Shown in pieces: positions 1 to 64,000 of a DNA stretch of 64,000 bases. Source of the DNA: Lysinibacillus sp. B2A1 (GTDB lineage: Bacteria; Bacillota; Bacilli; Bacillales_A; Planococcaceae); contig CP027224.1 in the NCBI GenBank assembly GCA_002973635.1, positions 4,164,501 to 4,228,500 on the forward strand, in the 5' to 3' direction. A model generated the notes under the pieces. That model had not been told where the DNA came from, did not search any database, and saw only the letters and a program-made list of their open reading frames with translations. The position numbers and the translations under genes are program-made. How positions within the stretch are numbered: the stretch's first letter is position 1; each line of letters starts with the position of its first letter.

Positions 1-566
1 TTAATCGTTTCGCTTGAAAGTGTGATATACACCTCTGGCCAAAGCTTTACAATTTCTTCTTTTAGCTGTAGTTCATGAATTGGATTTTTATAGCCATGAA
101 TCAACGAAATGGCAATAGCCTCTACACCTAATTCCTTAAATTTTCGAACGATTTCTCCGACTTCCTCGGTATTAAGCGCTTTCATAATATTTCCTTTAAA
201 ATCGATGCGTTCATCAATTTCTTGTCGTAAATAACGCTCTACAAAAGGTTCTGGTTTTTTATACTTAAAATTATATAAGTCTGGACGGTTACCACGAGCA
301 ATCTCTAATACATCACGGAAGCCTTTCGTTGTAATTAACCCAACTATGCCTCCTTTTCTTTCTGTTAATGTATTAATAATGACTGTTGAACCATGAATAA
401 ATGATTCAATTAATGAATCTTCCGTCACATGTCGCCCTAATACATTTAAAATACCGTCCTCGAAATGACCTGGAGTGGTATGTTCCTTGTCAAAATGAAG
501 ATTTCCCTTCTCATCTGTGTAAACTAGGTCAGTAAAAGTACCGCCAATATCTGTTGCGATTTTCAA
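1..566 (-). CDS. Hydantoinase/oxoprolinase family protein (HyuA-like), N-terminal part, runs off the window
   Basis: Reading leftward from a TTG at 566 gives 188 codons without a stop. The start is set by a GGAGGGG ribosome binding site at 574-580, seven bases upstream. The product begins MKIATDIGGTFTDLV, the phosphate-binding motif of the hydantoinase A/5-oxoprolinase N-terminal domain, followed by HGSTVIINTLTERKG and GLITTKGFRDVLEIARGNRPD, also typical of that family. Members are ATP-dependent cytosolic enzymes that open hydantoins, 5-oxoproline or related rings, or form acetone and acetophenone carboxylase subunits; the substrate cannot be told from this fragment. The family is usually about 680-700 residues, so roughly three quarters, and any HyuB partner, lie outside. 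A short palindrome at 595-607 may be its operator. Confidence 0.85.
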   Translation of the reverse strand, partial: MKIATDIGGTFTDLVYTDEKGNLHFDKEHTTPGHFEDGILNVLGRHVTEDSLIESFIHGSTVIINTLTERKGGIVGLITTKGFRDVLEIARGNRPDLYNFKYKKPEPFVERYLRQEIDERIDFKGNIMKALNTEEVGEIVRKFKELGVEAIAISLIHGYKNPIHELQLKEEIVKLWPEVYITLSSETI

Positions 567-594
567 GTCCTCACCCCTCCTTGTTCCTATTATC

Positions 595-607
595 GGAACA
601 GTGTTCC
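595..607. promoter_or_regulatory. Palindrome upstream of the hyuA-like gene (candidate operator)
   Basis: GGAAC (595-599) and GTTCC (603-607) form an inverted repeat around three bases, just upstream of the ribosome binding site of the leftward gene. TGGAAN-type arms resemble sites bound by IclR-type repressors of catabolic operons, but no regulator gene is visible nearby, so the assignment is only suggestive. Confidence 0.4.
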
Positions 608-791
608 AATTAAGAATTAAATAAATTATATTTAAAAGAAAAAGAAAATTCAATGTATTTTTTAAATAAAAATTCATTTGACAATTAAATTTATGGTAAA
701 AATCCACTTTTTCTTACCATTGTTGGGTAGTTGTTTATAAAAAACACCAAATATTACATTATATAAATCTGCCTTTATAGGTAACAAAAAC

Positions 792-821
792 ACAAAAAGA
801 CCCTAGTCATAAACCAGAGTC
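792..821 (-). terminator. Rho-independent terminator-like hairpin, leftward
   Basis: On the minus strand GACTCTGG pairs with CTAGGGTC (two G-U pairs) around a seven-base loop and is followed by TTTTT. It lies between a plus-strand small gene and the leftward hyuA-like gene, so it would stop leftward read-through entering the latter's promoter region. Confidence 0.55.
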
Positions 822-877
822 AGCTACATAATAAGTTTAATCAGCTCATATCCTTTTTTAGGAAAGGATGATTATCT

Positions 878-1111
878 ATGAAAAGCCTTTTAGAAAATAT
901 AAGCTTGTTAGAAAACATTTATGAATTATCTATTGCCGTACTTCTTCTATGTTCCCTGTTTACTGTAAGACTTCTTAAAAAAATAAAGCGAGAAAGAAAG
1001 CTTTCTGTCTTTGAATTTACAATGAATATGCTCATTCGAATAGCCATTTTTTTATGGCTAACTAGTTTCTTACTTATTCAATATGGTGCCTATCTACCTT
1101 TGAATTTTTGA
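878..1111 (+). CDS. Small two-helix membrane protein, unknown function
   Basis: A 77-residue reading frame begins with ATG after AAAGGATG (about eight bases upstream). Two hydrophobic stretches are visible: about residues 17-33 (SIAVLLLCSLFTVRLL) and 52-70 (IRIAIFLWLTSFLLIQ). A basic loop (KKIKRERK) between them should lie in the cytoplasm, placing both ends outside. I do not recognise the family. Its own ribosome binding site and a hairpin terminator directly after the stop (1120-1155) support a real monocistronic gene; lack of a recognised homologue keeps confidence moderate. Confidence 0.55.
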   Translation: MKSLLENISLLENIYELSIAVLLLCSLFTVRLLKKIKRERKLSVFEFTMNMLIRIAIFLWLTSFLLIQYGAYLPLNF

Positions 1112-1119
1112 AAAATAGT

Positions 1120-1155
1120 AAAAGCTGCCCTTTCTAACTTAAAAGGAGCAGCTTT
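1120..1155. terminator. Bidirectional terminator between the small membrane protein gene and fhs
   Basis: AAAGCTGC plus CCTTT on the left pairs with AAAGG plus GCAGCTTT on the right, with a one-base bulge. It sits between the stop codons of convergent genes and has A/T runs on both sides, so it can serve both. Confidence 0.75.
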
Positions 1156-1170
1156 ACCATATTATATTAT

Positions 1171-2850
1171 TTAGAACAACCCTATTGCATGGCCCTCATT
1201 ATCCACATCCATACGCAATGCTGCTGGTGCTTTTGGTAAGCCTGGCATTGTCATAATGTCACCAGTTAAGCAAACTAAGAAGCCTGCACCTAGCTTTGGA
1301 ATAACCTCACGAATTGTTACCGTGAAGCCCTCTGGACGACCGAGTAAATTTGGTTGATCGGATAAAGAATATTGCGTTTTTGCCATACAAATCGGGAGCA
1401 AATCCCAGCCAAATTTTTCTATCTGGGCGATTTGTTTTTTCGCTTGGTCGGTAAATTGTGCATCTTTTCCACCATATACCTTTTGTACGATGGTACGAAC
1501 TTTTTCTTCGATGGATTCTGTTTCATCGTATAAAGGGGAGAAGTTGTTTTCTTCATCTAAAACAGCTAATACTTGTTCAGCTAAGGCAAGACCGCCTTTT
1601 CCGCCCTCTTCCCAGACATTTGTACGGGCAATGCGCACATGATTCATTTTACACCAATTTAGCACTGCCTCTAACTCGGCTTCTGTGTCTGTTATAAAAC
1701 GATTTAATGCGATAATCGGCTCAACGCCAAATGCTCGAATTGTTTCGACATGTTTAGCTAAATTTTCGATTCCTTGTAATAATGCAGCAACGTTTTCTCC
1801 TACAAGCGCTGTTTTCGCAACACCACCATGCATTTTTAAAGCTCGGATCGTTGCTACAATAACAACGGCACTTGGTTTAAAGCCGGCTTTACGTGCTTTA
1901 ATATTCATGAATTTCTCAGCACCTAAATCAGAGCCGAATCCAGCTTCTGTAATCACTATATCCGCTAACTTACGAGCAGTTTGTGTCGCCATAATCGAGT
2001 TACAGCCATGTGCAATATTAGCAAATGGTCCACCATGTATAATTGCAGGTGTGCCCTCAAGTGTTTGTACTAAGTTTGGTTTAAAGGCATCTTTTAATAA
2101 TAGTGTTAAGGCACCCTCTACTTGCAGATCACGTACAAATACAGGCTCACGCTCAAATGTGTAGCCAATTACAATACTTGCTAAACGCTCACGTAAATCT
2201 TCTATGCTTGTCGCTAAACAAAAGACAGCCATAATTTCTGAAGCAACTGTAATGTCAAAGCCATCCTCACGCGGCATCCCTTGAACAGGACCACCTAGAC
2301 CAACGACTACTTTTCGCAGTGTTCGATCATTTAAATCCATCACACGCTTCCAAATGATACGACGTGGATCAATGTTTAACACATTGCCTTGATGGATATG
2401 ATTATCTATAAAGGCTGATAATGCATTGTTGGTAGTTGTAATCGCATGGAGATCACCAGTAAAATGTAAATTAATATCCTCCATCGGAACAACCTGTGCA
2501 TATCCACCACCTGTTGCGCCACCCTTTACCCCCATTACTGGACCTAGGGACGGCTCACGCAAAGCCACAACTACATTCTTATTTAACTGATGAAGAGCAT
2601 CCGCCAGTCCAACGGTTACAGTTGACTTTCCTTCCCCCGCTGGAGTAGGACTAATCGCTGTTACTAAAACTACCTTTGCATCCTCACCGTGTGCTGTAAT
2701 TTTTAATGGATCAATTTTTGCCTTGTAGCGTCCATATTGCTCAAGGGCATCCTCTGGAATACCTGCTGTTTTCGCAATATTCGTAATAGGCTTCATAACC
2801 GCTTGACTCGCGATTTCTAAATCTGTTAATGGTTGATTTTTCGTTGTCAT
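1171..2850 (-). CDS. fhs: Formate--tetrahydrofolate ligase
   Basis: 559 residues, the normal family length. The enzyme uses ATP to join formate to tetrahydrofolate, giving 10-formyl-THF for purine and initiator Met-tRNA formylation in the cytosol. Recognisable landmarks are the ATP-binding loop [18 protein letters not shown] near residue 68, the segment [21 protein letters not shown] near 97, and the C-terminal [24 protein letters not shown]. Start ATG at 2850 follows an AGGATG-like site. The gene is flanked by a terminator at 1120-1155 and reads alone. Identity is clear from conservation over the entire length. Confidence 0.97.
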
Positions 2851-3060
2851 TTGGCATCCTACTTTCTATGTTGTTCAACTTCATTATAGACTTTATTGTG
2901 AAAGAAAACATAGTTAGTTATGCAAGCAATTCGACAATCAATTGACAACTTTGCTCAATTCATGTATGTTCTTAATGAAAATGCATTTTTTCACATTTTC
3001 TCAATTATGTCAAACTTAATTGATGAGTTTTACATTCAAGCGCATTGGAGGCGAATGCTT

Positions 3061-3261
3061 ATGCAACAGGGAATCGTAAAGTGGTTCAATAATGAAAAGG
3101 GTTATGGCTTTATTGAATGTGATGATGGAGAAGATGTATTTGTACATTTTACGGGGATCCAAGAGGAAGGCTTCCGTACACTTGAAGAAGGTCAAAAAGT
3201 TTCATTTGATGTGGTGGAAGGCAATCGAGGACCACAGGCGTCAAATGTTGTGAAATTATAA
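3061..3261 (+). CDS. Cold-shock protein (CspA family)
   Basis: 66 residues forming one complete cold-shock domain: [19 protein letters not shown] contains RNP1 (KGYGFIE) and DVFVHFTGI is RNP2. Such proteins bind single-stranded RNA/DNA and act as RNA chaperones. The open frame extends upstream to 2920, but GGAGG at 3047-3051 fits the ATG at 3061 (nine-base spacing) and leaves the upstream ATG at 3055 too close. The long AT-rich segment before it is better read as the 5' leader that cold-shock mRNAs commonly have. A strong terminator follows at 3266-3302. Confidence 0.93.
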
Positions 3262-3265
3262 GCGT

Positions 3266-3302
3266 AAAGGAGCTGTTCTTCCAAAATGAACAGCTCCTTT
3301 TT
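3266..3302 (+). terminator. Terminator of the cold-shock gene
   Basis: AAAGGAGCTGTTC (3266-3278) pairs perfectly with GAACAGCTCCTTT (3288-3300), followed by a T-run. Confidence 0.9.
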
Positions 3303-3305
3303 GTT

Positions 3306-3515
3306 TTGATTCAGCGAATGTTTTTGTACTGAAAGCGAAGCGTCAGGTACAGTATACTATCACCTCAATAAGAGATGAGATGAATGCATTTTTTTCCTAT
3401 TCAGCAAGCGTTTGTACGCCCGTTGAATCAAGATAAAGTCTCTGGCATTTTGAAGAGGAGCTTTGCGAGCAAGCTTGAGAAAATCTGGACGTAAGTACGC
3501 TGTTGCGTAATTGAT
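3306..3515 (+). ncRNA. Structured dispersed element, copy A (HEARO / IscB omega-RNA-like), no ORF
   Basis: Same architecture as 37258-37451. An outer stem TTGATTCAGCG (3306-3316) pairs with CGTTGAATCAA (3421-3431, one G-U). Shared sequence blocks appear in the same order: TGAGATGAAT (3376-3385), AGATAAAGTCTCTGGC (3431-3446), a hairpin around 3457-3475, AAAATCTGGACG (3480-3491) and GCGTAATTGAT at the end (3505-3515). Copy A has an extra GAAAGCGAAGCG hairpin module near 3330-3350, also seen in the element at 20505-20648. Co-varying outer stems with different sequences argue for an RNA fold. The HEARO name rests on remembered general layout and is unverified. No nuclease or transposase gene adjoins it. 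Confidence 0.5.
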
Positions 3516-3530
3516 AGTCCTAGCTAAACA

Positions 3531-4316
3531 TCAACGATTTACCCAATAAAATGCAGCTGGAAAAACAAGCGTTTCTTTTGTTCGATCAGGATCTTTTAGT
3601 GTTACCCCAAATGGTCCCTCTTTTACATGACCAAGTGTCAAAGTACTTGCAGCTGCTTCCTCATAAAAATCCAAACGAATATTGGGCAATTGTAAGGATA
3701 TAAATTGAGGATGTTGCTGAGGCTCGGGTAATTCTAATACTTTCTGCCATAATGAAACTGTAGCTTGCACATCTTTAACAAAAAATTGAACAGACTCCAT
3801 CGTTATAGAATGATTCGTATCAATCGCTCCACTATCCTTTAGCTGCGAATATCGTTTTTCATCCTCGTCAGCCCACTCAATCAAAAATGGAAAATCAATT
3901 GGTAGCCCTGATTTCCCAAAATGTAATAGCTTCCATTCTACAATGGAGCCGTCTGGACGAGTTCTACTACAGGCATCAGGTCCATAAACTTCTAACCCCA
4001 TTGCACGTAACCTTGCCCCTTGTTTCTCAATATTTTTAGTTCGCAATGCAATTCGTGAAAAACCATAGCGCTCTTTGTCACGCTTAAACGTATAATGTAA
4101 GGAATAAGGCAATTCTGCTGCCTGTTCAAATAAATCACGATCATAGATGGCAATTTGCTCAATATAGTTTAATCCAAAATAGCTTAACGTATTATATGTC
4201 CCCCACATTGTGTGTTGGCCTCCGTTCACTGTATGGATATTACGTTTGTTTAAAAAAACCTTTGTATTCTCCGGTGATTGAACTTGATGAACCAAATGAT
4301 CAAAATACAATGTCAT
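3531..4316 (-). CDS. VOC (glyoxalase-like) family protein
   Basis: 261 residues. The N-terminal MTLYFDHLVHQVQSPENT with a repeated pattern in the second half (NHSITMESVQFFVKDVQATVSLWQKVL) shows two tandem beta-alpha-beta-beta-beta vicinal-oxygen-chelate modules. Family members are metal-dependent dioxygenases, isomerases or binding proteins; no specific substrate can be read here. The related annotation would be glyoxalase-like domain protein. It is transcribed alone and divergently from the flavin reductase gene at 4540; a shared 220 bp AT-rich promoter region separates them, which may mean co-regulation. Start ATG at 4316 is preceded by AAGGGGGT. Confidence 0.8.
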   Translation of the reverse strand: MTLYFDHLVHQVQSPENTKVFLNKRNIHTVNGGQHTMWGTYNTLSYFGLNYIEQIAIYDRDLFEQAAELPYSLHYTFKRDKERYGFSRIALRTKNIEKQGARLRAMGLEVYGPDACSRTRPDGSIVEWKLLHFGKSGLPIDFPFLIEWADEDEKRYSQLKDSGAIDTNHSITMESVQFFVKDVQATVSLWQKVLELPEPQQHPQFISLQLPNIRLDFYEEAAASTLTLGHVKEGPFGVTLKDPDRTKETLVFPAAFYWVNR

Positions 4317-4539
4317 ATCTAAACCCCCTTTTACTCTCTCATTATATACTTTACCCGTTAGTTTTGTTGGTTTAAAATAATATTAAGAAAATTCAAATAT
4401 TTTTGAATTTACTATATTTTATGATTGCTATTTTTTTATGCGCATTGAAAAGGTTTTTCATTTGCAATAATTAATGGTATATTCACTTAATAATGAAACG
4501 TAATTTTTAAAAGGGATAAAATAACAAGAGGTGATTAGA

Positions 4540-5028
4540 ATGTCAGATAAAATAGCCGCTTTTAAACTAGCATTAGGAAATTATCCTACAGGTGTTACAG
4601 TTGTCACTGCCTGTAATGACAAAAATAAACCAATTGGTCTAACTGTAAACTCCTTTGCATCTGTTTCCATAGAGCCACTCCTTATTTTATGGTCACTTGA
4701 TAAAAAATCGCAGCTACATCCATATTTTACAGCTACCCAAAAGTTTGCTGTCAATATACTGGCGAGCAATCAGCAGCATTTATGTACACTATTCTCCAGT
4801 AAAATTCCAGATCGTTTCGCACAGGCGAAATGGTCAACTTCCATTCACGGTCTACCGATTTTACATGATACCGCAGCCATATTACAATGTAAAACATTTC
4901 AGCAAATTGATGCAGGCGATCATACAATATTTATTGGGCAAGTCCTTGATATTGATGCTACTCAAATAGAGCCTCTACTCTATCATCGAAGACATATCGG
5001 TCAAATTCCAAGAAGCTTTTATGAATAG
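4540..5028 (+). CDS. Flavin reductase family protein (FMN-binding split barrel)
   Basis: 162 residues beginning MSDKIAAFKLALGNYPTGVTVVTA. The ATG at 4540 is preferred over an in-frame GTG at 4531, because that GTG is part of the AGAGGTGAT ribosome binding site. The PTGVTVVTA and GLTVNSFASVSIEPLLILWSL motifs are the FMN-binding hallmarks of the DIM6/NTAB flavin reductase family, the small component that hands reduced flavin to a monooxygenase or reduces other acceptors. Normal length. No partner monooxygenase lies next door; the divergent VOC gene is the only obvious associate. A strong terminator follows. Confidence 0.88.
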   Translation: MSDKIAAFKLALGNYPTGVTVVTACNDKNKPIGLTVNSFASVSIEPLLILWSLDKKSQLHPYFTATQKFAVNILASNQQHLCTLFSSKIPDRFAQAKWSTSIHGLPILHDTAAILQCKTFQQIDAGDHTIFIGQVLDIDATQIEPLLYHRRHIGQIPRSFYE

Positions 5029-5047
5029 ATGAATTTGAAATAATGCC

Positions 5048-5082
5048 AAAAAACAGGGTGACGTCAAATCATCCTGTTTTTT
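5048..5082 (+). terminator. Terminator of the flavin reductase gene
   Basis: AAAAAACAGG (5048-5057) pairs with CCTGTTTTTT (5073-5082); the stem continues partly into the loop. Confidence 0.85.
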
Positions 5083-5141
5083 GTATCACTTTTAATTCCA
5101 CCCCAGTTCACCACTCACCATTTTTTGCCCAGCAACCAAAC

Positions 5142-5185
5142 AAAAAACCACATACAAGCAAAGAAATACATCTCTGCCTATGTGG
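5142..5185 (-). terminator. Terminator downstream of the yezD-like gene
   Basis: On the minus strand CCACATA and TATGTGG close a long hairpin with an inner GCAGAGA/TCTTTGC stem (one mismatch), followed by TTTTTT at 5147-5142. It lies about 150 bases beyond the stop of the small leftward gene. The 5186-5338 stretch holds nothing else that I recognise. Confidence 0.65.
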
Positions 5186-5338
5186 CCTTAGACATCTGGT
5201 CAAGTATTATTTATTCCGCAGTAAATTATCCACTTCCAAATGTAGGGAACGATTAACTTCCTACAAAGCTCAACTGATTCGAGGAGTTTTCGCTAATTTA
5301 AAGTAACCTGATAAGGAGTCCTGTCCCCTCTAATCATG

Positions 5339-5494
5339 TTATTTTTTCTGTGGAAATCTTTGCTTTTCAAGCCTGTTAATTTGAACGATGACACCATCTT
5401 GAATCGTAATTTGCACTTCTCCAAATTCTAAATTTTGAATTGCTTTGGCAATTGCTTCTATTTTTTTGTCATCTACCTTTGCTTGCTGAACCAT
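5339..5494 (-). CDS. yezD: YezD-like small protein (DUF2292)
   Basis: A 51-residue frame beginning MVQQAKVDDKKIEAIAKAIQ and continuing NLEFGEVQITIQDGVIVQIN before a basic tail. The pattern of a short helix, then (N)L-x-F-G-x-V-x-I and I-x-DG-x-I-V-Q-I, is that of the YezD/DUF2292 family, small proteins of unknown biochemical role often found near sulfur-assimilation genes. Start ATG 5494 follows AAGGGGTG. The leader upstream carries an apparent SAM-I aptamer and terminator, agreeing with a sulfur link. Too short for many gene callers, but length, ribosome binding site and family match support it. Confidence 0.8.
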   Translation of the reverse strand: MVQQAKVDDKKIEAIAKAIQNLEFGEVQITIQDGVIVQINRLEKQRFPQKK

Positions 5495-5523
5495 ACAATA
5501 CACCCCTTCTTTTCATTCTTTTG

Positions 5524-5562
5524 TACAAAAGAAGCCAACGCATTAAATTAATTGTTAGCCTC
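5524..5562 (-). terminator. Leader terminator (attenuator) in front of yezD
   Basis: On the minus strand GAGGCTAAC pairs with GTTGGCTTC (nine pairs, two G-U), followed by TTTT. It lies between the aptamer-like sequence and the yezD ribosome binding site, the position expected for an S-box expression platform. Confidence 0.65.
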
Positions 5563-5564
5563 CT

Positions 5565-5654
5565 TATTTCCTTGTGTTGGATTTAGCATTAGCATCTACA
5601 CTGTTGGCTGCCAAGGCTTCATAGGCCAAGTCTCTTTTTCTCTCTCGTTAGAAG
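5565..5654 (-). promoter_or_regulatory. Probable SAM-I (S-box) riboswitch aptamer upstream of yezD
   Basis: The minus strand contains TTGGCCTATGAAGCC followed by TTGGCAGCC, close to the S-box core GGCCCTATGAAACCCGGCAACC split over P2/P3. About 20 bases on it has TGCTAATGCTAAATCC, close to the conserved TGCTAATTCC. The metK leader at 58141-58260 is a canonical copy for comparison. The 5' AGAG/GGTGGAGGGA segment is poorly conserved and I could not draw a convincing P1, so this is a divergent or decayed aptamer. The same bases are open in one reading frame, a competing explanation. Confidence 0.65.
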
Positions 5655-5753
5655 TATTACGTTTCTTGGAAATAATTCTATAATTCTGAAAACCCAATGT
5701 CAATATAAATATAACAAAACCTAGAAGAATACTTTGAAATTAAGAAAAAGGGT

Positions 5754-5862
5754 CTATCCTCTGTATAAGTATGGGCTTTCTTGTCTTTCTTTTACTTCCT
5801 CATATATATATTCTATTGGTCCCCCGCACCATTTATTTCTCCATTCAACAATGAATATGACG
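5754..5862 (-). pseudogene. Possible remnant of a DUF418-type membrane protein C-terminus
   Basis: One minus-strand frame reads VEWRNKWCGGPIEYIYEEVK up to a stop at 5754-5756. The GGPIEY-(I/L)-Y pattern resembles the GPLEWLWR tail that ends DUF418 membrane proteins. There is no start codon, no ribosome binding site and no preceding membrane domain, and the frame is closed a few codons upstream. If real, it is a decayed 3' end. The rest of 5655-5965 shows no gene that I can support. Confidence 0.3.
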
Positions 5863-5965
5863 CTAACCTATACAACGTTTAGATAGATAGAACGCACAAT
5901 AATGATAAGGGATTAAGCTGTATTGGATACAATTTGGTGGAATGCTCATACGTATGCCAGTCGGC

Positions 5966-6559
5966 TCACACTACATCATCGTTCTCCCCTATGATACTTT
6001 CAACAGCTTCCTTCCAAATGTCTTTGTAATTTAATGTGCTACCAATAAGCATGAAATTTCCAATATTATCGTAAACCATCGCAAGTACATGTGCCTTCGC
6101 TTCAATATTTACGTCATTGATCGCCTTAATTTGAACAGCATATTGCAATAATTCATAAAAGCTTGCTAGAAAACCAGTTTGTAAATCATTTAATCTTTTC
6201 ATATAGCTTTCATCACGAGAAGCTAATAGCATATATTGATTAAATATTTTATTAAAATATGGATCTTTCTTTTGCTCTTCAATTGAAATATACCCAATTT
6301 CAAAGAGCTTCGACTTTAGGTTACTTTTTGAAATATCCTTAAAGTTAAAGGTCATTTCGAGTTTAATTTCTTTACAGATTTCCTCAAATAAATGGGCTAT
6401 TAATTGATCTTTTGATTGAAAGTAATAGTAAATTGCTGGTTTTGATATTCCTACTTCTGCTGCAATCATTGCTAAGCTTGATTTATCAAATCCCTTTTCC
6501 GCAAACATAACGTAAGCGACTTCTAGAATTTTATTAAATGTTTGTTCTCGATTCCCCAT
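5966..6559 (-). CDS. TetR/AcrR family transcriptional regulator
   Basis: 197 residues. The N-terminal helix-turn-helix is clear: ILEVAYVMFAEKGFDKSSLA then IAAEVGISKPAIYYYFQSKD, the signature of TetR repressors. The C-terminal 140 residues are helical and would bind an effector not predictable here. The ATG at 6559 follows GGAGGG (6563-6568). A palindrome-like TTACCGACCGTTAA lies 14-27 bases upstream (6573-6586) and is a likely autoregulatory operator. No obvious target gene is adjacent; the CoaB-like gene upstream on the same strand is separated by a terminator. Confidence 0.9.
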   Translation of the reverse strand: MGNREQTFNKILEVAYVMFAEKGFDKSSLAMIAAEVGISKPAIYYYFQSKDQLIAHLFEEICKEIKLEMTFNFKDISKSNLKSKLFEIGYISIEEQKKDPYFNKIFNQYMLLASRDESYMKRLNDLQTGFLASFYELLQYAVQIKAINDVNIEAKAHVLAMVYDNIGNFMLIGSTLNYKDIWKEAVESIIGENDDVV

Positions 6560-6572
6560 TATATCCCTCCGT

Positions 6573-6586
6573 TTTTACCGACCGTT
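6573..6586. promoter_or_regulatory. Candidate TetR operator
   Basis: TTACCGACCGTTAA is an imperfect palindrome (10 of 14 positions symmetrical) just upstream of the tetR ribosome binding site. ACCG/CGGT half-sites are common in TetR-family operators. Confidence 0.5.
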
Positions 6587-6621
6587 AAGTGAATAATAAA
6601 TTATATCACTTTGTAAAACAA

Positions 6622-6660
6622 GAAAAAGCTATGTAGAGTCTTGAATATCTACACAGCTTA
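6622..6660 (-). terminator. Terminator of the CoaB-like gene
   Basis: On the minus strand AAGCTGTGTAGA pairs with TCTACATAGCTT (one mismatch), then TTTC. It lies immediately after the stop at 6665. Confidence 0.75.
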
Positions 6661-6664
6661 ACGA

Positions 6665-7351
6665 TTAGTCTTGTTGTAAGCATTCCATTAATGCCTTGGC
6701 CGCTTCTGCCTTACCTATCACCTTGAATGGTTGACCTTCTGCTGGAACAATCCAATGCGGTTCTTGTCCACCATATAATGATTGAGAGCTATTTGCTACC
6801 ATAAATTGAGCATTGGCTGCTTGCATCCGTAGTCGCGCCCGTGATAATAAATACTCCTCATCATCTGTTGCTTCAAGCTTAAAGCCCACTAATGTCACAT
6901 TGGGCTGCCAACCTTTTATTTGTCCTAATATTTTAGGCGCTTTCTTAAAGTGAATAATAGGAGGTTCATCAGATGGCATTTTACCTGCTTCCTTCATTAA
7001 ATTACCCGATTGATCATACACTTTGTCAATGACCCAGTCAGAACCAGCTGCAGCCATAATCACAATATCTACCTGTTCTTCTTGCACAGCATGTCGAATC
7101 TTATCACCTAAATCCTCAATGCCCTCAAATCTGATTATACGCATTTTATCTTTATTTGCTGGAAGCTGTGCAAAATAGCCATGCATATATAGAACATGTG
7201 CGCCAGCAGCTAGTGCCGCCTCTGCTAAATAACAGCCCATTGTTCCTCTAGATAAATTCGTATGCCCTCGTACATCATCCCATTTTTCAAGTGTTCCCCC
7301 ACTTGTAATGAGTACGGTCTTCCCATGTAAAGTCCCCATACACTCACCCAT
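6665..7351 (-). CDS. Stand-alone phosphopantothenate--cysteine ligase-like protein (CoaB/DFP domain)
   Basis: 228 residues. GKTVLITSGGTLEKWDDVRG and HTNLSRGTMGCYLAEAALAAGA match the nucleotide-binding start of the CoaB half of CoaBC (ITxGGTxExIDxVRxITNxSxG), and IVIMAAAGSDW corresponds to the AAVADW region. CoaB condenses 4'-phosphopantothenate with cysteine in CoA synthesis. Most Bacillaceae carry a fused CoaBC; a separate CoaB of this length is known in streptococci. No CoaC gene adjoins it, so it may be a paralogue beside a normal CoaBC elsewhere. ATG 7351 or ATG 7339 (preceded by GGGTGAG) could be the start. Confidence 0.75.
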   Translation of the reverse strand: MGECMGTLHGKTVLITSGGTLEKWDDVRGHTNLSRGTMGCYLAEAALAAGAHVLYMHGYFAQLPANKDKMRIIRFEGIEDLGDKIRHAVQEEQVDIVIMAAAGSDWVIDKVYDQSGNLMKEAGKMPSDEPPIIHFKKAPKILGQIKGWQPNVTLVGFKLEATDDEEYLLSRARLRMQAANAQFMVANSSQSLYGGQEPHWIVPAEGQPFKVIGKAEAAKALMECLQQD

Positions 7352-7434
7352 TCTCTTAAATATCTACAAATACTATTTTAACGTAATGCTAGGAGATGCA
7401 TCAATGTCGTTTTTCTTGTTCTCCTACTTAACAA

Positions 7435-8313
7435 TTATGCTTGATTATTTTGCTCTTGAAGCCAAGTACTTAAAATTTCTGCAAATTTCTTTGTAACAGG
7501 AGATGCTTGATGCTTCATTGCGATACCAATTGTACGATACCCGCCTTGCTTTAAAGGAATTGCCTTTAAAGTAGATGGTAATGTATTTATCACTAGCTTT
7601 GGTAAAATACTGATGCCAAGATGATGGGAAATCATCGAAATAATTCCTACTTCTTCTGATAGTTCAAAGCGAATATTCGGCTTTACATGATATTGCTCCA
7701 AAATGACTTTCACATCATTTGTTCCTTTATAGGAGGTCATGATAAAGGGCATATCCTCTAGTTCAATAATATCTATTTCTGTCTTGTTAAATAATGGACT
7801 TTTATCAGAAACGATACACAACAATGGATCCTGCTTTAGTTCTGTAAATAGAAATTGCTCTGACTTTTGCCCATTTAAAAATCCTACCTCAACCTCTCCA
7901 CTTAGCAGCCATTGCTCAATCTCATAATAATCTCCCTCACGCAACTCAACTTGTATCCCTGGAAATTGATTGTCCATAATTCGAATAATTTCTGGCATCC
8001 AATTGGAGGAGATACTTGAAATAACACCTATTCGTACTTTACCACGAGTAACGCCAAGTATATGTGCCGCTTCCTGCTGTAGCAACTCTTGTGCATCTAG
8101 AACATGTCTCATTGCCCTTAGCATAGTATCTCCTTCACTTGTTAATGTGACACCAGCTCGACTTCTGTGAATGAGCGCAAAACCGAAATCTTTTTCTAAA
8201 CTAGAGACAGCGTGACTCACTGCGGATTGCGTTAATCCTAATGCATCTGCAGCTTTTGTAAAGCTTGCCACCTCCGCAACCTTTGTTAAAATCTCATATT
8301 TAACTAAACTCAT
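7435..8313 (-). CDS. LysR family transcriptional regulator
   Basis: 292 residues, standard length. Winged helix-turn-helix at the N-terminus (VAEVASFTKAADALGLTQSA then VSHAVSSLEKDFGFALIHRS), then the co-inducer-binding periplasmic-protein-like domain (GKVRIGVISSISSNW onward). It is divergent from the EamA transporter gene at 8446 with 132 bp between starts, the usual arrangement in which the regulator controls its neighbour. The inducer is unknown. The ATG start at 8313 is well placed for the conserved HTH. Confidence 0.93.
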   Translation of the reverse strand: MSLVKYEILTKVAEVASFTKAADALGLTQSAVSHAVSSLEKDFGFALIHRSRAGVTLTSEGDTMLRAMRHVLDAQELLQQEAAHILGVTRGKVRIGVISSISSNWMPEIIRIMDNQFPGIQVELREGDYYEIEQWLLSGEVEVGFLNGQKSEQFLFTELKQDPLLCIVSDKSPLFNKTEIDIIELEDMPFIMTSYKGTNDVKVILEQYHVKPNIRFELSEEVGIISMISHHLGISILPKLVINTLPSTLKAIPLKQGGYRTIGIAMKHQASPVTKKFAEILSTWLQEQNNQA

Positions 8314-8445
8314 CGTAAACCTCTTTATACATGAATTTTTTTAATCCTAATCATTATAAACATTCGTTTTACTAATCACAATACAAGATATATAGTAATT
8401 TTTAGTATAAAAACTGTTTTAGTACACAGATTGCAGGTGAACATA

Positions 8446-9348
8446 ATGAGTATCCAAGGAAAAGCAAATTTATTAATGGTAATTGTGACAATGTTTTGGG
8501 GATTGTCTTATACCTTTATGGTGATGGGACTAGAGACATTGGCTGTTTATAATGTAGTGGCATTACGCTGTATCATTGCTTTTGTCGTAGCAGGCATCAT
8601 CTTTTATAAACGTATGATAAAAGTCGATGTAAATACATTTAAATATGCAGCTATTCAAGGGTTACTGTTATTCATTGTGTTCGCTCTAAGCTTATTCGGT
8701 CTTGAATCAACTTCTGCCTCAAATGCTGGCTTTATTTTAAGCTTAACGGTTGTCTTAGTGCCTATCTTCAGTAGTTTTATTGAGAAAAAATTGCCTTCAA
8801 GAGCTGTAAGTTTTGCGATTGTTTGTACAATGATTGGCATTACTGTTTTAACTGCACATGGCTCTTTTACCTTTCAAAAAGGTGATATTCTAGTGGCCAT
8901 CGCAGCACTATGTTATTCAATTTATCTACTGTTAAATAGTTCTTTTACAAGAAATGTTGAATCTATTTCTTATGGCATTTACCAGCTTGGTTTTGCTGGG
9001 TTATATGCACTTGTTTTAACCTTCTTATTTGAAACACCTACGCTTCCAAATACGTCTAGCTCATGGATTGCTATTATAGGACTCGGCGTCATCTGTAGTG
9101 CATTTTGCTTTGTAGGGCAAACTGTTGCACAACAGTATACGTCTGCTACACATACAGGTCTAATATTTTCCTTAGAGCCGATTTTTGCAGCCATGTTTGC
9201 GATGATGTTTATCGGGGAAGGATTGACATTAAAATTAATGATCGGTGGTAGCTTTATTCTAATTGGAAATCTATTTGCACAGTTAGAGCATCTTCATGTG
9301 CTACGTTTTCTTAGAAAGCAACAACATGAAAAAGCGATACACGAATAA
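8446..9348 (+). CDS. EamA/DMT family transporter
   Basis: 300 residues with about ten membrane helices in two homologous EamA halves (first from MVIVTMFWGLSYTFMVMGLE, second from GDILVAIAALCYSIYLLLNS). The drug/metabolite transporter superfamily exports amino acids, metabolites or drugs. ATG 8446 is preferred over a TTG at 8431 because AGGTGA lies at the right distance before it. The ending VIFSLEPIFAAMFAMMFIGE is the typical final EamA signature. Probably regulated by the divergent LysR protein. The gene runs into a symmetrical terminator at 9347-9377. Confidence 0.92.
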   Translation: MSIQGKANLLMVIVTMFWGLSYTFMVMGLETLAVYNVVALRCIIAFVVAGIIFYKRMIKVDVNTFKYAAIQGLLLFIVFALSLFGLESTSASNAGFILSLTVVLVPIFSSFIEKKLPSRAVSFAIVCTMIGITVLTAHGSFTFQKGDILVAIAALCYSIYLLLNSSFTRNVESISYGIYQLGFAGLYALVLTFLFETPTLPNTSSSWIAIIGLGVICSAFCFVGQTVAQQYTSATHTGLIFSLEPIFAAMFAMMFIGEGLTLKLMIGGSFILIGNLFAQLEHLHVLRFLRKQQHEKAIHE

Positions 9349-9377
9349 AAGACAGAGCGCTAAACACTCTGTCTTTT
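9347..9377. terminator. Bidirectional terminator, now cut off from one of its genes by IS insertion
   Basis: AAAAGACAGAG (9347-9357) and CTCTGTCTTTT (9367-9377) are exact complements. It directly follows the EamA stop. Before the two insertion sequences arrived it would also have faced the 3' end of the D-Asp ligase gene at 12826, which now has no terminator of its own. Confidence 0.85.
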
Positions 9378-9472
9378 CATTCTGTTGAAAAACAAAATCG
9401 TCTATAGACAAAATGTGAACATTCCAATAAAATTCTCTCATTAATGAAATAAGTGAAATGAGGGGATTTTTT

Positions 9473-10852
9473 ATGTACGTTACATACTCCAGAAGAGAGA
9501 TTGAAGAGAATCGAAAATTCTACGAGATGATGTACGACCCTTCGCATCAGTTAGTGAAGATGGATCAAGTGATGGACTGGAATTTTGTATCGAAACAATT
9601 GGAAGTTTTTTATCCATACAGTATTGGTCGCCCAACAAAAGATCCCATCATGTTGGTGAAAATCTTATTGATTCAGTATTTAGAAGGCTTTCGTTCAGTT
9701 CGTTTTACGTGTAAGCAAGTGAAGCAACACGCAACGTATCGCTGGTTTTTAGGCATTTCTCCTACAGAAAAAATTCCAGATCACTCAACCATCTCTAAGT
9801 TTCTTTCGCAACGTCTGCAGGGTGTGACGTTTTGGGAGGAACTTTTTCAACATTGTCTTCTTTTCATTCACGATGAAGGATTTATTGCGAACGAAACATG
9901 GGTGGCAGATGAAACGGAATTAAAAGCGAATGCCAATAAACGGGTGCGTAACGTACAGATTGAAGAGAAAATCATAGAAGAAAAAGAGGATGATTTAACG
10001 CTTATTAATGAACACCGTGCGCGTCATGGGAAGAAATTTCTTATGACAAAAGAGCCAAAGGTAGAAGAAAAGCGAACAAATAGTAGCCCTGTGGATCCGG
10101 AAGCACGTTTGTCTGTTAAACATGATGAACGTGGGCGCTTTGCGTATTTTGAGCACCGTATTGTGGATTCGTTACATAACTTTATTATTGCGACAGATGT
10201 CACAGCTGCGAATGTACCAGGGCATCGTAAATTAGTAGGACAAGTGGATCAATTAAAGCAATTATTTGGGCAATACGCGAAGGAAATAGCGCTCGACTCA
10301 GGTTATTACAATGCCCCTCTTGCCCGAAGATTGTTTGAAAGGAAATTCTTCGTTTATATGTCTTATCGACGATTCGCAACGAAGGACCACCCGAATTGTC
10401 GCCGTTATCAGTTTAAACAGGTGAATGAGGATCTCTATGCCTGTCCATGTGGTGTACCATTTTATTATAAAACAACGAATCGACAGGGCTATCACGAATT
10501 CAAACCACCAAAAGGAAGTTGTCAATTCTGCCCTTTTGTAAAAAGGGAAAACGAAGACCGTGTGTTACGAATTTCGATTCACCAAGAAATTTATAATCAA
10601 TTACGAGGGCAACGCTTGTCCTATCGGGGGAAAATCCTTCGTTCTGTACGTCCAGCCACTGTCGAACTTAGCTTCGCACATAGTAAAGAACTCCACGGTT
10701 TACGCTATGCGCGTTACCGTGGAGTCCAAAAAGTAAAAAGACAAGTTTTGATGACAGCCATCATACAAAACTTGAAAAAGTGGACCAAACTCCGCTCACT
10801 CAAGCAAATTGGTCTACACCTAACACATGAAATTATAGAAGAATCTGTTTAA
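9473..10852 (+). CDS. IS1182-family transposase
   Basis: 459 residues starting MYVTYSRREIEENRKF; ATG 9473 follows GAGGGGA at good spacing, better than the in-frame ATG at 9458. The N-terminal DUF772-like region (YSIGRPTKDPIMLVKILLIQ, then KIPDHSTISKFLSQRL) precedes a DDE catalytic core with VADETELKANANK and EIALDSGYYN. A cysteine cluster (CPCGVPF, then GSCQFCPF) follows, then VELSFAHSKELHGLRYARYR with the likely final acidic residue. The frame is intact, so the element may be active. A hairpin terminator (10872-10900) follows within the IS. Confidence 0.92.
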   Translation: MYVTYSRREIEENRKFYEMMYDPSHQLVKMDQVMDWNFVSKQLEVFYPYSIGRPTKDPIMLVKILLIQYLEGFRSVRFTCKQVKQHATYRWFLGISPTEKIPDHSTISKFLSQRLQGVTFWEELFQHCLLFIHDEGFIANETWVADETELKANANKRVRNVQIEEKIIEEKEDDLTLINEHRARHGKKFLMTKEPKVEEKRTNSSPVDPEARLSVKHDERGRFAYFEHRIVDSLHNFIIATDVTAANVPGHRKLVGQVDQLKQLFGQYAKEIALDSGYYNAPLARRLFERKFFVYMSYRRFATKDHPNCRRYQFKQVNEDLYACPCGVPFYYKTTNRQGYHEFKPPKGSCQFCPFVKRENEDRVLRISIHQEIYNQLRGQRLSYRGKILRSVRPATVELSFAHSKELHGLRYARYRGVQKVKRQVLMTAIIQNLKKWTKLRSLKQIGLHLTHEIIEESV

Positions 10853-10871
10853 AAAAACAAATAGAATCATA

Positions 10872-10900
10872 AAAATGCCATAAAAAATTTGTGGCATTTT
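10872..10900 (+). terminator. Terminator inside the first IS, after the transposase
   Basis: AAAATGCCA (10872-10880) pairs with TGGCATTTT (10892-10900). Confidence 0.7.
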
Positions 10901-10933
10901 CATTGACATAATCTTATTTCAACACTATGAAAA

Positions 10934-12816
10934 GGGGCTGTCCGAAAAGTCGATGTAAATTGACTTTTCGGTACAGCCTTTTTCCATTTTTGTATACAAA
11001 AAAACCGCCCTCTTTTGTAAAATGAAGTTACCAGACCACATTCAACAGAAAGGACGATTTTTAATGAATAACCAAATGATTACTCAAGCAGATTATAACA
11101 TGCAAATGGAAATGACTCTAGAAGGAATTTCAGAGGCGGGCATCTCTCAGAAACATCCTAAACCTCTTGTGTTCCAGCCTTATACAAATCGTCAAAGTAT
11201 GATGATTATTGATATCGAATCCTATATTCCTGAGCATCATGTAGCGCGTTTGGTCGATGAAATGGTGGAATCTATTCCAGATGAATTGTTATTTTCCCAT
11301 TACGTAGGTGGTGGTCGTGCCCCTTATCATCCTAAAATGTTACTGAAAGTCATTTTATATGCCTACACGCAAAAAACTTATTCTAGCCGAAGTATGAAAC
11401 GAATGGTCGAAGAAAGTCTACCCGCTATGTGGTTAGCAGGCATGCAAGAACCTGACCATCGTACCATCAATGATTTCCGTGGTGTTCGTATGCCAGCCAT
11501 CATAGAGGAGGTGTTTGAACAATTCCTCCTTCAACTGATGGAGCAAGAATTCATTGACCTTGAGCACATGTTTGTGGATGGTACGAAAATTGAAGCGAAC
11601 GCCAATAAATATTCGTTTGTATGGGGCAAAGCGATTGCCAATCACGACCAAAAGCTACGTGATAAGATCCAATCGCTGATAAAAGATGTGCGTGCTGTGA
11701 CAACCCAAGAGTTACGTGAGGACAAACTAGAAGAACAACTAGCAAAGACAGTCGAACAACTAACGGAGGAAGTGCAAGCGTTAGAAGGTCAATATGAACA
11801 GACAACGGACAAAGAGGAAAGAAAACGACTTCGAATGGAGAAATCTAAACGCAAAAAACACATCCAAACGATTGAAACGGATTATCTGCCAAGACTAGCA
11901 CGTTATGAAGCGCAAAGAGAAATTCTTGGTGAACGTGGTAGTTATTCGAAAACAGACCCGGATGCCACGTTTATGCGAATGAAAGATGATCATATGAAAA
12001 ACGGTCAATTAAAAGCTGGGTACAATGTACAAGTGGCCACACAATATCAGTTCATTATCGGATACGAGTTATTTCAACGACCAGGAGACACACGTTGTTT
12101 CCAACCATTTATGAAACAACTACTCGAAGCGTTACCCAAAGCGCCAATACAGGTGATAGCAGACGCGGGCTATGCGAGTGAAGAAAATTACTTATTTGCG
12201 ATTGGCGAAGAAAAGGAACCACTATTTGAATTACTGGCTCCGTATAACACGTATGTAAAGGAACAAACAAAAAAATATAAACAGGATATTTCGAAGGTGC
12301 AAAACTGGCCCTATCGCGAGGAAGAGGATGTCTTTATTTGTCCGAACAATCGGAAGGTGATATTTAAACGCTATAGTCAACGAAAAAATACCGGAGGATA
12401 CGAACAAGACTACAAAATTTATGAATGTGAGGATTGTACAGATTGTCCGTTGAAAGCGCTTTGTACAAAAGCAAAAGGCAATCGTCAAGTCCACTTGAAT
12501 CCGGTCTATGAAGAAATGAAAGCAAAGGCACGAGCAGCCCTTGATGACGAACAAAAAGCAGCCCTTTATGCGAAGCGCAAAGTGGATGTCGAAACTGTGT
12601 TCGGTGACATCAAGGGCAATCGGTCGTTTACGCGATTTTTATTGCGTGGGCTAACTAAGGTCCGAACAGAATTTGGACTCGTAGCAATCGCCCATAACCT
12701 ACTTAAGGTAGCTGGCATCCGCCTCGCTAATTTAAGCCAAAAGGAAAAAGGTCGATTTGGAAAACTACTCGTTTTCCAAATCGACCTTTTTATTTAGGGA
12801 CTTTTAGGACAGCCCC
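10934..12816 (+). mobile_element. Insertion sequence, IS1182 family, 1.88 kb
   Basis: Terminal inverted repeats are GGGGCTGTCCGAAAAGTC (10934-10951) and, on the right, the complement of GGGGCTGTCCTAAAAGTC ending at 12816, with one mismatch in 18. The left end abuts the first IS directly; the right end lies nine bases from the stop codon of the leftward gene at 12826. No target duplication is evident. A GTCGATGTAAATTGAC hairpin near the left end may block outside read-through. Confidence 0.88.
11064..12797 (+). CDS. IS1182-family transposase
   Basis: 577 residues from ATG 11064, chosen because AAAGGACG lies eight bases upstream; a longer in-frame start at 11022 lacks such a site. SYIPEHHVARLVDEMVESIP and GGGRAPYHPKMLLKVILYAY form the DUF772 region; FVDGTKIEANANKYSFVWGK carries the first catalytic aspartate; VIADAGYASEENY the second; KRKVDVETVFGDIKGNRSF the final glutamate. 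A coiled-coil insertion (about residues 200-290, rich in E/K/R) separates the first two. The frame is complete to within 20 bases of the right inverted repeat. Confidence 0.95.
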   Translation: MNNQMITQADYNMQMEMTLEGISEAGISQKHPKPLVFQPYTNRQSMMIIDIESYIPEHHVARLVDEMVESIPDELLFSHYVGGGRAPYHPKMLLKVILYAYTQKTYSSRSMKRMVEESLPAMWLAGMQEPDHRTINDFRGVRMPAIIEEVFEQFLLQLMEQEFIDLEHMFVDGTKIEANANKYSFVWGKAIANHDQKLRDKIQSLIKDVRAVTTQELREDKLEEQLAKTVEQLTEEVQALEGQYEQTTDKEERKRLRMEKSKRKKHIQTIETDYLPRLARYEAQREILGERGSYSKTDPDATFMRMKDDHMKNGQLKAGYNVQVATQYQFIIGYELFQRPGDTRCFQPFMKQLLEALPKAPIQVIADAGYASEENYLFAIGEEKEPLFELLAPYNTYVKEQTKKYKQDISKVQNWPYREEEDVFICPNNRKVIFKRYSQRKNTGGYEQDYKIYECEDCTDCPLKALCTKAKGNRQVHLNPVYEEMKAKARAALDDEQKAALYAKRKVDVETVFGDIKGNRSFTRFLLRGLTKVRTEFGLVAIAHNLLKVAGIRLANLSQKEKGRFGKLLVFQIDLFI

Positions 12817-12825
12817 TTCTTTGTT

Positions 12826-14052
12826 TTACTCGGATAGTCCTTTATTATTAAAGTACTTTTTATATTTTCGATAATAATTTAAATTATTTAACGTTAGCTT
12901 GACCCAACGCTTGGCATTCATATCCTCATTAAAATAAAGAGAATTTGTATATTTCCCTTCACGAATTAATTTTTTCGCTTCTAGTTTAAGCTTTTCATTG
13001 GATGCATACTTGAATAATACCCCTTTAGGAATAATCATCCATAAATGCTTATCCTGTACATATGTTAATTCCTGCTCAATATTTAACATATGGTCGTCAG
13101 CTACATACTTCATTAAATTATGGCCACTCGCTGTTACATAATAACTTGAGCGTCCATTACGTAAGTTAATTTCAAAAAGCTTATACTGTTTGTCACGAAT
13201 ATCGTATTTCATATCGAAGTTTGCAAAGCCTGTATAACCGATATCCTCTAAGAAGTTGCGTACTTGATCCAGTAGTTCTTTATCGTATGTAGTAACGATG
13301 GCTGCGTAACTACCAATACCTTCTGGTGAATGCTCTTCTAAAATTGGATTACCTAAACACATCAGCTTAACTTTGCCGTCTTTGCCAACATACGCATTTA
13401 ATACACGCATATATGAATCGTCACCAGGAATAAATTCCTGAATGATCATTGTATCCTGATAGCTTGAGCTATAGATTGCTTTTAAAATGGCTGTTTTTTC
13501 AGCTTCATCATGTGCAACAAAAACTTTTTTCTTACCAGGGAACTTACATGCCCAGTATTCAACCGAATTCGAAGCCTTTAGAATAATCGGGTAATCGAAT
13601 GGTGGTGTAAAATTTTCGTAATTATCAGCTGTAACTGTCGTTGTACCTGGGTACTTGAAATTGTACTTATCACACATTTTATAGAAATTTTCTTTTAACA
13701 AAATTTCATCCATCAGCGATTCATCAATATAAGGTACTGTAAAATGCTCCTGTAATGCTGGCTTATTTTTGATAATAAGCTTTGCGTAATCATCACCACA
13801 GGCTAATAGCAGTAGTTTTTTATTAGCATATTTTTTTGCTACCTGTGCAAGGGCGGGCGCAAATACATCCTGTTCATTTAAGCGATCTATCTCCTGGAAA
13901 TCTAAAATATGGCTGTCTTGTGTAGCTGTTAAATGTGAACGTCCTAATACAAGTGGCTTTATGCCATATGCCTCATAGAACGCACGTGCCATACCGTATG
14001 CATTCATATCTGATCCTAATAGTATTGGTAAAAATGGTTGCTCAGTTGCCAT
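12826..14052 (-). CDS. ATP-grasp carboxylate-amine ligase, probable D-aspartate ligase of peptidoglycan
   Basis: 408 residues. FLPILLGSDMNAYGMARAFY followed by LLLACGDDYAKLI, an ATP-grasp fold (PIILKASNSVEYW, then DTMIIQEFIPGDDSYMRVLN) and FEINLRNGRSSYYVTASGHN closely recall the enterococcal Asl D-aspartate ligase, which attaches D-Asp to the lysine side chain of the cell-wall precursor. Lysinibacillus walls are of the Lys-D-Asp type, so the role fits; this is inference from family resemblance. It acts in the cytosol. The second IS ends only nine bases after the stop, and no terminator remains there. No aspartate racemase gene is in the window. Confidence 0.75.
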   Translation of the reverse strand: MATEQPFLPILLGSDMNAYGMARAFYEAYGIKPLVLGRSHLTATQDSHILDFQEIDRLNEQDVFAPALAQVAKKYANKKLLLLACGDDYAKLIIKNKPALQEHFTVPYIDESLMDEILLKENFYKMCDKYNFKYPGTTTVTADNYENFTPPFDYPIILKASNSVEYWACKFPGKKKVFVAHDEAEKTAILKAIYSSSYQDTMIIQEFIPGDDSYMRVLNAYVGKDGKVKLMCLGNPILEEHSPEGIGSYAAIVTTYDKELLDQVRNFLEDIGYTGFANFDMKYDIRDKQYKLFEINLRNGRSSYYVTASGHNLMKYVADDHMLNIEQELTYVQDKHLWMIIPKGVLFKYASNEKLKLEAKKLIREGKYTNSLYFNEDMNAKRWVKLTLNNLNYYRKYKKYFNNKGLSE

Positions 14053-14202
14053 GTAATTTCAACTCTCTTTTATGTTTTAGTATCGTTTTTAAGTGTATCA
14101 TATTTTCTAAAATGTTCACGGAAAAAGGTCAAAAAAAGCAAGGTATAGACAATTAATCACCAATACTATAGATGGAAGTATTCTGTTAAATCAAGATAAA
14201 CT

Positions 14203-14233
14203 AAAAAACGTGCAAACAGTTTAAGTTTACACG
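14203..14233 (-). terminator. Terminator of the ytnP-like gene
   Basis: On the minus strand CGTGTAAAC pairs with GTTTGCACG (one G-U), then TTTTTT. Confidence 0.8.
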
Positions 14234-14244
14234 CTCTTTACTCA

Positions 14245-15108
14245 TTAGAATGTAATGACAGCTTGTCTGCTACGCTCAAGCTTATCAACTATTTCCTTGC
14301 CTGTTTCGTCCCATTTAATCATGCGATAATATGCATCATGATAGAAGATAAAACCATAGCCATTTGCTAGTGCTTCTTTCATAATACGTTCTTTCGCAAA
14401 GACACTTGCCATCGGATAATCATCATACGCTAAAACCCATAATGGATTTTGATGAGCATGTGTTGGCATAATATCTGCCATATGCAACAGCACTTCACTA
14501 TTTTGAGTTAATTTAATGATGGCATGTCCATCACTATGACCACCAGTATGAATCATTTCTATACCAGGAACTACCTCAAGCGTACCTTCATACGTTTCAA
14601 CTAAATGCTGAACAGGCTCCCAGTTCTCTTTCCAATACGTATTTTTTGAGCGAATATTTGGCTCACGCATCTCATCCCATTCAATTTTCGTCACGAAAAT
14701 TCTGGCATTCGGGAAAGTTGGAACAAGTATATCATCTTCCCATTGCGTTAAACCGCCAGCATGATCGAAATGCAAATGAGTCATTAATATTGCATCAATA
14801 TCTGCCGTTGTTAATCCTAGCTCCTGTAAGCTATCCAATAATGTTGATTCTTCAGTAACACCAAAATTTCGAAGCTGCTTTTCATTTAACTTGTTAAAGC
14901 CAACACCTGTATCAACGAGATAATTTTTACCTTCAAATTGAATTAAAATTGGCTCAGTCGGTAACTCGATTTGATTTTTTTCGTTTACTGGATATTTGCG
15001 TGACCAAAGTGGTTTTGGCACGACTCCAAACATAGCACCGCCATCAAGGCAAGTGACACCCCCGTTTAGCCATGATAATGACATATTGTGAAACTGTAAC
15101 TGATCCAT
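14245..15108 (-). CDS. ytnP: Metallo-beta-lactamase-fold hydrolase, YtnP (quorum-quenching lactonase) family
   Basis: 287 residues. The metal motif HxHxDH is present in [17 protein letters not shown], with further ligands in [23 protein letters not shown] and IFYHDAYY. In Bacillus subtilis YtnP hydrolyses N-acyl-homoserine lactones and interferes with streptomycete signalling; the substrate here is inferred from the family. It follows trmB by 11 bases on the same strand, the same neighbourhood as in Bacillus. GGGGGAG precedes the ATG at 15108. A terminator follows. Confidence 0.87.
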
Positions 15109-15119
15109 CCATACTCCCC

Positions 15120-15767
15120 CTATTTAGTAATGAATTGCGATTCTAGACGATAGATTGGCTGTCCTTTAGCAGAAAATTTCTGCTCATACTCAGTCATAAC
15201 ATTATCCTCAGGCATATTCGCATGTAGGTCGAGTGATACATACTTTAGTAACATACCATATTCAGAAATACTAGTTAATGAATACTCAAACAAACCACGG
15301 TTATCCGTTTTAAAATGGATTTCCCCATTATCCACTAAAATCGACTCATATAATTTCAAAAAATCCCCGTGCGTTAAACGTCGTTTCGCATGACGCGTTT
15401 TTGGCCAAGGATCTGAGAAATTCAGATACACACGATCTACATCATTTTTTGCGAAATATTTATATAAATCTGCGCCATTTACTTTTAATAATCGTAAATT
15501 CGCTGGAGATTTAGCCTCTACTATTTTTTCCAACGCACATACAATGACACTATCATAAAGCTCAATGCCAATGTAATTAATATCAGGATTTTGTAAGGCC
15601 ATACCAGTAACAAATTGCCCTTTTCCAGTACCTACCTCAATATGCAGCGGGTTATCGTTGCCAAAAACTGCCTGCCAATTCCCTTTAAAGTCCTCAGGAT
15701 TTGGAATAATCACCTCTGGATGACTTGTAATCATTTCCTCCGCCCAAGGCTTATTTCTTAATCTCAA
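15120..15767 (-). CDS. trmB: tRNA (guanine-N7-)-methyltransferase
   Basis: 215 residues; makes m7G46 in tRNA using S-adenosylmethionine. Motif I is [20 protein letters not shown] and the family signature [20 protein letters not shown] is intact. The start is TTG at 15767, seven bases after GAGG; it gives [12 protein letters not shown], aligned with the usual MRxRxKPWA beginning. Transcribed with ytnP downstream. Full length. Confidence 0.95.
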
Positions 15768-15843
15768 TTTTTTTCCTCATTTCTTTCATGTAAAATTATT
15801 GATTTTTTATAGTATAACTTATTACCATAAAATTCGCATGAAA

Positions 15844-16794
15844 TTATTGCGAAATGATATTTTTAGCTTCTTCTGCTACTACATGCCAAGCTTCACGTTG
15901 AACTGCACAATAGATGTTTGTTCCATGACCAATTTCCCTGATATAGTTACCATCTGTATGACAATCAATTTGCTGTGATTGCAGCAATATTTCAAATGCA
16001 TTGCCTTGTAAAAATGTGATTTCTTTAAATTTAGTATGCTTGCCAAAAAATACAGTAATAAACACAAGCAATAACTTAAGACGTGAAATACCATGAACGA
16101 TTGTTAGTTCTATTTTTCCATCATTAGGTTTGGAGTAAGGAGAGATTTTCATTCCTCCTCCGAAATATGGATGATTACTCATCGCAACAAACCATGTCTT
16201 CTGGAACTGCCATTGTTGATTGTTTGTACGAATGGTTACATCAAAGCGCTGAAAGCTAAATAACCCTCTAACTACAGCTACAGCATAGGATAACTTACCA
16301 AGTCCGATTTTATTGAGATAAAACTTCAAACGAGATTTATTAATGTACTTCGTAACAAAAGCATCAAAGCCAACGCCCGCATTATTAACAAATATCCTGT
16401 CCTGAAGTGCTCCAAGCTGAATGGTACCAGCATCCATCGAAAGACTAGACATATTTGTCTGAAGATAAGTTTCAATTTGTTGAGCATTTTGAAATGTTGT
16501 GAAGTATCGCGCAAAGTCGTTCCCAGAGCCTGCACGCACTACACCAATAACTATATATTCATTATGTACAACGCCACTTACAACCTCATGTATTGTGCCG
16601 TCACCGCCAACAATAACAACTAGTTTTTTTGTTTGCGCATTTTGTGCCCATTGTTTTGCAATTTTTTGTCCATGTCCTTCATATTCTGTGAAGACAGCTT
16701 GATAGTCGATTGTTAAATGGCGTTGAAGCTTACGCCAAACCTTCTTACCCTTTCCATTACCAGCTGCCTCATTCACAATAAATAATACCTGCAT
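15844..16794 (-). CDS. ytlR: Diacylglycerol/lipid kinase family protein (YtlR-like)
   Basis: 316 residues with the DAGK catalytic motif VVIVGGDGTIHEVVSGVVHN near residue 58 and VRAGSGNDFARYF after it, then YFGGGMKISPYSKPNDGKIE in the C-terminal beta-sandwich. Such enzymes phosphorylate lipid substrates at the membrane; the lipid is unknown for YtlR. The gene follows the NERD-like gene by three bases and is probably translated from the same mRNA; GAGGATTAATGC precedes the ATG. Confidence 0.88.
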   Translation of the reverse strand: MQVLFIVNEAAGNGKGKKVWRKLQRHLTIDYQAVFTEYEGHGQKIAKQWAQNAQTKKLVVIVGGDGTIHEVVSGVVHNEYIVIGVVRAGSGNDFARYFTTFQNAQQIETYLQTNMSSLSMDAGTIQLGALQDRIFVNNAGVGFDAFVTKYINKSRLKFYLNKIGLGKLSYAVAVVRGLFSFQRFDVTIRTNNQQWQFQKTWFVAMSNHPYFGGGMKISPYSKPNDGKIELTIVHGISRLKLLLVFITVFFGKHTKFKEITFLQGNAFEILLQSQQIDCHTDGNYIREIGHGTNIYCAVQREAWHVVAEEAKNIISQ

Positions 16795-16797
16795 GCA

Positions 16798-17799
16798 TTA
16801 ATCCTCAGCTTGTTGAGAAGATTGCTGCCAAATATCCCGATTAAAGGATGTCGTTTGTACATTATTTAAAATCGTTTGGGCAGCACGAATTTGCATATGC
16901 TTCATCGGAGAGGACACTTTTTTTAAATACTCCATCCATCCACCATAATTTCGATAATCAAAAAACTGTATACCATATGGTGATCCCGGATAATCAAAAT
17001 AGCCATTACGTGTTAAAACAACCTTACGAATTGGCATGTCAATATTGTCCTGCTTAAATAATTGCGTTAATACAGATTCCATGCGACCTAAATTAATTGT
17101 TGGATTCAGGACCTTAGAATCCTTTGTCCCCACCTTTTTAATCCAGAATCGATCACTGCCTCCAACATAAACTGCCTGATTCTCCGCTTCTAATACAGTA
17201 ATACAAATACATTCTGTTGGTGACATCAGTACAACATCAAGTTCTATCGGTGCTTTTCTAATTTGTAAAATTGGATAATAAAAAAGTAAATAATTATCAG
17301 GTAATTGCTGTAATAAATTACGCAGCAAAGAATCACGCATAAAACGAGGATCGACATATGATTTTTCACGTAAAGTTGAACTCGCCCATTTCATCTGAAA
17401 ATGGAAAAATTGATCGATAAACATTCGTTTTAGTTCATGGATAGACTGTGGTGCATAGACAATTTTCGGTTCAAATGTTAATGTTGTTTCCTCTTCTGGA
17501 ATACTGTCCTCATCACTGACTAATTCATTTGAGATTTCGAGTTGTTCAATATCTTCTTTTTCTTCCTTGTGACGACCAGCAAATAATTTTTTTAATAAAG
17601 AAAAGCGTTCTTTTTCCTCAAAGGGTTCTTGTTCGACAACAGAATCATGCTGCCATTCAGTAATATCTTCTCCAAGCTCCCACTGTCTTTTGACACGCTC
17701 CCACTGATTTTTCTTTAAACGTACAAATTGTGTGGGATATCTTGCTAAATCAATTTGATAACGTGAAATATAATCTTGTAATTTCACCAATTGTGCCAT
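16798..17799 (-). CDS. NERD-like nuclease-related domain protein (YtlQ-like)
   Basis: 333 residues. The N-terminal third is polar and acidic (KEEKEDIEQLEISNE and similar), probably flexible. The C-terminal half resembles a nuclease-related NERD fold: PIELDVVLMSPTECICITVL, then AVYVGGSDRFWIKKVG. NERD domains usually carry an E-x-K signature at the end of the second strand; here it reads LEAENQ, so the lysine appears replaced. It lies directly upstream of ytlR, as in Bacillus. Function unknown; nuclease activity is doubtful. Start ATG follows GGAGTGACC. Confidence 0.65.
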   Translation of the reverse strand: MAQLVKLQDYISRYQIDLARYPTQFVRLKKNQWERVKRQWELGEDITEWQHDSVVEQEPFEEKERFSLLKKLFAGRHKEEKEDIEQLEISNELVSDEDSIPEEETTLTFEPKIVYAPQSIHELKRMFIDQFFHFQMKWASSTLREKSYVDPRFMRDSLLRNLLQQLPDNYLLFYYPILQIRKAPIELDVVLMSPTECICITVLEAENQAVYVGGSDRFWIKKVGTKDSKVLNPTINLGRMESVLTQLFKQDNIDMPIRKVVLTRNGYFDYPGSPYGIQFFDYRNYGGWMEYLKKVSSPMKHMQIRAAQTILNNVQTTSFNRDIWQQSSQQAED

Positions 17800-18038
17800 T
17801 TTACGGTCACTCCATTCTTACTTGCCCTCTATGTAATTATTCCTTTTTGAATGAAGGAAATTAATCGCTACGCTTTTATTACATCGACATTTGCTTTCCA
17901 AATATAAATCTCTTTAGATTAATCTATCTTATTTATTTTACATGACGATACAGGAGAAAACATCCATAATTTGCTCTATAATGTAAAACTTCAATCAGCA
18001 AATCCTCACTTTTTCCATACTTATACCTTTTACGAGAA

Positions 18039-18127
18039 ATCAATTACGCCCCAGCTTAAGCGCGTTCAGATTTTTTTGAGCGCACTCAAAAAAATTCATT
18101 CAAAATTCGTGACATCCACCAGGGGGC
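18039..18127 (-). repeat. 3' fragment of the dispersed structured element (copy D)
   Basis: Read on the minus strand, CCTGGTGGATGTCAC, then a hairpin TTTTTTTGAG/CTCAAAAAAA (18071-18094), AAAATCTGAACG and GGGGCGTAATTGAT at the end match in order the 3' half of the element at 37258-37451 (CTGGCGGATGTCAC, hairpin, AAAATCCGGACG, GCGAAATTGAT). The 5' half with the outer stem is absent; the fragment begins right after the dat terminator. The remaining bases 17800-18038 hold only the promoter region of the NERD-like gene. Confidence 0.6.
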
Positions 18128-18137
18128 AAAAACAAGA

Positions 18138-18185
18138 TAAAAAAACTACCCTAATGGCTTGGAGTGAACCAAAATTAGGGTAGTT
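18138..18185 (-). terminator. Terminator of the pepV-dat unit
   Basis: On the minus strand AACTACCCTAAT pairs exactly with ATTAGGGTAGTT, followed by TTTTTT. Confidence 0.88.
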
Positions 18186-18197
18186 CTTTCGAGATAT

Positions 18198-19052
18198 TTA
18201 CTTTGCATTCATTGAAAGTGGTAATTTAGCCTCAAACACTTGCTGTAATTTACGAGTCCATTCACCTGGAATTCCAGCACCAATTTGCTTGCCATCCACG
18301 TCAATAACAGGCGTAACTTCAGAAGATACTGATGATACAATGATTTCATCCATTGTTAATAAATCTGCCTTCGTCATTGGCTCTTCAATGACTGTTAGAT
18401 TAATTTCCTCAGCACATTTTAAAATCACTTGGCGTGTAATACCGTTTAAAATAAAGTTATTTGCTGGGTGTGTGTAAAGCTTACCATCTTTAATACCGTA
18501 TACATTTGCAGAGGAACATTCTGTAACAATATCTCCACGATGTAAAATAGCTTCATAGCAGCCTTTTTCAGATGCTTCTTGTTTTGCTAATACTGCACCA
18601 AGTAAGTTTAAAGATTTGATATCGCAGCGTAACCAACGAATATCCTCTACAAAAGTGGCTTTTACGCCTTTTTCAAAGTTTTCATATGCACGCTCGCCGG
18701 CTTTCACATTACCTGTTAATACTGCTGGAACACTTGCATCTGGGAAGATATGATTACGAGAAATTGCTCCACGTGTGATTTGGAAGTATACATGACCTGT
18801 ATCTAAATTATTTTTTTCAATAAGTTCATGTAATAATTTGTGTAATACATCTTTTGTATAAGGAATGACTAGACGAATTTTTTCGGCACTCGCGTAGAAA
18901 CGATCAATATGTTCTTGTGCTGTGAACATGTTTCCGTTATAAACTTTGATTACTTCATAAATTCCGTCACCAAATTGGTAACCTCTATCTTCTGGTGATA
19001 CTGTAATAGAACCTTCTTCAACGATTTGATCATTCCATAATGAATATGCCAT
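18198..19052 (-). CDS. dat: D-amino-acid (D-alanine) transaminase
   Basis: 284 residues, matching the PLP fold-type IV Dat of Bacillus sphaericus. EDRGYQFGDGIYEVIKVYNG is the N-terminal signature; the catalytic lysine is in RCDIKSLNLLGAVLAKQEA; ECSSANVYGIKDGKL and NGITRQVILKCAEE bind the cofactor phosphate. It interconverts D-Ala and D-Glu with their keto acids, supplying cell-wall D-amino acids. It lies 27 bases after pepV on the same strand and probably shares its mRNA; AAAGGATG precedes the ATG. Confidence 0.95.
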   Translation of the reverse strand: MAYSLWNDQIVEEGSITVSPEDRGYQFGDGIYEVIKVYNGNMFTAQEHIDRFYASAEKIRLVIPYTKDVLHKLLHELIEKNNLDTGHVYFQITRGAISRNHIFPDASVPAVLTGNVKAGERAYENFEKGVKATFVEDIRWLRCDIKSLNLLGAVLAKQEASEKGCYEAILHRGDIVTECSSANVYGIKDGKLYTHPANNFILNGITRQVILKCAEEINLTVIEEPMTKADLLTMDEIIVSSVSSEVTPVIDVDGKQIGAGIPGEWTRKLQQVFEAKLPLSMNAK

Positions 19053-19079
19053 GTTTCGCTCATCCTTTTCATATTTGAG

Positions 19080-20486
19080 TTATTTTTTTCCTGCAAGTTC
19101 AACAATTGCTTCAGCATAAATAGCTGCTGCTCTGACTAAGTTTTCAACGACAACAAACTCATCCGCACGATGCGCTACATCAGGTTCACCTGGGAATAAC
19201 ATACCAAATGCTACACCCTTCTTCATCACACGTGCATACGTACCACCACCTGTAGAAAGGAGTGGTGTTTCGTAATCACCTGTCTGACGTCTATAGATTT
19301 TCGTTAATGTTTGAATGAATGGATCATTTTCACTTACGTAATGTGGTTTTGAGTCATCCTGAATATCCAATGAAAAACCTTTCGTCACAGTGAAGCGTTG
19401 TGCAGCAGTTATTTTTTTATCAAATGGATATGTGACAGCATACCGCATACTGATCACTAAACTACCACCTTTAGCCACATCATAGCTTACAATGCCTGGA
19501 TTTAATGTCGTCTTCCCAGACATTTCATCCTCAAATTGTAAATTTAATTGATGACCATAATGGTCTTGATAAAATACATCTGCGATAAAGTCGACAAATT
19601 GCTTACTTGCCTCTGTCGTCAATTCTTGTTGTAAAAATGCTGCAAGATAAACAGCTGCATTGACACCTTTTTCTGGCTCCATTGCATGGGCTGATTTACC
19701 TTTGATAGTTATTATATAGCGAGAACCCTCCATTAATAAAGTGCCTTCTAGCTGATTTTTTCTTAAAAATGTTTGAAAATTCAGTTCGAACTGTTGAGAA
19801 ACAAACTGAACCTTTGCTTCTGCAAAATCAGGTACCATATTCGGGCGCTTTCCAGCATTAAATAGTAGTAGCTGTTCTTTCGTTGCATCACCTATTTTAT
19901 TTTGAGAGAACACAAGCTCTGCAATGCCCTTTTCAGCATTAATGAGCGGGAAATCCGCATCAGGTGCAAAACCTATTGATGGCATTTCCTCTTGTTTAAA
20001 GTAGTGGTCGACACAGCGGAAGCCTGTTTCTTCATCCGTACCAATAATCATACGCACTCTTTTGTTAAGCTGAATACCTGCATCTTTAACAAGTTTCATA
20101 GCCATCCATGCAGCTACTGTTGGGCCTTTATCATCAATCGCACCACGAGCATATAATTTTCCATCTGCAATGGTGCCGCTAAATGGCGGGTATGTCCAAT
20201 CAGCTTCATCTCCAATAGGTACAACATCAACATGACATAAAACGCCTAATACATCTTCACCAGTACCCATTTCAATATGTCCAGCGTAATTATCAACATT
20301 TTTTGTTAATAGCCCTTCAGCCTGACCTTTAGCTAACAACCATTCAAGTGCTTTAAGTGGACCATCACCAAAAGGTACTTCAGAAGTGATCGTATCCTCA
20401 TCCAGAACACTATTAATTTGCACAAGCTCCTGTAGCTCTTGTATTAATTCATCTTGCCTTTCTTTTGCAGCTTGTAACCAATCCAT
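19080..20486 (-). CDS. pepV: Dipeptidase PepV (M20 metallopeptidase)
   Basis: 468 residues from ATG 20486, set by GGAGG seven bases upstream. A longer open frame reaches 20717 but its extra codons come from a repeat element and should not be annotated. Zinc ligands are visible: LCHVDVVPIGDEADWTYPPF (H), ARGAIDDKGPTVAAW (D), GTDEETGFRCVDHYF (E) and PGEPDVAHRADEFVV (H). PepV cleaves dipeptides, including beta-alanyl ones, in the cytosol. B. subtilis calls it YtjP. Co-transcribed with dat. Confidence 0.94.
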   Translation of the reverse strand: MDWLQAAKERQDELIQELQELVQINSVLDEDTITSEVPFGDGPLKALEWLLAKGQAEGLLTKNVDNYAGHIEMGTGEDVLGVLCHVDVVPIGDEADWTYPPFSGTIADGKLYARGAIDDKGPTVAAWMAMKLVKDAGIQLNKRVRMIIGTDEETGFRCVDHYFKQEEMPSIGFAPDADFPLINAEKGIAELVFSQNKIGDATKEQLLLFNAGKRPNMVPDFAEAKVQFVSQQFELNFQTFLRKNQLEGTLLMEGSRYIITIKGKSAHAMEPEKGVNAAVYLAAFLQQELTTEASKQFVDFIADVFYQDHYGHQLNLQFEDEMSGKTTLNPGIVSYDVAKGGSLVISMRYAVTYPFDKKITAAQRFTVTKGFSLDIQDDSKPHYVSENDPFIQTLTKIYRRQTGDYETPLLSTGGGTYARVMKKGVAFGMLFPGEPDVAHRADEFVVVENLVRAAAIYAEAIVELAGKK

Positions 20487-20504
20487 ATAATATACCTCCT
20501 CAAA

Positions 20505-20648
20505 ATTATCTAATACGCCCCAGCGAAAATTGCATTTATCTCGCCTCCTATAGAGGTGAGAATATTCTGTACCTGACGCTACGCTTTCGCGCAGTAAAGA
20601 TTTGCTGCTGTCGCTTCGCTTTCGCGCAGTAAAGATTTGCTGAATCAA
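20505..20648 (-). repeat. Internally deleted copy of the dispersed structured element (copy C) with a 35 bp tandem duplication
   Basis: On the minus strand it begins TTGATTCAGC (ending at 20648) as copy A does, has two 35 bp repeats built on GCGAAAGCGNAGCG (repeat starts 20576 and 20611 on the plus strand), then GTCAGGTACAG and a CACCTCTATAGGAGG hairpin followed by CGAGATAAATGC, as in copy A. It then jumps straight to the 3' terminus CGCTGGGGCGTATTAGAT. The central AGATAAAG...GGACG portion is missing. It lies directly upstream of the pepV ribosome binding site and so forms most of its leader. Confidence 0.65.
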
Positions 20649-20848
20649 GGTAATCATTATTCTACACCTTACAACATATAGAACAATCATCTTTCTGACA
20701 ACTATTTTCAGTATCAACTACTAAGACTACCACATATAGCATGTTTTTCACGTATTCCCACAAAATACAGTATAAATTTTTTGTTTTTATTGTAAATTTC
20801 TCTTGCATTCACTAGAAAATCAACTAGTTTTTCTATATAATAAAGTTA

Positions 20849-20866
20849 TCAGAATAATTGTTCTGA
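20849..20866. promoter_or_regulatory. Palindrome upstream of ytzE (candidate operator)
   Basis: TCAGAA and TTCTGA flank six A/T-rich bases, giving an 18 bp near-palindrome about 120 bases before the ytzE start. The binding protein is unknown. The remaining 20867-20970 has no further recognisable signal except the AAGGAG site before ytzE. Confidence 0.4.
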
Positions 20867-20985
20867 ATATAAAAATAGAAAAGGGGATGTCTAAGGCAGC
20901 TACTTATCAGCCTAAGTGCACTCCGCACATATTGTCGTCCGCTAGTCTTTGCCAAGAGAATTAAGATGAAGGAGTGGTTCATTTA

Positions 20986-21207
20986 ATGAAACCAACTACT
21001 GATCGAATGCTTAATCGTATTAAAGATGTGTACATGTTTATTTTAGACAAAGGAACCGTGTCTACACAGGATTTAGTCGAAGAGTTTAGTATCACTCCTC
21101 GCACCGTTCAAAGAGATTTGAACGTGTTAGCCTTTAACGATTTGGTAATGAGCCCAAGTCGAGGCAAATGGACAACGACGAAGAAAAAAGTAAAAATGAC
21201 GTCTTAG
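20986..21207 (+). CDS. ytzE: Small DeoR-type HTH regulator YtzE
   Basis: 73 residues consisting only of a winged helix-turn-helix: MKPTTDRMLNRIKDVYMFIL, DKGTVSTQDLVEEFSITPRT and VQRDLNVLAFNDLVMSPSRG. It lacks the sugar-phosphate sensing domain of full DeoR proteins, as does B. subtilis YtzE. ATG 20986 follows AAGGAG at good spacing; a GTG at 20974 is too close to that site. It is divergent from pepV, as in Bacillus. Target genes unknown. Confidence 0.88.
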   Translation: MKPTTDRMLNRIKDVYMFILDKGTVSTQDLVEEFSITPRTVQRDLNVLAFNDLVMSPSRGKWTTTKKKVKMTS

Positions 21208-21242
21208 TTTTACGTTGAGTACGTAAAGCATTGAGTATGGAA

Positions 21243-21276
21243 AAAGAATGGCCTTTCGTCGGGGTCATTCTTTTTT
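21243..21276 (+). terminator. Terminator of ytzE
   Basis: AAAGAATGGCC pairs with GGGTCATTCTTT (one G-U) and runs into T6. Confidence 0.82.
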
Positions 21277-21498
21277 GTTCATCATTTTTTAGACAATTGA
21301 ATCTCTCTTTTTGCTCAATTAGTCTAGAAAGGAATGATTAATTAAAGCCTCATTCACTCAACTTTCTGAAAATGAAAGCATTCCGATTTCACTTACGTTC
21401 CTTACCATCAATCCTCCCCTGCATTATTTTGACTATTTACAGTTGCTTAACAATCCGTTAAACTCGAAACATTCTACATGTTGAGAGGAGGATTTAAT

Positions 21499-22671
21499 AT
21501 GAAATTGTCTAAGATGTTTCATCCATTAGTTTGGATTATTCTTGGCGGAACGATTTTCACACGTATTGCAAGCTTTATGGCAATGCCCTTTTTAGCTATC
21601 TATTTACATAATGAAATTGAAGCCTCCCCTTTACAAATCGGATTGACAATTGGTATTGCTCCACTCATCTCTACTGTCGGAGGATTTTTTGGTGGTTACC
21701 TAACAGATCGTTTCGGTAGAAAAAGTGTCATTCTGTTGACGATTATCATTTGGAGTCTTGTGTTCTTTGGCTTTGCAACGGCTCATGCAGTTTGGTATTT
21801 TGTATTATTCAATGCTTTAAATGGACTATGTCGTTCTTTCTTTGAACCTTCAACACAAGCATTAATGATTGATTTTACACCTGCTGACAAACGAAAAAGA
21901 TTATTTTCGCTTCGCTATACAGCGATTAACATAGCAGCGGTGATTGGTCCGATCATTGGTGTTTATATTGCTCAATTGTCTAGCCCAAGTATTCCATTTA
22001 TGCTAACAGGAATTATGTATATTGTTTACGCTATATTTTTATTTTTCGTACTGAATCGTTACGAAATGCAACAGCCAAAAGCTACAACACAAACAAAAAT
22101 ACTACAAACCTTTTCATTATTATTAACAAATCGTGTTCTACTAAGCTTTATTTTTGGTGCTATTTTAATCAATATTGGCTATTCTCAATTCGATTCAACA
22201 TTGCCACAAGTTATTGAGCTTAAAATTGAAGACGGTGCCAAACTCTATTCGCTACTTATCTCGCTAAATGCAGCGGTTGTTTTATTACTACAATTACCAA
22301 TTAGTATTGTTTCAGAACGTTTTTCATCCACTGCTACTCTTTTAGTAGGTGTTCTATTCTTTGCATTCGGACTGTTATTGTTCGGCTTCTCCAATAACTA
22401 TCCGCTTTATATTATCGCGATGATTATCTTTACGATCGGTGAAATTTTTGCCTTCCCAACGATGAATGTCATGATTGATGAGATTGCACCTGATACACAA
22501 AAGGCAACCTATTTAGGAGCTTCTCAATTCAAAAATTTAGGAGGCTTTCTCGGCCCAATTATCGGCGGATGGCTGTTAACGCATTATATTGACGCATTGT
22601 TTGTAGTAATTGCTGCACTTGTATTATGTAGTTGCTTCTTCTATAAATCTAAGGGGAGGCCACAACAGTAA
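21499..22671 (+). CDS. MFS transporter (multidrug-efflux type)
   Basis: 390 residues with about twelve membrane helices. The loop 2-3 motif GGYLTDRFGRKSVIL is the MFS signature, and the motif-C-like AAVIGPIIGVYIAQ suggests a drug:H+ antiporter. ATG 21499 follows GAGGAGG; the in-frame TTG at 21478 is less likely. No regulator adjoins it. The substrate is not predictable. It converges on the GGDEF gene with a shared terminator at 22684-22724. Confidence 0.88.
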   Translation: MKLSKMFHPLVWIILGGTIFTRIASFMAMPFLAIYLHNEIEASPLQIGLTIGIAPLISTVGGFFGGYLTDRFGRKSVILLTIIIWSLVFFGFATAHAVWYFVLFNALNGLCRSFFEPSTQALMIDFTPADKRKRLFSLRYTAINIAAVIGPIIGVYIAQLSSPSIPFMLTGIMYIVYAIFLFFVLNRYEMQQPKATTQTKILQTFSLLLTNRVLLSFIFGAILINIGYSQFDSTLPQVIELKIEDGAKLYSLLISLNAAVVLLLQLPISIVSERFSSTATLLVGVLFFAFGLLLFGFSNNYPLYIIAMIIFTIGEIFAFPTMNVMIDEIAPDTQKATYLGASQFKNLGGFLGPIIGGWLLTHYIDALFVVIAALVLCSCFFYKSKGRPQQ

Positions 22672-22683
22672 GTAATGCATAAA

Positions 22684-22724
22684 AAACGCTCCATAGCTTG
22701 AAGTAAACTCAAAAGCTATGGAGC
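22684..22724. terminator. Terminator between the convergent MFS and GGDEF genes
   Basis: GCTCCATAGCTT (22688-22699) pairs exactly with AAGCTATGGAGC (22713-22724). The T-run is better on the leftward side (TTTTTT). Confidence 0.85.
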
Positions 22725-22737
22725 ACATTTTAGACTA

Positions 22738-24255
22738 TCAAACTTTAGCGTAACTCTCTTCAACTTCTTCAAAGCTCGTGTATTGATCTTTGCCAGCATT
22801 TTTTGATTGATATAACGCCTTGTCCGCACGCTCAAACAAGCTTCGTTCTGACTCATCTGGATGGTGACAAATGGCTCCCCCCATACTGACTGATAGTACA
22901 GACCATTGAGCAATATTGGCATTGTCTACATTCTTATAGTGACGAAACTTGTCTAATAACGAATTGGCTAACTGCCGCATATTTTCTGATTTTGTGTCAT
23001 ACAAAACAATTGCAAATTCATCCCCGCCAAACCTCACAACAATGCCATTATTTCCAACCTCTTGTTTTAAAATTCTCGCAGTATCTATCAGGATTTTATC
23101 GCCAGCGCCATGTCCAAACTGATCGTTCACTAGCTTGAAATTATCCAAATCTATCAACAATAAGCCTGGTTGATTCGTCTTCCGCTTTCTTAATAGATTG
23201 TCCATTTTTCTTATATAAGTAGCTCGATTAAAGACATTTGTCAGTGGATCATATGTTGCAAGATGAATAGTTTTAGAAAGAATTTTGTTAATGACTATTA
23301 GCATAATAAAAGAAGTTCCTAACGCAATACAAAGCAATAGCCAAAACTGCTTCGTATTTTTAGATAGTGCCTCTAATTCTGTATAATTTCCATACTTTAC
23401 ATATATAATCCTTTTCGTAGATTCACCGCGAATTGTTTCGGCTTCGTATGGTAAAAAACGGTATTTTTCAATATAACCATTTGAGTATTTCTTTTGATAT
23501 TCCGTTGGCTTCATCGATTTTTTAGCTAGCTCAAAACGCTCTTGAAATATAGCTGTTTGATCCTTCACTGTAATTTTAGCGGATTTTGTATCATCAAAGA
23601 AAACTCCACCCGCATTTATTGTTTGCACTTCTATTAAATCCGTATATTTATCAACTAAATAGTTCGAAGTCTTTCCAAAATTAAAGGTTTGAAAGACAGG
23701 ATCATTTAATAAATCAATGCCTAGTTCTAATAAATATTTTTTATCAGGTGTCGCTAAATAACCAAACTTCCGATATCCTCCAGTAGTCGTCGAGATATCT
23801 ATACCATCATTATAGTATTCTCCACTCGTTCTACGTTCATCTAGTAGAGTAGAAAAACGCTTACAGCATAAGGAAAAATTTAATCCCTTATCTTTTTCAA
23901 AAGTTGTATAAATAACCGTATTGGATTGATCAATTATGTATACATCCATACCATTCTCGTTTTTTATTTTTTGTAAATCCCATGTTGCCACTTTTGGATT
24001 TTCTTCATAATAGGTAACTAGCTTTCGGAGTACCTGCTCCATCTTATCTGAGAGATTTTGATCAAAATAAAAATGCGCATTATCTACAGTTTGCATATCA
24101 GTCAAAATATGATTTTCAATTAACGCCCTATTCATGGCTTCTTGTTGTTCAATATCTGCCATTAGTATTTGTCTGTTTACATAAGAAATCACTGCAACCA
24201 ATATTAGGGCAAAGGCAATTAAAGATATTAATAATTTAATTCTAAGGTTTTTCAT
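22738..24255 (-). CDS. Membrane-bound diguanylate cyclase (Cache-like sensor + GGDEF)
   Basis: 505 residues: transmembrane helix 1 (about 7-26), an extracellular region of about 280 residues with Cache-like character, helix 2 (about 304-326), then a GGDEF domain. The active motif RFGGDEFAIVL and DLDNFKLVNDQFGHGAGDKI are intact, so it should make cyclic di-GMP from two GTP. No RxxD inhibitory site precedes GGDEF (NNGIVVRFGGDEF), so product feedback is probably absent. Two adjacent cysteines (FSLCCKRF) lie in the sensor domain. Single gene with its own GAGG site. The ligand is unknown. Confidence 0.9.
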   Translation of the reverse strand: MKNLRIKLLISLIAFALILVAVISYVNRQILMADIEQQEAMNRALIENHILTDMQTVDNAHFYFDQNLSDKMEQVLRKLVTYYEENPKVATWDLQKIKNENGMDVYIIDQSNTVIYTTFEKDKGLNFSLCCKRFSTLLDERRTSGEYYNDGIDISTTTGGYRKFGYLATPDKKYLLELGIDLLNDPVFQTFNFGKTSNYLVDKYTDLIEVQTINAGGVFFDDTKSAKITVKDQTAIFQERFELAKKSMKPTEYQKKYSNGYIEKYRFLPYEAETIRGESTKRIIYVKYGNYTELEALSKNTKQFWLLLCIALGTSFIMLIVINKILSKTIHLATYDPLTNVFNRATYIRKMDNLLRKRKTNQPGLLLIDLDNFKLVNDQFGHGAGDKILIDTARILKQEVGNNGIVVRFGGDEFAIVLYDTKSENMRQLANSLLDKFRHYKNVDNANIAQWSVLSVSMGGAICHHPDESERSLFERADKALYQSKNAGKDQYTSFEEVEESYAKV

Positions 24256-24384
24256 GCACTTATCCTCTATTATTTTCCCACAATCATTTTTCTGAAGTTT
24301 TTTGAAATTAGTACTAAAGACTAAATAATAATTTATTAATAGTTACATTATATTATACAGTGATTGGTTTATGAATGTATATAA

Positions 24385-24424
24385 AAATACCTCGATACTA
24401 ATTTGTGTTAGCATCAAGGTATTT
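24385..24424 (-). terminator. Terminator of the ytgP-rsuA unit
   Basis: AAATACCT...CTAA and TTAG...AGGTATTT form an almost complete stem. On the minus strand it is followed by TTTT; it begins two bases after the rsuA stop. Confidence 0.82.
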
Positions 24425-24425
24425 A

Positions 24426-25139
24426 TTAATCTCTATTTTGTAAGTCAGCTAGTTCTTTTGTAGTTAATTCTCTATATTCCCCTAAAGCTAAATTGTCATC
24501 AAGCTTTAGACTCCCCATTGATAAACGTTTTAAATAGGTAACACGTTTACCAACTGACTCAAACATACGCTTCACCTGATGAAACTTACCTTCTTGAATG
24601 GTTAGCTCGATTTCCGATTGTAGGTCAGATTTTAAGATATTTAGCTCTCCTGGTTTTGTCACATAACCGTCATCCAACTCTACACCCTGTGCAAATTTTT
24701 TGCCATCTTCCTCTGTCACGAGCCCTTCTATTTGCGCATAGTAAACTTTAGGCACATGTTTTTTAGGCGATAATAAATTATGCGCTAGCTGACCGTCATT
24801 CGTTAACAGCAGTAATCCTTCTGTATCTTTATCTAAGCGCCCAACTGGAAAAGGCTGAAAATGTTGATGTAAAGGCTCTAACAAATCAATGACCGTCTCA
24901 TCTCGTCCATCCTCTGTTGCAGAAATAACGCCAGGAGGTTTATTCATCATAAAGTATACAAATTCTGTGTAAACAACTTGTTCACCAAAAACGGAAACAT
25001 CTTGTTTTTCAGGGTCTACATGTAATGCTGCATCCTTTACATATGCACCATCCACAGTTACTGCCTTTTGCTTAAGAAGCTGCTTCACTTCCTTGCGTGA
25101 CCCATACCCCATATTTGCTAGTAATTTATCTAAACGCAT
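24426..25139 (-). CDS. rsuA: 16S rRNA pseudouridine synthase (RsuA family)
   Basis: 237 residues. An N-terminal S4 RNA-binding domain (MRLDKLLANMGYGSRKEVKQ) precedes the catalytic domain; the active aspartate is in PVGRLDKDTEGLLLLTNDGQ, and KVYYAQIEG and GKFHQVKRMFESVG are conserved. It isomerises a uridine in 16S rRNA, U516 in E. coli. It follows ytgP by eight bases (TAGGAGGATTTATG), forming a two-gene unit also present in Bacillus. Paralogues RluB/E/F are alternatives, but length and neighbourhood favour RsuA. Confidence 0.9.
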   Translation of the reverse strand: MRLDKLLANMGYGSRKEVKQLLKQKAVTVDGAYVKDAALHVDPEKQDVSVFGEQVVYTEFVYFMMNKPPGVISATEDGRDETVIDLLEPLHQHFQPFPVGRLDKDTEGLLLLTNDGQLAHNLLSPKKHVPKVYYAQIEGLVTEEDGKKFAQGVELDDGYVTKPGELNILKSDLQSEIELTIQEGKFHQVKRMFESVGKRVTYLKRLSMGSLKLDDNLALGEYRELTTKELADLQNRD

Positions 25140-25147
25140 AAATCCTC

Positions 25148-26770
25148 CTATTTAATTCCAAGTTTGTTCGTAATTTTTGTTAGTCGTTCACCGAGTAGTT
25201 TTTGAGCTAAGCCTAAACGTAAAGATAAATAACCGTATACCCCAACACCTACGCCAGCACAGATAACTGAGTAAACAAATGCAGAGAATTTTCCATCTAC
25301 TGGTCCCATCACAAAGCCTAACAGCTTATGAACAATCAATACACTTATTACCATTGCTAGAGTCAAAATAGAGATGAGCATGACACGGCGAAGAACCATC
25401 TCTGATTTGTAATTTAATGCTGTTCTAAGCACTAACATATTAATAATAATTGAAACACCATAGCCAATTGCTGTGGCAAGAATGGCTCCATCGGCCTCAA
25501 TCCATCGAATTAGAGGAATGTTAATCGCTAGCTTGACCAAAATACCAGATAATAAGCTGAAGACAATCCATTTTTGGAAGTCAATCCCCTGTAATAAAGC
25601 TGCTGTTACTTGAAACAATGCAAATAAAATAGCAACAGGTGCATAGTGAGCTAAAATGGTAGCCCCCATTTCACTTTCTGAATAGAGCATAAAGTATATT
25701 TCATTCGCTAACAATGAAATACCCACTACAGCAGGTAATGTAATAAAAATTAATATTTGATAGGTCTTATCCATTGCATGTCGCAGTGATAAATATTCAC
25801 CCTGTGTAAAATACTTAGTAATAGTTGGTACTAGCGCCATCGAAAAACCTGTAGCTAACATAACCGGAATAATCACAACTTTATGTGTAGTGAAGTTAAT
25901 CATTGATAAGTATTTATCGGTTACTTCCGCTAAGCCTATGGATGTCATTGCGCCGTTAAACGTTAACATATCCACTAGTTGGAATAAGGGATTGGCAATA
26001 CCTACGAATACCATTGGAATGGAATACGTAATAACTTCTTTATAAATATTGGACATTGGCAGCTGAGTAGATGTAACACTCTGACTGCGCAATAAGTTAA
26101 ATTCAGGCTGATATTTTTTCCAATAATAATAGAGCACCATCAACCCGCCAATTGCCCCGATAAAGGCAGCAAATACGGCAAAGGAAACGGCTGTTTGTGG
26201 TTTGCCATTAAAGACAACTACTACTAGGAACGAACCACCTAATAACACAACAATACGAACAATTTGTTCAACTAATTGTGAAACTGCTGTAGGCTCCATT
26301 TTGTCATAACCCTGGAAAAATCCACGCCAAAGACTCATAAATGGTACAACAATTAAAGCAAAGCTAACCCAACGAATAACGGAAGCAATTTGCTCAACTG
26401 TAAATACCTGCTCATCACTTTTAATGACAAGACCCGCTATTGGAGTCGCTAATATAAAAAGGGCAATAAATGCGGCTAGACCTGTTATCATCATAATCAG
26501 TATGCCCGACTTCATAAGCTTGCGGCCTGATTGATAATCACCAATTGCATTATATTTAGAAACAAACTTAGATACAGCAATTGGCGCTCCTGAGATGGCT
26601 ACTGCCAGCATTATCGAATAGGGAATGTATGCATATTGATAGAGAGCAATATTTTCCTCACCCACAATTGCATAAAACGGAAAAATATAAATTAATCCGA
26701 GTACCTTCGATAAAAACATCCCCATTGTTAATATCGCAGTACCTTTCATTAAATTGGACATTGTACCCAT
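25148..26770 (-). CDS. ytgP: Lipid II flippase-type MOP transporter YtgP (MurJ/SpoVB superfamily)
   Basis: 540 residues with about fourteen membrane helices. MKGTAILTMGMFLSKVLGLI at the N-terminus and the block GIANPLFQLVDMLTFNGAM are typical of the polysaccharide-transport/SpoVB group. B. subtilis YtgP (MurJ) can flip lipid II during wall synthesis, so that role is inferred. ATG 26770 is used; ATG 26761 (MSNLMKG) is an equally good start with GGATGGG before it. Transcribed before rsuA. The upstream intergenic region holds a long tandem array. Confidence 0.88.
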   Translation of the reverse strand: MGTMSNLMKGTAILTMGMFLSKVLGLIYIFPFYAIVGEENIALYQYAYIPYSIMLAVAISGAPIAVSKFVSKYNAIGDYQSGRKLMKSGILIMMITGLAAFIALFILATPIAGLVIKSDEQVFTVEQIASVIRWVSFALIVVPFMSLWRGFFQGYDKMEPTAVSQLVEQIVRIVVLLGGSFLVVVVFNGKPQTAVSFAVFAAFIGAIGGLMVLYYYWKKYQPEFNLLRSQSVTSTQLPMSNIYKEVITYSIPMVFVGIANPLFQLVDMLTFNGAMTSIGLAEVTDKYLSMINFTTHKVVIIPVMLATGFSMALVPTITKYFTQGEYLSLRHAMDKTYQILIFITLPAVVGISLLANEIYFMLYSESEMGATILAHYAPVAILFALFQVTAALLQGIDFQKWIVFSLLSGILVKLAINIPLIRWIEADGAILATAIGYGVSIIINMLVLRTALNYKSEMVLRRVMLISILTLAMVISVLIVHKLLGFVMGPVDGKFSAFVYSVICAGVGVGVYGYLSLRLGLAQKLLGERLTKITNKLGIK

Positions 26771-26857
26771 CCATTCATCGTAAAATCAATAATTTCATCG
26801 TAACACATAGAATAAGTATTGGAAAATATTCACTATAATCAGATTTTTCGGTATCTT

Positions 26858-27333
26858 AGCGAGTTTATTAACTGATAACTACGGTTTTACTCGTTACCTG
26901 AGCAGTTCTAACTGACAATGGAGCAGGTTTACTTGGTACCCGAGCAGTTTTGACTGACAACTGAGCAAGTTAATTTGGTACCCGAGCAGTTTTGATTGAC
27001 AACGGAGCGGGTTTACACGATACCCGAGCATTTTTGACTGACAACGGAGCGAGTTTACATGATACCCGAGCTGCTTTGACTGACAACGGAGCGGTTTACA
27101 TGATACCCGAGCTGCTTTGACTGACAAGGAGCGATTTTACACAGTACCCTTGCAGTTTTAACTGACAACTGAGCGGATTTACACGATACCTGAGCAGTTT
27201 TGACTGACAAGGAGCGATTTTACACAGTACCCTTGCAGTTTTAACTGACAACTGAGCGGATTTACACGATACCTGAGCAGTCTAACAGTCAACGGAGCGA
27301 TTTTACACAATACCCAGTAGTTCTGGAGCAGGA
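26858..27333. repeat. Tandem array of about ten 42 bp units (two 21 bp halves), family 1
   Basis: From 26900 the units start at 26942, 26984, 27026, 27068 and 27109; later units drift by a base. Each has two 21 bp halves beginning GAGCR: one like GAGCAGTTTTGACTGACAAC, the other like GAGCGGGTTTACACGATACC. Near 27109-27280 an 83 bp double unit is itself repeated. Because 42 is divisible by three, several frames stay open (a 77-codon leftward frame with a CQSKLLGYQVNLL repeat), but it has no convincing ribosome binding site and I read it as non-coding. The region 27334-27527 is AT-rich with nothing recognised. Confidence 0.88.
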
Positions 27334-27527
27334 TTACTTGTCTCAAGTGATTTCAACTGCATTAGCTACATGCAAACGCTGTCAAACATAGTTTATAAAC
27401 ACATCAAATAAGTAAACCAATAGTAATCTTAACATATTTATAGGTAAACAGACGCATTATTCCATCAAAAAGTTCTAGTTATAGACAATTTCATCAAATA
27501 GACAGTAAATTTGTTCCTACTGGCTCA

Positions 27528-27561
27528 AAATAATCGGTGGAGATTAAAAACCTCCACCGAC
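27528..27561 (-). terminator. Terminator of asnB
   Basis: CGGTGGAG (27535-27542) pairs with CTCCACCG (27552-27559); the leftward tail is ATTATTTT. Confidence 0.75.
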
Positions 27562-27573
27562 TCAAAAGCTTTA

Positions 27574-29421
27574 TTACATGTCCACAAAAAATTGTTTATA
27601 CCATACTAAGAATACATAGGCAGTCCAAATATAACGTCCTCGATTTGCCTTACCCTCATAATGCTCATCGAGATAGCCTACTAATTGCTTTGTATCAAAG
27701 AATTTATTGGCAAAATCAGTTGTAAACATTTCTTTTACCATGTTGTAGTATTTCTCTTCACGGAGCCAATGACGAATCGGTACTGGGAAGCCTAGCTTTG
27801 GACGTTTTGCCCATTCCTCTGGTAATTCCTGATGAGCAGCTTGACGAAGCACATATTTCGTATCAATGTCGTTGACTCGATATCGTGATGGAATGTTTTT
27901 CGCTAATTCCATTACTTCTTTATCTAAAAATGGTACGCGTAATTCTATTGAATGTGCCATACTCATTTTATCTGCTTTCAATAAAATATCGCCTGGCATC
28001 CATAGATTTAGATCTAAGTATTGCATCTTTGTCACATCATCATCGCCAGGTACTTCATCATAAATTCGTTTTGTAATAGACTTAACAGATGGACCATTTT
28101 TATAGTCTGGCTTTAATACATTTAATGCATCTTCTTCATCCCAGACAACCGCTTCACCTATAAAACGTTCTTCCACCGTTTGACCACCTTTTACAAGGAA
28201 GCTAGTGTACTGATTTTTAGGTAATGCTTCTGCAAAACCTCGTAATGCCTTACGAATACCAAAAGGAATTTTTTCGTATTGTTGCATTTTACCTGAGTTT
28301 TGATACCATGAGTAGCCGCCAAAAATTTCATCCGCTCCTTCACCTGAAAGGACAACTGTTACGTCCTTCGAAGCCAGCTCCGAAAGGAAGTATAGCGGTA
28401 CAGAAGATGGATTAGATTGTGGCTCGTCCATATGCCATTGAATTTTTGGCAATGCCTCAAAGCATTCATCAGCTGTTATATATTTACGCTCATTTTGAAT
28501 GTTTAATGTATCTGATAAATCTTTTGCTAGGTTTGTTTCGTTAAACATATCTTCATAATCAGAAAAACCAACAGAGAAGGATTTATCGGGACGGAGTAAT
28601 GCCGTAATATAACTTGAATCAATTCCCCCTGATAGGAATGAACCAACCTTTACATCACTGATTTGATGTGCCTCTACCGATTCCTTTACTGTCGAACGAA
28701 TGTCCTCTACATATTTTTCAATTGGTGCCTCTTTCGCATGGAATTTTTTATCCCAATACTGCACGATTTTCTTTTTCCCATTTTGAATTAACATATAATG
28801 AGCTGGCGGTAGTTTAAACACACCTTTAAAGAAAGTTTCATCCATTGATGAATATTGGAAAGTTAAATATGGACGAAGAGCATTTTTGTTTAATTCTTTA
28901 ATAAAGGATGGGTGGGGTAAGAAGGATTTAATTTCTGAACCGAAAATAAAGGTACCGTCTGTTGTATTCTCTGAGTAATACAGCGGCTTAATACCAAAGC
29001 CATCACGGGCAATGAATTGTAAATCATTCTTTTTATCCCAAATGCAAAATGCAAACATACCTCGTAATTGTTTAACAAACTCTACACCATATTCCACATA
29101 ACCATAAATTATAACTTCACTATCAGATTGTGTTTTAAATGTATGTCCCTTAGCAATTAAATCTTCACGCAGCCCTTGGAAGTTGAAGATTTCACCATTA
29201 AATACAAGAACAATGTTGCCATCTGCACTGTACAATGGTTGATTTGCCACATCTGACAAGTCGATAATACTTAATCGTCGGAAACCTAAAGTTACTTTAT
29301 CGTCACTGTGAATACCACCGCTATCTGGTCCACGGTGAATAATTGTATTCATCATATTTTCAATCGTTTGATGATGATCGATTACATTTGTTCCATTAAT
29401 ATAGCCTATAAATCCGCACAT
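27574..29421 (-). CDS. asnB: Asparagine synthase (glutamine-hydrolysing)
   Basis: 615 residues from ATG 29421. This start makes the catalytic cysteine residue 2 (MCGFIGYING), which must be N-terminal after methionine removal, and has GAGGTG upstream; the longer open frame to 29553 is not the protein. The class II glutaminase domain is followed by the synthetase domain with the PP-loop GSFLSGGIDSSYITALL, then SGEGADEIFGGY. It makes asparagine, or amidates a cell-wall precursor as some Bacillus paralogues do. Length is closest to B. subtilis AsnO, so the exact paralogue is uncertain. Single gene. Confidence 0.92.
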   Translation of the reverse strand: MCGFIGYINGTNVIDHHQTIENMMNTIIHRGPDSGGIHSDDKVTLGFRRLSIIDLSDVANQPLYSADGNIVLVFNGEIFNFQGLREDLIAKGHTFKTQSDSEVIIYGYVEYGVEFVKQLRGMFAFCIWDKKNDLQFIARDGFGIKPLYYSENTTDGTFIFGSEIKSFLPHPSFIKELNKNALRPYLTFQYSSMDETFFKGVFKLPPAHYMLIQNGKKKIVQYWDKKFHAKEAPIEKYVEDIRSTVKESVEAHQISDVKVGSFLSGGIDSSYITALLRPDKSFSVGFSDYEDMFNETNLAKDLSDTLNIQNERKYITADECFEALPKIQWHMDEPQSNPSSVPLYFLSELASKDVTVVLSGEGADEIFGGYSWYQNSGKMQQYEKIPFGIRKALRGFAEALPKNQYTSFLVKGGQTVEERFIGEAVVWDEEDALNVLKPDYKNGPSVKSITKRIYDEVPGDDDVTKMQYLDLNLWMPGDILLKADKMSMAHSIELRVPFLDKEVMELAKNIPSRYRVNDIDTKYVLRQAAHQELPEEWAKRPKLGFPVPIRHWLREEKYYNMVKEMFTTDFANKFFDTKQLVGYLDEHYEGKANRGRYIWTAYVFLVWYKQFFVDM

Positions 29422-29681
29422 TCTATTTTTCACCTCATAATTTAGTGCATAACCTTTACCATAATAGCACGAATAGACGTTCATTTCATGCTGACAATAC
29501 AGATAAAGAAAAACTTTCATCGGGTAGCCTGTATTACATAAACAACTTTTCATCTGTTTAGATGAGATAAGGAATTATAAAACACTTTCGTATTATTTTC
29601 AATGCGAAAGAAGCCCCTATATATAGACTTCATGTATAATAGGAAGGATTCCTAATTTGAACAGAAAGTGAGTTTCTATAT

Positions 29682-30932
29682 ATGTATGATGTAATTGTGA
29701 TTGGTGGAGGCCCCTCAGGCTTAATGGCTGCAATCGCTGCTGGAGAACGAAAAAAGAAAGTATTACTAGTAGAAAAAGGGAATAAGCTTGGGAAAAAGCT
29801 TGCTATTTCTGGTGGGGGTCGCTGTAATGTGACAAATCGTTTACCTATAGAAGAAATTGTTAAACATATACCAGGTAATGGGCGGTTTTTATATAGCCCA
29901 TTCACAGTTTATAATAATGAGGATATTATTGCTTTTTTTGAAGGGCTCGGTGTTGCCCTAAAAGAAGAGGATCATGGACGTATGTTTCCCGTGTCTAACC
30001 GTGCGCAAGATGTTGTTGACGCATTAATCCGTCAATTACAGCGTTTGCATGTAGAAGTTCGGTTAAATACCCCTGTCAGTAAGCTATTGATGGATGATGA
30101 AAAAATCCTTGGTGTTCGCCTTGCAGACGGATTAGAAGTCCGTAGCGAGGCTGTAATTGTCGCGGTAGGTGGGAAAGCTGTTCCACAGACAGGCTCCACT
30201 GGTGATGGTTATCCATGGGCAGAGCGAGCAGGTCATACAATTACAACGTTATTCCCTACTGAGGTTCCTGTGCTCTCAAAAGAGGGCTTTATACAAAATC
30301 GTGAGCTTCAGGGGTTGGCTTTACGAGAGGTTGCTGTTTCTGTTTTAAATAAAAAAGGTAAGGTGCTCGTAACCCATCAAATGGACATGCTCTTTACTCA
30401 TTTCGGATTAAGTGGTCCTGCTATTTTACGCTGTAGCCAATTTATCGTAAAAGAATTAATGAAAACTGGCTATGAACCAGTGACAATCCGTATTCAAACG
30501 CTTGTGCAATATAATGAAGAAACATGTCTGCAATACTTAAATAAGCTATGGAAAGAGGATCCAAAAAGGGCAGTTAAAAACGTGTGGAAAGGGATAGCCC
30601 CTGAACGATGGCTACTGTTTTTATGTGAACGTGCTGGTATTGATGTACAAATGACAGGCACTGAAATAGCACAGGAAAAAATCCGCCAATTAGCACGTTT
30701 GCTTGTCCATTTTACGATGACTGTAAGTGGTACACAATCTCTTGAAAAGGCATTTGTCACTGGCGGGGGTATTTCTGTTAAGGAAATAGAGCCAAAGACA
30801 ATGGCCTCTAAGAAAAAGAATGGTTTATTCTTCTGTGGTGAAATCCTCGATATTCATGGCTATACAGGAGGCTATAATATTACATCTGCACTTGTTACTG
30901 GACGTATTGCTGGAATGAATGCAGGATTTTAA
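29682..30932 (+). CDS. ytfP: NAD(P)/FAD-dependent oxidoreductase, HI0933/YtfP family
   Basis: 416 residues. [20 protein letters not shown] is the FAD Rossmann motif, and [15 protein letters not shown] with the C-terminal [20 protein letters not shown] are hallmarks of this flavoprotein family. The physiological substrate is unknown; some relatives reduce steroid or bile-acid intermediates. Divergent from asnB. The ribosome binding site is weak (AAAGTGAG), but the ATG places the FAD motif correctly. No clear terminator follows; the downstream 700 bp is repeat-derived. Confidence 0.88.
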
Positions 30933-31037
30933 TAATTTACCACGTGATTTAGTCGCTTCTTATCATTGAAAAACTATTATGTCAATGAAATCAAGGTGAC
31001 AATTTAAAAAGTATAGCCCTTTTTCAAAACGAGGGGT

Positions 31038-31164
31038 TGATTTCCGTTCCGACTGAGTGCTTTCCTGGGGGCGTCCGATGAGCCGCTTCACTCACGTTGC
31101 TCGCTCCAGGGTCTCATCTGTGACGCTGAATCCCCGAGGAGTCACTCAGTCTACACTCCAATCA
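31038..31164 (-). repeat. GC-rich intergenic repeat, copy 1 (inverted relative to copy 2)
   Basis: Read on the minus strand it starts TGATTGGAGTG, contains GAGACCCTG and GAAGCGGCTC, then GGAAAGC, and ends GGAACGGAAATCA. Its two ends can pair with each other. The pattern is like a repeat I recall as frequent between Bacillaceae genes. It is much more GC-rich than its surroundings. Confidence 0.75.
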
Positions 31165-31424
31165 ACCACTGCACATAGTATTTTCTTCTAGCATTTCACA
31201 CAAATGTATAGTGATAAATTTGAAGTCTTAGCCATCACTATATTGTGCAAAATGGAGCTTTGATAACATTTTTCTATGCGAAAGCAGATGAGTACTTTAT
31301 GTAAAGTTACAAAGTAGTTTTATGCATAAAATGTAGGTTAACTTTTATCCATTTAATGATGGTGAGTAATATGCTTTTACTTTACTTTTGAGAGAAGAAA
31401 ATATTTAAAGTTCTACACTATTGC

Positions 31425-31552
31425 TGATTGGAGTGCAAGGCTACTCGACTCCCGTGGGATAGCGAGACAGACGAGACCCTGCACGGAGCGTCAGCGTAGG
31501 AAGCGGCTCGTCGCTCGCCCACTGGAAAGCGAGTAGCCTGGAACGGAAATCA
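31425..31552 (+). repeat. GC-rich intergenic repeat, copy 2
   Basis: Plus-strand TGATTGGAGTG, GAGACCCTG, GGAAGCGGCTC, GGAAAGC and GGAACGGAAATCA match copy 1 in the opposite orientation, 260 bases away. Internal GGCTACTCG and CGAGTAGCC form the outer stem of a cruciform or RNA hairpin; the corresponding stem in copy 1 is different in sequence (GACTGAGTG/CACTCAGTC) but still pairs. Confidence 0.75.
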
Positions 31553-31618
31553 CCTTCATTTGACTTAGTAGTATTCACAAAGAGTCCCTTGACCATTTAG
31601 TTTTTCAACACTATGAAA

Positions 31619-31645
31619 AACGTGTCCTAGATAATAGGACACGTT
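31619..31645. terminator. Bidirectional terminator downstream of the AIM24 gene
   Basis: AACGTGTCC pairs exactly with GGACACGTT, with T-runs on both strands. It begins just beyond the right end of the ORF-less element. Confidence 0.82.
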
Positions 31646-31648
31646 TTT

Positions 31649-32341
31649 TTAGCTTTCGCTAGACATATAAACTTCCTCAAATGGCTGAATGATAACAAAG
31701 CCTTCACCTGAAAATGCCATTTGAATGGATTCGCCGCTGCCTCGGCCGATAATTGTACGGAAGCTGATATCTGTTTTAAACTCAGGTGCTAAATTCCCTG
31801 ACCACGCAACTGTGGCATGAGGATCAGTATACACCGTTTCACCTGGACGTACTAATAGCGTTAGAGGCTCAAAATGTGTGGTAATAGCTACCTTACCTGT
31901 TCCTTTTAAAGTTACATTAAACAATCCTCCTGACATGATGCCAGCCATTTTACGCATTAAATGAATATCCCAATCAATGCTTGGCTCAAATGCCAGCAAA
32001 TCATTGCCATTGACGCAAATGCTTTCATTTTTCAAATCAAAAATCGTAACCTTTTTCCCTTGGTCAGCTAAATAAAGTCGCCCTGTCCCCTTTGCCTTCA
32101 TTAGCTGTGTACCTTCTCCAGTTAGCGCCTTTTTAAACATTTTTCCTAATCCATGCTCCAACACACGCTCTCGCTCAAACTTAATGTCGCCTATGTAAGA
32201 AATCATCGCGCCCATTTTTGACCAAACCTCTCCGTTTAAGTTGATCTCAAGTACACGCTCCGTTTCTAGCTCAAAATAATCGTTTTCATTATCATCCTGC
32301 TGTGTTTTATTGATAAACTCATGTAAAGAAAATTTCCCCAT
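31649..32341 (-). CDS. AIM24 family protein
   Basis: 230 residues of beta-rich sequence matching the AIM24 (formerly DUF124) family: VWSKMGAMISYIGDIKFERE, LMKAKGTGRLYLADQGK, TVYTDPHATVAWSGN and GSGESIQMAFSGEGFVIIQP. The bacterial function is unknown; the yeast namesake is a mitochondrial inner-membrane organiser. No signal peptide is visible, so it is probably cytosolic or peripheral. It reads alone with AGGAGGG before the ATG. Confidence 0.88.
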   Translation of the reverse strand: MGKFSLHEFINKTQQDDNENDYFELETERVLEINLNGEVWSKMGAMISYIGDIKFERERVLEHGLGKMFKKALTGEGTQLMKAKGTGRLYLADQGKKVTIFDLKNESICVNGNDLLAFEPSIDWDIHLMRKMAGIMSGGLFNVTLKGTGKVAITTHFEPLTLLVRPGETVYTDPHATVAWSGNLAPEFKTDISFRTIIGRGSGESIQMAFSGEGFVIIQPFEEVYMSSES

Positions 32342-32568
32342 CTTTAATCCCTCCTTATTACCTTATATACGCTTTAGTTGAAGAAAAGATTCAAAATTTC
32401 AACAATAGCATGAACGTTCTCATGACTTTACAGTTGCTATTTACTTTTCGTTACGAAATTGCTCTTTTGGTAGCAAAATCACTTTATTTCCCATAATGTT
32501 ATTGACATCAGACAACCTCTGTTATACATTAAACAAAGATTAATCTATTGTTATATAACAATCGCTAC

Positions 32569-32616
32569 AAAAAAAGACCATACGAGCATCATGTGCGAAA
32601 TGATACTTATATGGCC
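32569..32616 (-). terminator. Terminator of the OFA transporter gene
   Basis: On the minus strand GGCCATA pairs with TATGGTC and an inner AGTATCAT pairs with ATGATGCT (one mismatch), followed by a T7 run. Confidence 0.78.
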
Positions 32617-32655
32617 AAGACCTAGTACCTTCAAGTGCGAATTGAAAGTAACCGT

Positions 32656-33927
32656 TTATTGTGTAGCGGAGACGTCTCCAACATTTTGTGATGCTGCTTT
32701 TAAAGCTGTTCGTTTACGTACATCTGCACGTAGCGTTAACGAGATAATTAATGATGCTGCGATTAGCCCAGCAAATACATAGAATACCGGAATGTAACTT
32801 CCATAAGCATTTTTAATTGTGCTTACCAATAACGGACCAAAAATACCGCCTAATGACCAAGTCGTTAATAAATAACCATGAATAACGCCCAGTTGCTTTG
32901 TACCAAATAAATCACTTGCAAATGCAGGTAAATTCGAGAAGCCACCACCATAGCAACTAACAACTAAGAAAATAAGTGCTTGGAAAAGTATCACGTTCGT
33001 CGTATGTGGTAACACAATAAATGTAATTAATTGTGCCGTAAAGAAAATAACAAAGACGTTTGAACGACCAATATAGTCAGACACAGCCGCCCAAATTAAA
33101 CGACCTCCACCGTTAAATAACCCCATAATACCTACCATTGCCGCAGCTCCTGCAACTGATAATCCCACAATTTCTTGGGCCATTGGAGAAGCGACAGAAA
33201 TCATCATAATCCCTGCTGTTACATTTACTAAATGCATTGACCACAGCATCCAGAAATGCTTTGTTTTAACAGCTTCACGAGCAGACATAACTGCTAAATC
33301 TTTTTTCACTACTTCTTTACCACTATTTGCAGCAGCCTTCATGTTCGCTGGCATATAACCAGGTGCAGGCGGTGCGATATATGAAGCCCCTAAAATCATT
33401 AACGTGAAATAACTTGCCCCTAAAATAAAGTATGTTGTAGAAATTCCAACAGCCTCCATTAAGTTAGCCGCTACTGGCGCTGTAATTAGTGCTCCAGATC
33501 CAAATCCAAGTACAGCCATACCTGTAGCCAAGCCTCGACGGTCTGGGAACCATTTTACTAATGTTGATACAGGAGCAATATAGCCAATCCCCATACCTAA
33601 TCCACTAAGCACACCATATGTTAACCAATACAATGTTACAGAATCCATTGAAATTGCTACACCAGCACCAGCTTGTCCTGCCCCAAATAGAACAGCTGCT
33701 ACCATCGCAGATTTACGTGGTCCCAATTTTTCTACTAAACTACCAAATAATGCGGCTGAAAAACCAGCGAGCCCCATCATAATCGTAAAGGCAACCGTTA
33801 CCTTTGTTTCACTCCATCCCATCTCTGTGACAATCGGTAGCTTGTATACACTGTATGCATAAGCTCCACCGATTGAAAGGTGAATAGCGATTGCAGATAA
33901 TGCAATTAACCATCTATTTTTATTCAT
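32656..33927 (-). CDS. OFA-family MFS transporter (oxalate/formate antiporter type)
   Basis: 423 residues, about twelve membrane helices. IAIHLSIGGAYAYSVYKLPI near the start and GLGMGIGYIAPVSTLVKWFP, then RRGLATGMAVLGFGSGALI are characteristic of the oxalate:formate antiporter family. Members exchange small carboxylates; the actual substrate may be pyruvate, lactate, oxalate or another acid. GGGAGAAATGAG precedes the ATG. It is divergent from the dct two-component genes over a 900 bp gap, so a shared carboxylate theme is possible but unproven. Confidence 0.86.
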   Translation of the reverse strand: MNKNRWLIALSAIAIHLSIGGAYAYSVYKLPIVTEMGWSETKVTVAFTIMMGLAGFSAALFGSLVEKLGPRKSAMVAAVLFGAGQAGAGVAISMDSVTLYWLTYGVLSGLGMGIGYIAPVSTLVKWFPDRRGLATGMAVLGFGSGALITAPVAANLMEAVGISTTYFILGASYFTLMILGASYIAPPAPGYMPANMKAAANSGKEVVKKDLAVMSAREAVKTKHFWMLWSMHLVNVTAGIMMISVASPMAQEIVGLSVAGAAAMVGIMGLFNGGGRLIWAAVSDYIGRSNVFVIFFTAQLITFIVLPHTTNVILFQALIFLVVSCYGGGFSNLPAFASDLFGTKQLGVIHGYLLTTWSLGGIFGPLLVSTIKNAYGSYIPVFYVFAGLIAASLIISLTLRADVRKRTALKAASQNVGDVSATQ

Positions 33928-34837
33928 AAATTCTCATTTCTCCCCTCTTTTGCTACCTGTGAAAATTCTATGAACGTCCATGTAAAACAATTTACCACTT
34001 AGAATTATTCAAATGCAAGATGTTTTTCTAAAAAATATTATTTCTCCAAAAAGTATTTTATTTTTCCCCTTCTTATGTCTCCACCACAAATCCTACAGCC
34101 TCTAAGTGAAACTGCGTTTATTAAAGAAAAACCACAACATATTTTAGATAATAATATTTTTCTACTCTATTATCTTCACACCCGAAAACTATTTAAAGAT
34201 AATTTTAATTGTGCATATTTTCACATTCTAAAGGTTTATATTATACTTTTTCCGATTAGAATAATGACTACATTTCTCCCGAATAACAACATTATCAAAT
34301 TTTTATCATAGAGAAATATTAAGAACGAAAGAGAATTTTAAAACTAAAATAAACAAAATTTTTCTACACAAAGTGAAAGAAAAAAAGAAAACTACCAATT
34401 GCTTTCACCTTTTACAGGTTTAATATCCAAATAAATGTAATACATGTTTTGCATATTCCATTTTGAATAATCTTTTCTTATTCATTTTTATTATTCAAAT
34501 ATATGTTTTTCTTTAGAAAGCAGATGATGCTCCTGGTTTTTCCTTAGCCAAATGATGCAATAAAAGCTATAAGAAACCATTGCGTTTAAGTATATCCGTA
34601 AATTTGTTATAGTACACAAATGAAAACAGTACTTTTCAACTAATATTGTATTACAACAAACTATTTATTTATGTTAATTTATAATAGAATGAAATTCCTA
34701 GTTTGGTTTCTCATGTGTACCCTTATCATTTTTTTACAAGAATTGTTCGTTAATCTAAGATTCTTTATCTTACAATTATCTTATTTAAAGAGGTGCTGAA
34801 TTCATTAAAGGAGTATTCCTATTCCTTTCACATTCCT
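33928..34837. other. Long AT-rich intergenic region between the OFA transporter and dctS genes
   Basis: Roughly 900 bases without a supportable gene. A 78-codon plus-strand frame at 34075-34311 has no ribosome binding site and no recognisable protein character. The region must carry the promoters of both divergent genes, and any DctR site. AAAGAGGTG at 34787-34795 is ribosome-binding-site-like but lacks a well-placed start codon in the dctS frame. Confidence 0.6.
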
Positions 34838-36409
34838 ATGAAAAATATTTCTTTACGACTCAAAATGTTTATTTTTTCGTTCATAATTGTTATTTTTTCG
34901 ATTGCCACAAGCGGAGCCATCATGATTCATAATCTTGGAGGTGCTTTTGAAAAAGAATTTGGGGCACGAGCTATCGCTATCGCAAGAACTGTGTCACAGC
35001 TTACAGATGTTCAAAATAATGTGGGCAAGCCTGCTGGTTTTGAAATTATTCAACCAATTGCAGAGCGTATTCGCTTAACAACGGATGTAGATTATATTGT
35101 GATTATTGATATGAATCGCATTCGTTACTCACACCCCTCTGAAAGTAAGCTAGGTACAGTCTTTGAGGGTGGAGACGAAATAGAGGCCTTTTCTCAGCAT
35201 GAGTATATATCGAAGGCACGAGGTGTTTTAGGATATTCCATAAGAGCATTTGTACCTATTATGAATGAAGAAGGTACAAAGCAAGTTGGTGTTATTACTG
35301 TCGGGTTACTTGCACCAAAATGGTATAACCTTGTAGATGAATATCAATTTGATATCCTTATGTCTCTTTTTTGGGGATTAATAATCGGCTTAGGCGGGTC
35401 CGTTTGGGTTGCCAATCATTTAAAACGACAAACCTTTAATTTGGAGCCATACGAAATAGCCCGTTTAGTAGAAGAACGCTCTGGTATTATCCAAGCGATG
35501 GACATCGGCATTTTAGCAACTGATGAAAGCGGTAATGTGACATTTATTAATCGTTTAGCAAGGCAATATACACATTTCTTCGGACAGAAAATTTCTAGAA
35601 AAGCTTTGTTTAAAGGCACCTGGCTCGCAGAGGATACGCTGCAACAGCATGAAGTATATAGACCTCTATTGATGTTTGAGCAAATGTACTTAGTACGCAC
35701 CTTTCCTATTCGTATCATGGAACAAAATGCTGGCTACCTCATTATGCTGACCGACCGAAAAGAAGCCAATATGTTAGCTGAAGAATTAACTGGCATAAAA
35801 ATACTCGTGGATTCATTACGTGCCCAGCAACACGAATATATGAATCGCTTACATAGTATTGCAGGATTAATACAATTGGAGCGAGATGACGATGCCTTAA
35901 GCTTGATTATTGATGAAATAACAGATGAGGAAGAAATAATCCAAAGCTTGCATGACAAAATTCATGATTATTCCATTCAAGGATTATTACTTGGTAAATA
36001 TTCACGTGCGAAAGAGCTTGGTGTGGAGCTGACAATTGATGAGGACTCAAAGCTCATTGATTTTATGAGTGGATTTTCCAGTGGAGACATGGTGACGATT
36101 ATAGGTAACCTATTGGACAATGCGATGGAGGCATGCTTTGAATGTGCTCATAAAGATGTTCATATTACATTGATTGGTCATAAACATCATTTATTCATTG
36201 AAGTACAGGATAGTGGTAAGGGGATTACTGGTCTGCCAAATCGTATTTTTGATTATGGCTTTAGTACAAAACAAAAGGATGGTCATGGTATTGGACTTGC
36301 CCTTGTGAAACAAATTGTGGAGTCAAACAATGGAATTATTCAAGTAGAATCAACCGTGAATGTTGGAACAATCATTACAATAGAAGTAGGGGTGACTGAA
36401 GAGCAATGA
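34838..36409 (+). CDS. dctS: Sensor histidine kinase, DcuS/CitA/DctS family
   Basis: About 523 residues from ATG 34838: helix 1 (residues 9-29), extracellular PASC/Cache sensor domain with VDYIVIIDMNRIRYSHPS, helix 2 (ILMSLFWGLIIGLGGSVWVA), a cytoplasmic PAS (MDIGILATDESGNVTFINRL), the phospho-histidine in AQQHEYMNRLHSIAGLIQLE and an ATPase domain (NLLDNAMEAC, DSGKGITG, YGFSTKQKDGHGIGLAL). This family senses C4-dicarboxylates or citrate. The frame is open back to a GTG at 34793, but that GTG lies in the Shine-Dalgarno-like sequence; the start is therefore uncertain. It overlaps dctR by four bases. Confidence 0.88.
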   Translation: MKNISLRLKMFIFSFIIVIFSIATSGAIMIHNLGGAFEKEFGARAIAIARTVSQLTDVQNNVGKPAGFEIIQPIAERIRLTTDVDYIVIIDMNRIRYSHPSESKLGTVFEGGDEIEAFSQHEYISKARGVLGYSIRAFVPIMNEEGTKQVGVITVGLLAPKWYNLVDEYQFDILMSLFWGLIIGLGGSVWVANHLKRQTFNLEPYEIARLVEERSGIIQAMDIGILATDESGNVTFINRLARQYTHFFGQKISRKALFKGTWLAEDTLQQHEVYRPLLMFEQMYLVRTFPIRIMEQNAGYLIMLTDRKEANMLAEELTGIKILVDSLRAQQHEYMNRLHSIAGLIQLERDDDALSLIIDEITDEEEIIQSLHDKIHDYSIQGLLLGKYSRAKELGVELTIDEDSKLIDFMSGFSSGDMVTIIGNLLDNAMEACFECAHKDVHITLIGHKHHLFIEVQDSGKGITGLPNRIFDYGFSTKQKDGHGIGLALVKQIVESNNGIIQVESTVNVGTIITIEVGVTEEQ

Positions 36410-37074
36410 GTAATCTTTCAGTGTTTATCGTAGAAGACGATCCAATGGTACTTGAAGTAAATAAAGGTTTTTTAAATAAATTGAATGGTTTTCAGCTCGT
36501 GGGTGAATCAGTCAATGGACGTGATGCCTATGACAAAATTATCAGAAAGAGACCTAATCTAATTTTACTAGATATGTTTTTACCAGATATGACAGGCATG
36601 GAATTATTCTTAAAGCTTCGTGCAGAACGTATCCCCTCGGATATTATTATGATTACTGCTGCAAGAGATGCACCTACAGTACAGGAGGCCCTTCGACTGG
36701 GAGCCATCGACTATCTTATTAAGCCATTTCGTTTTGAACGCTTTGAAAAAGCATTGCAGCAATATAAAAGCTCTACAAAAAAGTTACAAAGTTCACAGGC
36801 ATTTAATCAAGAGGACATCGACAAATGGCTTGGATTACAGCATGAAACAATGGAGCTTCCTAAGGGACTAAACACGATAACAATGCAACAGATTCTTGAT
36901 TATCTAACGACACACCGAGCAGCTATTACCTCAGAACAGCTAGCTCAAAATGTCGGAATGGCCAGAGTAACCGTCCGTAAATATTTGGATTTCTTAGCTA
37001 CGAAGGGAACTGTCTCGATTGAATTACAATATGGGACAGTTGGTCGTCCAACGAAATACTATTCCATTAAGTAG
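36406..37074 (+). CDS. dctR: Response regulator, CitB/DctR family
   Basis: 222 residues. Receiver domain: acidic pocket VEDDPM, phospho-acceptor aspartate in NLILLDMFLPDMTG, ITAARD and the lysine of YLIKPFRFERF. The C-terminal helix-turn-helix (SEQLAQNVGMARVTVRKYLD) and GTVGRPTKYYSIK are typical of DcuR/DctR/CitB. The partner kinase is the overlapping dctS. The likely target is the TRAP operon starting at 37578, by analogy with Bacillus DctSR, which controls a dicarboxylate carrier gene. A terminator follows. Confidence 0.9.
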   Translation: MSNLSVFIVEDDPMVLEVNKGFLNKLNGFQLVGESVNGRDAYDKIIRKRPNLILLDMFLPDMTGMELFLKLRAERIPSDIIMITAARDAPTVQEALRLGAIDYLIKPFRFERFEKALQQYKSSTKKLQSSQAFNQEDIDKWLGLQHETMELPKGLNTITMQQILDYLTTHRAAITSEQLAQNVGMARVTVRKYLDFLATKGTVSIELQYGTVGRPTKYYSIK

Positions 37075-37103
37075 AATAGGATTCAATTCATTAACTAAAT
37101 AAC

Positions 37104-37198
37104 AAGAATCTGCCCTTTCCTCGAGTATATTTCAGTCCCTGCTTAAGGTTGAAATATATTCTGTTCCCTTTTTCAAGGAATAAGGCAGATTCTTTTTC
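37104..37198 (+). terminator. Nested terminator of dctSR
   Basis: AAGAATCTGCC (37104-37114) pairs with GGCAGATTCTT (37184-37194) and runs into a T-run. The roughly 70-base interior contains a second hairpin TATATTTCA/TGAAATATA. An inner stem nested within a terminator is unusual and may be functional. Confidence 0.75.
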
Positions 37199-37257
37199 TA
37201 TTACAGATTTTTAATAAGCATTTACTTTTATCTATCGGGACATCTGTTTTGTAACAG

Positions 37258-37451
37258 TTTATCTTCATTCAGTAGAAGACTCCCACCTTTACAAGTGGTG
37301 AGATGAATACGATGTAGGTCCTTTTCAGTGGGTGTTCAAACACCTACTGAATGAAGATAAAGCCTCTGGCGGATGTCACAGATTTTCAAAGGAATGAATT
37401 GTGCCTTCACAATTCAAAATCCGGACGCAATTACGCCAAGGCGAAATTGAT
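37258..37451 (+). ncRNA. Structured dispersed element, copy B (HEARO / IscB omega-RNA-like), no ORF
   Basis: A perfect 18 bp outer stem, TTTATCTTCATTCAGTAG (37258-37275) with its complement at 37344-37361. Inside are a CCAC/GTGG hairpin, TGAGATGAAT (37299-37308) and TTCAGT-GGTGTT hairpin arms (37325-37352) that compete with the outer stem. Beyond it come AGATAAAGCCTCTGGC (37355-37370), GAATTGTG/CACAATTC (37396-37415), AAAATCCGGACG (37416-37427), CGCCAAGGC (37434-37442, pairing with 37362-37371) and GCGAAATTGAT. The same order and fold as at 3306-3515. No nuclease gene is linked. The family name is from remembered layout only. Confidence 0.55.
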
Positions 37452-37577
37452 TAAAATAATAAATTGTTATATACCATAAATACCAAAATGTCCATTAAAA
37501 CCATAATATTGAGTATTTATTGAAATGATTTACAATGAAAATCGTTCACATCTTATAGAGATTAGGGGTGAATTTGT

Positions 37578-38621
37578 ATGTGGAGTAATCGTTTTGCACG
37601 CAGTTTTGTTAGCGTTCTCATTTTCATAACAATTCTGTTAGTTTCATGTCAGGAAGACGTTTACCCTACCGACAATGAGCAGTTGAGTCATGAGGAACAA
37701 ATCGTTATTCGATTTTCACACGTAGTTGGTGAAAATACACCAAAAGGAATGGCAGCGGTAAAATTCGCAGAGCTAATCAAAGAACGTAGTAATGGTCACG
37801 TAGAAATTCAAGTGTTTCCAAATGGGGTTCTTTATAAAGATGGTGAAGAAATGAATGCCTTATTACGTGGCGATATTCAAATGATTGCACCTGCTATTTC
37901 CAAAATTACAACGCTTGTGCCAGAGTGGTCAGTTATGGATTTACCTTATGCATTTAAAAATGCAGATGAAGTGCATACATATGTCAACAGTGCTGTTGGT
38001 CAATCGTTAATGACAAAATTAAATGCCCATAATCTATTTTCCATGGGTGTTTGGGATAGTGGATTTAAGCAGCTTAGCAATAGTATTCGACCTATAGAAG
38101 CTGTTCAGGATTTGAATGGCTTGCGTATGAGGATTATGCCAAGTGATATATTAGCTGAACAATTTTCCATTGTTGGAGCCTATCCAAAACGCATTGACTT
38201 CAATACTGTTTTTCATCAACTGCAAAGAGGCAATGTCGATGGTCAGGAAAATACACTGACAAACATTACAAGCAAAAATCTACATTCACTACAAGACTAC
38301 TTAACGATTAGTAACCATGGCTATCTTGGTTATTTACTGCTGATGAATCATGAATTTTGGAATTCCCTGCCTGAAGATGTGCAAACTCTGCTCATAGAAA
38401 CACTAGAGGAAGTACAAGAATGGGAATGGCAGCTTGCAGAAAAATTAACAGCAGAGAGACTTGAAGAAATGAAAGCATGTGATTGCATCAAAATTTACAA
38501 TTTATCGGATGAAGAGAAGGAAGAATGGGAATCTGCATTTGAGCCTGTTTATCGCTATTATGCAGAAAACTATGGGAAAAGATATATCCAAGCACTTCCT
38601 AAAAATCAATCACATCACTAG
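37578..38621 (+). CDS. DctP-family solute-binding lipoprotein, first of two (possible DctB-like co-sensor)
   Basis: 347 residues. Signal peptide with lipobox LVSC (cysteine at about residue 24), so anchored outside the membrane. The mature part is a TRAP-type binding protein: IRFSHVVGENTPKGMAAVKF, GLRMRIMPSDILAEQF and the GNVDGQENTLTNI motif; the key arginine of the carboxylate site is probably in LRMRIM. It lies right after dctSR and before a second such gene. In B. subtilis the dedicated binding protein DctB works with the DctS kinase, so this one may be a sensor partner rather than the transport subunit. Good ribosome binding site (AGGGGTG). Confidence 0.85.
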   Translation: MWSNRFARSFVSVLIFITILLVSCQEDVYPTDNEQLSHEEQIVIRFSHVVGENTPKGMAAVKFAELIKERSNGHVEIQVFPNGVLYKDGEEMNALLRGDIQMIAPAISKITTLVPEWSVMDLPYAFKNADEVHTYVNSAVGQSLMTKLNAHNLFSMGVWDSGFKQLSNSIRPIEAVQDLNGLRMRIMPSDILAEQFSIVGAYPKRIDFNTVFHQLQRGNVDGQENTLTNITSKNLHSLQDYLTISNHGYLGYLLLMNHEFWNSLPEDVQTLLIETLEEVQEWEWQLAEKLTAERLEEMKACDCIKIYNLSDEEKEEWESAFEPVYRYYAENYGKRYIQALPKNQSHH

Positions 38622-38626
38622 CATGG

Positions 38627-38650
38627 GTTAAAAAGGTTAACCTTTTAACT
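38627..38650 (+). promoter_or_regulatory. Inverted repeat between the two binding-protein genes
   Basis: GTTAAAAAGG and CCTTTTAAC flank TTAA, giving a near-perfect palindrome six bases after the stop. It could be an operator, an mRNA-stabilising hairpin or a weak terminator; there is no T-run beyond the stem. Confidence 0.4.
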
Positions 38651-38678
38651 ATAATCATAACATTTAGGGGGATATGTA

Positions 38679-39722
38679 ATGAAAAAATGGCTTTTCATGT
38701 CACTTATGGCTGTGTTAGTTCTAGCACTTGCAGCTTGTGGTGGCGACAAAAAAGAAACATCTGCGCCAGCAGCTGAGGGTGATGGCGGATATACAAAAGA
38801 CAAACCGCTTATTATTAAATTCTCACATGTTACATCAATCGATAGTGTAAAAGGAAAAGCTGCTGATGCTTTTGCAAAATTAGTAGACGAAAAAACTGAA
38901 GGTAAAGTAAAAGTTGAAGTTTACCCTTCTTCTCAATTATACGGGGATAATGATGAATTAGATGCCCTAGTATCTGGAAATGTTCATATGATTGCTCCAT
39001 CTGTTACAAAAATGGTTAAAATCGACCCACGTTGGCAATATGTTGATATGCCATATCTATTTGAGAATGAAGAGCACGTACGTAAATTCTTTACTTCTGA
39101 CGTAGCTAAAACAATTCTTGAATCGAATCAATTAGCAGCAAATGATATTAAAGGTTTAGTATTCTGGGAAAATGGCTTTAAACATTTCTCAAATAACAAG
39201 CATCCACTTGAAAAAGTAGAAGATTTTAAAGGCTTAAAGTTCCGTGCACAAGCAGGAAAAGTATTAGAAGCACAATTTAAAGCGTTAAATGCTGGCTCTG
39301 CAACAATTGCATTTGGTGAAACATACGCTGCCCTACAACAAGGAACAGTTGATGGACAAGAAAATACTTTCAACAACTTTGATACACAAAAATATCAAGA
39401 AGTACAAAAATATTTCTCAGTATCTGAACATGGACGTCTTGACTATGCAATCTTTGTCAATAAGTCATTCTGGGATAAAATCCCTGCCGATTTATTAACA
39501 GCAGTGGAAGCATCTTTAGATGAAGCAACGAAGCTAGCTTGGGATTTAGCTGCTGATGAAAACGCAAAATCATTTGAGAATATCAAAAACTCTGGTATTG
39601 AAGTACTTGAGTTAACGGCTGAGCAAAAAGAAGCTATTAAAGCAAAACTTGAACCAGTATATGAAGAGTTTGGTGAAGTTATCACAGAAGAATTAATTAA
39701 TGGTATTCGTGATCTAAAATAA
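38679..39722 (+). CDS. dctP: TRAP transporter solute-binding lipoprotein DctP
   Basis: 347 residues. Signal peptide with lipobox LAAC (MKKWLFMSLMAVLVLALAAC), then a DctP fold: IIKFSHVTSIDSVKGKAADA, GLKFRAQAGKVLEAQFKALN and TVDGQENTFNNFDTQKYQEV. The arginine of KFRAQ is the expected carboxylate-binding residue. It captures a C4-dicarboxylate or similar organic acid outside the cell for DctQM. Strong GGGGGGA ribosome binding site. It differs clearly from the first binding protein (perhaps 35-40% identity by eye). A structured 288-base gap separates it from dctQ. Confidence 0.9.
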   Translation: MKKWLFMSLMAVLVLALAACGGDKKETSAPAAEGDGGYTKDKPLIIKFSHVTSIDSVKGKAADAFAKLVDEKTEGKVKVEVYPSSQLYGDNDELDALVSGNVHMIAPSVTKMVKIDPRWQYVDMPYLFENEEHVRKFFTSDVAKTILESNQLAANDIKGLVFWENGFKHFSNNKHPLEKVEDFKGLKFRAQAGKVLEAQFKALNAGSATIAFGETYAALQQGTVDGQENTFNNFDTQKYQEVQKYFSVSEHGRLDYAIFVNKSFWDKIPADLLTAVEASLDEATKLAWDLAADENAKSFENIKNSGIEVLELTAEQKEAIKAKLEPVYEEFGEVITEELINGIRDLK

Positions 39723-39805
39723 CATAACTTTGGGTTAATAAAAAACCTTTCTATTCGGGGAATTAAATAGTTTAACGTAAGAATTTGCTCATTTCCATGG
39801 ATAAG

Positions 39806-39951
39806 CTACAAGGTTCATAGGATAGATGAGCCTTGTAGGTAAACTGAATCAAATTTTAGTAAATCACTTACATGAAATCTGGACGAACGGGTGCTAAGAC
39901 GCTCACTACAAGCAGCAACATTACTATAGTGAGAGAGTAAGCACCCGTTTG
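39806..39951 (+). other. Multi-hairpin segment between dctP and dctQ
   Basis: First hairpin: CTACAAGGTTCAT (39806-39818) with ATGAGCCTTGTAG (39826-39838), 13 pairs with one G-U. Second: CGAACGGGTGCT (39884-39895) with AGCACCCGTTTG (39940-39951), 12 pairs with one G-U, enclosing CTCACTA/TAGTGAG (39902-39933). Neither is followed by a clear terminator T-run. Likely an mRNA-processing or stabilising structure, or a partial terminator that keeps the binding protein in excess of the membrane subunits. AAATCTGGACG at 39876-39886 also occurs in the dispersed elements. Confidence 0.6.
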
Positions 39952-40010
39952 TACTTAAATGATGAAAGATTATCATTCCCTTTTCAAATTCACATGAAGG
40001 AGGCAATTGA

Positions 40011-40508
40011 ATGAAAGCCTTACATAAAGTCTGGGGCTACTTAGAAGAAATCCTAGCTGGAATCTTTTTCGTAGCAGGTGTAGTTCTTATTTTTTATGGC
40101 GTAATTATGCGCTACATATTCAATGAACCGCAAGCATGGGTAGAGGAATTAGCACGTTATTCAATTATCTGGGGTACATTTTTAGGATTTGGCTTAGCCC
40201 TGCGCCATAATCAACATATTCAAGTAGATATTTTATATGATAAATTAAAGCCTTCTATGAAACGTGTACTGGATATAGTGGCAACTGGATTAAGTATTGC
40301 TTTTTGTTTGATTTATACGTATTACGGCTTTGTTTTAGTAGAAAATCGTTATACATCAGGCATGGTATCACTTGATATTGGGATACCAATGTGGGTTGTA
40401 TACTTAGTATTACCGATTTCAGGTGTTTTATTTTTACTAAGATTCGTAGAAAGATTAATCAATATTCTACGAGGAAAGGACGAAGAATATGCTAATCCTC
40501 TTACTTAG
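40011..40508 (+). CDS. dctQ: TRAP transporter small permease DctQ
   Basis: 165 residues, four membrane helices. The family pattern is visible: FYGVIMRYIFNEPQAWVEEL, ARYSIIWGTFLGFGLALRHN and the final helices GIPMWVVYLVLPISGVLFLL. It pairs with DctM in the membrane; together they use a Na+ gradient to import the acid delivered by DctP. AAGGAGG precedes ATG. Its 3' end overlaps dctM by 20 bases, indicating translational coupling. Confidence 0.93.
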   Translation: MKALHKVWGYLEEILAGIFFVAGVVLIFYGVIMRYIFNEPQAWVEELARYSIIWGTFLGFGLALRHNQHIQVDILYDKLKPSMKRVLDIVATGLSIAFCLIYTYYGFVLVENRYTSGMVSLDIGIPMWVVYLVLPISGVLFLLRFVERLINILRGKDEEYANPLT

Positions 40509-41757
40509 TTTCTTTTTATTACTATTCCTACGAGTACCGGTCGCGATTAGTTTAGCACTATCGACAATTCTTGTGTTCTTCCAAATTGATTTTAATATGA
40601 ATATGATTCCTCAGCGTATATTTACTGCACTGGACTCTTTCCCGATGATGGCAATTCCAGGCTTCGTCCTTGCAGGGGTACTTATGGCACGAGGTGGGAT
40701 TTCAAAATATCTTATTGAAGCTTTACGTGCATGGATTGGTCATCTTCCAGGTGGTCTTGCTGTTGTAACAATCATCGCCTGTGCTATTTTCGCAGCGATT
40801 TCAGGCTCTTCACCTGCAACGGCTGCTGCAATCGGTTCTATTATGATTCCTGCGATGATTTCTGCAGGCTATAAAAAGCGCTATTCTATGGGTCTTGTTG
40901 CCGCTGGTGGTACATTAGGTATTTTAATTCCACCAAGTGTACCGCTAATCATTTATGGTATTACCTCAGAGCAATCTATTGGTGAATTATTTATGGCTGG
41001 TGTTATTCCAGGTCTAGCATTATCAGGAATATTAATTGTGGCAGCCATCGTTTATGCAAAACGCAATGGTTTTAAAGGAGATGCACCTGCTTCTTGGAAT
41101 GAGCGTGGTCGTAAATCTTTAAAAGCAATTTGGGGTGCATTTTTACCATTCTTAATTTTAGGAACAATCTATTCAGGGGTTGTAACTCCAACTGAATCAG
41201 CTGTTATTGCCGTTTTCTATGGTCTTATCGTATCCCTGTTCATCTACCGTGAAATGAAGCTAAAGGATTTCCGTGAGGTATTAGTAGAATCCGTTAATAT
41301 TACAGCCATGATTTTCTTAATTATCGGTGCCGCTTCATTATTTGGATTATATTTAACAAATGCACAAGTACCACAGCAGGTTGGTGCATGGATTGCCGAA
41401 AGTGATATGAACAAATGGATATTCATGATAATTGTTAATATTCTATTCTTTGTTATGGGAATGTTCTTAGAGGCTGTGTCCATTATTCTAATTACTTTAC
41501 CAATTCTATTACCGATTCTAGCACATTTCGATATTAACCTGATTCACTTTGCCATTATTATGACGATTAACATGGAGCTTGGTATGATTACACCGCCAGT
41601 GGGACTTAATCTCTTTGTCGTAAGTGGAATTGCTAAAGAAAAGCTTGGAGAAGTTGTCAAAGGGGTCATTCCTTTTATCGTTTTAATGATTATTTTCTTA
41701 GGATTAGTGGTTTTACTGCCACAATTATCACTTTGGTTACCAGAGCAAATGAAATAA
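40489..41757 (+). CDS. dctM: TRAP transporter large permease DctM
   Basis: 422 residues, about twelve membrane helices. RVPVAISLALSTILVFFQID, SGSSPATAAAIGSIMIPAMI, GGTLGILIPPSVPLIIYGI and MELGMITPPVGLNLFVVSGI are the conserved DctM blocks, including the GxxTPPxG substrate/Na+ region. It forms the transport channel. It overlaps dctQ at its 5' end and is followed after ten bases by an MFS gene. The likely substrate class is C4-dicarboxylates, by the DctSR association. Confidence 0.95.
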   Translation: MLILLLSFFLLLFLRVPVAISLALSTILVFFQIDFNMNMIPQRIFTALDSFPMMAIPGFVLAGVLMARGGISKYLIEALRAWIGHLPGGLAVVTIIACAIFAAISGSSPATAAAIGSIMIPAMISAGYKKRYSMGLVAAGGTLGILIPPSVPLIIYGITSEQSIGELFMAGVIPGLALSGILIVAAIVYAKRNGFKGDAPASWNERGRKSLKAIWGAFLPFLILGTIYSGVVTPTESAVIAVFYGLIVSLFIYREMKLKDFREVLVESVNITAMIFLIIGAASLFGLYLTNAQVPQQVGAWIAESDMNKWIFMIIVNILFFVMGMFLEAVSIILITLPILLPILAHFDINLIHFAIIMTINMELGMITPPVGLNLFVVSGIAKEKLGEVVKGVIPFIVLMIIFLGLVVLLPQLSLWLPEQMK

Positions 41758-41767
41758 GGGCATCTCT

Positions 41768-42967
41768 ATGGAAGCATGTACAAAGAGATATTCGATTAAG
41801 GACCGCCAATTTTGGACAATCGTGATTAGCTTGGGAGGAGCTTCGGTGTTTGTATTCGCAGCAATGTATTCGGTACAACCCCTGCTCCCCTTCTTTACAG
41901 AGCAATTTCAAATTTCTGTTTCCACTGCAAGTCTGACCATGTCTGTAACCACTCTATCCGTGATTATCGGGTTAATCGTTTTAGGATTTTTGTCTGATCG
42001 CTATGGGCGAGTACCATTTATCCGATTTTCCATCATTCTAACGATTGTCCCTTTTCTCTTAATGCCTTTAACGGATTCTTTTTCTATGATTATTCTTTTA
42101 CGTTTTATCCAAGGCTTTGCGATTGCTGGTGTGCCTGCAGCTGCACTTGCCTATATAAGTGAAGAAATTAATCAGCAATCAATGGGTTTTGCGACAGCAC
42201 TATATATATCATGTAATGCCCTAGGTGGGACGATTGGACGACTAATGATGGGTTATCTGACAGAATATAAATCTTGGGAGATCGCATTTTTTTCTTTAGC
42301 ACTTTTGGGTGGCGTTATTTTTATTCTAGTGTGGCTTACCCTTCCAAAATCAAGAAATTTTTCAGTCCATCAACGTACTATTCAAAAGGATTTACATGGT
42401 TTTTGGCTCCATTTAAAAAATCCAAATTTACTTATTCTTTTTGGACTTGGGATCATTCTGCAGCTATCTTTTACAGGGATGTGGTCTTTTATCCCATACT
42501 ATTTAGCTGAATCGCCATTCTTATTATCGTTAAAAACGATTTCCTTTATTTTTTTAGCATACGGCTTAGGAATCGTTGGTTCTCCAATTGCTAATTCCCT
42601 TGCAGGTAGAGTCGGGATCAATACGATTCGAACATTTGGGGTACTTTTATTAGTATGTGGGATTTTATTAACGCTCAGTTCCTCCCTTAGTATGATTGTT
42701 GTTGGGCTCTGTATTGCATGCTTAGGCTTTTTTACCGCTCATGCCTTAACCTCTGCAACAGTTAGCAGGACAGCTATCCATCAAAAGGGGATTGCCTCAA
42801 GCTTATATCTCGTATCTTATTATATTGGCGTTGCCTCAGGAAGTACTTTGCTCAGTCCAATCTGGCTGCATTTTAAATGGCAGGGGATTGTTATGATTAC
42901 AGTACTTCTTCCTATACTATATGTCGCCTTTTTAAATTACACATTACACAAAAAAATTCAAAGCTAA
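41768..42967 (+). CDS. MFS transporter (YnfM/arabinose-efflux-like)
   Basis: 399 residues, about twelve helices; YSVQPLLPFFTEQFQISVST followed by GFLSDRYGRVPFIRFSII is typical of the YgaY/YnfM group. It starts ten bases after dctM and ends at a strong terminator, so it belongs to the TRAP operon. Its ribosome binding site (AAGGGC) is weak, so output may depend on coupling. An MFS exporter in a TRAP import operon is unusual; it may remove a metabolic product or act as an overflow valve. Substrate unknown. Confidence 0.85.
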   Translation: MEACTKRYSIKDRQFWTIVISLGGASVFVFAAMYSVQPLLPFFTEQFQISVSTASLTMSVTTLSVIIGLIVLGFLSDRYGRVPFIRFSIILTIVPFLLMPLTDSFSMIILLRFIQGFAIAGVPAAALAYISEEINQQSMGFATALYISCNALGGTIGRLMMGYLTEYKSWEIAFFSLALLGGVIFILVWLTLPKSRNFSVHQRTIQKDLHGFWLHLKNPNLLILFGLGIILQLSFTGMWSFIPYYLAESPFLLSLKTISFIFLAYGLGIVGSPIANSLAGRVGINTIRTFGVLLLVCGILLTLSSSLSMIVVGLCIACLGFFTAHALTSATVSRTAIHQKGIASSLYLVSYYIGVASGSTLLSPIWLHFKWQGIVMITVLLPILYVAFLNYTLHKKIQS

Positions 42968-43022
42968 GCGAGCTAAAAAAGATGCTCTGAAACGATTCAA
43001 GCATCTTTTTAGCCCGCTTTTT
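42968..43022 (+). terminator. Terminator of the TRAP operon
   Basis: GCGAGCTAAAAAAGATGC pairs with GCATCTTTTTAGCCCGC (one bulge/mismatch), then T5. Confidence 0.9.
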
Positions 43023-43118
43023 CTCATGTGTTGCTAATACTTGCTTCAGCCTGAAAATATAGATTGTAGTTTCTCAAATCAAGTTCAATGCTTCTTTCAT
43101 TTTGCTAACCGAATATTG

Positions 43119-44060
43119 CTATAAAATATACATAAAGAATATAAAAAAAGCTAGAAGCATTACAATGGAAGAAAAAATTGATACATAATGTCTTTTCTCT
43201 TCACGGCCATAGTAATACTCAATCATTATAGAACTTATTATTACTACAGCTAGAAATGCACATGTAGCAGCTGTATACAAGAACCATTCTTTTATTGAAA
43301 ATAAAAAAATAAAAATTACATTCAGAATTTTCAAGATATATACGGAACGTTGATGACCTTTATTTACGTACTTTGGCTCCTTCGGAATATTAAACTTCCT
43401 TCGCAAAAGTCTATCAACTAACCACCCGATAAAAATAAAAATCACTAAAAAAGTAATTAATTCTGAACTAGTAATATTGAATTCGTTTCTTTGTGTAAGA
43501 TTCTTATAAGCAGATGCTAGGTTTTCATCCTTCACTTTATAAGATATGTTTGTCTGTTGATCAGTGAAACCTAATTCGGTATCGTTTAAGTACATCTTCA
43601 GCTTTATGACTTGCCCATGATCAAACTCGACCCATATATCACTATTTGCATAAGTGATAAAATTATTATCTTTCAGAGTAACAGTAGCCTGCTGTAATAT
43701 TTGTTTCAGCATATCTCTTGCGGATTCTTCTTTAAACACTTGTTGTCCTATAATCCAACCAGTTCTTCCAGCCTTAAAGGAATCCTCCTCCCAATTCTGT
43801 GCAATAGTAAACTGTTTAATTTCTTCCTGTTGTACTAATTCAATAATCGTAGCATGTTTCATAGTTTCTACTTGTTTCAAAGGACCCATAAAGAATAACA
43901 ACAGTAGTGTCACCACGACTGCCCCAATAGTTATCGTTGGATATTGCCGACTTCTTCTTTTCTTGTGCTGAACGTGCTGTAAAATACGCTTTTGTAATGG
44001 TTGTGAAAACCGTGGCGCTTCACCAAGCTCTTTATCCAATTTGTCCTTAAAGGATGTCAT
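43119..44060 (-). CDS. Membrane protein, probable anti-sigma factor of the adjacent ECF sigma
   Basis: 313 residues: a basic cytosolic N-terminus of about 44 residues, helix 1 (ITIGAVVVTLLLLFFMG), an external region of about 130 residues, then three more helices (LVIFIFIGWLVDRLL; IFLFSIKEWFLYTAA; SSIVMLLAFFIFFMYIL). I do not recognise a named domain. Its start overlaps the sigma gene by 14 bases, the standard position of a cognate anti-sigma factor. The N-terminus has no HCC zinc motif. What it senses is unknown. Confidence 0.65.
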   Translation of the reverse strand: MTSFKDKLDKELGEAPRFSQPLQKRILQHVQHKKRRSRQYPTITIGAVVVTLLLLFFMGPLKQVETMKHATIIELVQQEEIKQFTIAQNWEEDSFKAGRTGWIIGQQVFKEESARDMLKQILQQATVTLKDNNFITYANSDIWVEFDHGQVIKLKMYLNDTELGFTDQQTNISYKVKDENLASAYKNLTQRNEFNITSSELITFLVIFIFIGWLVDRLLRRKFNIPKEPKYVNKGHQRSVYILKILNVIFIFLFSIKEWFLYTAATCAFLAVVIISSIMIEYYYGREEKRHYVSIFSSIVMLLAFFIFFMYIL

Positions 44061-44568
44061 CCCTTAACACCTCCCAATCATTTTTATCTAGTTTTTCTTG
44101 TAGCATTTGTCTCGCTCTGCGTAATCTAGTTTTTACTGTATTTTCAGTAGATGCTAGTATTTCTGCAATCTCTCGTATTTTTAATTCCTGGTAATAGTAA
44201 AGAATAAGCACTTCCCTATAAGGTAATGGAAGTTCAAATAAAGCTGTTGTCAAAATCCGACGATCATCCTTCTCTACTAATTCTTTTTCAGGTGTTCGCT
44301 TACTCATGCCAATTTGTAATTTTTCTAATAAGTTATGCCGTTTATTTTTCCAGCTTCGTAAATAATCGTGACTTTTATGTACAGTTATTTTTACTAAATA
44401 TGTTTTTAATGAGGACCGTTGTTCAAAGCGCTCCTGTTGACAATAATAGGCGAAAAATACATCCTGAACGATTTCCTCCGCTATAGCCCAATCCTTTACA
44501 TATAGGTAAGCCACCCGTAGGCAATATTCACCATGCTCATCCATAATTGCTGCTAAATGCTCACTCAA
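44047..44568 (-). CDS. ECF RNA polymerase sigma factor
   Basis: 173 residues with only regions 2 and 4: EYCLRVAYLYVKDWAIAEEI, VQDVFFAYYCQQERF and LPYREVLILYYYQELKIREI, AEILASTENTVKTRLRRARQ. It directs polymerase to a stress or envelope regulon not identifiable here. The start is TTG at 44568, placed five bases after AGGAGGTG. It is translationally coupled to the membrane protein downstream. Other ECF operons usually contain their own promoter; I could not identify one by eye. Confidence 0.92.
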   Translation of the reverse strand: MSEHLAAIMDEHGEYCLRVAYLYVKDWAIAEEIVQDVFFAYYCQQERFEQRSSLKTYLVKITVHKSHDYLRSWKNKRHNLLEKLQIGMSKRTPEKELVEKDDRRILTTALFELPLPYREVLILYYYQELKIREIAEILASTENTVKTRLRRARQMLQEKLDKNDWEVLRDDIL

Positions 44569-44635
44569 GCAAACACCTCCTAATCTCAGTCACACTATAG
44601 TCGTAATAACATCTTTTTTAGTTTCAATATAATAG

Positions 44636-44668
44636 AAAAAAGTGCCCAAATTTTGGACACTTTTTTAT
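44636..44668 (-). terminator. Terminator of leuS
   Basis: AAAAAGTG(T/C)CCAAA arms on both sides of a short loop, with T6 on the leftward side, two bases beyond the leuS stop. Confidence 0.85.
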
Positions 44669-44670
44669 CA

Positions 44671-47088
44671 TTATTTTACTACGATATTCACAAGCTTGCC
44701 TGGAATAACAATGACTTTCACTAAGTCTTTTCCTGCCATATGCTCTTGTACTTTGCTGTCAGTAAGTGCTACTTTTTCGATTTCTTCCTTAGAAGCATCT
44801 TTTGCTACGATAATTTTTGCTCGTACTTTACCTGCAACTTGAACAGCGATTTCCACTTCATCATCCACAAGTTTAGACTCATCATATGCTGGCCACTGCT
44901 CATAAGCTAGTGTTGCATTATGTCCTAGTAGTTGCCATAATTCTTCGGCAATATGTGGAACGATTGGTGCTAGCATTTTTACGAAGCCATCTGCGTAAGC
45001 TGCTGGAATGACATCTGCTTTGTAGCAATCATTAATGAATACCATCATCTGTGAAATAGCTGTATTAAAGCGGATACCTTCATAATCCTCAGTCACCTTT
45101 TTCACTGTTTGGTGATAGGATTTCTCAAGTGATTTATCATCTGAAACTTGAATTTTTGAAGAAAGAGCACCATCTTCTTCATTCACAAATAAACGCCAAA
45201 TACGATCTAAGAAGCGGCGTGCTCCGTCTAAACCATTTGTAGACCATGCCACAGACGCCTCAAGAGGTCCCATAAACATTTCATATAAACGTAATGTATC
45301 CGCACCATGTGAATCAATGATTTCATCTGGGTTTACAACATTCCCCTTAGATTTAGACATTTTTTCATTACCTTCACCAAGAATCATGCCTTGGTTAAAT
45401 AATTTTTGGAATGGCTCTTTCGTGTGAACAGCGCCTAAATCATATAACACTTTATGCCAGAAGCGTGCGTAAAGTAAATGTAAAACAGCGTGCTCAGCCC
45501 CACCAATATAAATATCAACTGGTAACCAGCGTTTTAGTAATTCCGGATCAGCTATTGCCTCTGTGTTTGTTGGATCAATATAGCGTAAGAAGTACCAGCT
45601 AGATCCTGCCCACTGTGGCATTGTATTTGTTTCACGGCGTCCTTTTTTGCCAGTCTCTGGATCCACAACATTTACCCACTCTGCAATATTAGCTAGCGGT
45701 GATTCACCAGTACCAGAAGGTCGGATATTATCTGTTTTTGGCAGCATCAAAGGTAATTCTGATTCTTGAACTGGTGTAATCGTGCCATCTTCCCAATGAA
45801 TCATTGGGATTGGCTCACCCCAGTAACGCTGACGCGAGAATAACCAGTCACGAAGACGATAAGAAATTTTCTTCTCCCCTACGCCCTTTTCCTCTAGCCA
45901 TTCAATGGCCTTTGCAATGCCATCTGCTTTATTTAAGCCATTAAGGAAATCGGAATTAATATGCTGTCCATCACCTGTAAATGCTTCTTTACTGATGTCT
46001 CCACCTTCAAGGACAGGAATGATCTCTAAATTAAACTCTGTAGCAAACTCATAGTCACGTTCATCATGTGCTGGAACCGCCATGATAGCACCAGTACCAT
46101 AAGAAACTAATACATAGTCTGCAATCCAAATTGGTGCTTTTTTACCATTAATCGGATTCACTGCATAGGCGCCTGTAAATACGCCTGTTTTTTCTTTAGC
46201 TAAATCTGTACGCTCTAAATCTGACTTCATTTTTACTTTTTCTAAGTAAGCATCAACAGCTTGTCGTTGTTCAGCCGTTGTAATTTGCTCTACTAATTTA
46301 TGTTCAGGTGCAAGTACGCAGTATGTAGCACCAAATAATGTATCTGGACGTGTCGTAAATACTGTAAAGTTTTCATCTATGCCATCAATGCCAAATGTCA
46401 CTTCTGCTCCTTCTGAACGACCGATCCAGTTACGCTGCATATCTTTAATAGATTCTGGCCAATCCACTTCTTCTAGGTCGTCTATTAAACGATCCGCATA
46501 AGCTGTAATTTTTAGCATCCATTGCTTCATTGGGCGGCGCTCAACAGGGTGACCACCACGCTCTGATTTCCCATCAATTACTTCCTCATTTGCCAATACC
46601 GTTCCTAATGCTGGGCACCAGTTTACTGCCACTTCATCTACATAGGCTAAGCCTTTTTTATATAGCTGGATAAAGATCCATTGTGTCCATTTATAATATT
46701 CTGGGTCTGTTGTGTTTATTTCACGATCCCAATCGTAGCTAAAGCCAAGCTCTTGAATTTGACGTTTGAATGTTGCAATATTTTTTGCCGTAAATTCAGC
46801 GGGATCATTTCCTGTGTCAAGTGCATATTGTTCTGCTGGTAAACCAAATGCATCCCAGCCCATTGGATGTAGCACGTTAAAGCCTTGCATGCGCTTGAAG
46901 CGTGACAGGATATCTGTCGCTGTATAACCTTCTGGGTGTCCTACATGAAGACCAGCTCCAGATGGGTAGGGGAACATATCTAACGCATAAAATTTTGGTT
47001 TATCTGTTTCATTTACTGTTTTAAACGTTTTATTATCAGCCCAATATTGCTGCCACTTTTTTTCAATTTGTTGATGATTAAAACTCAT
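44671..47088 (-). CDS. leuS: Leucyl-tRNA synthetase
   Basis: 805 residues, the normal bacterial length. The HIGH motif is in [38 protein letters not shown] is the KMSKS loop, and the CP1 editing domain contains [17 protein letters not shown] and [13 protein letters not shown]. It charges tRNA-Leu with ATP. AAAGGAGG precedes the ATG. Expression is controlled by the leucine T-box leader at 47154-47395. Confidence 0.97.
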
Positions 47089-47153
47089 TTTTTTTCCTCC
47101 TTTAATTGTGCCATGCTTTTCATCTTATAGAATTGACAAAATATTTAAAAAAT

Positions 47154-47395
47154 AAAAAAACTCGCCCCTTTCTTTATTAAGAAAGGGACGAGAGAATTCG
47201 TATCTCCCGCGGTACCACCCAAATTAGTGATCACACTCGGCTCTAACTTCCTTAACGCGGAAGGAACGGCACGCGTTGCTTCACGCGGGCAGACTCAGAA
47301 GGTGAGTTCAATATGCTCTCCTACTAGCTTCCACCAGCCGCTAGCTCTCTAAAAAGAATCACAAATTTACTATTCCTCATCACTGTCTTTACATG
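47154..47395 (-). promoter_or_regulatory. T-box riboswitch (Leu) with terminator, upstream of leuS
   Basis: On the minus strand the T-box GGGTGGTACCGCGGG is present (47206-47220), followed by the terminator CTCGTCCCTTTCTT/AGAAAGGGGCGAG and T7 (47154-47192). Upstream, a stem-I region starts near 47395 and carries GAACTC, giving CTC (Leu) as the probable specifier codon. Uncharged tRNA-Leu would stabilise the antiterminator and raise leuS expression. Confidence 0.92.
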
Positions 47396-47456
47396 TATTG
47401 CATTTATTCTAATGGAAAGTGTTGAAAAGCACAAGTCTTTGTTCATATGCTAACCA

Positions 47457-49196
47457 TTACTGTACAATTAAATCCCTTTTTTCCTTAGATTGTGATAATT
47501 CCTGACATTCACGGAAGGCAAAATGTTTACAGCCTATACACTTATTTGTATCTAAATAGCTAAAAGCCTCATTAATTGCTTCTCCTGTGTGCGGATAAAA
47601 ATGAGCTTCACCAATTTCATCATACAGGCCATTGTGCTGAAGCGCTGCTTTCATTTCATCCTGTAGTCCTGTTATTAAAATAGTTCCACCTTGCATTTTG
47701 AAATTTCGAATAATACTGCCAAAATATGTCTCACCTGTTGAGTCCATAAAGGGCACTTTACCCATACGCAATATTAATACTTTAGATTGATGCGTTGGAG
47801 TGGCAATGGCCTGCTCGAAAGTAGACGCTGCACCAAAAAAAAGTGGCCCTTCAATTGTATAGATACTAATTTGTGGACAATCATGCTGCTGATGAACAAC
47901 ATGTGATTGTACTTTTTCATGCTTTAATGAGTGATCTGGTAATACCTTTGTGACAACAAGCTTCTCGCTCATACGCTTTGCAAATAACACAACAGCTAAC
48001 ACAAGCCCAACCTCCACAGCTAGTGTTAAACTTGTAAAAACAGTCAGTAGGAAGGTAATAATTAAAACTAGTGAATCTCCTGATTTTAACTTCACAATAT
48101 GTGCAAAATGCTTTTGTTCACTCATATTCCAAGCAACAACCATTAAGACAGGAGCCATACTCGCCAAAGGAATATGTGAAGCATATGGCGCTAATAGCAA
48201 TAAAGTAATTAAAACAAAAACACCATGAATAATACCTGACATCGGCGATACTGCACCTGTTTTGATATTTGTCGCTGTACGAGCAATAGCACCAGTTGCC
48301 GGAATTCCTCCAAACAATGGTGTTACAATATTCGCAATGCCTTGGCCTACAAGCTCACGATTGCTATGATGTTTACTATTTGTCATACCATCCGCGACAA
48401 CTGCCGATAAGAGTGATTCAATACCACCAAGCATTGCAATAACAAAGGCCGGTCCTATAAGCAGTTGAACTCGTTCCAATGTGATATCCGGTATCGCAAA
48501 GTTCGGTAAAGTGCTTGGAATTTGACCATAGGCAGTCGCTATTGTAGCAACTTGTCCTGAAAAAAAGAACGTTGCAATAAGTGTAGAAACAACAATACCC
48601 ACTAACGCTCCTGGTACTTTCGGTAAAATTTTCGGTGTCAATAAAATAATAATGAGACAAATAATTGCTGTGACAATACTATAAAAATTTATAGTACCAA
48701 TATGCATCACAATTTCTTTTATATTAGCAATAAAATACTCGTGTCTTTTCATATTCGTCAGCCCTAAAAAATTGGCAATCTGTCCCGTAAAAATAATAAC
48801 GGCAATACCAGCAGTAAACCCTATTGTTACAGGGCGTGGGATAAACTTAATTAATGAGCCTAGCTTAAAAATACCCATTAAGCACAGCATAATCCCTGCC
48901 ATCAAACCAGCAATTAATAAATTTTCGTAGCCATATGCAAGAACGATTCCTAGAAGAATTGGCACAAATGCACCTGTTGGTCCACCGATTTGAAATTTCG
49001 AACCGCCAAAGATAGAAATTAGTATACCAGCAATACAAGCTGTATAAATCCCATACTCTGGTTTGACACCTGAAGCAATCGCAAAAGACATTGCAAGTGG
49101 AATTGCTACGATTCCTACAATGATGCCCGACAGTAAGTCCTTTTTAAAATGATGAACTGAATATCCTTCAAATCTTCCTATTAACAGTGACTTCAT
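47457..49196 (-). CDS. SulP-family anion transporter with STAS domain
   Basis: 579 residues: ten or more membrane helices beginning KDLLSGIIVGIVAIPLAMSF, with FQIGGPTGAFVPILLGI and IPATGAIARTATNIKTGA as SulP hallmarks, then a STAS domain (about 440-545, with VLILRMGKVPFMDSTG). It moves sulfate, bicarbonate or related anions with H+ or Na+. An unusual extra tail of about 35 residues contains CIGCKHFAFREC, possibly a metal or redox site. It follows an ArsR regulator gene (54 bases between) and probably forms an arsR-sulP unit. Confidence 0.9.
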   Translation of the reverse strand: MKSLLIGRFEGYSVHHFKKDLLSGIIVGIVAIPLAMSFAIASGVKPEYGIYTACIAGILISIFGGSKFQIGGPTGAFVPILLGIVLAYGYENLLIAGLMAGIMLCLMGIFKLGSLIKFIPRPVTIGFTAGIAVIIFTGQIANFLGLTNMKRHEYFIANIKEIVMHIGTINFYSIVTAIICLIIILLTPKILPKVPGALVGIVVSTLIATFFFSGQVATIATAYGQIPSTLPNFAIPDITLERVQLLIGPAFVIAMLGGIESLLSAVVADGMTNSKHHSNRELVGQGIANIVTPLFGGIPATGAIARTATNIKTGAVSPMSGIIHGVFVLITLLLLAPYASHIPLASMAPVLMVVAWNMSEQKHFAHIVKLKSGDSLVLIITFLLTVFTSLTLAVEVGLVLAVVLFAKRMSEKLVVTKVLPDHSLKHEKVQSHVVHQQHDCPQISIYTIEGPLFFGAASTFEQAIATPTHQSKVLILRMGKVPFMDSTGETYFGSIIRNFKMQGGTILITGLQDEMKAALQHNGLYDEIGEAHFYPHTGEAINEAFSYLDTNKCIGCKHFAFRECQELSQSKEKRDLIVQ

Positions 49197-49250
49197 ACAT
49201 TAATCTTCCCTTCGAAATAATAAGCAAAGCAAATCTTTCAAAAAATATGA

Positions 49251-49598
49251 TTATATATTCTCTTCGTCACTTCCATTGATGGTCATCTCTTCTAATCTTG
49301 TAATCGTATTAATTAAGTGATTGTTAAAAATCTCCTTGGCTACTCCAAGCAATTGACCAATCATCGGATCACTTAATGAGTAGTAAACTTTTTTCCCCTC
49401 TTTTATCCCATATACGATATTTTTTGCTCGTAAAACACTTAACTGCTGAGAAACAGCCGAACCCTCTTTTTCTAAACAGCTTTGTATCTCATTGACGCTT
49501 TTTTTACCGTCTACTAGTAATTCTAGTATTCTTATTCGTAATGGATGAGCTAAGGCTTTAAAAAAATCTGCCTTAAACTGCTGCAAGCCCTCTTCCAC
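49251..49598 (-). CDS. ArsR/SmtB family transcriptional regulator
   Basis: 115 residues from GTG 49598, which is preceded by GGAGGG at good spacing. It is a winged helix-turn-helix: FKALAHPLRIRILELLVDG, VNEIQSCLEKEGSAVSQQLS and VLRAKNIVYGIKEGKKVYYS. The typical ELCVCD metal-binding loop is absent, with a single cysteine in QSCLEKEG, so the signal may not be a metal. The perfect palindrome at 49627-49648 is its probable operator, controlling itself and the sulP gene. Confidence 0.9.
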   Translation of the reverse strand: MEEGLQQFKADFFKALAHPLRIRILELLVDGKKSVNEIQSCLEKEGSAVSQQLSVLRAKNIVYGIKEGKKVYYSLSDPMIGQLLGVAKEIFNNHLINTITRLEEMTINGSDEENI

Positions 49599-49626
49599 TT
49601 ACATCCCTCCAAGGAATTCATTTTAA

Positions 49627-49648
49627 CATATTCAAATATTTGAATATG
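49627..49648. promoter_or_regulatory. Perfect 22 bp palindrome, probable ArsR operator
   Basis: CATATTCAAAT (49627-49637) and its exact complement ATTTGAATATG (49638-49648) sit 29 bases upstream of the arsR start. ATATTCAAATA-type dyads are typical ArsR/SmtB sites. Confidence 0.8.
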
Positions 49649-49690
49649 TATGATTGTACGCCTAATTGTACCTTTAATCAATATCCGATC

Positions 49691-49742
49691 AAAAAAAACG
49701 AGTAAAAACTATGCTTTTTGCACAATTTTCACTCGTTTACAT
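49691..49742 (-). terminator. Terminator of the MFS gene at 49765
   Basis: On the minus strand AAACGAGT and ACTCGTTT, with flanking AAAA/TTTT, close a large loop and run into T8. Confidence 0.72.
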
Positions 49743-49764
49743 ACTATTTCTGTCAAATCAGCCT

Positions 49765-50943
49765 TTACTCAATGGCTGATTGATGTTTACGTAAAGGATA
49801 GTCATAGATTAAACATGGAACAATGGCAAACAATACAATGATTACTAGTATTAACACAAGTACAATCATTCCAAACTGATCAACCATAATACCACCAAAC
49901 AGAGGTCCAATCATCCTACCAGCTGTTGCTGCACTATTGATAATTCCTTGGTAGAAGCCCTGCCGTCCCTTAGGGGCAAGCTGATTTGCGATTGTTGGTA
50001 AAGCTGGTGTATAAAACATTTCTCCGAAAGTTAAAACAACCATGGCAGCCGCAAACATTGTAAAATCACTCGCAAAGGCAATAATGCCAAATGATAATGC
50101 AATCAATGTAACGCCGAATACCAATTGACGCTTTAATGTATGCTCCCATCGCTTGACAAGTGGCGCAATAAGTGGTTGCCCAATAACGATGAGAAGACCA
50201 TTAATCGTCCATAGCAAGCTATATTGTTTCAAACCTAATCCTAAATCTTGTGTATACGAAGAAATGGTCGCACTCCATTGTGAATAAGCCAACCAGCATA
50301 GCACAGAGGATGCACTAATAATTAATAATGCATAAAATGGTGCTTTGTTAATGATTTTCTTACTTTCACCCACTACATTTTTCGGTGCAATACTGCCTAT
50401 CTCTAATCGCTTAAATGTAAATAACGCTATAAAAAAGAACAAAATATACATGACTAGATTTACCTTGAATACGTAGTCAAATTGGTAATCAGCCACAATA
50501 CCAGCGAGTGCTGGACCGATAGCAACCCCTACATTTTGAGCAAGATAAATAGCATTAAAGGCCTTTCTTCCCCCCTCAGGCCACGCAGTTCCGGCTAAAG
50601 CAAACATTCCAGGAAATACGATACCTCCACTAAAGCCAAGAATCGTTAAGAACCATACATAATGCGGCCAGCCGTGCCAAATCGTTAACCCTATTAATGA
50701 GGCAATCGTTAAAAGAATGCCGAGCATGATTGACTTATAGCCACCTATTCTATCAAATAAATAACCACCTAATAGATTACCTAATACCCCCGCAGCAGAA
50801 TTCAACATCAAAACAAAGCCAGCCATCGCCAATGACTTTCCTAAATAATCGTGCATATAAATGGCGTTTAAAGGCCATAAAAATGAGTTGCCCGTTGTGT
50901 TCACAAGCATTCCAATAATTAAAAACCAAACACTTTTTGGCAT
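49765..50943 (-). CDS. MFS transporter (drug-efflux type)
   Basis: 392 residues, about twelve helices. GGYLFDRIGGYKSIMLGILL is the loop 2-3 signature; NVGVAIGPALAGIVADYQFD resembles the antiporter motif C, so export of a drug or metabolite is likely. GGAGGTCATTCT precedes the ATG. A single gene with its own terminator; the 800 bp upstream contains the second tandem array. Substrate unknown. Confidence 0.87.
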   Translation of the reverse strand: MPKSVWFLIIGMLVNTTGNSFLWPLNAIYMHDYLGKSLAMAGFVLMLNSAAGVLGNLLGGYLFDRIGGYKSIMLGILLTIASLIGLTIWHGWPHYVWFLTILGFSGGIVFPGMFALAGTAWPEGGRKAFNAIYLAQNVGVAIGPALAGIVADYQFDYVFKVNLVMYILFFFIALFTFKRLEIGSIAPKNVVGESKKIINKAPFYALLIISASSVLCWLAYSQWSATISSYTQDLGLGLKQYSLLWTINGLLIVIGQPLIAPLVKRWEHTLKRQLVFGVTLIALSFGIIAFASDFTMFAAAMVVLTFGEMFYTPALPTIANQLAPKGRQGFYQGIINSAATAGRMIGPLFGGIMVDQFGMIVLVLILVIIVLFAIVPCLIYDYPLRKHQSAIE

Positions 50944-51104
50944 AGAATGACCTCCATTATTTCGCTACTCTAAATAGTTAGTGTATGCTGAAAAATACAA
51001 AAGCACAAGGAAAATAATTTTACTTTTTTTACAGTGGCAACAAAGTACATTTGCGCTATGTTCAGGCTGATTTCTTTGTCATCACTTCATTTGGAGGGTT
51101 GAAT

Positions 51105-51600
51105 TGATTTTTGCTCCGCTTTCCTCTTCTTTCGCTCAGGTTGCCCGGATTTTTGCTCCGCTTTCCTCTTCTTCCGCTCAGGTTACCCACCTTTCCGCTC
51201 AGGTTACCCACCTTTTCGCTCAGGTTGCCCGCCTTTTCGCTCCGCTTCCCTCTTCTTCCGCTCAGGTTACCCACCTTTTCGCTCCGCTTTCCTCTTCTTC
51301 CGCTCAGGTTACCCGCCTTTTCGCTCCGCTTTCCTCTTCTTCCGCTCAGGTAACCCGGATTTTTGCTCCGCTTTCCTCTTCTTCTACTCAGGTAACCCGC
51401 CTTTTCGCTCCGCTTCCCTCTTCTTCCGCTCAGGTTACCCACCTTTTCGCTCCGCTTTCGTCTTCTTTCGCTCGGGTTGCCCAACTTTTCGCTCCGCTTT
51501 CCTCTTCTTCCGCTCAGGTTACCCGCCTTTTCGCTCCGCTTACGTCTTCTTTCGCTCAGGTTGCCCGTCTTTTCGCTCCGCCTTCTTCTTCCGTTCAGGT
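51105..51600. repeat. Tandem array of 42/21 bp units, family 2
   Basis: On the minus strand GAGCG recurs every 21 bases (plus-strand CGCTC at 51238, 51259, 51280, 51301 and 51322). Halves alternate between a purine-rich one (GAGCGGAAGAAGAGGAAAGC) and one ending GGCGGGTAACCT. Units are 42 bp, with extra single halves near 51190-51230. Frames on both strands remain open, including a 200-codon leftward frame with a GRRGKRSEKAGNLS repeat beginning at a TTG; it has only a weak ribosome binding site, and I do not call it a gene. It lies between divergent genes. Confidence 0.88.
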
Positions 51601-51760
51601 TGCATAAAATTGAGGCAACTGCTGTAAAATCCAATTGGCATAATACCCCTGTATGGGAATACAAAAAATGCCTCTGTTTGAAGTTTCGCTTTATTAAATT
51701 CTTCCCTCATGACGGAAGCACTAGTACATGATAAAATATAGCTTTAGAGGAGTGAAATAA

Positions 51761-52717
51761 ATGACAGAAACAAACTTTCCTTTTCCTTCAGATGGGAAAA
51801 GATATTATACATGGAATCGCTATTTACGTGAGCAATTTGGTCATAAAGTTTTTAAGGTAGCACTAGACGCGGGCTTTGACTGTCCAAATCGTGATGGTAC
51901 CGTTGCCTTTGGAGGTTGTACGTTTTGTAGTGCAGCAGGTTCAGGTGATTTTGCGGGCAACAAAGTTGATCCTATCGAAGTGCAATTTGCTGAAATCCGT
52001 GACAAAATGCATCAAAAATGGAAGGACGGCAAATACATGGCCTACTTCCAAGCATATACAAATACACATGCACCACTTCCTGTATTAAAGGAGAAATTTG
52101 AAGCAGCATTGGCTCAAGAGGGTGTTGTTGGATTATCCATCGCAACGCGCCCAGATTGTCTGCCAGATGATGTAGTTGAGTATTTAGCTGAATTAAACGA
52201 ACGCACGTATTTATGGATAGAGCTAGGACTTCAAACAGTACATGAAAAAACAGCAAATCTTATCAACCGTGCCCATGATTATGCCACCTATATAGAAGGT
52301 GTTGAAAAGCTACGAAAGCATGGTATTCGTGTATGCTCTCACATTATTAATGGTCTTCCTCTTGAAGACTATGACATGATGATGGAAACTGCTCGTGAAG
52401 TCGCAAAGCTTGATGTACAAGGCATTAAAATTCATTTACTACACCTTTTAAAAGGTACACCAATGGTTAAGCAATATGAAAAGGGCATGCTAGAATTTTT
52501 AGATCAGGATGTTTATACGAAGCTAGTAGCAGATCAGCTTGAGATTTTACCTCCGGATATGGTCATTCACCGTATCACAGGGGATGGACCCATTGATCTA
52601 ATGATTGGTCCTATGTGGAGTGTTAATAAATGGGAAGTATTAAATGGCATTGATGCGGAGCTTGAACGCCGTGGAAGCTGGCAAGGGAAATTATATCAGG
52701 CTGAGGTTGTCAAATGA
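51761..52717 (+). CDS. mnmL: Radical SAM protein YtqA/MnmL
   Basis: 318 residues of the TIGR01212 radical-SAM type. The 4Fe-4S cysteines are in DCPNRDGTVAFGGCTFCSAA, with spacing unlike the standard CxxxCxxC but matching this family. Downstream, VVGLSIATRPDCLPDDVVEY and IELGLQTVHEKTANLINRAH are conserved. In B. subtilis YtqA (MnmL) and YtqB (MnmM) take part in forming mnm5(s2)U at the tRNA wobble position, as I recall from recent work. GAGGAGTG precedes the ATG; it overlaps mnmM by four bases. Confidence 0.88.
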   Translation: MTETNFPFPSDGKRYYTWNRYLREQFGHKVFKVALDAGFDCPNRDGTVAFGGCTFCSAAGSGDFAGNKVDPIEVQFAEIRDKMHQKWKDGKYMAYFQAYTNTHAPLPVLKEKFEAALAQEGVVGLSIATRPDCLPDDVVEYLAELNERTYLWIELGLQTVHEKTANLINRAHDYATYIEGVEKLRKHGIRVCSHIINGLPLEDYDMMMETAREVAKLDVQGIKIHLLHLLKGTPMVKQYEKGMLEFLDQDVYTKLVADQLEILPPDMVIHRITGDGPIDLMIGPMWSVNKWEVLNGIDAELERRGSWQGKLYQAEVVK

Positions 52718-53292
52718 AGCTACAACGCGTTTTACAATATGCACAACAACTATTAAAGGCTACAGTTGAAGAGGGCGATACAGTGGTGGATGCTACTGCT
52801 GGTAATGGTCATGATACATTATTTTTAGCACAGCTTGTCGGAGATAATGGTCAAGTGTATGCCTTTGATGTTCAAAAAAGCGCTGTGGATACCACGCTGC
52901 TTCGCCTGCTAGATCATGGCTTAGAGCATCGTGGACTTGTCTTACATAGAGGGCATGAGGAAGTTGCTAAATATGTACACACGCAAGTAGCTGCTGCTAT
53001 ATTTAATTTAGGTTATTTACCTGGCAGTAATCACGATATCATTACAAAGCCAAATACGACAATAGTCGCTATTCAAGATTTACTAAAGCTGCTGAAAATC
53101 GGTGGACTGATTGTTTTAGTCATCTATCATGGTCATCCAGGTGGTAAGGAGGAACGTGATGCTGTCATAGAGTATGTGAGCCAGCTTCCTCAAAAATATG
53201 TACATGTATTAAAATACGAGTTTCTAAATCAACAAAATGATCCACCTTTTGTTATTGCACTAGAAAAAATGAAAGATTACCCAATCGAATAA
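52714..53292 (+). CDS. mnmM: SAM-dependent tRNA methyltransferase YtqB/MnmM
   Basis: 192 residues, class I methyltransferase fold: motif I is VVDATAGNGHDTLFLAQLVG, followed by YAFDVQKSAV and AIFNLGYLPGSNHDI, the last typical of the YtqB (rRNA methylase-like) family. It methylates nm5U to mnm5U at tRNA position 34. The ATGA overlap with mnmL indicates coupled translation and a two-gene unit preserved from Bacillus. Confidence 0.9.
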   Translation: MKLQRVLQYAQQLLKATVEEGDTVVDATAGNGHDTLFLAQLVGDNGQVYAFDVQKSAVDTTLLRLLDHGLEHRGLVLHRGHEEVAKYVHTQVAAAIFNLGYLPGSNHDIITKPNTTIVAIQDLLKLLKIGGLIVLVIYHGHPGGKEERDAVIEYVSQLPQKYVHVLKYEFLNQQNDPPFVIALEKMKDYPIE

Positions 53293-53363
53293 TTATTAAG
53301 GCATGGCTTCGATACTACATCGAATTCATGTCCTTTTATTTATCATTTATACAACCAGATACA

Positions 53364-53413
53364 TAAAAAAAGCTATTAAAATAGAAATAAAACATTCCTA
53401 TTTTAATAGCTTT
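53364..53413 (-). terminator. Terminator of the alanine symporter gene
   Basis: AAAGCTATTAAAATAG pairs exactly with CTATTTTAATAGCTTT. The leftward side runs into T7; the rightward side is weaker but may also serve mnmLM. Confidence 0.88.
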
Positions 53414-53423
53414 CCTATATTAT

Positions 53424-54932
53424 CTATTTATTTTGACGTTTTTCATTATAATCAACCCAGAAGTCGGCACCTTTAATGCCTAGTTTTCGAGGATCAAAAA
53501 CAGGATCTTTCCCTTCTTTTTTCTGTTTCTCATAATCCTTCAACGCCACTATAGCAGGTTTCATAATGATTAAAATCGCTATAACGTTAATCCATACCAT
53601 CAGCCCAAGTCCAACATCCCCCATTGCCCAAGCAAGGTCAGATGTACGAATTGTACCATAGAATGCAGCTATTAAAATAGCAAACTTCGCAATCCATATG
53701 ACGACTTTTTCAGAAGATCCAGAGAATAAATAGGCCACATTTGTTTCAGCAATATAGTAATATGCCATAATTGTTGTAAAAGCAAAGAAGAATAATGCAA
53801 TTGCTACAAATGGACCACCGAATCCTGGTAATGAAGAATCTACAGCAAATTGTGTGTATGCTGCACCTTCCTTAATACTTTTCGCAAACGTTAATTGATC
53901 TTCCCCAGTAAGACCATTTTTATTAAATTCTCCAACGTGAATAAATTGATCAGCGCCTTCTGCTGCCTTTTCATCCTGTACATTATACATGCCCGTAAAT
54001 AAAATCATAAATGCTGTAGCTGAACAAATTAATAATGTATCAATGTACACGGATGCGGCTTGCACAATTCCCTGTTTTGCAGGGTGTGACACTTCTGCGG
54101 CTGCAGCTGGATGTGCACCAGTTCCTTGACCAGCCTCATTTGAATAAATTCCACGCTTAACGCCCCAAGCAATTGCAGAGCCAATAATCCCGCCAAATAT
54201 TTCTTGTGCACCAAATGCGCTAGAAAAAATAAGAGCGAATACGGATGGTATTTCTGAAATATTCATTGCAATAATAATAATAGCCATAATAATATAAGCT
54301 AATGCCATAAACGGAACAATAATTTGCGCAGCATTCGCAATCCATTTAACTCCACCAATAATAATTGCCCCTAATAATACAACAATAATAAGACCTGTAA
54401 TCCAAGTTTCAACATTGAAAGCGTTTTCAACAGCGGTCGCAATTGCATTTGATTGAACACCCGGCATTAAGATTAACATGGCAATTAATGCTGCTATAGC
54501 AAAAATTACTGCGAACCATTTTTGCCCCATTCCTTTTTCTATATAAAAGGCAGGTCCACCCCGATATTCGGTATCTTTTTCCTCTTTATAAATTTGAGCT
54601 AATGTCGATTCCACATAAGCAGTTGCTGCACCGATAAAGGCGATTGCCCACATCCAAAAAACGGCACCAGGCCCTCCCATACCGATGGCTGTAGCTGTAC
54701 CAGCAATATTACCCGTACCTACTCGCCCAGATAATGCAATAGACATTGCCTGGAAAGAGGAAATCCCCTTTTCCGATTTTTCACCTTTAAACATTAAAAC
54801 AAACATATCTTTAATGTGTCTTATCTGTAAGAACCGTGTAATGATTGAAAAAAACAATCCAATTAACAAAATTCCATAAATAAACCATGGTCCCCACAAA
54901 ATGTCATTCAGTTTTCCAACAATTGCTTCCAT
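53424..54932 (-). CDS. Alanine/sodium symporter (AGCS family)
   Basis: 502 residues, about eleven membrane helices. FQAMSIALSGRVGTGNIAGT, GPGAVFWMWAIAFIGAATAY and GVKRGIYSNEAGQGTGAHPA are the AGCS signatures. It imports alanine or glycine with Na+ (some members glutamine). GGAGGGGTAAG precedes the ATG. Single gene. Compared with AlsT, a longer segment between helices 8 and 9 (DEKAAEGADQFIHVGEFNKN) is noticeable. Confidence 0.92.
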   Translation of the reverse strand: MEAIVGKLNDILWGPWFIYGILLIGLFFSIITRFLQIRHIKDMFVLMFKGEKSEKGISSFQAMSIALSGRVGTGNIAGTATAIGMGGPGAVFWMWAIAFIGAATAYVESTLAQIYKEEKDTEYRGGPAFYIEKGMGQKWFAVIFAIAALIAMLILMPGVQSNAIATAVENAFNVETWITGLIIVVLLGAIIIGGVKWIANAAQIIVPFMALAYIIMAIIIIAMNISEIPSVFALIFSSAFGAQEIFGGIIGSAIAWGVKRGIYSNEAGQGTGAHPAAAAEVSHPAKQGIVQAASVYIDTLLICSATAFMILFTGMYNVQDEKAAEGADQFIHVGEFNKNGLTGEDQLTFAKSIKEGAAYTQFAVDSSLPGFGGPFVAIALFFFAFTTIMAYYYIAETNVAYLFSGSSEKVVIWIAKFAILIAAFYGTIRTSDLAWAMGDVGLGLMVWINVIAILIIMKPAIVALKDYEKQKKEGKDPVFDPRKLGIKGADFWVDYNEKRQNK

Positions 54933-55057
54933 CTTACCCCTCCAATGTGAAAATTCTATTATAAGTCATTATAGTATTACACTTTTCTGAAAATTACAAT
55001 ATTATATTTCAGAAATAATAAATTACTAATTTTCTAGTTAATTGGAGAGGCCATACA

Positions 55058-55864
55058 TCATTCGATGATATAGCCAATTCTACGAAGTGCGTTGTTGATA
55101 AAATCACGAATATAGACAAAAATCTCTTCCCGCTCTACTTCGTGAAATAGATTATGGTAGCAATTCGCCCATTCTTTGAATTGAAACTCTGTAAATTCCT
55201 GCTGATGAAGCCAATTACGAGTCTGTTTAGTTTCCGTTATATTATCTTTTTCTGCTGTCATCACCAGCATAGGCATATTAGGGAATTGAGCCTTAGGTAA
55301 TAATACTAAATTTCGCATCATTTGCTGCAGCTCTCGATACCATTTCACTGAAACAACTGTCATAAAAGGAATCTCATCCTTCATCTCTTCTCTACCTTCT
55401 ACACTACGGGTCAATTTTTCAAATGTAATTTCATGTGTTATTTTAACATTAGCTGTTAGAGCACTTAAACTTGTTAAAGCATTTGATAGTTTACCTGGTA
55501 ACAACTTCAATTGAAGCCATGGTGAGGTTAAAATAATGCCTGCACATTCATATTTTTTCTTCTGCATAGTATGTAGTAATAATGTTGCACCAAGCCCATG
55601 TCCTATTAAAAACACTGGTAAGTTATACGAAAAAGCATTCTCCATTAAATGTCTTGTATACTTATTGTATTCTTTAATATCTTCATCATGGACACGCGAA
55701 AATCTTGCATTGACACCATGATTAGGTAAATCCCCCATGACTATGTGGAAGCCTTCCAATCTAAGTTTTTCTATCAGCCATGCATACCAGCGGTGATTTT
55801 CATATGCACCATGAAGAATAGCAACCACAGCCTTTGCTTGTCCATCAGCTTCCCATTTCCACAT
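55058..55864 (-). CDS. Alpha/beta hydrolase-fold protein (YtpA-like) with altered nucleophile
   Basis: 268 residues resembling lysophospholipase YtpA: oxyanion strand VVAILHGAYENHRWYAWL, the nucleophile elbow PVFLIGHGLGATLLLHTM, later MLVMTAEKDNIT (acid) and CYHNLFHE (histidine). The elbow should be GHSxG; here the codon is GGG, so the catalytic serine is replaced by glycine while the acid and base positions appear kept. Either the protein is inactive/regulatory or another residue serves. B. subtilis YtpA makes the lysophospholipid antibiotic bacilysocin. AGGAGG precedes the ATG. Confidence 0.75.
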   Translation of the reverse strand: MWKWEADGQAKAVVAILHGAYENHRWYAWLIEKLRLEGFHIVMGDLPNHGVNARFSRVHDEDIKEYNKYTRHLMENAFSYNLPVFLIGHGLGATLLLHTMQKKKYECAGIILTSPWLQLKLLPGKLSNALTSLSALTANVKITHEITFEKLTRSVEGREEMKDEIPFMTVVSVKWYRELQQMMRNLVLLPKAQFPNMPMLVMTAEKDNITETKQTRNWLHQQEFTEFQFKEWANCYHNLFHEVEREEIFVYIRDFINNALRRIGYIIE

Positions 55865-55998
55865 TTACATAGTCCTCCTAAAAAATAATTACACATTGAT
55901 TATAAGTGAAATATCTAACTTCATTAATTTTATATTTCCATCAAGTTGCGTATTTGATACGATAATATTACATCATAGAAAGAAAAGAGGCGATTCTC

Positions 55999-56520
55999 AT
56001 GATCTATCCATTTAAAGGAAAAACACCAACAATCGATCCATCCGTTTTTATAGCTGATTATGCTACCGTTACTGGTGACGTTACAATAGGGGCTGAAACA
56101 ACTATTTGGTTTAACACTGTTATTCGTGGTGATGTGTCACCAACTATTATTGGTAAACGAGTAAGTATTCAAGACCTTTGTTGCTTACACCAAAGCCCGA
56201 AATACCCGCTGATTATTGAAGATGAAGTAACAGTGGGACATCAGGTAACTTTACATAGCTGTACGATTCGCAAAAATGCCTTAATAGGTATGGGTTCGAT
56301 AATATTAGACGGAGCAGAAATTGGAGAGGGTGCATTCATAGGAGCAGGCAGTCTAGTACCTCCAGGTAAGGTCATTCCACCGAATAGCTTAGCATTAGGT
56401 CGTCCGGCTAAGGTTGTTCGTGAATTAAATGCTGAAGATAAAGAAGATATGGAACGTATTGTCCGTGAGTATGCAGAAAAAGGACAATATTATAAATCTC
56501 TTCAAGCAAACAATAAATAA
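55999..56520 (+). CDS. ytoA: Gamma-carbonic anhydrase family protein (YtoA)
   Basis: 173 residues of left-handed beta-helix hexapeptide repeats. The zinc histidines are retained in CLHQSP and VGHQVTLHSC, and RGDVSPTIIGKRVSIQD is the family core. It may hydrate CO2 or act as a related trimeric enzyme; activity of the Bacillus protein is unproven. AGAGGCGAT precedes the ATG. It reads alone, convergent with metK. Confidence 0.9.
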   Translation: MIYPFKGKTPTIDPSVFIADYATVTGDVTIGAETTIWFNTVIRGDVSPTIIGKRVSIQDLCCLHQSPKYPLIIEDEVTVGHQVTLHSCTIRKNALIGMGSIILDGAEIGEGAFIGAGSLVPPGKVIPPNSLALGRPAKVVRELNAEDKEDMERIVREYAEKGQYYKSLQANNK

Positions 56521-56529
56521 AACTAACCA

Positions 56530-56563
56530 AAGCAGCCCATATCATTTCGGGGCTTCTTTTTTA
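56530..56563 (+). terminator. Terminator of ytoA
   Basis: AAGCAGCCC pairs with GGGGCTT (one bulge), followed by a T-run. Confidence 0.75.
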
Positions 56564-56572
56564 TATTAAGAA

Positions 56573-56603
56573 AAGGGCTATGTAAATAAACTAGCCCCTT
56601 CCT
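56573..56603 (-). terminator. Terminator of metK
   Basis: GGGCTA (56575-56580) pairs with TAGCCC (56592-56597); leftward tail TTTTC. Confidence 0.68.
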
Positions 56604-56659
56604 AATTAATACTTTCATATAATTTATAATTCACTTTAACACTTTAGCGGGATAGCTTA

Positions 56660-57853
56660 TTAACGTACTCTTTCTCTTAAAGCATCTGCTTTATCTGTTT
56701 GCTCCCAAGGTACATTTAAGTCAGTACGACCGAAGTGTCCATATGCAGCAGTTTGCTTATAGATAGGGCGACGTAAATCAAGCATTTTAATAATCCCTGC
56801 TGGACGTAAGTCAAATAGCTCACGTACCCACTCGACTATCTCGCTTTCTTTCACTTTTCCAGTGCCAAATGTATCAACAGCAATGGATACTGGCTGAGCA
56901 ACGCCAATTGCATAAGCTAATTGTACTTCAGCACGTTCTGCTAAACCTGCTGCTACAATGTTTTTGGCTACATAGCGTGCTGCATATGCTGCAGAACGGT
57001 CAACCTTTGTGGCATCCTTTCCAGAGAACGCACCACCGCCATGACGCGCATAGCCACCGTATGTATCCACGATGATTTTGCGCCCAGTTAGGCCTGCATC
57101 ACCTTTCGGACCACCGATGACGAAACGACCAGTAGGGTTAATGAAATATTTAGTATTTGCATCTAGTAATTCACTTGGAACAACTGGTGCAATTACGAAC
57201 TGTTTTAAATCTGCCTGAATTTGTTCGAGTGTTGCCTCTTCATCATGTTGTGTTGAAATGACAATCGTATCTACTCGTACTGGGATATTGTTTTCATCAT
57301 ATTCAATCGTCACTTGCGTTTTACCATCAGGACGTAAATACGCTAGTTCTCCAGATTTACGAGCTTCTGTTAAACGACGTGCTAATTTATGCGCTAGACT
57401 AATTGGTAGTGGCATAAGCTCAGGCGTTTCGTTACATGCATAACCAAACATTAAGCCTTGGTCGCCTGCACCAATCGCTTCAATGTCAGCGTCTGTCATA
57501 GAGCCTTCACGAGCCTCGAGTGCTTGGTCAACTCCCTGTGCAATATCTGGTGATTGCTCACCAATAGCTACAAGCACTGCAAGGTTTTCTGCGTCAAAGC
57601 CATATTTCCCTCGCGTATATCCGATTTCCGCTACAGTATCTCGGACAATACCTTTAATATCTACATAGGTAGAAGTCGTAATTTCTCCTGCTACTAATAC
57701 TAATCCTGTTGTTACTGTTGTTTCACACGCTACACGTGCATTTGGATCTTCTGCTAAAATGGCATCTAAAATGGCATCTGAAATTTGGTCACAAATTTTG
57801 TCTGGATGTCCTTCTGTCACGCTCTCTGATGTAAACAGTCGACGGTTTGTCAT
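56660..57853 (-). CDS. metK: S-adenosylmethionine synthetase
   Basis: 397 residues. [32 protein letters not shown] and [20 protein letters not shown] are the three MetK signatures. It makes SAM from methionine and ATP. The start follows AGGAGG. Transcription is governed by the SAM-I riboswitch at 58141-58260, a feedback loop by its own product. Sits divergent from pckA as in B. subtilis. Confidence 0.98.
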
Positions 57854-57956
57854 TTGGTTTTCCTCCTATTACTCTTACAAAAAGTATTTGTGAATGAATA
57901 CGGTACTCATTACCCATGTCAAGTCCGCTCCTAAGGATTGAACTCTCAAGCCGTTA

Positions 57957-57996
57957 CTGCTGTCGCTCCACTTTCGTACAAAAAACAGCTGATGCT
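57957..57996 (-). repeat. Degenerate module related to the 35 bp repeat of copy C
   Basis: On the minus strand CAGCTG..TTTTGTACGAAAGTGGAGCGACAGCAG resembles AGCAAATCTTTACTGCGCGAAAGCGAAGCGACAG from 20576-20645 and GAAAGCGAAGCGTCAG from 3332. It lies inside the metK leader, between the riboswitch terminator and the start codon. Short, so chance similarity is possible. Confidence 0.35.
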
Positions 57997-58076
57997 TTTA
58001 ACACGAGGATTTCGAAAGATCCGTCATTATAATAAGGAAAGAACTACATATACTTACCTTTGTATTTGTTTTTAAC

Positions 58077-58119
58077 AAAAAAAAATCCTTTTCTCACGCT
58101 TACTAACATGAGGAAAGGA
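58077..58119 (-). terminator. Expression-platform terminator of the metK riboswitch
   Basis: On the minus strand TCCTTTCCTCA pairs with TGAGAAAAGGA (one mismatch), followed by T9. Confidence 0.9.
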
Positions 58120-58140
58120 ATAATGACTTCGTAACCTTTC

Positions 58141-58260
58141 ACTCTTATCGTTCAAGGGGTTCCCCTTGCATCAGGTTGGCACCAACGCATGTCGTGAAAT
58201 AGTTCATGCAGGTTGCCGGGTTTCACAGGGCCTGACCCTCCACCAGCTCGGGATAAGAGT
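58141..58260 (-). promoter_or_regulatory. SAM-I (S-box) riboswitch upstream of metK
   Basis: On the minus strand CTCTTATCCCGAG closes P1 with CGATAAGAG; GGTGGAGGGTC, GGCCCTGTGAAACCCGGCAACC (split over P2/P3) and GGTGCCAACCTGATGC are textbook S-box elements. With SAM bound, the terminator at 58077-58119 forms and metK is switched off. The distance from terminator to start is about 220 bases, longer than usual. Confidence 0.97.
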
Positions 58261-58461
58261 ATCCGTTCAATATCTCATATTACGTAAAAGGTCGAACGTT
58301 GTCAAATATTTTTTGCTGTATTATTGTTAAGGTAAGAGAGAAATTTTATAACCACAATATGATTGACACTTGGATGATGCTGTAAATGGAAGCAAAATAA
58401 TCCCTATTACTACCTTATATCCTGTGTTAACATAAAAGTGACCTAGTGTCTTCATACATAT

Positions 58462-58605
58462 AGCATAATTTTTATGACACAGAAGCCAACACCCTCTACA
58501 TGCGGGAAGATGAAATCAGGTTTTACTCCTTCAAAACTCGAGTTAATAACCTTCCATCTTGTGCGAACCTCATGTTGGTCAAAGGCTATCAAACGCGGTT
58601 ATGCT
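58462..58605 (+). repeat. Structured intergenic segment (possible IS200/IS605-type end or omega-RNA-like remnant)
   Basis: AGCATAA near 58463 pairs with TTATGCT near 58599; CCAACA (58486) can pair with TGTTGG (58573); GGAAGATG (58505) can pair with CATCTT (58555). The start ACAGAAGCCAACACCCTC and GCGGGAAGATGAA resemble AGAAGACTCCCACC and GTGGTGAGATGAA in the element at 37258, but the second half does not match it. It could be a transposon end with a GAAGCC-type hairpin. 58261-58461 and 58606-58780 otherwise hold the metK and pckA promoters; TTGTGTTATACTATT near 58720 looks like a pckA -10 region. Confidence 0.35.
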
Positions 58606-58796
58606 CTGGTGAATGAATGATGACATCTCTCATTATAAATTTACTTTTTGTCGTTTTCTTGAAAAGTAATAAAATCTCAAAAATAATTTCTGAATTAGTA
58701 TAGATTATTTAAGCAATTGTGTTATACTATTTTTGAAATTAAGAAATTCTCCCTCAAACTCAAGGGAATACTATAAAAAAGGATGGTATTTAATCG

Positions 58797-60383
58797 ATGA
58801 ATTCAGTAGAAATTGCAAACGAACTGAAGGAATTATTAAGCGGCGGTAACATTAATGTTCAACTTTCAGTACCACAATTAGCTGAAAAGGCTACATCTCG
58901 TGGTGAAGCTATGTTAACAGTAGATGGCGCAGTTCGTGCAGAAACTGGCAAATACACTGGTCGTTCACCTAAAGATAAATATACGGTAGAAGAAGAAAGC
59001 ACAAAGGATAAAATTGACTGGGGCAAAGTAAACCAACCAATTTCTTCTGAAGTGTTCGATAACTTATATGTAAAAGTAGTAAAATATTTAAAAGAACGTG
59101 ACGAATTATTTGTATTTAAGGGCTTTGCTGGTGCTGATAAAGATTCACAGCTTAGCATCCAAGTCATCAATGAATACGCTTGGCACAATCTTTTTGCTCA
59201 TCAATTATTTATCCGTCCAACAGAAGAAGAGTTAGCTTCTCATGTTGCTGACTTCACAGTTATCTCAGCTCCTAACTTTAAAGCAGACCCTGCTGTGGAT
59301 GGTACAGCTTCTGAAACATTCATCATTGTATCTCTTGAAAAGAAAGTCATCCTAATCGGCGGAACTGAATATGCTGGTGAAATCAAAAAATCAATTTTCG
59401 GTATTATGAACTACCTATTACCACAACAAGGCATCCTTTCTATGCACTGTTCTGCAAACGTTGGTGAAGCTGGAGATGTGGCATTATTCTTCGGTTTATC
59501 TGGTACTGGTAAAACGACTTTATCAGCTGATCCTGATCGTAAGCTTATCGGTGACGATGAACACGGTTGGTCTGATAACGGTGTGTTCAACATCGAAGGC
59601 GGTTGCTATGCAAAAACAATTAATCTTTCTGCTGAAAAAGAACCAGAAATCTACAACGCAATCCGTTTCGGTTCAGTTCTAGAAAACGTAGCTGTTGATC
59701 CAGAAACTCGCGTTTGTGACTATGATGATGGTTCATTAACAGAAAATACACGTGTCGCATATCCAATTCAATATATTGATAATATTGTTGATCCATCTGT
59801 TGCAGGTCACCCAAAAACAATCATCTTCTTAACAGCTGATGCATTTGGCGTATTACCTCCAATCAGTAAATTAACAAAAGAGCAAGCAATGTACCACTTC
59901 TTAAGTGGCTTTACATCAAAACTTGCTGGTACTGAGCGTGGTGTAACAGAGCCAGAACCAGTATTCTCTACTTGCTTCGGTTCTCCATTCCTTCCACTTC
60001 CAGCAACTGTCTATGCTGAAATGTTAGGTCAAAAAATTGACGAACATGGTGCGCAAGTATACTTAGTGAACACTGGTTGGACTGGTGGCGAATATGGTAC
60101 TGGTAGCCGTATGAAGCTTTCTTACACTCGTACAATGGTACGTGCTGCAATCGAGGGCAAATTAGCTGGTGCTGAAACAATCCAAGATTCAGTATTTGGA
60201 TTACACATCCCAACTGCTGTTGAAGGTGTACCAACAGAAGTGCTTAACCCTCGTGATGCATGGTCAGACAAAGCAGCTTATGACAAAAAAGCGGCTGAGC
60301 TTGCTGGTCTATTCAATGAAAACTTCAAGAAATTCTCTAATGTTTCTGAAGCTATCACTACTCTAGGTGGTCCATTAAAATAA
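58797..60383 (+). CDS. pckA: Phosphoenolpyruvate carboxykinase (ATP)
   Basis: 528 residues. [20 protein letters not shown] is the kinase-1a P-loop, GDDEHGW the metal-binding motif, and [20 protein letters not shown] and [20 protein letters not shown] are conserved ends. It converts oxaloacetate plus ATP to PEP and CO2, the first step of gluconeogenesis, in the cytosol. AAAGGATGG precedes the ATG. Divergent from metK; the preceding roughly 500 bases are shared regulatory space. Confidence 0.97.
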
Positions 60384-60393
60384 TAACTTATAC

Positions 60394-60421
60394 AAAGGGA
60401 ACGACTAACATCGTTCCCTTT
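60394..60421 (+). terminator. Terminator of pckA
   Basis: AAAGGGAACGA pairs exactly with TCGTTCCCTTT, followed by T-rich sequence. The 60422-60660 gap beyond it shows no gene or signal that I recognise. Confidence 0.9.
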
Positions 60422-60660
60422 TTCTTTTTATTTTTTACGAACTTTGTATCGCTGCTTAGGACTACTTAAAGAGCTAACTATGTATAGCTAATGCTATCAC
60501 ACAAGTATTATAGCAGTAACATATTTTTCCCCTTTCATGCTAGTTAATGACTGCTGGAGATGATTGTTAGGGGAACATCCAATCTTTTAGAAAAATGGTA
60601 AGTAATTATTTCCCACCATATCCTCGTTAAAAAGCACTGTTCGGGGAATGGCGGGCCCAA

Positions 60661-61434
60661 TTACTGACGCTTCATCCATTCGCTAAGAGCATGGACGGTC
60701 TCACGATTTTTTGCTGGTGGATATTGATGGGCAAAATGACGATCATACCATGTTTCATAAGTTTTGTTGGCATCCTGTAAATAAAATTCTAATTGTCTGG
60801 CATGCTCAATATCTACATTTTCATCTTGATAGCCATGAATAATAAGCACTGGGGCTGTAATATGCTCTACCTCAAATAATGGTGTTCGTGCATCATAAGC
60901 CTCTGGCACACGATTTGGTGTTCCACCAATTACTCGCTTCATCATTCGACGCATATCTGTACGCTCCCAATAAGTAGCAGTTGCATCTGAAACTCCTGCC
61001 CATGTTACAACAGATGTAATATCTCTACGTAATATTGCTGTCCAAAGCGCCATAATACCGCCGCGTGAAAAGCCAAAGACATGAATATTATCATTGCAAT
61101 ACCGCTTTAACACATCTACTGCATATACAGCATCATATCGATCAGCTCCTGCAAACTCATCTCGCCCCTCGCCACCACGATTACCTCGATAATACGGTGC
61201 AAAAACGATAAAGCCCTGTGCTGCAAATTGCGCGACACGTGAAGGTCTAACCATACCAATGCTCTGCATGCCTCCACGTAAATATAAAAAGCCATCATAT
61301 GTACCTTCTGCTTTTGGCTCAGCCAACAAACCCTTCACACGTAGCCCCAAAGATATATAGGTAATTTCTGTTAATCGAATAGCTGGATTTGGTGAGGGAT
61401 AGGCGCGTTTTTCCAAGATATCACCATTGATCAT
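60661..61434 (-). CDS. ytmA: Alpha/beta hydrolase, prolyl-oligopeptidase (S9) type, YtmA-like
   Basis: 257 residues. The catalytic triad is readable: serine in VFGFSRGGIMALWTAIL, aspartate in IHGYQDENVDIEHA and histidine in WYDRHFAHQYPPA. LYLRGGMQSIGMVRPSRVAQ supplies the oxyanion region. B. subtilis YtmA has the same length and context. Probably an esterase or peptidase in the cytosol; substrate unknown. Its first 14 bases overlap ytkD, so the two are co-translated; GGAGTTGAAACATT precedes the ATG. Confidence 0.85.
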   Translation of the reverse strand: MINGDILEKRAYPSPNPAIRLTEITYISLGLRVKGLLAEPKAEGTYDGFLYLRGGMQSIGMVRPSRVAQFAAQGFIVFAPYYRGNRGGEGRDEFAGADRYDAVYAVDVLKRYCNDNIHVFGFSRGGIMALWTAILRRDITSVVTWAGVSDATATYWERTDMRRMMKRVIGGTPNRVPEAYDARTPLFEVEHITAPVLIIHGYQDENVDIEHARQLEFYLQDANKTYETWYDRHFAHQYPPAKNRETVHALSEWMKRQ

Positions 61435-61885
61435 AATGTTTCAACTCCTCCAGCATTTTTTGCATGCCCTCATCCTTCATATGAAAGCTTAAATTTGGAT
61501 GATTCACAAATTCATCATCTGTTAACCAAGCCATCCCTGATGTCTCTAAATCAAACTCGATGTCCTCCTGCCCTACAAATTGAGCAGTAAAAACCGTTTT
61601 ACAAAATAACACTTCATCATGAACTGCATATTCTGCAAACCACTTTAAATTTTTCACATGAACACCAGTTTCCTCAAATACTTCTCGAACTGCTGCCTCT
61701 TCCAAAGTTTCTCCAGGCTCTTGCTTTCCACCTGGAACCTCTACGCCTCGTCTTTTATGAATTGTACATAGCCATTTGTTATCATATTTTAAAAAAACAA
61801 GAACATGTTTAGGTTCAACTGTAAATTCGCCTCTTGTAAAACTTAAATCCACATGTAAACCATTTAAATCTATAAATGAGAACAT
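61421..61885 (-). CDS. ytkD: NUDIX hydrolase, YtkD-like nucleoside triphosphatase
   Basis: 154 residues from ATG 61885, set by AAAGGAG nine bases upstream; the open frame extends to 61957 but that overlaps the regulator gene upstream. The NUDIX box is GGKQEPGETLEEAAVREVFE followed by ETG, complete (GX5EX7REUXEEXGU). In Bacillus YtkD removes oxidised nucleotides such as 8-oxo-dGTP and has RNA-decapping-type relatives. Overlaps ytmA downstream. Confidence 0.88.
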   Translation of the reverse strand: MFSFIDLNGLHVDLSFTRGEFTVEPKHVLVFLKYDNKWLCTIHKRRGVEVPGGKQEPGETLEEAAVREVFEETGVHVKNLKWFAEYAVHDEVLFCKTVFTAQFVGQEDIEFDLETSGMAWLTDDEFVNHPNLSFHMKDEGMQKMLEELKHYDQW

Positions 61886-61911
61886 CCTGTTCAACTCCTT
61901 TATTTGCCCTC

Positions 61912-62472
61912 TTATTTCATACTTTGAGTCGAATCGATTACTAAAAAATATTGGCATTCTTCAGCAGTTAGATTTATAAATCTATGCTCTGTATCTGCCT
62001 CAAAAAAGAAGGAATCTCCCTCCTGTAATTCTTCAATAAGAGAGCCATTCCCTAATTCAACTCGTAATGTCCCCTTATGAATATAAATAAATTCTTTAAC
62101 ACCTGGTTTATGTGCTGGAAAGACACCTGATTCTTTATTTGCAGGCACTTTATTCAAAATAAACTCAATTCCTCTAGAAGGAAACGATGGAGACAATAAA
62201 TGACGCTGGAATCCTGAATTTTCATCCCTATAAACTAGTCGTTCATTCTTTCTTATGACAACTGTATCCCGTTTATCCTGCTGATCTAATAATGCAGACA
62301 GTGTCGTATTTAATGCCTCAGCGATTTGACAGGCAACTTGAATGGTAGGATTTTTTTCTTCTCTTTCTATTTGAGATAACATAGAGGCACTTACTTTACT
62401 AAGAGCGGACAGATCGTGTAATGTCATTTTTTTTTGCTTTCGTATGTTATTTACTTGCTTTCCAAACCCCAT
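61912..62472 (-). CDS. XRE-family regulator with C-terminal cupin domain
   Basis: 186 residues: a helix-turn-helix at 8-60 (KKMTLHDLSALSKVSASMLS, then QIEREEKNPTIQVACQIAEA) and a cupin at about 105-178 (HKPGVKEFIYIHKGTLRVEL, EGDSFFFEADTEHRFINLT). The cupin binds a small ligand and switches DNA binding. It is divergent from the lactate-permease-like gene, and repeated ACACTATAG motifs fill the gap, so it probably controls that gene and itself. GGAGTGTG precedes the ATG. ytkD follows 26 bases downstream. Confidence 0.92.
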   Translation of the reverse strand: MGFGKQVNNIRKQKKMTLHDLSALSKVSASMLSQIEREEKNPTIQVACQIAEALNTTLSALLDQQDKRDTVVIRKNERLVYRDENSGFQRHLLSPSFPSRGIEFILNKVPANKESGVFPAHKPGVKEFIYIHKGTLRVELGNGSLIEELQEGDSFFFEADTEHRFINLTAEECQYFLVIDSTQSMK

Positions 62473-62515
62473 AAATTCACACTCCTTTTCTCATGACCCT
62501 TTGGAGATACAGTTA

Positions 62516-62623
62516 TTTTTACTATAGTGTAATTATGCTATTACAATCAACAAATAATCGCTAATATTTTACTCCATATAATTTACACTATAGAATAAAT
62601 ATTATACACTATAGTAAAATTAT
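62516..62623. promoter_or_regulatory. Repeated operator-like motif between the cupin regulator and permease genes
   Basis: TTTACTATAGTGTAA (about 62517-62531), TTTACACTATAG (about 62582) and TACACTATAGTAAAA (about 62605-62619) share the core ACACTATAG; the outer two are inverted relative to each other. Probably binding sites of the divergent XRE-cupin protein, overlapping both promoters. Confidence 0.6.
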
Positions 62624-62640
62624 CATTAGGAGTGATTTCT

Positions 62641-64000
62641 TTGATAAAGGTTATCTTTGCACTTTTACCATTAATCAGTATTTTATTGATGCTTTTTGTT
62701 TTAAAAAAATCTTCAATTTTTACAGGGAGTACTGCGATACTTATGACAGCAGCCATTGCCATTTCTCCAATTTTTCACTCTAGCACAGACGTATTATCGA
62801 CTCCCTTTATTAAAAGTTTTTTAACGACATCATTGGTTGCCTATATTTTATTCTTTGGAATTTTTTTATTTCATTTAATGGAGAAAGCAGGCGCAATACA
62901 GAAAATTGCCTCCTTTATTTCTACTTCAACTAATGATCGTGTTTATCAGATTTTAATTCTTGCTTTAGGGCTATCGCCTTTAATTGAGGCTATAAGTGGA
63001 TTTGGCTTAGCGATTATTGTAATAGCCCCCATTTTGATAGCTTTAGGTTTCCATCCTGTTCAGTCAGCTCTTATTGCATTAATCAGTCTTTGTATTATTC
63101 CATGGGGAACATTGGCAATGGGGACAATTATCGGAGCAACTTTAGCCAATATTCCATTAGCCTCATTAGGAATCGCAAGTGCAGCAATGTGCATGCCTAT
63201 TTACATATATTTTGCTTTTTTAGTAGTTTTCATAGGGGTAGGTAAGAAAGCTGTAAAAGAAAAATTTCTTAGCATTCTCTTTATTGGCTTATTATTAGGA
63301 GGTTCCGTCTTTATTTGCAATTTATACGGTAGTGTAGAACTTGCAGGCATATTCGGCTCATTAACTGTCATCGCTGCTAGCTTTTGGATGATGAATAGAA
63401 AAATCAAAAAATCTTCTGTAGAAACACCAAAAGATTTAATCAAAAATCTATCACCATATTTACTACTCATTACACTATTATTCATTTCAAGAATGGTGCT
63501 TCCGCTAAAAGATTTTTTATCAGCTTGGACTATAACAAGCTCAACATTTAATTATCAGTTTTCGCCTCTCTATGCACCAGGCTTTTTTCTCATTATCGTA
63601 TGTATTTATAGTATTGCTATCTTTCATATCAATCGCACAGCTATCCTTGACAGCATTACTTTAACGATCAAAAAATGCTCTCCTGTTATTCTAACTACAT
63701 TTTTGTATATTGTTGTTTCCGAAATAATGTCTCAATCTGGAATGATAAATGTTTTATCTGTAGCTGCAGCACAAGCCTTTGGATATTATTTTGTACTACT
63801 AACTCCAATCATTGGAGCGATAGGAGGATTTCTAACGGGCAGTAATACTGCTTCTAATACAATGTTTATTCGATTGCAAACTGCAACAGCGCAACAAATT
63901 GGCATTTCCCCACTATTGGCTGCCAGTGCCCAAAATGTGAGCTCCTCTCTGATGACAATGGTTAATCCATCAAGGGTTGCTCTTAGCTGTTCAGTTTGTC
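62641..64000 (+). CDS. L-lactate permease family transporter, 5' part (cut by window end)
   Basis: 453 codons without a stop from TTG 62641, which lies six bases after AGGAGTG. The protein begins MIKVIFALLPLISILLMLFV and is almost wholly hydrophobic. The segment LSPLIEAISGFGLAIIVIAP, then GFHPVQSALIALISLCIIPW and GTLAMGTIIGATLANI, with a second-half GAIGGFLTGSNTASNTMF, matches the LctP/LldP lactate permease family (normally about 500-560 residues), so only about the last tenth to fifth is missing. It would import lactate or glycolate with H+. Divergent regulator: the XRE-cupin protein. Confidence 0.85.
   Translation, partial: MIKVIFALLPLISILLMLFVLKKSSIFTGSTAILMTAAIAISPIFHSSTDVLSTPFIKSFLTTSLVAYILFFGIFLFHLMEKAGAIQKIASFISTSTNDRVYQILILALGLSPLIEAISGFGLAIIVIAPILIALGFHPVQSALIALISLCIIPWGTLAMGTIIGATLANIPLASLGIASAAMCMPIYIYFAFLVVFIGVGKKAVKEKFLSILFIGLLLGGSVFICNLYGSVELAGIFGSLTVIAASFWMMNRKIKKSSVETPKDLIKNLSPYLLLITLLFISRMVLPLKDFLSAWTITSSTFNYQFSPLYAPGFFLIIVCIYSIAIFHINRTAILDSITLTIKKCSPVILTTFLYIVVSEIMSQSGMINVLSVAAAQAFGYYFVLLTPIIGAIGGFLTGSNTASNTMFIRLQTATAQQIGISPLLAASAQNVSSSLMTMVNPSRVALSCSVC

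Follow-up and report, generated by a model that had tools for sequence, protein, structure and literature searches.

The segment 37263-37451 on the forward strand of Lysinibacillus sp. B2A1 is best explained as a non-autonomous member of a large repeat family, mobilised by a mechanism that includes an HUH step; we give this reading a probability of about 0.6. That the segment is a mobile element matched to its target by an internal guide is highly probable, and for the HUH step taken by itself the odds are about even. Its hosts belong to a single bacterial family, that of Lysinibacillus, Sporosarcina, Psychrobacillus and their kin. All coordinates refer to the whole stretch of 64,000 nucleotides that was analysed, called the window below.

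Structure of the window copy

A preliminary description had reported an ORF-less structured element at 37258..37451, bounded by a perfect 18 bp inverted repeat around about 70 bases. The two outer arms (37258-37275 and 37344-37361) are indeed 18 nt each and 100% complementary, with a spacer of 68 nt, and no ORF of 80 aa or more was found inside the structured region. Within the extent then given, 37263-37451 corresponds to the mobile unit, whereas the outermost 5 bp (37258-37262, TTTAT) are target and not element. The RNA minimum free energy was -65.1 kcal/mol against -44.0 (sd 4.7) in shuffled sequences (z -4.5), and 0 of 200 shuffles were equally stable. In the minimum-energy fold GCC-TCT-GGCG (37362-37371) is paired with CGCC-AA-GGC, as had been proposed for a second domain; the hairpin described inside this domain exists too, with 9 bp (37395-37403 with 37408-37416) instead of 8. 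The alternative hairpin said to compete with the outer stem was also recovered (TTCAGTGGGTGTT / AACACCTACTGAA, 37324-37351, 92%). The following features were assigned, R1 being a covariance model of the 3' domain built from 40 sequences.

37258..37262, + strand: target pentanucleotide TTTAT, kept on the left, outside the element (empty sites of relatives)
37263..37451, + strand: mobile element of 189 nt, C...TTGAT (site occupied in the window and empty in relatives; repeats in the genome; R1 97.9 bits for 37362-37451)
37263..37275, + strand: 5' arm of stem 1 within the element (inverted-repeat pairing)
37344..37356, + strand: 3' arm of stem 1 within the element (inverted-repeat pairing)
37357..37361, + strand: guide ATAAA, complementary to the target TTTAT (pairing here; family-wide guide test)
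37324..37351, + strand: inner hairpin competing with stem 1 (inverted-repeat pairing)
37362..37451, + strand: conserved 3' domain, with helix P1, variable hairpin P2 and end hairpin (40-sequence alignment A1, pair counts)
37428..37449, + strand: end hairpin CAATTACGCC-AA-GGCGAAATTG, which cannot form together with helix P1 (both partners changed in 3 of 10 pairs)
37447-37451, + strand: right end TTGAT (at the end hairpin)
18039..18136, - strand: second copy, lacking the left part of stem 1 (R1 56 bits for 18127-18039; outer limits by eye)
3438..3515, + strand: degraded remnant of the 3' domain (R1 20.6 bits, E 0.002)

The layout had been likened to HEARO RNA (RF02033), and the element is likewise structured and ORF-less, with a T-rich motif beside one end and a flank abutting the other. 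It could accordingly be read as a HEARO/IscB omega-RNA, or as another RNA-guided nuclease scaffold, standing without its nuclease gene. The Rfam check proposed with that reading gave no meaningful match over 37000-37700 at E<=10, RF02033 included, and at E<=0.5 ten further copy loci held only Bacillaceae-1 modules inside their elements and no RF02033. TnpB (PF07282), also to be looked for elsewhere in the genome, was not found there, the control search being positive in 6 of 14 genomes; IscB (PF14239) was not found either, in a weak search that was silent in all of its controls (0 of 14 genomes). The HEARO, TnpB and IscB readings were rejected on these grounds, and a nuclease scaffold is now a very remote prospect. 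Excerpts of PMC9755519 describe HEARO as reprogrammed via a 5' spacer, whereas the guide of the present element is internal, and there is no sign of the element being a CRISPR-like guide RNA.

Filled and empty insertion sites

The dctP locus that holds the window copy was found in 14 of 31 genomes of the same genus, and the element was present in none of them. The empty sites read TTTAT in 7 of the 14, TTTTT in 6 (the nearest relative, G001, included) and TTTAC in 1. The seven with TTTAT have AACA(G/A)-TTTAT ahead of the right flank, and the window has AACAG-TTTAT-[CTTC...TTGAT]-TAAAATAAT, the element being enclosed in square brackets. The comparison of filled and empty sites thus delimits the element as 37263-37451, with TTTAT staying on the left and nothing duplicated. 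The flanks are 89-90% identical to loci of L. boronitolerans and L. sphaericus.

Two possibilities had been left for this position, a passenger or a part of the leader of the first binding-protein gene. Lying on the same strand, 126 nt upstream of the dctP start, the element might be taken for a cis-regulatory leader evolved for dctP. However, every relative in which the locus was found has dctP without the element, so that it is not the dctP leader by origin, and the same element occurs beside many unrelated genes. As an origin the leader is refuted and retains next to no credit. The passenger interpretation is the one that held, the insertion being absent from 14/14 relatives and the sequence being that of a mobile structured element; a secondary effect on dctP is possible, as a candidate only.

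A related empty site was found for each of 18 elements. The guide is matched in six cases (TTTAA for L029, L030 and L119; TTTAT for L001, L091 and L252), 1 is compatible (L274), 2 match only in part (TTTAG for L245 and TTGAT for L217) and 9 are unreadable at base level. In the comparison of L108 with L024 the empty site, TTTAT, matches the guide. At the readable empty sites insertion is precise, 3' of TTTAT or TTTAA, with sharp ends and no target duplication. The mnmA site is filled in the source genome and in 1 of the 30 displayed relatives (G001). The terminal inverted repeats and target duplication of a classical MITE were not seen, the two ends differing in base counts and the empty sites showing no duplication. 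When L217 is compared with L029, a filled TTTAT site faces an empty counterpart TTGAT, the same letters as the right end of the element; this is possibly an excision footprint or chance.

The internal guide

The conserved GCC core is directly preceded, on its 5' side, by five bases complementary to the target. Guide ATAAA goes with TTTAT and TTAAA with TTTAA, and guides differ between lineages. In a looser search left ends were located in 223 of 284 copies. Because these ends had first been found by pairing, which is partly circular, the guide test was redone without the flank bases, the copies being aligned by 11 inner stem positions only with one mismatch allowed. Under this stricter procedure left ends were found in 155 of 274 copies, as against 1 of 274 in the control. 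All five flank bases pair with the guide in 104 of the 155, compared with 36 when guides are reassigned among copies, and the next five flank bases do so in a single copy. At the fifth flank base, pairing is seen in 152 of the 155 (2000 permutations: mean 62.4, maximum 81). The same guide-target picture was obtained with one copy per distinct arm. Since the target predates the insertion at the agreeing empty sites, the match there reflects target choice and not later co-evolution. Judged from sequence, an internal guide predicted to pair with the target, a property of IS200/IS605-type elements, is present. Where stem 1 contains a Bacillaceae-1 module, the guide is partly lost, and such copies are nevertheless common.

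If the guide works in this way, it would represent a natural guide-target pairing in a gene-less 189-nt element, with at least two natural specificities. In principle it would be related to the extended pairing engineered into IS608, as given in excerpts of PMC5934647.

Covariation of the 3' domain

In the 40-copy alignment of the 3' domain, 95.5% of cells are paired, and both partners have changed in 10 of 27 pairs (78 cells; mean of shuffles 24.3; 0/500). In the end hairpin such double changes affect 3 of 10 pairs (14 cells; shuffled 2.5; 0/500). Covariation among homologous copies, the lack of which the preliminary description had named as telling against a structured element, is thus present. 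Helix P1 has both-side changes in 1 of 9 pairs and is supported mainly by conservation. The invariant positions of alignment A1 include GGATGTCAC; the invariance of the core is partly a matter of choice, because the 40 sequences were selected by a pattern that fixes much of it, GGATGTCAC among the fixed positions. A pseudoknot formed by P1 and the end hairpin simultaneously was considered and rejected as sterically unlikely, by reasoning.

Copies in the genome and host range

The source genome (5.51 Mb, one contig) was searched with 221 nt around the element, which gave 122 matches at E<=10. Once secondary pieces were dropped, dispersed copies stood at no fewer than 40 separate places, and at least 64 places were counted when copies recognised through a nested module were added. 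This place count took 40 of the 122 matches of the whole-element search, leaving aside secondary pieces and single-arm matches, together with 42 of 64 and 29 of 30 matches of two further genome searches, and per-genome copy numbers are lower bounds throughout, the candidates scored being capped at 40 in the source genome, at 13 per genome in the 61-genome comparison below, at 16 in the survey of the order and at 10 in the class-wide draw. The truncated copy at 18039..18136 (- strand) lies 3' of TTTAT (18137-18141), behind a terminator-like hairpin, and is probably the copy A of the preliminary description.

With one copy as query, matches were obtained in 35 of 61 genomes (the source genome and 60 relatives), namely every one of the 32 in the genus, 2 of the 5 taken from elsewhere in the family and 1 of the 24 representing the class. 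Model R1 matched 162 of 261 genomes of the order, in 13 of 19 genera, and all matches listed fall in the same family as the source genome. In a class-wide draw R1 matched 19 of 398 genomes, 17 of the same family and 2 of one other family. Among the matches listed, records with copies are mostly Lysinibacillus, Sporosarcina, Solibacillus, Psychrobacillus and Metasolibacillus. No match was found in collections of plasmid and phage records with one copy as query. Copies L098, L112, L122, L127, L153 and L154 come from records labelled Arthrobacter beigongshangensis REN13, a name that denotes an actinobacterium; this record may be misnamed or mixed, as the flanks look low-GC.

Mechanism and mobilising enzyme

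Excerpts of PMC5934647 and PMC8612924 describe IS608 and ISDra2 as inserting 3' of TTAC or TTGAT on the lagging strand, with the target kept on the left and not duplicated, and IS608 as pairing the target with an internal guide. With these IS200/IS605 elements (same excerpts) the present one shares a short T-rich target kept on the left, an internal guide, the absence of duplication and a right-end hairpin. Unlike them, it carries neither tnpA nor tnpB, has a long stem 1 between target and guide and has a large covarying middle. Insertion 3' of a kept target without duplication is the rule here as in that type, with L245 and L217 as exceptions. Subterminal hairpins are also present: the end hairpin covaries, and stem 1, on the left, is longer, indeed much longer, than a canonical left end.

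We propose that the element would move in single-stranded, folded form. The guide, adjoining the GCC core on its 5' side, would select the target by base pairing, as G_L does for C_L in IS200/IS605, and the TTGAT end, held by the end hairpin, would play the part of C_R. Cutting and joining would be performed by an enzyme acting in trans, most likely of the single-strand HUH/Y1 type; which enzyme acts is the least certain step. Against this explanation stand the TTTTT of the nearest relative at the window site, the incomplete matches of L245 and L217, the hosts in which no Y1 was found and the module copies with a damaged guide.

The Y1 found in the source genome is that of IS200, with 3 intact copies and 1 broken one, whose ends and flanks differ from those of the element (by eye). 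PF01797 (Y1) was not found in 46 of the 162 genomes that carry the element; among the 40 element-rich genomes, those at the scoring cap, it was not found in 14. The association between element and Y1 is weak (Fisher p 0.04), and Y1 as an obligatory partner was rejected for that reason. The most similar copy pairs within sampled genomes are at most about 97% alike, so that the enzyme may have been lost after past activity. No autonomous partner with these ends was found, and no ORF-sized insert was seen. Among 309 copies the gaps in the 3' domain do not exceed 203 nt save in two cases (648 and 3343), which are neighbouring separate elements. No span of stem 1 exceeds about 225 nt; of the 184 copies searched for stem 1, 68 gave none, and there an insert could still lie. 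The stem-1 domain was also tried for homology with the local IS200, in its 3' region; this was discarded as not significant, 192 of 1000 shuffles being as good.

The same observations can be set in an RNA-mediated scheme, in which a transcript would fold, its guide would pair with TTTAW in single-stranded DNA, and insertion would be completed through reverse transcription or through RNA-guided joining, as with group II introns. RNA-like covariation, sense orientation in 144 of 166 co-directional settings, the nested Rfam RNA modules and the hosts in which Y1 was not found would all suit it. However, single-stranded DNA hairpins would covary too, and the backbone matched no group II intron or other partner RNA in Rfam; we hold RNA-mediated mobility to be improbable.

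Among described repeats, bcr1-bcr3 of the B. cereus group are the closest in style, the comparison being by description only. Excerpts of PMC6542083 and PMC3446304 present them likewise as small ORF-less intergenic repeats, MITE-like, of 100-400 bp, tied to a TTTAT motif, often transcribed and often located in UTRs and operons. Site-specific mobility of the same sort, TTTAT-associated and with an enzyme of its own, could be imagined here. Yet the host family is another one, no guide appears in those excerpts, bcr elements are described there with TTTAT repeats whereas the target here is not duplicated, and bcr1 is said there to occur on plasmids whereas one copy of our element matched no plasmid record. 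Mobility of the bcr type is therefore a doubtful alternative to the guided single-strand mechanism. REP/RAYT repeats are likewise intergenic and structured, REP being tied to tyrosine transposases in excerpts of PMC3733652; the element, at about 190 nt, is far from the 20-40 nt of REP and has no GTAG or CGTC tag at its foot (by eye). No published description of the repeat was found in a literature search that ran largely without subscription journals. More speculatively, and with rather low likelihood, the family might be a mobile class almost confined to one family of bacteria, internally guided, independent of Y1, TnpB or IscB of known type, serving as host frame in which Bacillaceae-1 repeatedly nests, and with a transcript that is perhaps the targeting molecule.

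Nested Bacillaceae-1 RNA modules

Extra structured modules are present in many copies, and their positions are fixed: at the 3' arm of stem 1, in the loop of P2 and, nested once more, within the P2-loop module (by eye). Rfam identifies these modules, but not the backbone element, as members of Bacillaceae-1 RNA (RF01690); the window copy is free of them. Above the gathering score, RF01690 gave 28 matches in 20 loci of the source genome and 20 matches in 18 named loci. Of these 48 matches, 42 adjoin an element half on the same strand and 6 do not, a share biased upward because the loci had been fetched for holding the element or the modules. For the innermost module relative, a separate match reaching the gathering score was obtained once (L129:4425-4480). 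Bacillaceae-1 is listed only as a likely RNA of Bacillaceae in excerpts of the 104-motif paper (PMC2864571); this orphan Rfam family thus gains a setting, mostly inside these mobile elements in the loci examined.

Two of the 6 matches that adjoin no element half are L142:5681-5747 and L160:2195-2261, where Bacillaceae-1 RNA is found in a different shared backbone (GGAGTGGAG..CTGGGCGACTCCT..GATCAGC), which suggests another repeat family hosting the same guest. In L065:400-1200, L064, L066 and L037 the Bacillaceae-1 module contains tandemly repeated units, each of about 36 nt (TTTATCTGTGCGAAAGCGAAGCGACAGCAACA..), with about 9 units in L065. The composite copy L035 has a strong fold (z -7.2) and gave no inverted pair in the repeat search at the setting used. 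A Group II intron D1D4-5 match (L035:1613-1820, 180.6 bits) lies about 440 nt downstream of this composite copy, in the same genome.

Genomic context and orientation

Of 284 distinct copies, 7 fall within an ORF of at least 80 aa. The two neighbours are both co-oriented with the element in 144 copies and both opposed in 22 (p 4e-23), and many right ends stand 10-30 nt ahead of a downstream start; genes here are simple ORF calls, and distances of -5 and -1 arise from the TTG at the element end. Many copies being just before a start codon or between co-directional genes, the family is a plausible source of regulatory variation. A rule of insertion behind terminators was rejected: 22% of 150 co-directional left flanks reach -8 kcal/mol or lower, against 12% at 80 nt further up.

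Relative to replication, 118 copies are oriented with it and 22 against it in 11 genomes with usable skew, after G093, G245 and G165 were dropped for lack of a clear skew and G010 was flipped (beforehand, 118 against 36). Genes in those genomes behave similarly (452 of 569 with replication, near the 118 of 140 of the elements), so that the orientation of the elements gives no independent support for a lagging-strand mechanism. Between leading-strand genes 72 elements run along the genes and 7 are opposed, and between lagging-strand genes the numbers are 5 and 4. Replication and transcription are thus not separable as causes of orientation, each alone being formally disfavoured (p 0.002 and p 0.013, with 9 lagging-strand pairs only).

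Downstream of the window copy, two adjacent DctP-type binding-protein genes (37578-38621 and 38679-39722) precede DctQ and DctM. At the place that corresponds to 37251-37475, relatives have an inverted repeat upstream of dctP, TAACAGTTT-N11-AAATTGTTA, and the insertion point falls within its spacer. Of the 14 relatives, 8 show an exact match at the two half sites, and the element moves the halves apart by 189 bp. This inverted repeat may be an operator of the neighbouring response regulator (PF00072, DpiA-like HTH). The window also holds a T-box leader (47181-47392, - strand, 117 bits) and a SAM riboswitch (58142-58259, - strand, 71 bits).
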